From an uncultured Saprospiraceae bacterium (GTDB taxonomy: Bacteria > Bacteroidota > Bacteroidia > Chitinophagales > Saprospiraceae), in NCBI GenBank assembly GCA_937929885.1, contig CALFUQ010000225.1, positions 1 through 34,927 on the forward strand: a stretch of DNA of 34,927 nt, in the 5' to 3' direction. Positions 1 through 34,927 of this stretch are shown piece by piece. The notes beneath the pieces are model-generated. The model was given only the letters and a program-made list of their open reading frames with translations. It was not told the origin of the DNA and ran no database searches. Numbering within the stretch: position 1 is the stretch's first letter; each line of letters begins with the position of its first letter. The position numbers were made by a program, and so were the translations under genes.

Positions 1-1
1 A

Positions 2-112
2 TTTATCCTTAATGAAGAAAAACTAGAGCAAGCAATGGATTGTCTAGAAATCGCACTTAAAGAATACCAAAAGATTATGCATCAAACACAACCGTCTTAT
101 TCTTATAAGTAA
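2..112 (+). CDS. 3' end of a probable class I/II PLP-dependent aminotransferase (partial)
   Basis: An open frame enters from the left edge and gives 36 residues before TAA. The peptide contains NEEKLEQAMDCLEIAL and then EYQK. This pattern of an acidic/leucine-rich helix near the C-terminus is typical of fold-type I aminotransferases, where the last helix packs on the small domain, but no catalytic residue lies inside the window. The final 38 bases overlap the 3' end of purU on the other strand, so the two genes converge with overlapping coding ends. The family call rests on the shape of a short tail and is tentative; that the frame is a real C-terminus is more likely than the exact family. 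Confidence 0.45.
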   Translation, partial: FILNEEKLEQAMDCLEIALKEYQKIMHQTQPSYSYK

Positions 113-941
113 GTACGTTAGAAGTAATGTGAGACCATACTGCTTTTGCTAGTACTACCTTCTCGATATCTTTACCCTTACGCTTTAGCTCAGAGATAGA
201 GTCTCGATGAGATATGTGTATTACATCTTGTGCTATGATAGGCCCTTCGTCTAGATCTGCAGTAGCATAGTGCGCTGTTGCTCCCATAAACTTCACACCT
301 CTAGTATAGGCAGCTTTATAAGGATTAGCTCCTGCGAATGCTGGTAAGCTAGAGTGATGTATATTAATGATCTGATTAGGATACTCATCTATCATTGTGC
401 TGGATAAAATCTGCATATACCTAGCTAAAATTATTAGGTCGACATTACTTTCCTTAAGTAGTTCTACTTGCTTACGTTCTTGCTCTTGCTTAGTGGCCTT
501 TGTAATCGGCATATAGTGATAAGGTATATCATATCTATCAGCTACATAATTAAACTTCTCATGGTTGCTGATGATAAGAGGGATCTCAACTTTCCATTCT
601 CCAGATTCGTACCTCGATAAGATATCTAGGAAGCAGTGGGCATACTTAGAAACAAATAAGGCTATTCTCGGCTTACGCTCATTAAACTTAAGCTCCCAAT
701 TTATTTCTAGCTTCTTGGCAATCAAGGTGTCGAAGTATTCACCGATCTTATCTTTGGGAATTACAAAGCCATCTAGTTCCCATTCGACTCGCATAAAGAA
801 TTGGTTTTCTTCATGGTCTACATGCTGATCGAGGCTAATCACATTAGCATTGTTGTCTAGTAGAAAATCAGTTATAATCGCTACAATCCCTTTCTGGTCA
901 GGACAATGCATTAATAAGGTAGCGGTATTAATAGGCCTCAT
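75..941 (-). CDS. purU: Formyltetrahydrofolate deformylase (PurU)
   Basis: Hydrolyses 10-formyl-tetrahydrofolate to formate and tetrahydrofolate, balancing the one-carbon pool and supplying formate for purine synthesis; cytosolic. The 288 residues match the family length (about 280). An N-terminal ACT domain (residues about 8-85, beginning LLMHCPDQKGIVA) precedes a formyltransferase fold (about 90-288). Visible signatures are the SNHEKF asparagine region, INIHHSSLPAF with the catalytic histidine, and DEGPII with the catalytic aspartate. The protein ends NKTVVFDA, as expected for a full-length PurU, so the 3' overlap with the convergent aminotransferase frame is not caused by read-through. ATG start. 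In the family the ACT domain usually senses amino acids such as glycine or methionine; that role is inferred here. Confidence 0.95.
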   Translation of the reverse strand: MRPINTATLLMHCPDQKGIVAIITDFLLDNNANVISLDQHVDHEENQFFMRVEWELDGFVIPKDKIGEYFDTLIAKKLEINWELKFNERKPRIALFVSKYAHCFLDILSRYESGEWKVEIPLIISNHEKFNYVADRYDIPYHYMPITKATKQEQERKQVELLKESNVDLIILARYMQILSSTMIDEYPNQIINIHHSSLPAFAGANPYKAAYTRGVKFMGATAHYATADLDEGPIIAQDVIHISHRDSISELKRKGKDIEKVVLAKAVWSHITSNVLTYKNKTVVFDA

Positions 942-946
942 ACTGA

Positions 947-980
947 TTTGGGTGCAAATTTTATGCTAAAAATAGTTTTG
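947..980 (+). promoter_or_regulatory. Probable Bacteroidota sigma-A promoter for the small membrane protein
   Basis: TTTG (947-950), a 22-base spacer, then TAGTTTTG (973-980). This fits the Bacteroidota consensus TTTG/TTG, spacer of roughly 17-23, TAnnTTTG. It lies about 46 bases before the ATG at 1027 and just upstream of the divergent purU start. Confidence 0.5.
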
Positions 981-1026
981 TCTATTAGATTTTGTAGCTT
1001 AACAAGTAAACCGAACTAAATGCCAT

Positions 1027-1431
1027 ATGAACCCAATTGTTAAAAATATTCTTGGCTTGATTGTAGGTATCCTCGTGGGGGGATTAGTGAATGCGGGAAT
1101 AGTCAATTTTGGATCGTCAATCTTCCCACCACCAGCAGGAGTTGATCCAAATGATATCGAAAGTATAAGATCAAATATGCACTTGTATGAAGTGAAGCAT
1201 TTCATTGTTCCATATCTAGCTCACGTGCTTGGATCACTAGTTGCTGCATTCGTAGCGGTGAAGATTTCTAACAACAAGATTATCTCCATTATTGCAGGAG
1301 CTTTCTTTATCATCGGAGGAGGAGTTATGATCGGTATGGTGCCAGAGACACCTATATGGTTTACAGTAATTGATATGGTAAGCTATATCCCTGCTGCTAT
1401 CCTAGGATATTTAATTGGCAGAAGAAAATGA
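1027..1431 (+). CDS. Small hypothetical integral membrane protein
   Basis: A 134-residue protein of unknown function. Hydrophobic segments at about 5-27, 60-80, 84-104 and 112-131 suggest four transmembrane helices. The loop after the first helix is polar with a PPPAGVDPND motif and an acidic stretch, and the C-terminus is short and basic (GRRK), suggesting a cytoplasmic end. Glycine-rich helices (GLIVGILVGGLVNAG, GAFFIIGGGVMIG) indicate tight helix packing. It resembles small membrane proteins commonly left unnamed in Bacteroidota genomes; I recognise no catalytic motif. It is preceded by a good promoter and stands alone, being divergent from purU and convergent with the next small reading frame, whose stop begins one base beyond its own. 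Confidence 0.7.
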   Translation: MNPIVKNILGLIVGILVGGLVNAGIVNFGSSIFPPPAGVDPNDIESIRSNMHLYEVKHFIVPYLAHVLGSLVAAFVAVKISNNKIISIIAGAFFIIGGGVMIGMVPETPIWFTVIDMVSYIPAAILGYLIGRRK

Positions 1432-1432
1432 T

Positions 1433-1699
1433 TTAGTAATAAGCACTTTTTCTGCAATACGATCTATGACTTTTTGAGTTTAGATCATTTGCTTGCTGGT
1501 ATTGGTCTGGAGACTTTGGATGGAATGGGCTGACTTCTATTTCTAAATTAAAACCCTGATTCTCTTTTTGAATTAGTCTATCGATAGATTCTTCTACTGA
1601 TGGTGTATCTATGGAATATTCTAAGAATTGTGATTTTTTAGCAGATCCGAAAGTAACTATACAGATAGTGAGGAGAAGAAGGCGTTTGGTAAAATACAT
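1433..1699 (-). CDS. Possible small exported protein, unknown function
   Basis: An 88-residue frame beginning at an ATG with a credible signal peptide (MYFTKRLLLLTICIVTFGSA), followed by a polar, proline- and glutamine-containing mature part. A longer frame could begin at TTG (1744), but the signal peptide at the internal ATG makes that start far more likely. No domain is recognised and the C-terminus looks untidy, so it may be a decayed gene or a chance frame. It converges on the small membrane protein with one base between the two stops. No clear promoter is seen upstream; the remaining bases to the bestrophin-like gene hold nothing I can name. Confidence 0.4.
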   Translation of the reverse strand: MYFTKRLLLLTICIVTFGSAKKSQFLEYSIDTPSVEESIDRLIQKENQGFNLEIEVSPFHPKSPDQYQQANDLNSKSHRSYCRKSAYY

Positions 1700-1791
1700 T
1701 GTAATATAGAGGTGTGTCAGATAAGGAGACACAACTAGAATCAATTAACCACCATATCAATTACTATAATTAACGTTTATACGACTAAAAT

Positions 1792-2829
1792 CTACATTAG
1801 GACACCATCTGTTGCTTGGATGCCAGGCGGGAGGTCAGTTTCGCCCAACATTTCTCTGAGATCGATTTCTATTACTCTGCATAGCGAGAGCATTGGAATA
1901 TCATTAGGTAAGCCTTCAAATGGATTCTCAGAATAATCGCCTACCATTTCCATTAAGATAAATACCCAGCCTACAATTATCGAAAAGGGAATAGACACCC
2001 AGGCTCCATAAATGCTTAAGTCATGAAATTCATTTACCATTCCCCAAGGTAAAAGGAAGATAAAGATGGCTACGAATATTCCACTGGTGTGACCATATTG
2101 CCTAGGAAGTGGAAATTTTTTGATCCGCTCACATTTACCTTGTAGGGTATAAAATTCTGTAATAAGCGCTTGTAATTCCATATGTCGAAAATCTTCGATC
2201 GTATCTGCTTCCCTAAGTCGTTTTAAGTCAGATGATTGGTAATCTAGAATTTGAGTAGCTGTATTTCTAAAATTTATCAAGGGTTCATATTCGTCCGCTG
2301 GAAGAAAAAACTTAAGCTGTTTTTCAGTTATATCGTCGCTTGATAATCCAGTGCCAAATGATTTATGATGTTTTGCTGCAAGTTTTGCTGCTCGATTTGA
2401 TTGTGAGATATGTTCCCAAGGAGTAGGTATGAGTAATTGATTTCGGAGTGTATATAACCATCCAACATGACGGTAGAGTAGTCTTTTATGAATTTGATGC
2501 AGCTCAGCATCTGATAAGTTAGCATCTCTAAAGTGATTACTTACAAAAGCCTTTACTGCAGCACCCCAGGATCGACTAGAGTTTATGATACCACCCCATA
2601 TTTTTCTTGCCTCCCATAGTCTATCATATGCTTGATTATTTTTAAAACCTACATAAAATGCTAGCGCCGTACCTATTAATGAGATAGGTAACCAAGATAT
2701 TTTCAACCATTCAAAATGAAAGAACTCATAAAATACTACTGCTCCAGTATTCCAAAGGATTAATAAAATTAATTTTGGCCCCGTGAATTTTAGGATTTCA
2801 GCTACTGTGAAGCTCTTCTTGATATACAT
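1792..2829 (-). CDS. Bestrophin-like membrane channel (RFP-TM / UPF0187 family)
   Basis: A 345-residue member of the bacterial bestrophin family, which forms pentameric ion channels in the inner membrane; bacterial homologues have been shown to conduct ions, but the physiological substrate is usually unknown. Supporting features are the N-terminal hydrophobic pair (about 18-63), the motif FKNNQAYDRLWEARKIWGG followed by SRSW, a long polar helical middle, a second hydrophobic pair (about 245-295), and the C-terminal family signature NPFEGLPNDIPM then LCRVIEIDLREML. Length and ends are normal. It has its own promoter with an inverted repeat between the two promoter boxes, so it is probably regulated separately from the oxidoreductase operon just upstream. 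That operon reads in the same direction and ends 86 bases before this start. Confidence 0.88.
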   Translation of the reverse strand: MYIKKSFTVAEILKFTGPKLILLILWNTGAVVFYEFFHFEWLKISWLPISLIGTALAFYVGFKNNQAYDRLWEARKIWGGIINSSRSWGAAVKAFVSNHFRDANLSDAELHQIHKRLLYRHVGWLYTLRNQLLIPTPWEHISQSNRAAKLAAKHHKSFGTGLSSDDITEKQLKFFLPADEYEPLINFRNTATQILDYQSSDLKRLREADTIEDFRHMELQALITEFYTLQGKCERIKKFPLPRQYGHTSGIFVAIFIFLLPWGMVNEFHDLSIYGAWVSIPFSIIVGWVFILMEMVGDYSENPFEGLPNDIPMLSLCRVIEIDLREMLGETDLPPGIQATDGVLM

Positions 2830-2851
2830 TTTAAATCGTTTGTCCTAAGAA

Positions 2852-2879
2852 CAAATATAATTTGAACAATAATGTTCAA
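2852..2879 (-). promoter_or_regulatory. Promoter with embedded inverted repeat (candidate operator) of the bestrophin-like gene
   Basis: On the minus strand TATATTTG (2859-2852) matches TAnnTTTG and lies 22 bases before the ATG. TTG (2879-2877) lies 17 bases upstream of it as the -33 element. The inverted repeat TTGAACA-ATAA-TGTTCAA (2862-2879) has two perfect 7-base arms and fills the spacer and the -33 element. A protein bound there would block the promoter, so a repressor site is the natural reading. Confidence 0.55.
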
Positions 2880-2915
2880 GAGATAAAATTGAATTTAAAA
2901 TAATAAAGATTAGTC

Positions 2916-4724
2916 TTATTGGATTGGGATGAAAGTATCAGACATCTCAGCAATATGATTAGTTCTTATTTGCGTGGTTCTCTGAACTATATCTAAACTA
3001 GCATTCTCTAGTCTCAAAACTCCTCTTGGGCATACGGCAGAACAAACTCCACATCCAACACAAGATGATCTTACAATGTCTTGACCTCTCTGAGCATAGG
3101 CTCTAACGTCTATACCCATCTCACAGTAAGTAGAACAGTTCCCACATGATATACACTGACCGCCGTTAGTAGTTATCCTAAATCTAGATTTATACTTCTG
3201 TACTAATCCTAAGTAAGCTGCAAGTGGGCAACCAAACCTACACCAAGTCCTATTACCCATTAGTGGATAAAATCCAGTACCTACAACACCTGCAAAACCA
3301 GCTCCTATCAAAAAGCCATACCACCCTCTAATAGAATCGCTACTTAAGAATAGAATATTACGGCTACCAGTAAAGTAAGTATACAATACCATGATCGTCA
3401 TGATAACTGCAAAAACTAAAACTCCATGTATGATCCATCGCTCAAACCTCCAAGCGCTCAGACTCTTATCTGATAATTGGCGATAAGGATCTCCCAAAGT
3501 CTCAGCTAAGCCCCCACAACCACACACCCAACTACAATACCAGCGTTTACCAAAAAAGTATGTAATCACAGGCACGCCAACTATAGTCAACACAATACCC
3601 CATACCAACATGAATATTCCAATACCACCACTAGCGATTAGGTTGTTAATGTTATAATCAAAAAAGAAAGTGTAGTTAAGCGGCCAGATATTTTTAAAAT
3701 CGTAATAAGGCATATTTAGTCTCATTAAGATCTCAGGAAGAAGAAAGGCAATGCAAGTTTGGAAAAATATCACAGAGATGGTCCTAACTATTTGATACTT
3801 ATTATGTCGATATTTTGCAATCATTCTAATCCCCATGACTGCCACGACTAGGCAATACAAAAATCCATATAGAAACCACTTACTAGCTGGGTTGCCACTT
3901 AAACTCCTACTGATCGGATCAACTAATAAAACCCAGTTAGTCAAATATTCTGGCACCCAATAAAGGAGAATATAAAAGACGATTAGGTAAATTCCAGTAA
4001 TGACGCCCAACCACCCAGTATGAATAGGCGAAGCTGATTTTGCAGGAGTAAGTTCTTTCTGTCCCTGCTTATAAAAAACCAAATAGTATATAAGGCCAAT
4101 GACTAATGCAGTAAGAAGTGGCCAGAATACATCACCATTCATTTTAAAAACTCCATATAGCAAGACACCAATTATCGTTGCTCCTAATGCAAATGCTCTA
4201 GGATTAACTTTTAACCCCCGAGTCATGGAAGAGTGGTAGATACCATCATTCTTTATGCCTGGAATTAGATTAAAACTGGGGAGTATAAAAAGTAATCCAC
4301 CTAATATCCCTAAACCAATCGTCAACCAAAAAAATAGTCCAGAGTTATTAGGCAGTAAACCAGTGCTAGCCGCTTTAACATTTGGAAAGATATATTCATC
4401 GGAATCATTTACTTTCCAATCTCCAATTTTATAATTCCACTCCTGCACTCCTTCAGGAATACCAGCCTCTGCTTTAGCATTTAAAGAAGCCTGTGCATCT
4501 TTCAGTAAATTTTTAAATGTGGATACAAACTCTATGTTGGAATTATAAGTCTTGTTTAAAATCCCTTGCTCTTTAGCTAATTGGATTAGTTCAGTTTTAT
4601 GATAATCAGAATCGACTTCGAGAGATTCCTCTGTCAACTTATATTCACTTAAGCCTAAACTCAACGTAAAAATCCCTAGGGCGATGATGAATAAAATGAT
4701 ACCTATTTTCTGAATCAATGTCAT
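2916..4724 (-). CDS. Membrane polyferredoxin (NapH/NosR/CcoG-like 4Fe-4S protein)
   Basis: A 602-residue inner-membrane electron carrier. After an N-terminal helix comes a polar, probably extracytoplasmic region (about 30-130), then roughly eight or more hydrophobic segments. The family cysteine motifs CxxxCxC (397, 401, 403) and CxxxCP (495, 499) flank a membrane segment. Two classical 4Fe-4S motifs follow: Cys 524/527/530/534 and Cys 555/558/561/565, the second ending CP. This layout is that of the NapH/NosR/YccM group, which passes electrons between quinone, flavin or ferredoxin partners across the membrane. The start overlaps the FAD oxidoreductase stop as TAATG, implying coupled translation and a shared complex. 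I see no FMN-binding domain, so it is not a complete NosR; the electron acceptor is unknown. Confidence 0.85.
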   Translation of the reverse strand: MTLIQKIGIILFIIALGIFTLSLGLSEYKLTEESLEVDSDYHKTELIQLAKEQGILNKTYNSNIEFVSTFKNLLKDAQASLNAKAEAGIPEGVQEWNYKIGDWKVNDSDEYIFPNVKAASTGLLPNNSGLFFWLTIGLGILGGLLFILPSFNLIPGIKNDGIYHSSMTRGLKVNPRAFALGATIIGVLLYGVFKMNGDVFWPLLTALVIGLIYYLVFYKQGQKELTPAKSASPIHTGWLGVITGIYLIVFYILLYWVPEYLTNWVLLVDPISRSLSGNPASKWFLYGFLYCLVVAVMGIRMIAKYRHNKYQIVRTISVIFFQTCIAFLLPEILMRLNMPYYDFKNIWPLNYTFFFDYNINNLIASGGIGIFMLVWGIVLTIVGVPVITYFFGKRWYCSWVCGCGGLAETLGDPYRQLSDKSLSAWRFERWIIHGVLVFAVIMTIMVLYTYFTGSRNILFLSSDSIRGWYGFLIGAGFAGVVGTGFYPLMGNRTWCRFGCPLAAYLGLVQKYKSRFRITTNGGQCISCGNCSTYCEMGIDVRAYAQRGQDIVRSSCVGCGVCSAVCPRGVLRLENASLDIVQRTTQIRTNHIAEMSDTFIPIQ

Positions 4725-6070
4725 TATGCTTTACTACTAGCTAAGAATCTCAATACCTTATCAAGACTTCTTTTGGATTTAAGTTTTAATTGTTTATTCT
4801 CTTGTCGATTGTACAATTCTATTATATCAGATTCGTACTCCTTGTAGAATTCTGGATCAAAGTTGGCCAAAGAAAGATTGACGAGTACTGATTCTATAGT
4901 TGTCTGATCTCTGATCCACTTCTCGCACACTTCATGTCTATATCTTATGCCCATTAGGTTAAACCCAGTAACGGCTCCTCCATTTTTCATGTAGTTGATC
5001 CTAACTGATCTCTGCCCGCCAGCATGTTCCCAATACAGCGTGTTTTGATCTTCAGCCAGTTGATTTCTCACATCACCATACACCTGATATTCTATATCAA
5101 TAAACTTTGCAGAGTTAAACCAGATGCCTGGGTCATAAGCTGTCTTTTCTCCGCAGATTGTATTTGCGACAGTCTCACCCATCATCCTTCCTGTGTACCA
5201 CACTGCTTCTATACCTCTTCTCCCTGGCACAGGTTCAGAGTTTTGTGCGCAATCGCCGATAGCATAGACATCAGGGATATTTGTTTCTAGATATTTATTT
5301 ACGACTATTCCTCTTTCAATGTTGAGTGGTCCTTCTTTTAGAAAATTTACATTCGGACTTACTCCTGGTGTCAACCCTACAAATCCGCAATCTATTTTAT
5401 CTCCAGTCTCAGCTATAGTCACGCCTCCAGCAGCTCCGCTTCCGTTGTCATGTATCTCCTTAAGGTTTGATTTAAGACGCAGATCGATATGGTGGTCTTT
5501 TATATGTCTAGTAACCATAGCTGATTCTTCTGCAGGCAGAATGTTATCCCAGTAGCTATCCTCTCTAACTAGCATGGTAACTGGTATTTTCCTGCTATGA
5601 AACATCTCTGCCATCTCGATCCCAATCAATCCACCACCTACAATAACTGCTCTCTTCAAACCAGGCGTATATTTCTCCATTTGCTCAAGATCCTGATAAC
5701 TATATAAGCCTCTTACTGCATCAAGATCTTGACCTGGCCAACCAAACTTATTTGATTTAGACCCCAATGCAAGGACAAGTTTATCATATGAGAGTTCGGA
5801 TTTATTAAGGATTAATTTCTTTTCATCAAAATTGATAGATGTTACATGATCTTGGATTAAGTCTATTTTATTTTTTTCCCAAAACCAATCTTCGTAGGGT
5901 TTAGTGTCCTCATACCTCATGTGGCCCATATAGATATACATAAGTGCTGTGCGAGAAAAAAAATGAGTTGTTTCTGAAGATATCACAGTGACTCGATGTC
6001 CACTGAGCTTTCTAATCCATCTAGCTGTTGTGATCCCACTTATTCCATTTCCGATAATAGCTATATGCAT
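4724..6070 (-). CDS. FAD-dependent pyridine nucleotide oxidoreductase
   Basis: A 448-residue two-dinucleotide-binding flavoprotein. The N-terminal FAD motif is IIGNGISG, the NAD(P)H motif is VIVGGGLIGIEMAE (about 145-160), and the second FAD motif is DVYAIGDCAQ. The region where disulphide reductases carry their redox cysteine reads FSRTALMYIYMG, without cysteine. It therefore resembles ferredoxin/rubredoxin reductases or the NirB-type FAD domain rather than a thiol reductase. It is the first gene of a two-gene operon with the membrane polyferredoxin, with a one-base stop/start overlap. The obvious inference is that it moves electrons between NAD(P)H and the iron-sulphur clusters of the membrane subunit. 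The direction of flow cannot be read from sequence. A 270-base leader upstream holds no clear promoter on this strand. Confidence 0.85.
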   Translation of the reverse strand: MHIAIIGNGISGITTARWIRKLSGHRVTVISSETTHFFSRTALMYIYMGHMRYEDTKPYEDWFWEKNKIDLIQDHVTSINFDEKKLILNKSELSYDKLVLALGSKSNKFGWPGQDLDAVRGLYSYQDLEQMEKYTPGLKRAVIVGGGLIGIEMAEMFHSRKIPVTMLVREDSYWDNILPAEESAMVTRHIKDHHIDLRLKSNLKEIHDNGSGAAGGVTIAETGDKIDCGFVGLTPGVSPNVNFLKEGPLNIERGIVVNKYLETNIPDVYAIGDCAQNSEPVPGRRGIEAVWYTGRMMGETVANTICGEKTAYDPGIWFNSAKFIDIEYQVYGDVRNQLAEDQNTLYWEHAGGQRSVRINYMKNGGAVTGFNLMGIRYRHEVCEKWIRDQTTIESVLVNLSLANFDPEFYKEYESDIIELYNRQENKQLKLKSKRSLDKVLRFLASSKA

Positions 6071-6150
6071 GGTTAAGGTGTCTTTGGATTTTAAGATACT
6101 AAATAATGATATTTATACCTGGCAGTAGTCGCTTTCGATTACTTACTGAG

Positions 6151-6167
6151 CGTATTGTCATAATACG
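6151..6167. repeat. Short inverted repeat between divergent genes
   Basis: CGTATT-gtcat-AATACG is a perfect 6-base stem with a 5-base loop, in the 272-base gap between the FAD oxidoreductase and the T9SS cargo gene. No T-run follows on either strand, so it is more likely a protein-binding site or chance than a terminator. Apart from this and the promoter box near the right end, I see nothing else in the gap. Confidence 0.3.
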
Positions 6168-6293
6168 GACTGGTGAAAATCAGGAATAGGTAGAAACCCT
6201 TATAGAATCGACTTCTAACGCAGTATATTAAGAAAGTATTACTTACGTATTAAAAAAAATCATAATATATACGTTAATTATTTTTTAATACAC

Positions 6294-6301
6294 TACCTTT
6301 G
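6294..6301 (+). promoter_or_regulatory. Probable -7 promoter box of the T9SS cargo gene
   Basis: TACCTTTG matches TAnnTTTG exactly and lies 41 bases before the ATG, in a very AT-rich stretch. I do not see a convincing TTG at the -33 distance. Confidence 0.4.
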
Positions 6302-6342
6302 GTTTGTATTTATTGTATTTGTAAATACATTTAAAATATTAA

Positions 6343-7035
6343 ATGATAAGACTTTTACTCGTTTACATATTTACCTTCTTTTACTTGACCGCAGGATCAC
6401 AGATTACTGCGACTCTAGAGCCTAATCCTGCCTCTATAAGTGTATCTGACGTTACAGATGATGCACCCACTATAGCTAAAGCTACATTGACCAATACTTC
6501 TGAAACTGATACATTAATTGTTAGATGGGAAAGAAATATTATTAGCTTATCAGATGGATGGGAGAATAGTGTTTGTGACATTAATAGATGTTATGGGACT
6601 GAAACAGAGGTGAGTCCAGATAATAGACCAGTAGTCATACCACCAGGCGGAACAAGTAATTTAGACGCATACATATTTGCAAATGGTATAGTAGGTGCTG
6701 CAGAGATAGATGTCATCGTGACTGATATTGCAAATGATGAGAATGTGCTTACAGCAAAGTATATTATAGATACGACTACTCCTACGTCAGATCTTTTAAT
6801 AAACGAGGATATACAGATTTTCCCTAATCCTGCAGTAGATGCTTTTCAGATTAAAAATGACAAGTTGATTAGACAGGTGAAAATCTATGATATTATAGGT
6901 AAAGAAGTTGATCGATATAGTCACATAAGAGGAGCAGAATACAATGTATCTAACTATCAGAAAGGTATCTACATCATCAGGCTATTTGACGAAAGTAACA
7001 TGATGATCAAAGTGCTGAGATTAAATAAAAAGTAA
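6343..7035 (+). CDS. Small secreted protein with T9SS type A sorting domain
   Basis: A 230-residue exported protein. The signal peptide (about 1-18, MIRLLLVYIFTFFYLTAG) is followed by a beta-rich domain starting ITATLEPNPASISV, which looks like an immunoglobulin-like fold. One pair of cysteines sits in SVCDINRCYG. The last 75 residues are a type A sorting domain: IQIFPNPAVDAFQIKN, then VKIYDIIGKEV, then NVSNYQKGIYIIRLF and a basic end. Proteins with this tail cross the outer membrane by the type IX system and are usually released or anchored through A-LPS. What the mature domain binds is unknown. It is a single gene with its own promoter box, convergent with the pterin synthase gene. Confidence 0.85.
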   Translation: MIRLLLVYIFTFFYLTAGSQITATLEPNPASISVSDVTDDAPTIAKATLTNTSETDTLIVRWERNIISLSDGWENSVCDINRCYGTETEVSPDNRPVVIPPGGTSNLDAYIFANGIVGAAEIDVIVTDIANDENVLTAKYIIDTTTPTSDLLINEDIQIFPNPAVDAFQIKNDKLIRQVKIYDIIGKEVDRYSHIRGAEYNVSNYQKGIYIIRLFDESNMMIKVLRLNKK

Positions 7036-7065
7036 TCTCTTCAAACTCGACTTCTCAAATACAGT

Positions 7066-7476
7066 TTAAGTCGCAGGGTATTCTACATAATTTCTTGGTG
7101 TTTCAAAAAGTCTGATTTGGACATCTAAATCTTCTCCTAGTGCTTCATCTAAAATTTGCCAGATTAAGTAACAGAAGTTTTCAGTAGATGCGATAGTCGT
7201 TTTAAATTCAGGGACGTCAAGATTTAGGTTTTTGTGATCAAACTTTTTTTCGACTTTTTCTTTTATGATATCAGACAAAACCTTTAAATCAATTAAGTAG
7301 CCTGTCTCAGGGTCTACTTCTCCAGTAACCTTAACTTCTAAGTTATAGTTATGTCCATGATAATTGGCATTATTACAGAGCCCATATACCTCTTTGTTTT
7401 TCTCTTCACTCCAGTTAGGGTTATGTAATCGATGTGCAGCGTTAAAGTGAGCTTTTCTAAATACGGATATCCTCAT
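7066..7476 (-). CDS. 6-pyruvoyl/6-carboxy-tetrahydropterin synthase family (QueD/PTPS)
   Basis: A 136-residue COG0720 enzyme acting on 7,8-dihydroneopterin triphosphate. Zinc ligands are His15 (AAHRLH), His40 and His42 (HGH). The catalytic residues are Cys34 and Asp80-His81 (KFDHKNLN), and Glu125 (LFETP) holds the pterin. The spacing Cys-x5-His-Gly-His (CNNANYHGHNY) is that of animal PTPS, which makes 6-pyruvoyl-tetrahydropterin for biopterin. Classical QueD for queuosine has Cys-x3-HGH. The product is therefore uncertain: Bacteroidota homologues are routinely labelled QueD, but the motif argues for PTPS-type chemistry or a dual role. No queC, queE or queF neighbour is present. ATG start, with a TAnnTTTG box 16 bases upstream. 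Confidence 0.9.
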   Translation of the reverse strand: MRISVFRKAHFNAAHRLHNPNWSEEKNKEVYGLCNNANYHGHNYNLEVKVTGEVDPETGYLIDLKVLSDIIKEKVEKKFDHKNLNLDVPEFKTTIASTENFCYLIWQILDEALGEDLDVQIRLFETPRNYVEYPAT

Positions 7477-7492
7477 TATATTATGATTTACC

Positions 7493-7500
7493 CAAACATA
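7493..7500 (-). promoter_or_regulatory. -7 promoter box of the pterin synthase gene
   Basis: On the minus strand TATGTTTG matches TAnnTTTG, 16 bases before the ATG. It lies back to back with the holB box on the other strand, with 18 bases between them. Confidence 0.45.
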
Positions 7501-7518
7501 ACACTATTCTTTATTTCA

Positions 7519-7526
7519 TAGTTTTG
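7519..7526 (+). promoter_or_regulatory. -7 promoter box of holB
   Basis: TAGTTTTG matches TAnnTTTG exactly, 23 bases upstream of the TTG start of holB. Together with the divergent box at 7493-7500 it forms a compact two-way promoter region. Confidence 0.45.
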
Positions 7527-7549
7527 CAGATTATCAATATTTACGGTTT

Positions 7550-8671
7550 TTGAATTTTAAGAAGGTAGTAGGTCAGGAGAAAATCATAGCTCAATTACAA
7601 AACTTTGTGATTAAGGATAGGATACCCCATGCCATCATGTTTGAGACTAAAGAAGGTAGAGGAGGCTTACCTCTTGCTTTAGCAGTAGCTAATCTACTAC
7701 AGTGTACTGATGTAAAAGATAATGATGCTTGTGGCGAATGTGATAATTGTCAGAAATCTCATCAGCTTATTCATCCTGATATCCATTTTTCTTTTCCTGT
7801 GATTAAAGCAGGGAGTAAAAAACGAGCAGATAGTTTCTCTAACGATTTTCTAGAGCCATGGAGGACTATGGTGACCGAGAATCTATACTTTAGTTACCAA
7901 AACTGGTTAGAGGCTATAGGAGCAGAAAAGACAGCAGCAAATATCAATGTAAAAGAATGCAATGAGATAATTAAAAAGCTGAGCCTAAGAGCATTTAGTG
8001 GTGCTAAGAAAGTATTGATTATGTGGCTGCCAGAATTTCTTGGTAAGGAAGGGAATCGACTATTGAAACTGATAGAGGAACCTACTGACGATACAATCAT
8101 CATATTTATAACTCATAATGGTTCTAAAATTCTTAATACGATTCATTCGAGATGTCAGATACTCAGGATTCCATTAATTGATGATGATTCGCTAGGAGCA
8201 GACATAGCAGAGAATTTTAATATAAGTGGCTCAGAACTAGCAAATGTTGTCAATCTAGCAGAGGGAAACCTCGTAAGTGCTAAGGAAATGGCGGAAGGAA
8301 TAGATAGCAACTTGTCTGAAGAAGTGATATCTTGGTTACTTAGAAATTATGAGTTCAAAATCGAGGAATTAGCCAACTGGATTGATAATTTTGCGAGAGA
8401 AACGAAGGAATATCAAAAGCAATTTTTTCGTTTTACTAATTATATCTCTAGATCAGTGTTAAAGAGGCAGATATCAAGCAATGATACTGCGGAGACATCA
8501 GGACCTAGAGGAACAAACTTTGAAAAACTGGTCAAAATTCTCACCTTAGATAAGGTAGAAGCCCTAGAGCAGATTGCTGATGAATCTATCGATGAGATAG
8601 ATCGCAATATCAGCGTCAAAATCATGATGATGGCAGCCAGTTTAAAAGTTTCTAAACTTTTGAGGGGATAA
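7550..8671 (+). CDS. holB: DNA polymerase III delta-prime subunit (HolB)
   Basis: A clamp-loader subunit that works with DnaX and delta to place the beta clamp on DNA. The 373 residues show the AAA+ layout: MNFKKVVGQEKIIAQL at the start, a degenerate P-loop (FETKEGRGGLPLALA, no Walker lysine, as in other delta-prime proteins), and a zinc module with Cys52, 61, 64 and 67 (C-x8-C-x2-C-x2-C). The conserved LIEEPTDDTIIIFITHN block and the SRCQILRIPL sensor-1 arginine region follow. The frame has no ATG before VVGQ; TTG is the only reasonable start, and the -7 box 23 bases upstream agrees. It is followed by a 207-base gap and ricT, an order also seen in Bacillus (holB-yaaT). Confidence 0.93.
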   Translation: MNFKKVVGQEKIIAQLQNFVIKDRIPHAIMFETKEGRGGLPLALAVANLLQCTDVKDNDACGECDNCQKSHQLIHPDIHFSFPVIKAGSKKRADSFSNDFLEPWRTMVTENLYFSYQNWLEAIGAEKTAANINVKECNEIIKKLSLRAFSGAKKVLIMWLPEFLGKEGNRLLKLIEEPTDDTIIIFITHNGSKILNTIHSRCQILRIPLIDDDSLGADIAENFNISGSELANVVNLAEGNLVSAKEMAEGIDSNLSEEVISWLLRNYEFKIEELANWIDNFARETKEYQKQFFRFTNYISRSVLKRQISSNDTAETSGPRGTNFEKLVKILTLDKVEALEQIADESIDEIDRNISVKIMMMAASLKVSKLLRG

Positions 8672-8772
8672 GATGCGAGGGGATTTAATCACATGAAGTG
8701 ATTTATTAATTTATGTTAAAATGAGTTGTGAGTGCTTGGTTTCAAGCTGAAGCTTCTTTTGGAGATTTTTAG

Positions 8773-8784
8773 CCATAGCTATGG
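8773..8784. repeat. Perfect 12-base palindrome in the ricT leader
   Basis: CCATAGCTATGG is its own reverse complement. An 8-base palindrome, GAAGCTTC, lies 16 bases upstream (8749-8756), and GGAAAAGCT downstream partly complements AGCTTCTTTT upstream, so a longer imperfect hairpin is possible. The rest of the 207-base gap between holB and ricT shows no promoter box or reading frame I can support. Confidence 0.4.
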
Positions 8785-8864
8785 ATCAAGGAAAAGCTGA
8801 TAGATTGGAAAACAATGACTTGCAAATCAATTAATGATATATTTTTAATTCACTTCTCTTATAT

Positions 8865-8871
8865 AAAGGAG
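8865..8871 (+). promoter_or_regulatory. Strong Shine-Dalgarno-like site of ricT
   Basis: AAAGGAG sits seven bases before the ATG. Most other starts in this window have only A-rich leaders, as is usual in Bacteroidota, so a canonical purine site stands out and fixes this start. Confidence 0.5.
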
Positions 8872-8878
8872 AAGAATT

Positions 8879-10180
8879 ATGGGCTGTTCGAGCTGTGCAA
8901 ACAACAAAGATGGTACACCTTCAGGGTGCGGAAATAATGGTCACTGCCTCACAGGAGGTTGTAATAAAATGAACACACATGACTGGTTGAGTGATATGGA
9001 GATTAAAGATCCATTAGCATTTAATATGGTTGAAGTAAGTTTTAAACAGGGTTCGAGAAAAGATTTCTTCCGCAACCCTATTTCTAATCGTACCAATACT
9101 GGAGATGTGGTAGTCGTAGATGCTGGTAGCGGTTACGATGTAGGAAGGATATCACTATCTGGCGAGCTAGTAAGATTACAACTCAAGAAGAAAAAAGTAC
9201 CCAACGATAGAGAGTTTAGAAAACTCATCAGAGTAGCTAATAATCGTGATCTCGAAAAACTCGATGAAGCTCGGGCTATGGAGCAGCGGGTGATGGTGCG
9301 GGCTCGTATCATTGCTAGGACGCTGGATCTTGACATGAAGATTAGTGATGTAGAATTTCAAGGAGACAAACGAAAAGCAACATTCTACTATATAGCTGAA
9401 GGGAGGGTAGATTTTAGAGAGTTGGTAAGACACTATGCAAAAGAGTTTAAAATCAAAATAGAAATGCGACAAATAGGCTCAAGGCAAGAGTCAGCGAGGA
9501 TAGGTGGGTTAGGTTCATGCGGAAGAGAATTATGTTGTTCTACGTGGTTATCGGATTTCAAATCAGTATCGACAACAGCTGCCAGATACCAAAATATATC
9601 GATCAATCAAACCAAGCTATCAGGTCAGTGTGGAAGGCTTAAGTGTTGTCTTAACTATGAGCTTGACACATACATGAAAGCATTGGAGAGTTTCCCTTCT
9701 AACGTAGAGAGGCTTAAGACTAAGAAAGGAGATGTATCATTTATTAAGATGGACATCTTTAAAGGGATTATGTACTATGGGTACAACGATCCAAAACTTA
9801 GAGGTAAAATAACTCCTCTGACAAAAGAAAGAGTAGCTGAGATAAAGGCAATGAATAAAAATGGTAAGGTGCCAGATGATCTTGTAGCCTACGTTTCTCC
9901 TGATGATGAATTAGATGTCACAGATTTTGATTCTGATGTGACTGGAGCAGTAGAATTGCCAGATGAGAAGAGAAAAAAGAAAAGAAATAATAGAAACAAG
10001 AAGAGAAAACCAAGTAATAAATCTAAGGGTTCTAGAGGTAAAGATCGATCTGAAAAGAAATCAGATGGCAACAAGACAGATAAGAAAAGACCACAAGGAG
10101 AGAAGAAGTCTGATAAGACTCAAAAACCTAAGAGAAATAAGTGGAGAAATAAAAAACCAAAAAATAAAGATAAAGAATGA
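8879..10180 (+). CDS. ricT: PSP1-domain protein, RicT/YaaT family
   Basis: A 433-residue homologue of Bacillus YaaT/RicT, part of the Y-complex that carries iron-sulphur clusters and helps RNase Y mature transcripts. The PSP1 core spans about 45-290, with QRVMVRARIIARTLDLDM, then LGSCGRELCC (Cys 214, 219, 220), then GQCGRLKCC (Cys 251, 256, 257). The N-terminus adds a cysteine-rich patch (Cys 3, 6, 17, 23, 28), which could hold another metal site. From about residue 350 the protein turns into a lysine/arginine-rich low-complexity tail of some 80 residues, absent from Bacillus RicT and likely RNA- or ribosome-binding. It lies downstream of holB and its stop overlaps the lpd start as ATGA. No RicA or RicF partner is in the window. 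Confidence 0.9.
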   Translation: MGCSSCANNKDGTPSGCGNNGHCLTGGCNKMNTHDWLSDMEIKDPLAFNMVEVSFKQGSRKDFFRNPISNRTNTGDVVVVDAGSGYDVGRISLSGELVRLQLKKKKVPNDREFRKLIRVANNRDLEKLDEARAMEQRVMVRARIIARTLDLDMKISDVEFQGDKRKATFYYIAEGRVDFRELVRHYAKEFKIKIEMRQIGSRQESARIGGLGSCGRELCCSTWLSDFKSVSTTAARYQNISINQTKLSGQCGRLKCCLNYELDTYMKALESFPSNVERLKTKKGDVSFIKMDIFKGIMYYGYNDPKLRGKITPLTKERVAEIKAMNKNGKVPDDLVAYVSPDDELDVTDFDSDVTGAVELPDEKRKKKRNNRNKKRKPSNKSKGSRGKDRSEKKSDGNKTDKKRPQGEKKSDKTQKPKRNKWRNKKPKNKDKE

Positions 10181-11568
10181 GTTTTGATGTTGCAGTAATA
10201 GGTTCGGGACCTGGAGGATATGTTGCAGCCATAAGATGTGCGCAGCTAGGATTTAAAACAGCCCTGATAGAAAGATATAAAACACTAGGAGGCACTTGTC
10301 TTAATGTAGGTTGTATTCCTTCAAAGGCATTGCTTGATTCCTCTGAGCATTTCTATAATGCCTCGCACACTTTTGAGACTCATGGTATAAAACTTAAAAA
10401 TCTAGAAGTGGATATGCCTCAGATGATCAAGAGAAAGTCTGAAGTCGTAGATCAAAACGTTCAAGGAATTTCTTTTCTAATGAAAAAAAATAAAATCGAA
10501 GTATTCCATGGGCACGGAAGTTTTAAGGATGCCAACACGATTTTGATTGATGGTAAAAATGAACTGAAAGCAAAGAATTTCATTATTGCTACAGGCTCAA
10601 AGCCTATAACGCCTGCTCCGTTTAATTACGACAAGAATAGAGTAATCACTTCTACAGAAGCATTGAATATTGATAAACTACCTAAGAAGATGGTACTGAT
10701 AGGAGCGGGAGTAATAGGGTTGGAGTTAGGATCAGTATTCTTAAGATTAGGGACAGAAGTAGAAGTAGTAGAGTTCACAGATAGAATTCTAAATGGAATG
10801 GATAAAGACTGCGCTAGAGAGCTAAAGAAAGTGCTAAAGAAGCAAGGGATGAAGTTCCACTTATCACATAAAGTTACTAGTGTAAAAGGAAGCAAGACAA
10901 AAGCAACCGTAGAGTTTGAACCAGTTGCGGGAGGTGATTCGCAAAAAATAGAAGCTGACTATTGCTTAATTGCAATAGGCCGAAGAGCATACACGGATAA
11001 TCTGGGATTAGAGAATGTGGGTATTCAAACTACTGATAGAGGTAAAATTATAGTTGATAAACATTTAAGGACATCAGCTTCTAATATCTATGCATTAGGG
11101 GATGTAATAGATGGAGCGATGCTAGCACACAAGGCAGAAGAGGAAGGTGTATTCGTAGCAGAGCAGTTAGCAGGTCAAAAGCCACATATCGATCATAATC
11201 TGATACCAGGTGTTGTATATACTTGGCCAGAGGTATCATCTGTAGGTAAGACAGAAGAGCAACTTAAAGAAGCAGGAACGCCATACAAAAAAGGTAAATT
11301 CTCTTACAAGGCTCTTGGTAGAGCAAGAGCTAGTATGGATACAGACGGTTTAGTTAAGGTCTTAGCGCATAAAGATACAGATGAGGTTTTAGGTGTTCAC
11401 ATTACAGGCGCGCGAGCCGCGGATATGATTATGGAAGCGGTAGCTTTGATGGAGTTTAGGGCGACGGCAGAAGATATGGCCAGGATTTGTCATCCTCATC
11501 CAACCTACACTGAGGCGATTAAGGAAGCTGCGTTAGCAGCAACAGAAGACAGAGCTATTCACGCATAA
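10177..11568 (+). CDS. lpdA: Dihydrolipoyl dehydrogenase (E3)
   Basis: A flavoprotein that reoxidises dihydrolipoamide of pyruvate and 2-oxoglutarate dehydrogenase complexes or the glycine cleavage system, with NAD+ as acceptor. The 463 residues carry the FAD motif IGSGPGGYVAAI and the redox disulphide GGTCLNVGCIPSK (Cys41, Cys46). The NAD motif is VLIGAGVIGLELGS, the second FAD motif is IYALGDV, and the catalytic His441-Glu446 pair sits in CHPHPTYTEAI. Length and motifs are complete. It begins inside the last codon of ricT (ATGA overlap), so it is translated from the same message; no E1/E2 genes are nearby. Its last ten bases overlap the end of rsmI on the other strand. Confidence 0.96.
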   Translation: MSFDVAVIGSGPGGYVAAIRCAQLGFKTALIERYKTLGGTCLNVGCIPSKALLDSSEHFYNASHTFETHGIKLKNLEVDMPQMIKRKSEVVDQNVQGISFLMKKNKIEVFHGHGSFKDANTILIDGKNELKAKNFIIATGSKPITPAPFNYDKNRVITSTEALNIDKLPKKMVLIGAGVIGLELGSVFLRLGTEVEVVEFTDRILNGMDKDCARELKKVLKKQGMKFHLSHKVTSVKGSKTKATVEFEPVAGGDSQKIEADYCLIAIGRRAYTDNLGLENVGIQTTDRGKIIVDKHLRTSASNIYALGDVIDGAMLAHKAEEEGVFVAEQLAGQKPHIDHNLIPGVVYTWPEVSSVGKTEEQLKEAGTPYKKGKFSYKALGRARASMDTDGLVKVLAHKDTDEVLGVHITGARAADMIMEAVALMEFRATAEDMARICHPHPTYTEAIKEAALAATEDRAIHA

Positions 11569-12233
11569 GTTTTTCCTGCTATTACTATTACTATTTCTCC
11601 TTTTACTTTAGTAAGAGCTTCGTACTTAGTAAGTAAGTCTGAGAGAGGGCCAGTAGTGACTTCCTCATGAATTTTAGAAATCTCTCTGGCTACGCAAGCT
11701 TGTCTATCAGCTCCACAATGTTCGATAAGTTCTTTCAAGCATTTCACTAATCTAAATGGAGATTCATAAAGAATAAATGAGTGAGGAAATTCACAAAGAA
11801 ATTTATGTCTTGTTTGTCTGCCTTTTTTAGTAGGCAAAAAGCCCTCAAAGAAAAATTTATCTGACGGTAACCCTGAAGCTACTAATGCTGGCACAAAAGC
11901 AGTAGCACCAGGTAATGCAACCACCTTAACATCAGCTGCATGACATGCTCGTGCCAACAAGAACCCTGGGTCAGATATGCCAGGCGTACCTGCATCAGTT
12001 ACTAATGCCATGCTAGTGCCATGGGATAATTCTTCTATTAAGTTATCCACTGTGTGGTGCTCATTATGACTATGGTAGGAGCGAGTTGCTGTGTCTATTT
12101 CATAATGCTTTTTAAGCTTGCCGAAGTGTCGAGTATCTTCAGCAAGAATTAGATCAACCTCCTTAAGGACCTCAATAGACCTAAATGTAATGTCAGAAAG
12201 ATTGCCAACTGGAGTAGGGACTAGATAAAGCAT
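11559..12233 (-). CDS. rsmI: 16S rRNA (cytidine-1402-2'-O)-methyltransferase (RsmI)
   Basis: Uses S-adenosylmethionine to methylate the ribose of C1402 in 16S rRNA near the decoding centre. The tetrapyrrole-methylase fold is seen in LYLVPTPVGNLSDITFRS at the start, AEDTRH, TDAGTPGISDPG, and LPGATAFVPALVASGL, followed by FFEGFLP and LYESPFRL. At 224 residues it lacks the extra C-terminal domain of the 286-residue E. coli enzyme, as is usual in Bacteroidota. The frame could extend to a TTG at 12245, but the ATG at 12233 fits the conserved start and lies just after a TAnnTTTG box. It converges with lpd, with coding ends overlapping by ten bases. Confidence 0.94.
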   Translation of the reverse strand: MLYLVPTPVGNLSDITFRSIEVLKEVDLILAEDTRHFGKLKKHYEIDTATRSYHSHNEHHTVDNLIEELSHGTSMALVTDAGTPGISDPGFLLARACHAADVKVVALPGATAFVPALVASGLPSDKFFFEGFLPTKKGRQTRHKFLCEFPHSFILYESPFRLVKCLKELIEHCGADRQACVAREISKIHEEVTTGPLSDLLTKYEALTKVKGEIVIVIAGKTYA

Positions 12234-12242
12234 AACTACCCA

Positions 12243-12250
12243 CAAACTTA
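12243..12250 (-). promoter_or_regulatory. -7 promoter box of rsmI
   Basis: On the minus strand TAAGTTTG matches TAnnTTTG and ends nine bases before the ATG at 12233. If used, the message would be almost leaderless, and the upstream TTG start would be excluded because it lies within the box. Confidence 0.35.
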
Positions 12251-12389
12251 CCGATTATTCCATTTATCGATAGTTATCAAGTCTCATAATTAAACAATAC
12301 GATTATCAGTGGTCTTTAACGGATATTTTACACTTTAAATCAGCATTTTTTAACGATTAATGCGTTTATAAATCATAAACACGCAATAG

Positions 12390-14513
12390 ATGAATAGACT
12401 TCGAGTGAGCCCTTTATTATTATTAGGTTTTTTGTGTATTTGTGTTGCTAGTCTTAATGCTCAAGACAATATTTCTTGTGATCGTGCTCAGCAAATTGCA
12501 GACCCTGCAGACTATTGTTCTGTAGTAGGAGAGTTTACTAATGTAAATGGAGCTGACCTTCCTGGTGAGGCCATTTACTCCTTGCCGCTTTGTTGGTCAG
12601 GTAGAGAATCAGAAAGCCATGACGTTTGGTTTAGATTTACAGCTATGGCTAAAGCTGTTAATATTTTAGTTAATGGCTCTGCGAATCAAGGTACACTTAA
12701 TCAACCTCAAGTCAATCTATATGAAGACAATGGATGTTTTGGAACCATTCGACCATTGGCATGTGAACGAGACGAAAGAGGTGTAGGAGCGATAAATCTT
12801 TTTCAAGGAGGATTGGTGATTGGAGCTTCCTATCTCATAAGAGTAGATGGAAGTGATGGGGCAGTAGGAACTTTTCAGTTATGTCTCAATAATTTTAATC
12901 CTCCAGTAGAACCTGGGCAGGACTTTTCTGGCAGTTCTATTTTATGTGATAAATCTACATTTACAGTACAGACAGTATCTGGTGGTGGAACCGATTCTGA
13001 TGAAGCGAGAGGCACTTGTCTCGGAGGCCTTGGAGGAGATTCAGAAAATCAAAGTACCTGGTTTAGTTGGACTGCTGCAAATAGTGGAACCTTAGGTTTT
13101 GTTATTTCTCCTTTGTTAGAGGACGATATCGATTGGGTGCTTTTCGAGTTGCCAGATGGTCTAGATCAAGGAGACTCGAGAGTACCGATAAGGTGTAGTG
13201 CAGCATATGGTGGTAATGCGCCTGGAGTTGTGAGTTGTGGGTCATTAACTGGAATGCGTGAAGAGGCTAATGATGTAGAAGAGGGTGGAGGATGTATAGA
13301 TGGACAAGATGGATTTGTGAGTTCTATAAATATGGTTGAAGGGACAAGTTATGCGCTACTTGTAAATAATTGGGATGAATCTGGAGCAGGTTTCGAAATT
13401 GACTTTACAGGGACAGGAGAATTTTTAGGTCCTGAACCGCTTTTTGAACCAGATGTGAATCTTGATATTCTTGAGTGTGATAGAGAGGTAATTTTTACTG
13501 ATGCATCAATGGATAATAATACTTCAATAGTTAGCTGGGAGTGGAATTTTGGACAAGGAGCTACCCCTCAATTTGGATCGGGGCAACAACCCCAGTCTGT
13601 TACTTATGAATCTATAGGAGAGAAGATAGCAGCACTTACTGTGGAGTCGGAGAAGGGATGCTTAGTAACGTATACGCTGCCTTTTACGATTCAACCTTGC
13701 TGTGATGACCTTGTTGATTTTACATTAGACCTTACCCCAACTGATTTAGGATGTGCTAATGTTCCAACAGGAGCTATCTTTGCACAAGGAGTTGGAGGTA
13801 ATCCAGATTATCTCTACAGTTTTGATGATGTAAATTATAGTCTCAATCCTAATTTTAGAGACCTTGCTGCTGGTACCTATACCATATACACAAGAGACAT
13901 TAAAGGTTGTGAAAGGTCAGAAATGGTAATGATAAGTGAGCCTGAAGCATTGACAGTAGAAGCTGGCGACCCTCAAACAACTGACCTAGGTCTTCCTGTT
14001 GAAATTAATGCAAGCTATAACCCTCCAGAATATAATGTCACATTAGAATGGACTCCAACTGAAGGGATTACTTGTATTGATCCAGAATGTTTTGAACTGT
14101 CAGTGATTGCTCGTGGGACGACTACCTATACTGTTACTGCTACGAGTGATGATGGTTGTGTGGCTCAAGATATGGTTACCATAACTACAAATGCAAACTA
14201 TGATGTTTACCCTCCTACCGCAATCATCATTGAGTCTAATCAGCCAGAGTCCGAAAATAATTACTTCAGAATATTTGCAGGCCCTTCAGCCGAAATAGTA
14301 GAGCAGCTTATGGTTTTTGATCGATGGGGTAATCGAATGTATATGGAGACAGATATATCATTAGATTCTGGAATCCCAGATACTAAGAAAGGATGGGATG
14401 GTAGATTTAGGGGTAAGTTGGTTGACACAGGAACATACTCCTGGGTCGCGCGAGTTAGGTTTTTCGATGATACTATTCAAATCTTGAATGGGGACTTCAC
14501 AGTGATGCGTTAA
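12390..14513 (+). CDS. Large secreted protein with PKD and SprB-like domains and T9SS type B sorting domain
   Basis: A 707-residue exported protein. The signal peptide spans about 1-24 (ending SLNAQ). Two beta-sandwich modules resembling pre-peptidase domains follow (about 25-170 and 180-345), each with cysteines and a DVWFRFTA or STWFSWTA core. Next are a PKD-like domain (about 350-440, SWEWNFGQGATPQFGSG) and a SprB-like repeat (about 440-520, GNPDYLYSFDD then DIKGCERSEM). A linker domain precedes the type B, gliding-associated sorting tail (about 605-707: VFDRWGNRMY, GWDGRFRG, GTYSW, LNGDFTVMR). Type B cargo is exported by the type IX system and typically attached to the surface; an adhesin role is likely but unproven. 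Its stop overlaps the lptC start as TAATG. Confidence 0.88.
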   Translation: MNRLRVSPLLLLGFLCICVASLNAQDNISCDRAQQIADPADYCSVVGEFTNVNGADLPGEAIYSLPLCWSGRESESHDVWFRFTAMAKAVNILVNGSANQGTLNQPQVNLYEDNGCFGTIRPLACERDERGVGAINLFQGGLVIGASYLIRVDGSDGAVGTFQLCLNNFNPPVEPGQDFSGSSILCDKSTFTVQTVSGGGTDSDEARGTCLGGLGGDSENQSTWFSWTAANSGTLGFVISPLLEDDIDWVLFELPDGLDQGDSRVPIRCSAAYGGNAPGVVSCGSLTGMREEANDVEEGGGCIDGQDGFVSSINMVEGTSYALLVNNWDESGAGFEIDFTGTGEFLGPEPLFEPDVNLDILECDREVIFTDASMDNNTSIVSWEWNFGQGATPQFGSGQQPQSVTYESIGEKIAALTVESEKGCLVTYTLPFTIQPCCDDLVDFTLDLTPTDLGCANVPTGAIFAQGVGGNPDYLYSFDDVNYSLNPNFRDLAAGTYTIYTRDIKGCERSEMVMISEPEALTVEAGDPQTTDLGLPVEINASYNPPEYNVTLEWTPTEGITCIDPECFELSVIARGTTTYTVTATSDDGCVAQDMVTITTNANYDVYPPTAIIIESNQPESENNYFRIFAGPSAEIVEQLMVFDRWGNRMYMETDISLDSGIPDTKKGWDGRFRGKLVDTGTYSWVARVRFFDDTIQILNGDFTVMR

Positions 14514-15103
14514 TGAGAACATTCTTTACCATAATAAGCATCATTACTTTTGCAAGCTGCTCCAATGATATGGATCAGATTAATAGACTAATAGACGAGA
14601 AAGAAGTAAAATTAGAGAAGGCTACAGATGTAGAACTAATTTATTCTGATTCTGCCATTGTGAAAGTAAAGGTGATCAGTCCCGAGTTACTCAGGCATCT
14701 AGATAGAAATAATCCGATCGATGAATTTCCTAATGGGATACATGTCAAATTCTATGATGAGTTTCAACGTGTCGGCTCTTATCTCGATGCCAGATATGCA
14801 CTCAGGATGGAAAAGGATAAGAAGATAATTGTACGGGATAGTGTTGTATTCTATAATCAGAAAAACGAGAAGCTAGAAACAAATGAGTTAATCTGGGATG
14901 AGAAAGAGGAACGTATCAGTTCCGAAAAATTTGTAATGATTACTCGACCAGAACAAGGAGATACCATTATGGGTTATGGTATAGATGCAAATGAAGATTT
15001 TACAAGATTTGAGATTAAAAGAAAATTTTCATCAAAGATGAAATTCGAAAAGCTTACCGAAGCGCTTAAAAGCGATGATGAGAATCCGTCTCCAGGAAAC
15101 TAA
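14513..15103 (+). CDS. lptC: LPS export protein LptC-like lipoprotein
   Basis: A 196-residue lipoprotein with a signal ending in a lipobox (FASC, cysteine at about 16). The mature part is a beta-rich LptC/OstA-like fold: VELIYSDSAIVKVKV, then FPNGIHVKFYDE, SYLDARYALR and TNELIWDEKEERISSEKFVMITR. This rhythm is what Bacteroidota LptC proteins show; they bridge lipopolysaccharide from the LptBFG transporter toward LptA and LptD in the periplasm. It begins on the last base of the T9SS type B gene's stop (TAATG) and is followed 21 bases later by a CNNM-family gene. The lptC-CNNM pairing is common in the phylum. The identification rests on fold-like motifs and context, since LptC sequences diverge strongly. 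Confidence 0.8.
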   Translation: MRTFFTIISIITFASCSNDMDQINRLIDEKEVKLEKATDVELIYSDSAIVKVKVISPELLRHLDRNNPIDEFPNGIHVKFYDEFQRVGSYLDARYALRMEKDKKIIVRDSVVFYNQKNEKLETNELIWDEKEERISSEKFVMITRPEQGDTIMGYGIDANEDFTRFEIKRKFSSKMKFEKLTEALKSDDENPSPGN

Positions 15104-15124
15104 AAAGCTATATCTTAGTAGTAC

Positions 15125-16381
15125 GTGCTTTTATTAATCATATTTATTTTCTTAGTCCTATCTGCATTCTTTTCAGGGTCAGAGATTGCCTTTCTTTCGG
15201 CTAGTAAGCTGGGTGTAGAAATCAAGCGGGACAAGGGCTCTAAACGTGGTGCGATACTAGCGAGCTTTTATGACAAGCCTAAGTGGTTTATTGCTACTAT
15301 GCTTGTAGGTAATAATATTGCTCTTGTTGTTTTTACCTACTTTATGACTAAGTGGTTAGAGCCTTCGATAATTGGCTTTTTTGGAGAAGGCATATCGCTA
15401 CTTTTGATTACGTTCATCATCACGGTTGTGGTACTCATTTTTGGAGAGTTCTTGCCTAAAACTTTCTTCAGATTATATGCTAATGATGTTCTTTATTTTT
15501 TAGCCTTTCCACTTCTTTTTTTTAAAGCGATACTAAGTTTGCCTACTTGGATTACTACTAAGTTTACAGACGTTATCCTCAAGTATATATTTAGAAAACC
15601 AATTGATACTACTGATCTTGCTTTGACGAGGATGGATCTAGAAGATTACATAGAAGATACCCTAGATGATGAAAATGAAAATGTAGATAAAGATATCTTG
15701 ACTAACGCTCTCAATCTTCATAATCTAAAGGTGAGAGATTGCATGATTCCTAGAACAGAGATAACCGAGATAGATATAAAATCAAGTATAGAAGAATTAA
15801 AAAACACCTTTAAGCTATCTGGTTATAGTCGAATTCTTATATCAGATGGAGATATCGAAAACATACTTGGCTATGTGCATCACCAGCAATTGTTAGAAAA
15901 TCCAGACAGCGTAGAGCGATTAGTCCTTGATATTCCATTCGTTCCAGAAGCAATGAATGTAAAAGATCTTATGCTAAGATTTATCAAAAATGGTACTAAC
16001 ATATCGTGCGTAGTAGATGAGTTTGGGGGTACTGCTGGTATCATCACGTTAGAGGATATTCTCGAAGAAATATTTGGAGAGATAGCAGACGAGCATGATG
16101 ATGAAGAGTTTGTCGAACTAGCAATAAGCGATAACGAATATCTTTTCTCAGGAAGATTAGAGATAGATTATCTCAATGAAAAATATGAGACTTTAAAACT
16201 GCCTGAAGGAGACTATCAAACTTTATCTGGCTATATAGTTATGACTTCTGGTAACATACCTGAGGAAGGAGCAGAGATAGAGCTGGATGGTTTTAAATTT
16301 ATTCTAGATATGGTAAGTGATACCAAAATAGAAACTGTACGTGTAATTAAGTTAGTTCCAGATGAATCGACTGCAGACTAA
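15125..16381 (+). CDS. CNNM/CBS-domain membrane protein (hemolysin C / CorC family)
   Basis: A 418-residue protein with an N-terminal CNNM transmembrane domain (about 1-165, with FFSGSEIAFLSASK and a GEFLPKTFFR signature). A CBS pair (about 200-320: VRDCMIPRTEITEID, then CVVDEFGGTAGIITLEDILEEIFGEI) precedes a C-terminal CorC_HlyC transporter-associated domain (about 335-415: GDYQTLSGYIVM). Family members are linked to magnesium or other divalent cation efflux, and one Bacteroidota branch is GldE, needed for gliding; I cannot assign this copy to either. The frame is closed by a TAG just upstream, leaving GTG at 15125 as the only good start. It is third in a run with the T9SS type B gene and lptC. 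Confidence 0.9.
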   Translation: MLLLIIFIFLVLSAFFSGSEIAFLSASKLGVEIKRDKGSKRGAILASFYDKPKWFIATMLVGNNIALVVFTYFMTKWLEPSIIGFFGEGISLLLITFIITVVVLIFGEFLPKTFFRLYANDVLYFLAFPLLFFKAILSLPTWITTKFTDVILKYIFRKPIDTTDLALTRMDLEDYIEDTLDDENENVDKDILTNALNLHNLKVRDCMIPRTEITEIDIKSSIEELKNTFKLSGYSRILISDGDIENILGYVHHQQLLENPDSVERLVLDIPFVPEAMNVKDLMLRFIKNGTNISCVVDEFGGTAGIITLEDILEEIFGEIADEHDDEEFVELAISDNEYLFSGRLEIDYLNEKYETLKLPEGDYQTLSGYIVMTSGNIPEEGAEIELDGFKFILDMVSDTKIETVRVIKLVPDESTAD

Positions 16382-16388
16382 CCGTCCG

Positions 16389-17567
16389 TTAAACACCTGT
16401 GTAACTTACTCTATAGATTACATCTGCAAAATCATCACTGATTAATAAACTACCATCTGGCATCCATTCTAAGTCAACAGGTCTACCCCAGACTTCATCT
16501 GTGGTATCATCTAGCCAGCCTGTAATAAAGTCTTTATAACCTGCTGAGTTATTGTTACCATCAAGCTCCACCATACTAATTTTATAACCAGACTTCTTAC
16601 TTCGGTTCCATGAGCCGTGTTCAGCGATTAGTAAAGAGTTTTTAGGCTGAGCATTAAAGTTTGTAAACTCGCATCCAAGTGGAGCCACATGTGCCCCTAA
16701 ATTTTGGAATGGTTTGGTATAGTCACCGCAGTTTTTGCCATCACCAAAATCCTTATCAAGTGTATCGCCTTGATGGCAATAAGGGTAACCAAAATTCATA
16801 TTAGAGCTTGTAGCCTTGTTTACTTCACAAGCAGGTAAGTCATCGCCCATCATATCACCTCCATTATCCGTAAAGAAGAGTTCGTCAGTCTCTGGATGCC
16901 ATGTGAACCCAACTGTATTCCTTACGCCAGTATGTACTATTTCTAAGTCTGTACCATCAGGATTTATTCTGGTAATAGAAGCATATATATCTTCCTCTGA
17001 TTCGCAGATGTTGCATGGTGCTCCTACCGGCACATATAATTTTCCATCAGGCCCGAATGCTATATACTTCCAGCCATGATGTTTCTCCGTAGGAAATTTA
17101 TCATATACTACTTCAGGTGTGCCTGGGTCTTCAAGCTTAGATTCTATATCAGTGAATTTTACTATTCTGGAATGTTCTGCGACATAAAGATCACCATCTT
17201 TCAAAGCAACACCATTTGGCATAGAGCCGCCTTCTAGTAGTATGTACTGTTTGTCTACTTTGTTATCTCCATCAGTATCTTTTAGAGCGTAAACGCTGCC
17301 TTCATTTCGAGTCCCTACGTAGAGAGTTCCTGATGGACTAAGCGTCATTGATCTTGCGTTTTTGACATTTTCAGCGTACAAATCGATGCTATAACCAGCT
17401 GGTAGGTTAAGTTTATCAAGTGGAAGGACATCCATTTCTTTCTTTTCTGCTTTATTTACGGTCCTAGGAATTACTCGATTTAATCCGAATACTAAGCCAT
17501 TCATAATGTAGGTATCTATTCCTACAAGAGCCAATATTGTAATTAGGATAGCTATTACTTTTTTCAT
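16389..17567 (-). CDS. Membrane-anchored sorbosone/glucose dehydrogenase-like beta-propeller
   Basis: A 392-residue protein with an N-terminal hydrophobic signal or anchor (about 4-22) and a six-bladed propeller of the PQQ-type GDH/L-sorbosone dehydrogenase superfamily. Typical blade motifs are LPAGYSIDLYAENV, GTLYVGTRNEGSVYAL, PNGVALKDGDLYVAEHSRI, HHGWKYIAFGPDGKLYVPVG, APCNICESEEDIYASI, VRNTVGFTWHPET, LFFTDNGGD and EVWGRPVDLEWMPDGSLLIS. Family members oxidise sugars or aldoses in the periplasm; many Bacteroidota copies are uncharacterised, and PQQ use cannot be claimed here because no pqq genes are present. It stands alone, convergent with the CNNM gene (seven bases between stops) and divergent from pgsA. 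Confidence 0.85.
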   Translation of the reverse strand: MKKVIAILITILALVGIDTYIMNGLVFGLNRVIPRTVNKAEKKEMDVLPLDKLNLPAGYSIDLYAENVKNARSMTLSPSGTLYVGTRNEGSVYALKDTDGDNKVDKQYILLEGGSMPNGVALKDGDLYVAEHSRIVKFTDIESKLEDPGTPEVVYDKFPTEKHHGWKYIAFGPDGKLYVPVGAPCNICESEEDIYASITRINPDGTDLEIVHTGVRNTVGFTWHPETDELFFTDNGGDMMGDDLPACEVNKATSSNMNFGYPYCHQGDTLDKDFGDGKNCGDYTKPFQNLGAHVAPLGCEFTNFNAQPKNSLLIAEHGSWNRSKKSGYKISMVELDGNNNSAGYKDFITGWLDDTTDEVWGRPVDLEWMPDGSLLISDDFADVIYRVSYTGV

Positions 17568-17631
17568 GTTTAGATATTACTGGTGTCTTAATAATTCAAT
17601 CATTTAAATATATTAATTTCGGACTTAGTCA

Positions 17632-18204
17632 ATGAAACTTAATATACCTAATATACTGACGCTAGGGCGCATTTTTGCGATTCCAATATTGATAGTAACC
17701 TTTCATTTTGAGGGTAATAAATATGTTTGGATATCATTGGCGATATACTTTTTAGCCTCAGTTTCTGACTACCTAGATGGGTATCTAGCTCGTAAGATGA
17801 ATTTACAATCAAATTTTGGCAGGCTTTTAGATCCGATAGCTGATAAATTAATTGTCTCTACCGTAATCCTATTGCTGGTTAAAAATGATGTTATCGGTGG
17901 ATGGAACATCATTGCGGCCATAGTTATTTTATGTAGAGAAATTTTGGTGTCAGGGCTTCGAGAATTTTTGGCGAAGACTACCGAAAGTAAAGAAGACTTA
18001 TTACCTGTAACTTACCTGTCAAAGATTAAAACTGCTATTCAGATGTTAGCACTTGGTTTCTTAATTGGAGCCCCAGCAGCAGCTTCTACTATCTTACCAC
18101 CATGCCAACCTATAGGCATTGCAATGTTATGGATTGCATCGATTATAACTATGTACACTGGGTACCAGTATCTAGATAAAGGACTCCGAAAAATTGAGGA
18201 CTAG
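17632..18204 (+). CDS. pgsA: CDP-diacylglycerol-glycerol-3-phosphate 3-phosphatidyltransferase (PgsA)
   Basis: Makes phosphatidylglycerol phosphate from CDP-diacylglycerol and glycerol-3-phosphate, the committed step to phosphatidylglycerol and cardiolipin, at the inner membrane. The 190 residues carry the exact CDP-alcohol phosphotransferase motif D-x2-DG-x2-AR-x8-G-x3-D-x3-D (Asp46, Asp49, Gly50, Ala53, Arg54, Gly63, Asp67, Asp71), with LNIPNILTLGR at the start. Several hydrophobic helices follow. The related phosphatidylserine synthase is less likely, since the N-terminus and the IVILCREILVSGLREF block match PgsA. Its TAG stop and the stop of the convergent START-domain gene share the four bases CTAG. 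Confidence 0.93.
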   Translation: MKLNIPNILTLGRIFAIPILIVTFHFEGNKYVWISLAIYFLASVSDYLDGYLARKMNLQSNFGRLLDPIADKLIVSTVILLLVKNDVIGGWNIIAAIVILCREILVSGLREFLAKTTESKEDLLPVTYLSKIKTAIQMLALGFLIGAPAAASTILPPCQPIGIAMLWIASIITMYTGYQYLDKGLRKIED

Positions 18205-18845
18205 TCTCGATTGATAAAATCATAAGACCTGTTTAAATAAGCTTTCTTCTTGACGAATTTCCTAATCGATTTTATAGACTTAATAGGAGATTCGATTGTG
18301 CGCTTGTTAACTATCCATGCAGGCACCATTCCACCAGGATCCGCATAGAACTGATGGACTATTCCAAGTTTACCATTTTTGAGATCTTTAATTTTCCAGA
18401 AGCCTTTACAATCAATAACTAGTACTCCTCTATCTTTTTGTTTTTGGAGATATTCGTTGTCTAAGCAATCGACAGATATGTTGACAGTTGAGCTTGCAGA
18501 ATCATAGCTATAATCTGTTTGTGAATAGGTAAATCTATCCTTGACAGGGAATGGAGTCTTTGTATGAAGAAAAATTTCGAAGTGCGTCTCACCACTAGTT
18601 TTTTCTAAAGAAGCTGATTTATTATCTGGAAAAACATCTAGATAGATATCTATATCCTGCAATACAGCTACCATGCTTTCTAGTGAGCTTTCGATTTCTG
18701 CTTCTATTCTGTATTCCTTAAATTTTGAGTCTTTTACTGTTCTGTTATATGCCTTGATCCCATCAACCTCTTTTTGGAAAGTCCAATCTTGGCTTGTGAG
18801 TGTAATCGAGAATAGGCAAAGTAAAATGCTTATATAAAGTTTCAT
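18201..18845 (-). CDS. Exported START-domain lipid-binding-like protein
   Basis: A 214-residue protein with a cleavable signal peptide (about 1-19, MKLYISILLCLFSITLTSQ) and a START/SRPBCC fold. Visible features are WTFQKEVDGIKAYNR, a long helix region ESSLESMVAVLQDIDIYLDVFPDN, PFPVKDRFTYSQ and GFWKIKD, ending in GGMVPAWIVNKRTIESPIKS, the usual C-terminal helix. Such proteins hold hydrophobic ligands in a cavity; in Bacteroidota the ligand is unknown and a periplasmic lipid or sterol-like carrier is only a guess. Convergent with pgsA, which is suggestive of lipid biology but not evidence of a shared operon. Confidence 0.82.
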   Translation of the reverse strand: MKLYISILLCLFSITLTSQDWTFQKEVDGIKAYNRTVKDSKFKEYRIEAEIESSLESMVAVLQDIDIYLDVFPDNKSASLEKTSGETHFEIFLHTKTPFPVKDRFTYSQTDYSYDSASSTVNISVDCLDNEYLQKQKDRGVLVIDCKGFWKIKDLKNGKLGIVHQFYADPGGMVPAWIVNKRTIESPIKSIKSIRKFVKKKAYLNRSYDFINRD

Positions 18846-18889
18846 AACACTATAACGTCTTACTAGGATTAAATTTGCTTAATTAACCG

Positions 18890-19531
18890 TTAAGTAATTT
18901 TCTCTATCAAGTAACTAAGTTCTGCAGTCATCATGGCAGTAGCACCCCAAAGCACTTTACCATCAATATCGTAGTAGGGTACATCCTTAAGTAAATAGTT
19001 TCTGATGGTGAGATCCTTCACCTTATGATTGTGCTCATCAAGTAAATCTTCTACTGGCACTTCTAATACTTGCTGTACTTCAGAAGTGTCCAGCTTAAAG
19101 ACTGGCCTAGTTTTACTATATGCAACAAATGGATAAACCATGAAATTACTTACGTAGACAAATACTTTTGAGAGTTCTCCTAATACTTCAATATCATTTT
19201 CTATAATTCCTACCTCTTCATTAGCTTCTCTTAGGGCGCAAGCAAGTAAAGAATCATCATCAAGCTCTAATTTGCCACCAGGAAAACTTATTTGCCCTGC
19301 ATGCTTGTCACGACTATCATTAGCAGAGCGTTCGATGTATGCAAGATGTAGTTTATCATCTATAGGGTAGATTAATGCTAAGACTGCTGCATCTCTATAA
19401 TTATCTGATAATCTATTGTAATATTCCTTAGGATCTGGTGCCATTAAGAATTGAGCTTTGGTACCAGGGAGGGGATTCTCCTTGAGTTCTGACTTTAGTT
19501 TGGTTATAAGTTGATTATTACCATTCCCCAT
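18890..19531 (-). CDS. Nudix hydrolase, CoA pyrophosphatase (NudL) type
   Basis: A 213-residue enzyme of the CoA pyrophosphatase branch, which splits coenzyme A or its derivatives into phosphopantetheine and 3',5'-ADP. Seen: YIERSANDSRDKHAGQISF followed by PGGK, the CoA-type signature upstream of the Nudix box, and the box itself, with ALREANEEVGI supplying the metal-binding glutamates at the same spacing as E. coli NudL. The early Nudix glutamate position is occupied by aspartate, also common in NudL. The frame can be read from TTG (19540), but ATG at 19531 is preferred. A hairpin terminator for the upstream hemD gene ends just before it, so it needs its own promoter, which I do not see clearly. 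Confidence 0.88.
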   Translation of the reverse strand: MGNGNNQLITKLKSELKENPLPGTKAQFLMAPDPKEYYNRLSDNYRDAAVLALIYPIDDKLHLAYIERSANDSRDKHAGQISFPGGKLELDDDSLLACALREANEEVGIIENDIEVLGELSKVFVYVSNFMVYPFVAYSKTRPVFKLDTSEVQQVLEVPVEDLLDEHNHKVKDLTIRNYLLKDVPYYDIDGKVLWGATAMMTAELSYLIEKIT

Positions 19532-19542
19532 AGAAAGCAAAT

Positions 19543-19570
19543 AAAAAAGCTCTAGCCAAAAGACTAGAGC
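19543..19570 (-). terminator. Intrinsic terminator of the DUF4271-hemD operon
   Basis: On the minus strand CTAG-containing arms GCTCTAG and CTAGAGC form a perfect 7-base stem around an 8-base loop, followed at once by six T residues. A second hairpin, GGGTT-AAA-AACCC in plus-strand terms (19573-19585), sits three bases upstream in the transcript, making a tandem structure. It follows the hemD stop and precedes the Nudix gene. Confidence 0.7.
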
Positions 19571-19612
19571 CTGGGTTAAAAACCCGTACTAAGGGTGTTA
19601 GAAATATAAAAA

Positions 19613-20392
19613 TTAAACGTTTGACTTCTTAAGGTAATTTTCAAGCGCCATTCCCATTGAAAGATTCTCTGGAGAAGGAGCCTTAATATTTATATAAAGT
19701 CCTCTATCTTCTACGGCCTTACTTGTCTTTGTACCAAATATTGCCATCCTTGTTTTGTTCTGCTTAAAATTAGGAAAATTTTCGTATAAAGATTCTATTC
19801 CTAGTGGGCTAAAAAACACTAAAACATCGTACGTGACATCCGTAAGGTCTGACAGGTCGCTAGATACAGTTTTGTACATCATTGCGTCTTTGTAGTCAAA
19901 GTCGTGCTTTTCAAGAAATTCTACTACATTCTTAGCTCCTAGGTTAGAACATGGAAGCAAGAATTTTTCATTTTCACGATGCTTCATGAATGAGGTTTTT
20001 AAATCCTCAACTTTCCTTACACCTACGAAAACCTTACGTTTCCTGTAGACTATAAATTTTTGCAGATAATCTGCTATAGCTTTTGTTAGGCAGAAGTACT
20101 TGGTTTGCTGAGACATCTTAACCCTCATCTCTTCACACATTCTGAAAAAATGCTCTATAGAGTTTTTACTAGTGAATATGATTGCACTATAATCGTCAGG
20201 TCTCAACCTGTTCTTTCTGAATTCTTTTTCTGTGACAGGCTCTACATGAATAAATTGCCTCCAGTCGATTTTTAAATTCCACTTTGATTCAATATCAAAA
20301 TAGACAGACCTTTCGGGTTTGGGCTGACTGATTAATATCGTTTTAACTGGCTTGTGTAGTTCCTTATAAGCAGTTTTACCTTTTGAAGGCAT
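19613..20392 (-). CDS. hemD: Uroporphyrinogen-III synthase (HemD)
   Basis: Closes and inverts hydroxymethylbilane to uroporphyrinogen III in haem and sirohaem synthesis. The 259 residues match the family: VKTILISQPKPERS at the start, IIFTSKNSIEHFF, KYFCLTKAIADYL, EKFLLPCSNLG, DVLVFFSPLGIESL, RMAIFGTKTSKAVEDRG and the C-terminal PSPENLSMGMALENYL. HemD sequences are poorly conserved, but the two-lobe order of motifs is clear. It lies 26 bases downstream of the DUF4271 gene in the same direction, a pairing common in Bacteroidota, and is followed by a strong terminator. Other haem genes are absent from the window. Confidence 0.9.
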   Translation of the reverse strand: MPSKGKTAYKELHKPVKTILISQPKPERSVYFDIESKWNLKIDWRQFIHVEPVTEKEFRKNRLRPDDYSAIIFTSKNSIEHFFRMCEEMRVKMSQQTKYFCLTKAIADYLQKFIVYRKRKVFVGVRKVEDLKTSFMKHRENEKFLLPCSNLGAKNVVEFLEKHDFDYKDAMMYKTVSSDLSDLTDVTYDVLVFFSPLGIESLYENFPNFKQNKTRMAIFGTKTSKAVEDRGLYINIKAPSPENLSMGMALENYLKKSNV

Positions 20393-20418
20393 AAATGTAT
20401 TAGTGTTTAAAGTGCTAC

Positions 20419-21495
20419 TTAACTAACTGAGTACCAATTTTTTATGAATGAAATAATCCAAACAATTGGTGCTACTTCGAAGGTGCAAAGGTAAATAAAA
20501 AAATGAAAATAACTCAAGCCTTTTGTTCTTGAAGCTATAAACAGGCCTCTTATTTGACGTAGTACATAGAACAGCAGGATTATACCTAAGCCTAGATATA
20601 TTAAGTTGCTCCCAAAAGGTGCATAAGCGATCAGAATATTTACTGGGATAAGCAACAAGCCAACTATTATGTTGAACATAATAATGGTGAAGTTAAATTG
20701 CTTTGCCTCTTTCTCAAGTGGAAACGTAATCTGTAATATGTAAGTGGAAATGAGCCGAATAGCGTAGACAAGTAATAGACCCCCAAATAGAGCAAGAAAA
20801 ACTTTATAGCCGCTTACCTCAAACTTGTTAATAATTGTCTGATATAAAAACAAAGAAGCATTTAGAAAGAAAAGAAAGTATAACAACAAAAAGAAAAATG
20901 AAGAGCCACTTTGTTCTTCCCTCTGAAGTAATTTGAGATAATTATCATTAGTTATTGCTCGATATAAATTCAAAAAACTTTTTCTTTTCAAATTGATAAC
21001 TGCGGCTAATATGAGTAAGGAAACTATAAGAATCCAAAAAATAAAATTCAAGGAATAATCAATATTAGAGACAGCCTCCTTTCTAGGAATGAGTTTAGAG
21101 AACCAACTGGATTCACTTTTATCTTGCGTTTCGACCGCAGCAATAATTTCGTGCTCCTCCTTTACTTCCTCCCTAGGAGTAACGGCTATGCTGTTAGTAC
21201 TTCTAATATTAAATGGGTTATCCTCTTCGACATTAAGTTGGTTTTCAGTGTTGACAGTTGATTCTGGAATAAGTGTATCCACACTTTCCTCAAACAACGT
21301 AGAATCTACTACATCTATATCTTCATTATAATAACCTATACTATCATTTGCGCCTAGGATAATTTGTGGGGTTGACGCCGAGCCTGCTTTAGTCTGTATA
21401 ATATCAAAAGGGTTTACCTGCTGGCCATGAGCAAGACTAGATACACTGAGATTAGCGCAAGTAAGTAGAAAAATTAATTTTATCCAGTGTCTCAT
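20419..21495 (-). CDS. DUF4271 membrane protein
   Basis: A 358-residue protein of unknown function. A signal peptide (about 1-24) leads into an acidic, threonine-rich, probably disordered periplasmic region (about 25-145). A transmembrane helix near 152-172 follows, then the DUF4271 domain (about 185-355) with YLKLLQREEQSGSSFFF, four or five further hydrophobic segments, and YFHFFIYLCTFEVAPIVWI at the end. The periplasmic part holds two copies of a short motif, NPFDI and NPFNI (near residues 28 and 93). It is the first gene of the two-gene unit with hemD. The functional link is unknown; a role at the membrane in haem or envelope biology is speculation. Confidence 0.85.
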   Translation of the reverse strand: MRHWIKLIFLLTCANLSVSSLAHGQQVNPFDIIQTKAGSASTPQIILGANDSIGYYNEDIDVVDSTLFEESVDTLIPESTVNTENQLNVEEDNPFNIRSTNSIAVTPREEVKEEHEIIAAVETQDKSESSWFSKLIPRKEAVSNIDYSLNFIFWILIVSLLILAAVINLKRKSFLNLYRAITNDNYLKLLQREEQSGSSFFFLLLYFLFFLNASLFLYQTIINKFEVSGYKVFLALFGGLLLVYAIRLISTYILQITFPLEKEAKQFNFTIIMFNIIVGLLLIPVNILIAYAPFGSNLIYLGLGIILLFYVLRQIRGLFIASRTKGLSYFHFFIYLCTFEVAPIVWIISFIKNWYSVS

Positions 21496-21649
21496 TAAGC
21501 TGTAAAAATAAGGATTGACATGAGATAAATAACTACTTATAAGTGGATGTTAAAAGCATCTGACGACTAATCGGCAATTTATCTGACATAAGTACAAAAC
21601 ATATTATACCAAAATTTAATCCGTTGTTAATGACTTGTTAAGCGAAAAC

Positions 21650-21676
21650 TTGTAGTATATAGATGCCATAACTTTG
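21650..21676 (+). promoter_or_regulatory. Promoter of the two-component system
   Basis: TAACTTTG (21669-21676) matches TAnnTTTG and lies 13 bases before the kinase ATG. A TTG at 21650-21652 is 16 bases upstream, slightly short of the usual spacing. The remaining bases back to the DUF4271 start contain only a 10-base palindrome, ACTTATAAGT (21535-21544). Confidence 0.5.
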
Positions 21677-21689
21677 ATATTATAACACC

Positions 21690-22976
21690 ATGCCTAATTA
21701 TCTAATACGAAGATTGCTAATCTTGGGTGGCCTTGCCATCTTAGGTATCATATATATCCAGTCGTATTGGGTGATGAAGCGATTGGATATTGAAGAAAAA
21801 GCATTTCATCAATCTGTAACTATTGCTCTAAGAAACGTTGCTCAGTCTCTTGCAACATTTAACAAATCAAGTCTTCCTAAAACAAATCTCATAAAGCGAG
21901 AAGCATCTAACTATTATGCGGTAAATATCAATGATGCAATAGATGGTAATATCCTAGAGGATTATTTGTTTAGAGAATTTAATGCCCATAATCTCGATAC
22001 TGATTTTGAATACGCTGTTTATGATTGTCTCAATAAAGATTTGGCTTATGGAAAATATTGTAGCCTCAGTACTGATACACGAGAGTATAGTAGATCTGAG
22101 ACTTTCCCTAAGATCGATGACGAAAACTTAATCTATTATTTCGTGGTCAAGTTTCCAGAAAAAGAAACCTTTCTGCTTGAACAGATGAGGATGTCTGTTC
22201 TATACAGTTTGATAGCACTTCTAGCAATTTTATTTTTTATCTACTCTATCTGGGTAATCTTGCAGCAGAGAAGGTATAGTGAGATGCAAAAGGATTTTAT
22301 TAATAATATGACTCACGAATTTAAGACCCCCATATCTTCTATTAAGATTGCCTCAGATGTATTATTGCGAGATGAAAAACTAAGCAAAGACCCTCGACTC
22401 AAGCAGTACACTTCCATTATTAAAGAACAAAACCAACGTCTCAACAATCAGGTAGAGAAAGTACTCACGATGGCAAAATTAGAGAAGAGAAGTTTTGAAC
22501 TCAATAAGGAGGAAATTTCTTTTATCAAAATTCTAGAAGATGTAGTTAATAGCGAGAATTTAAAATTGCAAGAAACTAATATAGGAGGTACAGTAAAGTT
22601 AGAGTCAGACATCATTGGAGATACTAAGATCTCTGCTGATAGAGTACACTTCACTAACATGATTTATAATATCATAGACAATGCAGTAAAATATTCTGAT
22701 AGTTCACCATCAGTAAAAGTACAGGCGATCAAACACAGTAAAACTATTTTACTTTCGATTGAAGATAAGGGGGTAGGTATAAGCAAGGAAGAGATTAAAA
22801 AAGTATTCAAGAAATTTTACAGAGTCCCAACTGGAGATGTCCATGATGTCAAAGGATTTGGACTAGGCCTATTTTATGTAAAGGGAATTTGTGATTCTCA
22901 TAAGTGGAAATTAGATCTAAAATCTAAAGAAGGAGAGGGCACGACTATAACTATTACCATTCCTATAAATAAATAA
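21690..22976 (+). CDS. Sensor histidine kinase
   Basis: A 428-residue inner-membrane kinase. Two transmembrane helices (about 6-26 and 170-192) enclose a periplasmic sensor of about 140 residues with no recognised fold. The HisKA region has His209 in MTHEFKTPISSIK. The ATPase domain shows the N box (NMIYNIIDNAVKYS), G1 (DKGVGIS), the F box (FKKFYRVP) and G2 (GFGLGLFYVKGI). There is no HAMP domain between the second helix and the H box, which is common in Bacteroidota kinases of this length. It is followed after five bases by an OmpR-type regulator, so the two form one unit. Cognate signal unknown. Confidence 0.93.
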   Translation: MPNYLIRRLLILGGLAILGIIYIQSYWVMKRLDIEEKAFHQSVTIALRNVAQSLATFNKSSLPKTNLIKREASNYYAVNINDAIDGNILEDYLFREFNAHNLDTDFEYAVYDCLNKDLAYGKYCSLSTDTREYSRSETFPKIDDENLIYYFVVKFPEKETFLLEQMRMSVLYSLIALLAILFFIYSIWVILQQRRYSEMQKDFINNMTHEFKTPISSIKIASDVLLRDEKLSKDPRLKQYTSIIKEQNQRLNNQVEKVLTMAKLEKRSFELNKEEISFIKILEDVVNSENLKLQETNIGGTVKLESDIIGDTKISADRVHFTNMIYNIIDNAVKYSDSSPSVKVQAIKHSKTILLSIEDKGVGISKEEIKKVFKKFYRVPTGDVHDVKGFGLGLFYVKGICDSHKWKLDLKSKEGEGTTITITIPINK

Positions 22977-22981
22977 TTAAG

Positions 22982-23677
22982 ATGGATACAAAGCCTAAAA
23001 TATTATATGTTGAAGATGATGCTTCCTTATCCTTTCTGACTAAAGATAATCTAGAACTAGGAGGGTACGAAGTTATACATGTAGCTGATGGGAAGAGTGG
23101 CCTAGAATCTTTTAAAGAAAACGAGGTCGATCTATGCTTACTTGATGTGATGTTGCCAGAGATGGATGGCTTTGAGCTAGCAAGGCAAATAAGAAATATT
23201 GATCCTGAAATACCTATAATTTTTCTCACAGCTAAAGCACTTAAAGAAAATAAGTTAGAAGGCCTCAGGCTAGGCGCTGATGACTATATCACTAAGCCAT
23301 TTAGCATTGAAGAACTTATCCTTAAAATTAAAGTCTTCCTAAAAAGAAAACATATCACAAATGTCACTGATAAGGATGTCATTAAAATTGGAACTTATGC
23401 TTATGACCATAAAAACCTCAGTCTAGTAAAAGGTGATCTGTCTAAGAATTTAACCCAGAAAGAAGGAGACTTACTATACTTATTAGTCAAGCATAAAAAT
23501 AACATCCTTAAGCGCAGTGTAATTTTAGAAAGCTTATGGGGAGAAGATGATTATTTTTTAGGAAGGAGTATGGATGTCTTTATTAGTAGACTTAGAAAAT
23601 ATCTAAAAGAAGATCCAGCTTTAAAAATTGAAAATATTCATGGAGTAGGGTTTAGATTGAATTGCACGACAGTTTAG
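22982..23677 (+). CDS. OmpR-family response regulator
   Basis: A 231-residue two-domain regulator. The receiver domain (about 5-120) has acidic residues Glu11-Asp12-Asp13, the phospho-acceptor Asp55 (CLLDVMLPEMDG), Thr83 (FLTAKA) and Lys105 (TKPF). The C-terminal winged-helix DNA-binding domain (about 135-228) shows NLTQKEGDLLYLLVKHKNNILKRSVIL in part and the MDVFISRLRKYL recognition helix. Partner of the kinase five bases upstream. Target genes are unknown; no repeated operator is visible in its own promoter. Confidence 0.94.
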   Translation: MDTKPKILYVEDDASLSFLTKDNLELGGYEVIHVADGKSGLESFKENEVDLCLLDVMLPEMDGFELARQIRNIDPEIPIIFLTAKALKENKLEGLRLGADDYITKPFSIEELILKIKVFLKRKHITNVTDKDVIKIGTYAYDHKNLSLVKGDLSKNLTQKEGDLLYLLVKHKNNILKRSVILESLWGEDDYFLGRSMDVFISRLRKYLKEDPALKIENIHGVGFRLNCTTV

Positions 23678-23758
23678 TACTCTAGTTGTATAAATTGATG
23701 ATCTATAAATACTAACAAAGGATTTGTAATCGTAATAATAGGACAAAAACTCAAATAG

Positions 23759-24172
23759 ATGAATCGGAAAGAATTTATATCAAAGTTAGGAGTAGGTGCT
23801 GCGTTTGTCCTCACCACACCATGCATAATTGGTTGTACAAAAGATAGTGCAAACACACCAGATGAATTAGAGGTAGATTTCATAGTTGACTTAAATGAGT
23901 TTGATTCACTCAGGTCTCCTGGAAGCTTTATCATTACAAATAATATCGTAGTCGCAAATAACATTGATGGTCAGTATATCGCCGCAACACAAAAGTGCAG
24001 TCATGAAGGTCTCAATCAAGTGAAGTATGACAAATTCGCTGATAACTGGGAATGTACCGCTCATGGAGCAAGATTTGCTCAGGATGGCGATGGCCTTAAT
24101 GCTAATGGCTCAGGAGGATTGACAACCTATAATGTAACTCAAGATGGAGATATGTTAAGAGTGTTTTCTTAA
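23759..24172 (+). CDS. Rieske 2Fe-2S lipoprotein
   Basis: A 137-residue exported protein with a single Rieske domain. The cluster ligands are Cys80-x-His82 (KCSHEG) and Cys99-x2-His102 (ECTAHGARF), followed by the GGLTTYNV segment of the fold. The N-terminus begins MNRKEFISKLGVGAAF and has cysteines at 22 and 26; CIIGC suggests lipoprotein processing, and the RK pair is reminiscent of a Tat signal but is not a perfect RR. Such stand-alone Rieske proteins in Bacteroidota may carry periplasmic electrons; there is no cytochrome b or oxygenase gene nearby. It follows the two-component genes after 81 bases and is convergent with the next gene. Confidence 0.88.
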   Translation: MNRKEFISKLGVGAAFVLTTPCIIGCTKDSANTPDELEVDFIVDLNEFDSLRSPGSFIITNNIVVANNIDGQYIAATQKCSHEGLNQVKYDKFADNWECTAHGARFAQDGDGLNANGSGGLTTYNVTQDGDMLRVFS

Positions 24173-24209
24173 AACTGTGCCCAGCACCTTAAGGATGTTA
24201 GGAGCGCTT

Positions 24210-24950
24210 TTATATTTTCACATGTGGAACCTCATCCAAGTCCCAATCAATAACTAAACCTCCAGAGAGGCTTTTTGCTATTTCCTTGCCATACAATTCC
24301 TCTGCAAGATAAAGTGCTGCCTCAAATGACTTTGCTCCTCCAGCCGATGTTATATACTTCCCATCATGTACAAAGAGTACATCTTTCCTGACATCAAGCT
24401 CAGGAAACATTTTTTTGTATTTATCGATATCGCTTGGAAATGTTGTAGAAGCCACCTCATCTAGCAATCCAGCTTTAGCTAAGACAAAGGCTCCATCACA
24501 ATGAGATGTGATATACATCGCATCTTTAGAAACTTTCCTTACAAAATTTATCATAGCCTCGTCTTCTAAGTCTGTGTCGAGATGATGCTCTGCACTTGGT
24601 ATTACTAGTATATCAATTTTGGGAAGTTCACCTTCGAGGTAATTAAAGTCAGGTAGCATTCTTATGCCTTCAAAACTAGTTATTGGGTTTAAAGTATTTG
24701 CGATTAAGAAGGTATTCATACTCTTAATTCCTTTTCTAAAAATAGTATGCTGAAATATATCATAAGGTGCTGTGAGCTCGGTATTGTAAACCCCATCCAT
24801 TATCAGAAAGCCTACATTGTATCGATCAGGATCTAAGTTTATTTTTCTTTCAGATTCGAAAAATTTATCAGCTACTTGAGAGACTTCCTGCTGATCTGTT
24901 TGGCAAGACATTAACAAAACCATAATGAGAATGGTAAACTTGTAATCCAT
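24210..24950 (-). CDS. DJ-1/PfpI-superfamily lipoprotein
   Basis: A 246-residue protein whose signal ends in a lipobox (LMSC, Cys16), followed by a class I glutamine amidotransferase-like fold. Motifs are NVGFLIMDGVYNTELTAPYD, IDILVIPSAEHHL, and the nucleophile elbow YITSHCDGAFVLAKAGLL with Cys151, as in DJ-1/PfpI and AraC-fused ThiJ domains; TSAGGAKSFEAALYLAEEL completes the fold. Cytosolic relatives are deglycases, chaperones or ligand sensors. An envelope-anchored copy without a fused regulator is unusual and its substrate cannot be named. It diverges from the DPP-IV gene across a 50-base gap that holds no clear promoter box. Confidence 0.85.
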   Translation of the reverse strand: MDYKFTILIMVLLMSCQTDQQEVSQVADKFFESERKINLDPDRYNVGFLIMDGVYNTELTAPYDIFQHTIFRKGIKSMNTFLIANTLNPITSFEGIRMLPDFNYLEGELPKIDILVIPSAEHHLDTDLEDEAMINFVRKVSKDAMYITSHCDGAFVLAKAGLLDEVASTTFPSDIDKYKKMFPELDVRKDVLFVHDGKYITSAGGAKSFEAALYLAEELYGKEIAKSLSGGLVIDWDLDEVPHVKI

Positions 24951-25000
24951 AAATGTTGTTTTTAAATAGCTAATTTCACCTTAAATATAAATCATTAGAA

Positions 25001-27178
25001 ATGCAGTTTAGGTTTTTGATATTCAGTTTGTTATTCTTGTTTCAATCATCAGTATTTGCTCAGACAGGGATTACGTTAGAAGATATTTGGAAGAATTATA
25101 AATTTTACGAGAAATCAGTTCCAGGTTTTAACTTCTTAAAAGATGGTCGACATTACACTAAGCTAAACAGTGATCGAGATAAGATATTAAGATATGATAT
25201 CACCACTGGCGAAATGGTAGAAGAGATATGGTCCACCGCAAGCTTGTCAGATGAAAAAGAATTTGAAGGAAATATAAGCGCATACACTTTTACTGATGAT
25301 GAATCTAAAATTATAATCGAGTCCCAGAGGGAGAGTATTTATCGTAGATCTTCTAAAGCGGTGTTTCATATTTATGATCGTGCGAGTAAATCACTTATGC
25401 CTGTTTATGATGAAGGTAAGGTACAGTATTGTACGGTATCGCCAGATGGTAGCAAGGCAGCATATGTATTCATGAATAACATTTATTATCTCGATTTAGC
25501 TACGGGTATAACTGAACCTGTAACAACTGATGGTTCATTTAATAAAATTATTAATGGTGCAACGGACTGGGTGTATGAAGAAGAGTTTGGGTTTGCCCAA
25601 GCTTTTTATTGGTCACCTGATAGTAAGAAAATTGCTTTCATAAGGTTTGATGAGACTGAGGTTCCTGAGTTTACAATGACTGAACATCATGATGAGGTCT
25701 ACCCTAAATACATCACGTTTAAATATCCTAAAGTAGGGCAGAAGAATGCTGATGTTAGCGCACATATTTTTAATATAGAAGAAGGTAATACAGTAGATGT
25801 AGATATGGGGAATATGACAGATATGTATATACCCAGAATCAAATGGACACAAAATGCAAATCAGCTTTGTGTTTTTAAGATGAATAGGCATCAAAATTTA
25901 TTGGAGCTCTTACTTGCAAATAGCAATAGTGGTCATACTACTTACTTGTTATCAGAAGAGAATGAATACTATATTGACATAACTGACAACCTAACTTTTT
26001 TAAAAGACGGCAAGCAATTTATTTGGACTAGTGAAAAGAGTGGATTCAATCATATCTACTTGCATGATATTGATGGTAAAGAGAAGAAAGCATTGACAAA
26101 AGGCGACTTTGATGTTACATCTTTCTATGGGTTAGATGAGGCTAATGGTAAAGTATATTATCAAGCAGCAAAAAAATCACCGCTAGCGAGAGAATTGTAC
26201 GAGACAGATATAAATAGTGGTAAGACTAGACTGGTCTCAAATAAGGCTGGTACAAGTGGAGCGCAATACAGCAGTACTTTTGATTATTATGTCTGGAAAC
26301 ACTCAGATGTAAATAATCCTTCAAGCCAAGGAGTGTATACAAGATCAGGGAAGTTAGTTAGACAGCTAGAGGACAATGCAAACCTTAAATCTCTCCAAAC
26401 GAGCCACAAGACTCAGCCATTGGAGTTTTTTGATTTCACAAATGATACAGGAGACAAACTTAATGGATGGATGCTTAGGCCTGCAAATATGGAGGTAGGG
26501 AAAAAGTATCCAGTATTTATGACCGTGTACGGTGGTCCAGGAAGCCAGACAGTGACTGATAGCTACAAAGGAATGAATTACTGGTGGCATCAAATGCTTG
26601 CATCAAATGGTTACATAGTTGTAAGTGTAGACAACCGTGGAACAGGTGCAAGAGGGGAAGCATTTAAAAAGAAGACTTATTTGCAATTAGGTAAGTACGA
26701 AACAGAAGATCAGATCTCTGCAGCTAAGTACCTAGGCTCTTTGCCCTTTGTAGATGCTGAAAGAATAGGCATATTCGGATGGAGTTATGGAGGGTACATG
26801 TCATCACTGTGTATTCTTAAAGGTAATGATGTGTTTAAATCCGCTATAGCAGTAGCACCAGTGACTAATTGGAAGTGGTACGATACCATCTATACAGAAA
26901 GGTATATGAGAACAGAAGAGGAAAACTCAGATGGTTATAAAGATAATTCTCCAGTTTATTTTGCTGACCAATTAAAGGGAAGTTATCTTTTAATCCATGG
27001 AGATGCAGATGACAATGTGCATGCGCAAAATTCTATCGAGATGGCATCAGCTTTGATTAAAGCCAATAAGCAATTTGATACCTATTATTACCCTAATCGG
27101 AATCATGGTATTTATGGTGATAACGCTAGGTTACATCTCTATACCAAGATGACCAATTTTATATTAGAAACGCTTTAA
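25001..27178 (+). CDS. Dipeptidyl peptidase IV-type serine peptidase (S9B)
   Basis: A 725-residue exported prolyl dipeptidase that removes X-Pro or X-Ala dipeptides from peptide N-termini. A signal peptide (about 1-20, ending SVFAQ) leads to an eight-bladed propeller, and the double glutamate that clamps the substrate N-terminus is in DWVYEEE (Glu193, Glu194). The alpha/beta-hydrolase domain (about 455-725) has VYGGPGSQ, the nucleophile Ser595 in GWSYGGY, Asp670 in GDADDNVH and His702 in NRNHGIYG. All catalytic parts are present and the length is typical. It probably works in the periplasm on imported peptides; there is no sorting tail for secretion outside the cell. Confidence 0.95.
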   Translation: MQFRFLIFSLLFLFQSSVFAQTGITLEDIWKNYKFYEKSVPGFNFLKDGRHYTKLNSDRDKILRYDITTGEMVEEIWSTASLSDEKEFEGNISAYTFTDDESKIIIESQRESIYRRSSKAVFHIYDRASKSLMPVYDEGKVQYCTVSPDGSKAAYVFMNNIYYLDLATGITEPVTTDGSFNKIINGATDWVYEEEFGFAQAFYWSPDSKKIAFIRFDETEVPEFTMTEHHDEVYPKYITFKYPKVGQKNADVSAHIFNIEEGNTVDVDMGNMTDMYIPRIKWTQNANQLCVFKMNRHQNLLELLLANSNSGHTTYLLSEENEYYIDITDNLTFLKDGKQFIWTSEKSGFNHIYLHDIDGKEKKALTKGDFDVTSFYGLDEANGKVYYQAAKKSPLARELYETDINSGKTRLVSNKAGTSGAQYSSTFDYYVWKHSDVNNPSSQGVYTRSGKLVRQLEDNANLKSLQTSHKTQPLEFFDFTNDTGDKLNGWMLRPANMEVGKKYPVFMTVYGGPGSQTVTDSYKGMNYWWHQMLASNGYIVVSVDNRGTGARGEAFKKKTYLQLGKYETEDQISAAKYLGSLPFVDAERIGIFGWSYGGYMSSLCILKGNDVFKSAIAVAPVTNWKWYDTIYTERYMRTEEENSDGYKDNSPVYFADQLKGSYLLIHGDADDNVHAQNSIEMASALIKANKQFDTYYYPNRNHGIYGDNARLHLYTKMTNFILETL

Positions 27179-27190
27179 GTTTTAAGTTTC

Positions 27191-27202
27191 GTTAGCGCTA
27201 AC
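27191..27202. repeat. Perfect palindrome upstream of smpB
   Basis: GTTAGCGCTAAC is identical to its reverse complement. It lies 13 bases after the DPP-IV stop and 29 bases before the smpB -7 box, so it could be an operator near the -35 side or a short transcript-end hairpin. No T-run follows. Confidence 0.4.
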
Positions 27203-27231
27203 ATTGATTAGTGGGGTCAAGTTTAAAATTC

Positions 27232-27239
27232 TATTTTTG
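27232..27239 (+). promoter_or_regulatory. -7 promoter box of smpB
   Basis: TATTTTTG matches TAnnTTTG and ends 20 bases before the ATG at 27260. It would also allow the GTG at 27254, but the leader would be very short. Confidence 0.45.
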
Positions 27240-27259
27240 CAGCCAATTTAGCTGTGCCA

Positions 27260-27709
27260 ATGGCTGTACATAAGGAAATAAAGAATCGTAAAGCGAAGTT
27301 TGAATATACCTTCCTCAAGGAGATAGAAGCTGGTATCGTACTGTGTGGTACAGAGGTCAAATCTATCAGAGGAGGTGAGGCTAATATAAATGATGCCTTT
27401 TGTTATTTTAAAGACGATGAGCTTTTTATAAAGAATATGTTCATCGCAGAGTATAAGTACGGTAACATAAACAATCACGAAGAAAGGGCTGATAGAAAAT
27501 TATTGCTCAAAAAAGCTGAACTCAAAAAGCTTTTTAAGCGTGTAAGAGAGAAGGGACTCACTTTAGTCCCATACAGAGTTTACTTCTCAGAAAGAGGTCA
27601 TATCAAAGTAGAAATCATCCTCGGGCAAGGGAAAAAGTCTTTTGACAAAAGCCAGACGATCAAAGATCGTGACGCTAAGCGAGATATGGATAGAGCCAAG
27701 AAATTGTAA
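27260..27709 (+). CDS. smpB: SsrA-binding protein (SmpB)
   Basis: Binds tmRNA and brings it to stalled ribosomes for trans-translation. The 149 residues contain the complete fold: KEIKNRKAKFEYTFLKEIEAGIVL, GTEVKSIRGGEANINDAF, HEERADRKLLLKKAEL, LVPYRVYFSERGHIKVEI and the basic tail KKSFDKSQTIKDRDAKRDMDR, which folds on the ribosome. A GTG two codons upstream is in frame, but MAVHKEIKN from the ATG is the usual SmpB beginning. No tmRNA gene is found on either side, so ssrA lies elsewhere. It has its own promoter box. Confidence 0.95.
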   Translation: MAVHKEIKNRKAKFEYTFLKEIEAGIVLCGTEVKSIRGGEANINDAFCYFKDDELFIKNMFIAEYKYGNINNHEERADRKLLLKKAELKKLFKRVREKGLTLVPYRVYFSERGHIKVEIILGQGKKSFDKSQTIKDRDAKRDMDRAKKL

Positions 27710-27923
27710 TTATTTTAGATTTAGTAAGAATTTTAAGTGTTTTAAAATACTGAGAATGAAGTATAAGTTGCTTCACCCTAAAATTTGGTAACTCATTGGA
27801 TTAAATTAAACTAGCTGAAAGGGTAATTACATTTCATCGAATCTTTCACTTCATTCATCTGAATTATTATGGTTTTGTTAAAGAAGGAACTTTCTTCACC
27901 GAACAGTTGTATAGTCACGTCGA

Positions 27924-27938
27924 TTTAGTATTACTAAA
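27924..27938. promoter_or_regulatory. Inverted repeat ahead of the outer membrane protein gene
   Basis: TTTAGTA-T-TACTAAA has two perfect 7-base arms around one base and ends 18 bases before the ATG, so it falls where the start of transcription or leader should be. A regulator-binding site is plausible. The rest of the 247-base gap after smpB has only weak AT-rich hairpins (27731-27747 and 27757-27775) and no promoter box. Confidence 0.45.
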
Positions 27939-27956
27939 CTATAAAAAACAACAACC

Positions 27957-28550
27957 ATGAAAAAAACAATTACACTATTAGCACTTTGTATATGCTCTAT
28001 TACTCTCATGAATGCTCAGAAAGATCAGACAATCTTTAATCAAGGAGGGATTGATTTGACAGGTGTATGGGGAGGAAGCATAAACAACCTAACTAACTTC
28101 AATGATAATTTTGATATTAGTAATGGAGGTTATTTTATGTTTGAGTTTAACAAAAATTTCTTAATAGGATGGACGGGATATGGATCTGAGTCTACACTTG
28201 ATAATGGGATGAGAGCAGATATTGGTGGACATGATCTTTTGCTTGGATATGCATTTAATAGTCACAAGCCAATACACCCAGTAGCTTATTTGCAAACTGG
28301 TGGAGGTAAGTTAGAGATTGAAGAGTCTCCTTCAGATCAAGTATTTATTATGCAGCCATCAATAGGAATGGAGGTGAATGTCTTTAGATGGTTTCGAATA
28401 GGTGCTAATGCAGGATATAGATTTGTAACTAATGTTGATACACAAGGGTTTAATGATAACGATCTCTCTTCACCTTACGTTGGATTAAGACTAAAGTTTG
28501 GTTGGTCATGGGATGGAGATGATGGGGTACGTATAGACAGGGAATTCTAA
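27957..28550 (+). CDS. Outer membrane beta-barrel protein
   Basis: A 197-residue exported protein. The signal peptide (about 1-20, MKKTITLLALCICSITLMNAQ) is followed by alternating hydrophobic/polar strands with aromatic ends: GGYFMFEFNKNFLIGWTGYG, HDLLLGYAFNS, VAYLQTGGGKLEI, FRIGANAGYRFVT and YVGLRLKFGW. This is the pattern of a small OmpA- or OprF-like eight-strand barrel without a periplasmic domain. The chain continues about 17 residues past the last clear strand, ending in charged WDGDDGVRIDREF, so the terminal phenylalanine needed for BAM recognition is present. Function unknown. It is preceded by an A-rich leader typical of well-translated Bacteroidota genes and an inverted repeat. Confidence 0.82.
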   Translation: MKKTITLLALCICSITLMNAQKDQTIFNQGGIDLTGVWGGSINNLTNFNDNFDISNGGYFMFEFNKNFLIGWTGYGSESTLDNGMRADIGGHDLLLGYAFNSHKPIHPVAYLQTGGGKLEIEESPSDQVFIMQPSIGMEVNVFRWFRIGANAGYRFVTNVDTQGFNDNDLSSPYVGLRLKFGWSWDGDDGVRIDREF

Positions 28551-28573
28551 ATTAGAAAAGCATAAATCTTTCT

Positions 28574-28640
28574 CCCGCAGATATCGCAGAATATCCGATT
28601 GATACTTTTAAAATCAGTGCTGAATTGCGAAATCTGCGGG
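28574..28640. repeat. REP/MITE-like inverted repeat between convergent genes
   Basis: Two 15-base arms, CCCGCAGATaTCGCA (28574-28588) and TGCGAaATCTGCGGG (28626-28640), pair with a single mismatch around a 37-base AT-rich centre. The arms are GC-rich compared with the surroundings and similar CGCAGAT/ATCTGCG strings recur in intergenic repeats of many Bacteroidota genomes. Between two convergent genes it could act as a two-way terminator or mRNA-stabilising hairpin. Confidence 0.6.
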
Positions 28641-28651
28641 ATTTAAATTGA

Positions 28652-30424
28652 CTAAATATCAATCCCAATATTCCTCATTAGGTGTGTAGCATTAAAACTT
28701 TTCGAGATACCATCTTTGATTTTATAGTCGAATACTAATTCTTTCCCTTCTACATTTACCTCGAAGCAAATATTATCTATTGCTTCTGGGAGTTCACTTA
28801 TCATCTCTCCAAGTTCAAGATCATGAGTAGACACAAGACCCGATCCATTGTTAGCAATCATTTGTTTGATCATTGCTTTTGCACCATTATGTCTGTCATT
28901 AGAATTGGTGCCTTTCAAGATTTCATCTAGGAGGAAGAATACATCGTCCCTCTCTTTTACTTGATCTAAAATCATTTTGAGTCTTTTGAGTTCTGCATAG
29001 AAAGAAGATGTATTTTCTTTAAGCGCATCTTGAGTTCTCATGCTTGACATGAGTTGTAGATAGGGTAGGGTGAGTTCTATTGCACAGACTTTGGAGCCAG
29101 CATATGCTAAGATCATATTTACACCGAGGGTTCTTAGGAATGTGCTTTTACCACCCATGTTTGATCCTGTCACTATTTTGATATGCTTCTGGGTCTTCAT
29201 GGAGAAGTCATTGCTCACCCTTTGCTGGTGATGTAGTAAGGGGTGACCTAAATGATGACCTATAAACTGATGGTTATCTAAAACTGAAGGATAGCAAAAT
29301 GATGGTCGCTGAAATGCATAGTTAGCAATAGAAGAGATGTACTCAAATTCGCCTAGCGTTTTTAACCAAGTAAATAACGAATCTTTATTCTTTGCCTTCC
29401 ATTCCTCTACTTTTGTTGCATAGATATAGTCCCATTGAAATCCATAGCAAAATATAAATCCAAAAAAATTTGTCCTGATATCAAGCTGCTTAAGGTAACT
29501 TGCAAGTTGTCTTAACTCCTCAGATGCTGGCTTATTGTTTGTGCTAAATTTTTGCTTAAACTGTCTGAGCGTCTCAGATTCAAAGTTACTTTCTTCTAGG
29601 TACGATACGATATCAGCATATGGCCTTATAAATTTTTCATTTCTATCTAACAATGCATGTACTTGGCTGACCGCTTTGTTGTTTTTGTAATTAAGTAAGA
29701 CATTAGGTAAAAAGGCAAGGAGGGCTGCCATAAAAGGAACACCATAATAGATCAATCCAGCAAAAAGAACCCAACAAAAAACTACTACCAAATAAATCAG
29801 AATCTTATTTGTAGTTAATGGATTTTCAGAATTAATCCATCGGTTAAGCCCTTCATAATTGTGTTGCTCTTCTATGTCGAGCTTGCCCAATCCGTAGAGT
29901 CGCTGCCTCCAATCCATTCGAGATTCTAATTCTTGGGATGCTTGTTGGTGTGAGGTTATATTAGCTTGGGGTAGCTTATTAGAAAGTACCTCAGCTAATT
30001 TATTTTCTCCGAATATAGTAGCAGCTCGATTAAGCATTTGGAATACGGAGTGATCTCCAAACACATCCATGTCTGTAGTGTATGGGTGCTTATCATCTTG
30101 ATACCGATCACCTGTTGCAAATCCACTATGATCATTATCTAAAGACTTTATTTCATTTTTATTCAGTGCTATCAACGCATCTGTTAGCTTTCTTTCTTTG
30201 ATTATGGTCCCGTGATATTTCAGTAATCTAGAAAATAATATCAGTGCAATAATTATCCAGGCAATAGCATAAAGCCATCCTACAGAGACTAAGAATATTG
30301 AAATCCCAATGGCTCCAATAAAAAATAATAGCCTTAATATCGAGAAGGTTTTATCTCTAGATTTAAGAGATATAGATGTAGTTTGTAAAGAATCGATTCT
30401 CTCTTGATATGCTTGCTGCCTCAT
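28652..30424 (-). CDS. Membrane-anchored MutS-family ATPase
   Basis: A 590-residue protein with a complete MutS-type ATPase at the C-terminus: Walker A GSNMGGKST (420-428), the MutS signature TQDALKENTSSFYAEL, Walker B FFLLDE (Asp500, Glu501), GTNSNDRHNGAKAM and the STHD histidine (about 534). The mismatch-recognition and connector domains of MutS are absent. Instead there are two hydrophobic pairs, at about 28-70 and 207-245, that should insert in the membrane, joined by helical core regions. It is therefore not a repair MutS1. Its DNA or other substrate is unknown. It follows DUF547 by 17 bases and may be the last gene of the sigma-factor operon. Confidence 0.85.
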   Translation of the reverse strand: MRQQAYQERIDSLQTTSISLKSRDKTFSILRLLFFIGAIGISIFLVSVGWLYAIAWIIIALILFSRLLKYHGTIIKERKLTDALIALNKNEIKSLDNDHSGFATGDRYQDDKHPYTTDMDVFGDHSVFQMLNRAATIFGENKLAEVLSNKLPQANITSHQQASQELESRMDWRQRLYGLGKLDIEEQHNYEGLNRWINSENPLTTNKILIYLVVVFCWVLFAGLIYYGVPFMAALLAFLPNVLLNYKNNKAVSQVHALLDRNEKFIRPYADIVSYLEESNFESETLRQFKQKFSTNNKPASEELRQLASYLKQLDIRTNFFGFIFCYGFQWDYIYATKVEEWKAKNKDSLFTWLKTLGEFEYISSIANYAFQRPSFCYPSVLDNHQFIGHHLGHPLLHHQQRVSNDFSMKTQKHIKIVTGSNMGGKSTFLRTLGVNMILAYAGSKVCAIELTLPYLQLMSSMRTQDALKENTSSFYAELKRLKMILDQVKERDDVFFLLDEILKGTNSNDRHNGAKAMIKQMIANNGSGLVSTHDLELGEMISELPEAIDNICFEVNVEGKELVFDYKIKDGISKSFNATHLMRNIGIDI

Positions 30425-30441
30425 AAGACTGCAAGATAATT

Positions 30442-31230
30442 CTAATCTTTAATATCATTGAGATTCCAGTCATAATCAGTCTTTGATACTTTAGCTGACT
30501 CAGCGATTGGCTCATCTATAAATTGATTTACAAATTCTATAAGTGATTGCCCCTTAGTGAAATCGGATTTAAACCACGAGAAGATTGGCGATAACTTTGG
30601 GTTTTTGGAGTCTATCTTATTTTTGAGATTATCATTGAGAAATGCTATGCCTGCTTCTTGCAATTGCATGTCTAATTTTTCTGCTACATAAGCTTCATTT
30701 AGCAGTGCAGGGCACGATATAGAAGCGCAGTTAATTGCAAAGTGTAGTCTTGGATCTGCATATTTTTTTCTGAGTATTCCGTGTTCGATATTATTAAGAT
30801 CTAATTTTTGATCTTCAATTTTGATGAACTTGATGTCCCATACAGAGTTTACAAAAGGAACCCCTTTCTTTATATCTTTTATACTTTTAGTAGGATAGTG
30901 ATCTATTATTAGCTTCACTGTGAATGCATTGTAAGCATTGATCCAATAAGCGAATTGCTCATCTCTTGACCAGTTTTTTTCATTTGGTAAAGAGGACTCT
31001 AGTAATCCTAAATATTTATTAAAGGAAGTAGAGTCATCGATAAAACCTTGATAATCTACACCAGAAGATTTTACATGTTTCTGTAGTAGATCTGTCCATA
31101 TGTTATGATTAATAGGAGTAGAGTTGGAGTCATTTAGTTTTACCTCTCTGCTTACAAGGTTTAGAGCAGCACCACAACTTAAGAGTGATAGTGTCAATAT
31201 TGAGATGGAGAAAAATAAAATACGTTTCAT
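30442..31230 (-). CDS. DUF547 lipoprotein
   Basis: A 262-residue lipoprotein with a lipobox (LLSCG, Cys19). The DUF547 domain (about 45-245) is marked by WTDLLQKHVKSSGVDYQGF, QFAYWINAYNAFTVKLIIDHYP, NSVWDIKF, LNNIEHGILRKKYADPRLHFAINCASISCP and PIFSWFKSDF. The conserved histidine and two cysteines could form a catalytic or metal site; no activity is established for the family to my knowledge. It sits 51 bases after the trans-envelope protein and 17 before the MutS-like gene, all in one direction. The short leader carries a TAGTCTT/AAGACTA inverted repeat (31230-31255) and no promoter box. Confidence 0.88.
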   Translation of the reverse strand: MKRILFFSISILTLSLLSCGAALNLVSREVKLNDSNSTPINHNIWTDLLQKHVKSSGVDYQGFIDDSTSFNKYLGLLESSLPNEKNWSRDEQFAYWINAYNAFTVKLIIDHYPTKSIKDIKKGVPFVNSVWDIKFIKIEDQKLDLNNIEHGILRKKYADPRLHFAINCASISCPALLNEAYVAEKLDMQLQEAGIAFLNDNLKNKIDSKNPKLSPIFSWFKSDFTKGQSLIEFVNQFIDEPIAESAKVSKTDYDWNLNDIKD

Positions 31231-31281
31231 AGTCTTGTAAATACAACGAAGACTAAACTAGAAGCTTATACCGAATGTTTG

Positions 31282-32790
31282 TTAGATTCTAAATTTACCC
31301 CCTAAGGTGAAGGAGAATGTATTGATTTGGTCATCATTAGGACCTAATTTATCACCAAAGAACTGATGATGATATCCAGCCTGCATGAATATTGATCGAT
31401 TATAACCAAGCTTCCTTTGTAGACCAAAGCCAGTATAAGAAGTGATAAATGCATTATCAAAAATATCTCCTTCTGTTCTGAATTCACTTGAGGATACAGC
31501 AGCAGTCTGATTTTTAAGTGTCTTGGGCTGGTCTATATTTTGTAATAATCCAGTGTAGTAAGTTCTTCTAAGAAGATCGGAATTTGCCTTTCTTCGAGTT
31601 CTTGAATTCCAAGTCCCACTAAGCAATACATCAGGCAAATCATAATCACTGTACATGATGAAATTGTGAGTGACTCCAAGCGATGCATAAGCACTCCACT
31701 TGTGATTATCTACCAAGTATCTTTTATAAGTTGCTGGTATCTGTGCTACGTGAAAAAGTATTCTATTAAGACTAGTCTGGTAAACAGTATTTGCAGACGT
31801 ATTTATAGAATTATCATTATTAATGGCATATACTTCTTTAAGTTCTGGATCATAACTTTTATAGGAGTATCCTAAACCTATTCCGTATTCATTTTTTCCA
31901 GCTTTCACACTATATCCAATAGAACTGGACACCCCAGCAGCACCTAATAATTTATCTCTCCCATTGATTAAAAAATTAGTGGGTGTATTTACAAGATTTA
32001 TATCTGCACTTGCAGAAAATGAAAACCATTTCTCGTTTCCTTTTTTCGCGAAAGCTGGGATAGTTAGTAATGATTCATATTGATCATCTAGACTATTGAT
32101 AGCTAGTAGTTCTCTTTCCGCTTGTTGTTTTTCTTCTTCTGTTACTAATTCTGATTGACTAACTACTTCGGTCTCCGAGATATCACCTTGTGTCACTACT
32201 TGGTTTAGAGCAACTAGTGGAATACTGATGTCTGATGCTTTATTAATACTTCGTGGTGGTGATTTCTTAAAGTGACCATTAGTAAGCGCATAAATCTTAA
32301 CCTCCTCTCTATCAAGGATAATTGGATTTAGTACATCAGGGCTATTAAAATTATCTTTAACGACAGCAGTCTTCTCTACTTCTTTAGCTAAGACTTGCTC
32401 AGCATCAATACTATTAAATATCTCAGAGTGAGCGTAAAGTGTAAGGTTTTTTCCTGGATCTTTGATTGGTTCTATCTGGAAGAAACTATAAGCGAGTAGT
32501 ACTAGGATGACTAACTCGATGATTTTAAACAAATAGATCTTATTTGTCAATTCATTCTCTAAATCAATTCTACTGCTAAGTTCTTGCCAGTGCTCTTCTT
32601 CGAAATCGAAGTTTACTTGATTTTGGATCTTATCTTTTATCTGCTGATCAAACTCTAAATCTGCAATCTCTTCCTCAGCCATCGCATTATCTAACTTCTG
32701 CTCAAACGAATCCCATGAAGCAGCATCGTAATTGATTTGCAGTCCCTCTAATTTTTCTTTTATATCCTTATCGAATTTCTTCTTCCCCAT
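31282..32790 (-). CDS. Probable trans-envelope anti-sigma-like protein with C-terminal beta-barrel-like domain
   Basis: A 502-residue protein encoded six bases after an ECF sigma factor. The N-terminal cytoplasmic part has two tandem repeats, residues 6-34 and 47-76, both reading F-D-x2-I-K-x-K then D and W-x-x-[FL] near the end, followed by one transmembrane helix (about 86-104). A polar linker of some 150 residues follows. The C-terminal 245 residues look like outer membrane strands (WFSFSASADINLV, SSIGYSVKAGKNEYGIGLGYSY, FMQAGYHHQFF, TFSFTLGGKFRI). The position and the helical repeats suggest an anti-sigma factor, though not of the usual zinc type. I do not recognise a named family. No signal peptide is present, so export of the C-terminus would depend on the internal helix. 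Confidence 0.7.
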   Translation of the reverse strand: MGKKKFDKDIKEKLEGLQINYDAASWDSFEQKLDNAMAEEEIADLEFDQQIKDKIQNQVNFDFEEEHWQELSSRIDLENELTNKIYLFKIIELVILVLLAYSFFQIEPIKDPGKNLTLYAHSEIFNSIDAEQVLAKEVEKTAVVKDNFNSPDVLNPIILDREEVKIYALTNGHFKKSPPRSINKASDISIPLVALNQVVTQGDISETEVVSQSELVTEEEKQQAERELLAINSLDDQYESLLTIPAFAKKGNEKWFSFSASADINLVNTPTNFLINGRDKLLGAAGVSSSIGYSVKAGKNEYGIGLGYSYKSYDPELKEVYAINNDNSINTSANTVYQTSLNRILFHVAQIPATYKRYLVDNHKWSAYASLGVTHNFIMYSDYDLPDVLLSGTWNSRTRRKANSDLLRRTYYTGLLQNIDQPKTLKNQTAAVSSSEFRTEGDIFDNAFITSYTGFGLQRKLGYNRSIFMQAGYHHQFFGDKLGPNDDQINTFSFTLGGKFRI

Positions 32791-32796
32791 TTAAGT

Positions 32797-33351
32797 TTAT
32801 GAGATATTCTTTTTTGCTAAAATGTTTTTCAGTTTCATCCTTGCTTTCACAAGATTGGAACGTGAAGTGCTTTCTGTGATGCCTAACATTTGCGCAACCT
32901 CTTTGTGGGGGTAACCTTCTATTACATACAAACTAAAGACAGATCGATATGCTGGAGTGAGCTCTTGCAAACAAGCCAAAATACCTTGAGCGCTAATTTG
33001 GCTCAGTACATCTGGATCAAATGATTGCAAATCATATGCTGTCTCTAGATCTTCCGTTCTTCTTCTTACCCGCTTTCTGTAGAAGTCAATCGCAGTGTTA
33101 ACCATGATACGCTTCATCCAAGATTTAAGAGATGTCCCAGCCTGGTACTTACTAATATTTTTCAGAACCTTAATAAAACCATCATGCATGATATCTAGTG
33201 CGTCCTCCTTATTATTGGAGTACCGCATACAGATACTTAGCATCTGGCTATAATGGTCTTCATACAGCTTTTTCTGAGCCCATTTTTCATTGCGCTCACA
33301 AGCCTGAATAAAATCAAGCTCCTTGCCATGTATATTAATAATAAAATCCAT
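32797..33351 (-). CDS. ECF RNA polymerase sigma factor
   Basis: A 184-residue extracytoplasmic-function sigma factor. Region 2 (about 25-97) has YSNNKEDALDIMHDGFIKVLKNISKY and LKSWMKRIMVNTAIDFYRK for -10 binding and DNA melting. Region 4 (about 128-178) has LTPAYRSVFSLYVIEGYPHKEV and LGITESTSRSNLVKARMKLK, the helix-turn-helix for the -35 element. It resembles the Bacteroidota RpoE-like group often paired with a membrane anti-sigma factor, and the next gene fits that place. The first codons (MDFIINIHGKELDF) come from an ATG; no clear sigma-A box lies in the 170-base gap to divergent parC, so it may drive its own promoter. Confidence 0.93.
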   Translation of the reverse strand: MDFIINIHGKELDFIQACERNEKWAQKKLYEDHYSQMLSICMRYSNNKEDALDIMHDGFIKVLKNISKYQAGTSLKSWMKRIMVNTAIDFYRKRVRRRTEDLETAYDLQSFDPDVLSQISAQGILACLQELTPAYRSVFSLYVIEGYPHKEVAQMLGITESTSRSNLVKARMKLKNILAKKNIS

Positions 33352-33521
33352 CCTCTTAAAAATAGCGCATTAATCTAGCTATCACAAGCACTTACGATAT
33401 TTAACGGATTGCTAACACGTTTTGCTGCCTAATTTATACTACCGATAATTCATATAAAATTTATCTTTTATTTATTTTAGCGCTGCTAATCAATACTAAA
33501 TGTATAATCCATTAATATAAT

Positions 33522-34927
33522 ATGTCTAAAAAGAAAGGTTCAGCAGGGAAACCTAAGGGAGAAAGTAAGTCAGACGTCAATGTGGTGCCTATTCAGGGGA
33601 TGTATGAGGATTACTTCGTGGACTATGCTTCCTATGTAATTCTAGAGCGAGCAATCCCGAAGATAGAGGATGGTCTCAAGCCTGTGCAGAGGAGGATCTT
33701 GTTTGGGATGAGAGAAAAAGAAGACGGGAGATATAATAAGGTAGCAAACTTGATAGGTCATACTATGCAATATCACCCTCATGGTGATGCAGCAATAGGT
33801 GCAGCTATGGTTAAACTGGGGCAAAAAGATTTACTTATAGATCCGCAGGGTAATTGGGGTGATGTAAGGACTGGTGATTCTGCAGCAGCAGCCAGGTATA
33901 TAGAAGCGAGGCTAACAAAGTTTGCACTTGATGTAGCGTACAACCCTCAGACCACTGACTGGCAGATATCCTATGATGGTAGGCGTAAGGAACCTATAGC
34001 CTTGCCAATGAAATTTCCCTTACTCCTCGCACAAGGAGTAGAAGGGATTGCTGTAGGTTTATCGACTAAGATATTACCACATAATTTCATTGAACTGATC
34101 AAAGCATCTATCAAAATTTTAAGAGGCAAGCCTTTTAAAATCTATCCAGATTTCCAGACTGGCGGGTCCATAGATGTAACTGAATATAATGCAGGTAAGA
34201 GAGGTGGCAAGGTAAAAATCCGAGCTAAGATGGAGGTAGCCGACAAGAATATTATCAATATCACCGAACTTCCTTATGGAGTGACCACCAATAATCTGAT
34301 CGATAGTATCATCAAAGCGAATGATAAAGGTCAGATCAAAATCAAAAAAGTAATAGATAATACTGCGAAGGAAGTGGAAGTTCAGATTTTACTTGGATCT
34401 GGTATTTCTCCTCAGGTGACGATGGATGCTCTTTACGCTTTTACTAATTGTGAAATATCAGTTTCTCCTAATGCTTGTGTGATTGTCAACAACAAGCCAG
34501 AGTTTTTAAAGGTGAATGAATTGCTGATTACTTCTACAGCTCATACAAAGGATCTCTTAAAACAAGAGTTAGAGATTAAGAAAGGAGAGTTAGAAGAGAA
34601 GTGGCACATGTCAAGTCTCGAAAAGATATTTATCGAGAAAAGGATTTATAGAGATATCGAAGAATGCGAATCGTGGGAAGAGGTATTAAAAGCAATCGAT
34701 AAGGGTTTAAAGGAATATGTAGTCACTCCTAGTATGAAAGCGAAGAAGGGTGACAAGCGAATAAAATTGCAACGAGATATTACTGAAGAAGATATCATCA
34801 GACTCACTGAGATTAAGATCAAGAGAATCTCTAAGTACAATAAGTTTAAGGCAGATGAGCGAATTGCCCAGATTGAGGAAGATCTTAAGCAGGTAAAATA
34901 TGACTTGAAGCATCTAACAGATTTTGC
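33522..34927 (+). CDS. parC: DNA topoisomerase IV subunit A (ParC), 3' end beyond the window
   Basis: Breaking-rejoining subunit of the type II topoisomerase that unlinks daughter chromosomes. The first 468 codons are present and open to the right edge. After a basic N-terminal tail the winged-helix domain shows YASYVILERAIPKIEDGLKPVQRRIL and the HTMQYHPHGDAAIGAAMVK segment. QGNWGDVRTGDSAAAARYIE follows, with catalytic Tyr126, then PLLLAQGVEGIAVGLSTKI and ELPYGVTT. QYHPHGD followed by QKDLLIDPQGNWGD is the Bacteroidota ParC form rather than GyrA. The residues matching GyrA Ser83 and Asp87 are both alanine (90 and 94). ATG start follows an AT-rich leader without a clear promoter box; the gene diverges from the sigma operon. 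Confidence 0.92.
   Translation, partial: MSKKKGSAGKPKGESKSDVNVVPIQGMYEDYFVDYASYVILERAIPKIEDGLKPVQRRILFGMREKEDGRYNKVANLIGHTMQYHPHGDAAIGAAMVKLGQKDLLIDPQGNWGDVRTGDSAAAARYIEARLTKFALDVAYNPQTTDWQISYDGRRKEPIALPMKFPLLLAQGVEGIAVGLSTKILPHNFIELIKASIKILRGKPFKIYPDFQTGGSIDVTEYNAGKRGGKVKIRAKMEVADKNIINITELPYGVTTNNLIDSIIKANDKGQIKIKKVIDNTAKEVEVQILLGSGISPQVTMDALYAFTNCEISVSPNACVIVNNKPEFLKVNELLITSTAHTKDLLKQELEIKKGELEEKWHMSSLEKIFIEKRIYRDIEECESWEEVLKAIDKGLKEYVVTPSMKAKKGDKRIKLQRDITEEDIIRLTEIKIKRISKYNKFKADERIAQIEEDLKQVKYDLKHLTDF

Follow-up and report, generated by a model that had tools for sequence, protein, structure and literature searches.

The window analysed here, a stretch of 34,927 nucleotides from a contig of an uncultured Saprospiraceae bacterium, carries, directly behind an ECF sigma factor gene, a reading frame whose product has a predicted outer-membrane barrel at its C-terminus. 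The question raised by this arrangement is whether a single polypeptide could join the outer membrane to a sigma factor. An earlier note, made from the DNA letters alone, had proposed such a bridge. Systems of the Dma kind have reportedly been known since 2024. The part of the source consulted presents Dma1 and Dma2 of Bacteroides thetaiotaomicron as dual-membrane-spanning bridges which repress the cognate ECF21 sigma factors Das1 and Das2, respectively (PMC13088901).

Gene arrangement

The reading frame is located at 31282–32790 on the minus strand, is intact over 502 codons and has TFSFTLGGKFRI as its C-terminal end. Based upon the ORF, its AlphaFold2 model and its orthologs, we annotate the product as a Dma-like dual-membrane-spanning putative anti-sigma protein of 502 amino acids. 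Six bases upstream on the same strand is the gene for the cognate ECF sigma factor (184 amino acids; 32797–33351, minus strand), which matches TIGR02937 (106.7 bits), PF04542 and PF08281, and which the first of these types as a generic ECF. A parC/gyrA-like gene is divergent from the sigma gene, and the downstream ORFs are DUF547-like and MutS-like. Since the order of the parts is the same in the orthologs, the 502-residue ORF is not a reading-frame accident.

Orthologs and distribution

The bridge protein diverges fast (18–25% identity over its length) and the sigma factor slowly (52–69%). Because of this fast divergence, no relatives of the bridge protein were found by a single-sequence scan of the genome contigs, and the ortholog loci were gathered via a sigma alignment instead; among them are loci of Portibacter and Flavilitoribacter, which have cultured members. 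Sigma orthologs (E<=1e-45) are present in 183 of 198 Saprospiraceae genomes, nearly always in single copy, and the partner gene lies directly downstream in 210 of 213 sigma loci, often with a start/stop overlap (the sigma-partner gap is -11 in 64 of 172). Loss of the partner was considered for the three exceptions and rejected: at L041 an assembly gap (100 N) falls in the partner gene, and the other two, L074 and L173, are short stretches at contig ends. A divergent parC lies upstream in 40 of 80 loci and a DUF547-like gene downstream in 21, a synteny which indicates one inherited locus.

Other families of the order possess sigma homologs at 42–51% identity, with partners of the same design. 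A repeat profile built from Saprospiraceae only matches 17 of 18 sister-family partners, mostly as one copy, although L151 and L158 have four each; PF13568 is matched (E<=0.01) by 15 of the 18. Among the 20 PF13568 proteins above about 380 amino acids that were fetched phylum-wide, 11 come after an ECF sigma gene. The source genome itself encodes, on contigs 9, 34 and 281 (L005, L007 and L135, respectively), other proteins in which a short cytoplasmic segment is followed by a transmembrane helix, a linker and a barrel-like C-terminus; those on contigs 9 and 34 directly follow their own ECF sigma genes, and the ORF on contig 281 begins at the contig end. The repeat profile was not significant on the distant Bacteroidota partners and the source-genome paralogs, and for this reason we make no claim that their N-termini are homologous to the repeat. 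Elsewhere in the examined genomes, many ECF genes are followed by single-transmembrane proteins of other kinds. No sigma/anti-sigma fusion of the Dma3 kind was present among the fetched loci, the long frames that were checked being upstream read-through.

Cytoplasmic repeats

Two related repeats had been noticed by eye at residues 6–34 and 47–76, and both were matched by an independent profile. This 29-residue profile (consensus FDdiikdkLenlevpynpshWdlleekLD) was built from 209 units, all of them from other genomes and none from the window. Repeat 1, a putative sigma-binding unit (residues 6–34; 32689–32775, minus strand), scored 36.2 bits (i-E 2.9e-13) and the membrane-proximal repeat 2 (residues 47–76; 32563–32652, minus strand) 18.0 bits (i-E 1.5e-7); the top score among 200 shuffled N-termini was 4.4 bits. 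The tryptophan of the membrane-proximal repeat, Trp68, is 99% conserved among the orthologs.

Across 172 distinct partners the profile detected from one to nine repeats, with two in 74, three in 59 and nine in one; a single partner scored zero. The position of the transmembrane helix tracks the number of repeats (r = 0.97, 38 residues per unit), and in these 172 proteins no repeat was found C-terminal to the helix. The longest cytoplasmic array is that of one ortholog (L072:2304-4628), with nine tandem repeats and a transmembrane helix starting near residue 341. Its adjacent units are up to 69% identical, which is a sign of recent duplication, and its model displays consecutive low-confidence helices and then a confident barrel. 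A tentative and rather doubtful reading is that the array is a multivalent sigma store holding one sigma factor per 29-residue unit, so that one chain tethered to the outer membrane would hold one to nine of them; their number, shifting quickly through tandem duplication, would then set the threshold and the size of the transcriptional burst that follows triggering of the bridge. Two barrel-less, sigma-adjacent transmembrane proteins, L335 (G071) and L337 (G092), also seem to carry tandem copies of short motifs, and duplication of sigma hooks may thus extend to other types of anti-sigma factor.

Candidate sigma contact

The couplings between sigma factor and partner were calculated from 169 pairs by the mean-field method. 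The top inter-protein coupling joins sigma residue 52, in region 2.2, to partner residue 67, which directly precedes the conserved tryptophan of the membrane-proximal repeat, and it lies above six shuffles and twelve barrel-column controls. On the sigma tree Met, Gln, Lys or Arg was gained at position 52 on 14 independent occasions, 14 of 14 with a residue other than His at position 67, a pattern that did not arise once when the placements were randomised 20,000 times. All nine sequences with Lys or Arg at sigma 52 have Asp at 67, and they belong to one clade. Since both the pair, one among about 13,600, and the grouping of residues were chosen after seeing the data, we grade the covariation as suggestive and the two residues as a candidate contact site. 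Beyond the first one or two in the ranking, the N-terminal coupling scores resemble those of the barrel controls, so only the 52–67 pair is used, with caution.

Pairing and coevolution cannot separate inhibition from activation. The repeats might be chaperones or activators of the sigma factor (pro-sigma, like some FecR proteins), in which case loss of the protein would silence the regulon, and FecI-dependent transcription is indeed activated by pieces of FecR that are 61 or 81 residues long (PMC9249621). We regard this as unlikely, since the deletion phenotypes of Dma1 and Dma2 require the cognate sigma factor, which, in the part of that source consulted, points to a repressor in the described relatives (PMC13088901). 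An anti-sigma role for the repeats is thus preferred in what follows.

Transmembrane helix and linker

The single transmembrane helix that the earlier note had predicted was recovered: the sole hydrophobic segment comprises residues 85–103 (mean Kyte-Doolittle 2.21) and is helical in the AlphaFold2 model, in which the helix extends over residues 65–106. From hydrophobicity, the model and conservation, the membrane-spanning part is placed at about residues 85–106 (32473–32538, minus strand). In the 172 partners the count of flanking Lys and Arg is 4.55 on the N-terminal side versus 1.81 after the helix, the former side being richer in 157 and poorer in seven; by the positive-inside rule the repeats are cytoplasmic and the orientation is N-in/C-out. 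Few residues of this fast-evolving protein are as conserved as Lys89 (93%) and Glu92 (96%), which lie where the helix begins on its cytoplasmic side (32515–32526). A charged pair within the membrane hints at a dedicated function, for example in intramembrane proteolysis or the pairing of helices, and these two residues may help to determine intramembrane cleavage or the binding of a partner.

The periplasmic linker, residues 107–252 (32035–32472, minus strand), is mostly disordered as judged from pLDDT and its length distribution, with pLDDT below 50 at residues 114–216 in the AlphaFold2 model, the input alignment of which contained 78 homologs. Early estimates of some 150 linker and 245 barrel-like residues proved right (about 146 and 250, respectively). 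Despite the range of one to nine repeats, the linker in the orthologs has a median of 163 residues and a 5–95% range of 125–198. In a one-repeat protein (L238) the apparent linker is just 24 residues, probably through misplacement of the barrel start by the profile.

A long and disordered linker would also suit constitutive cleavage of the chain behind the transmembrane helix; the barrel would then be an outer-membrane protein of the usual kind and the cytoplasmic part a separate anti-sigma factor, with no standing bridge. This is quite unlikely: a lipobox after the helix occurs in none of the 172 proteins and a strict A-x-A motif in only nine, and a linker kept at 125–198 residues in 90% of the orthologs despite sequence divergence would be needless if it were cut. 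The preferred reading is that of a chain which is not cut constitutively and runs from the cytoplasmic repeats to the barrel.

C-terminal barrel

Structure prediction, which had been put forward as the check on the barrel-like C-terminus, gave a confident eight-stranded outer-membrane barrel fold rather than a soluble periplasmic domain. The predicted barrel comprises residues 253–502 (31285–32034, minus strand), as assigned from AlphaFold2, Foldseek and the PF13568 matches of the family. Its strands, mostly with pLDDT above 90, are at residues 253–269, 280–297, 300–313, 343–361, 365–384, 447–460, 465–479 and 487–501. The turns on the side of the N-terminus have 2–4 residues and the opposite loops about 10, 29, 62 and 7; since the linker joins the barrel on the periplasmic side, the long loops would point out of the cell. 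Foldseek matched the barrel to OmpA, Ail, NspA, OmpX and OmpW (E 1e-8 to 3e-5). The Pfam scan of the window protein itself gave no barrel match, and none above the gathering score for PF13568, but this family is matched at E<=0.1 by 60 of the 78 sequences in the ortholog alignment. A barrel profile matched all 167 full-length partners, 78 of these same proteins having been used to build it. The final residue in the orthologs is often non-aromatic, unlike the textbook beta-signal. A sequence profile search of the PDB yielded chance matches only, and these were rejected. At 31300–31475 (barrel residues about 439–497) are two conserved motifs with the consensus sequences G-L-x-E-G-G-x-F-x2-N-x-Y and G-x-G-P-N-x-D-R-I, both in or beside predicted extracellular loops; they could represent a ligand or partner site.

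Anchoring in the inner membrane could hinder insertion by BAM, but a barrel that never reaches the outer membrane, being instead a soluble or inner-membrane periplasmic beta-domain in a purely periplasmic signalling scheme, is very improbable in view of its eight strands, its 2–4-residue turns on the N-terminal side with loops of up to about 60 residues opposite, and its matches both to genuine outer-membrane barrels of known structure in the PDB and to Pfam families of such barrels.

Promoter and possible regulon

An ECF-type promoter of the sigma–anti-sigma operon, GCAGC-N17-CGTT, was located at 33403–33428 (minus strand), 51 bases ahead of the sigma gene, its motif and spacing being shared upstream of most orthologs. 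In 79 regions upstream of the sigma gene both elements occur in 66, with a spacing of 17 bases in 60 and 16 in five; the reverse-strand control gave 0 of 79. A conserved bipartite promoter of ECF form upstream of the sigma gene implies autoregulation. The strict pattern occurs at eight sites in the source genome versus four in the control, and at 49 versus 45 in seven other genomes; with no enrichment beyond the sigma operon, the regulon either has few members or uses sites of looser sequence. A few intergenic GCAGC-N17-CGTT sites off the sigma operon (L359 in the source genome; L370, L378 and L381) precede genes for exported proteins, which by eye appear macroglobulin-like, lipoprotein-like, PorP/SprF-like and barrel-like. 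An envelope regulon is possible and these sites are a lead only, their totals not being above the control.

Proposed mechanism

With an outer-membrane barrel fold at one end and repeats encoded beside the cognate sigma gene at the other, homology and topology as read from sequence support the bridge of one chain which the earlier note had suggested. In our judgement this gene very probably encodes a Dma-type regulator of the adjacent ECF sigma factor. Architecture, orientation, barrel fold, sigma pairing and conserved promoter come directly from the computation, and we infer that the repeats bind the sigma factor and that the protein is inserted in both membranes simultaneously.

In the absence of a signal, the N-terminal helical repeats would hold the sigma factor at the inner membrane, at least via its region 2.2. 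The single helix would cross the inner membrane and the disordered tether of some 145 residues the periplasm, with the barrel in the outer membrane and its long loops exposed to the exterior. A signal, perhaps the binding of a ligand to the loops or a fault or change in barrel assembly, would pass from the outer membrane through the tether to the cytoplasm. The change in the tether might open the linker to proteolysis, followed by intramembrane cleavage, or might exert a pull, and in either case the sigma factor would be freed; proteolysis is the route favoured here, as a guess and a somewhat doubtful one. Free sigma would then transcribe its own operon from the GCAGC-N17-CGTT promoter, together with further genes.

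Comparison with known systems

As in FecI-FecR-FecA, an event at the outer membrane is proposed here to act on the regulator of an ECF sigma factor, a regulator that is itself anchored in the membrane. There, a TonB-dependent receptor and FecR are separate proteins in contact, whereas in the window protein the barrel and the putative sigma-binding part are one chain. Neither a FecR domain (Pfam and NCBIfam scans of the window protein) nor a TonB-dependent receptor among the neighbouring genes was found, and the contrast drawn in the earlier note with a relay of TonB receptor, anti-sigma factor and protease was a fair one.

With class I anti-sigma factors (RseA, RsiW, ChrR type) the protein would share cytoplasmic sigma-binding helices, putative here, and does share a single transmembrane helix and a gene 3' of that for an ECF sigma factor. 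Unlike them, it matched no anti-sigma domain model in the Pfam and NCBIfam scans. A class I domain is found nearby for 6% of Bacteroidetes ECFs versus 32% overall (PMC7406223), and the bridge architecture may explain part of this gap. The barrel of the family resembles OMP_b-brl_2, as the PF13568 matches (60/78 orthologs) indicate; most PF13568 proteins in the phylum listing have about 200–300 residues and are too short for a cytoplasmic part, a transmembrane helix and a tether.

The closest likeness is to the Dma family, and it is one of architecture, set against what the consulted part of the source describes for the B. thetaiotaomicron Dma proteins. Common to both are an N-terminal sigma-binding domain (putative here), one transmembrane helix, a long disordered tether, a C-terminal beta-barrel, a gene beside that of an ECF sigma factor and a host among the Bacteroidota; the single helix, tether, barrel and adjacent sigma gene were all found in the window. 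Unlike Dma, the family described here has tandem 29-residue units in one to nine copies among its orthologs (the consulted part of PMC13088901 describes no repeats in Dma proteins), and the window locus is near-core in the Saprospiraceae, lies beside parC and has a conserved promoter. The bridge kind of system is itself already known, and the idea of one chain has its precedent in Dma1 and Dma2, as described in that part of the source. Within the literature consulted, what is new is the variable tandem array of putative sigma hooks, the near-universal presence of the locus in the Saprospiraceae, the conserved promoter and the candidate contact site. The Dma design, work on which has until now concerned gut Bacteroides, is represented by a near-core, vertically kept locus of the Saprospiraceae, found also in sister families, which offers both a testable sigma contact and a testable promoter. 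Its natural series of one to nine putative sigma hooks on otherwise equivalent tethers provides a route to the meaning of anti-sigma copy number.
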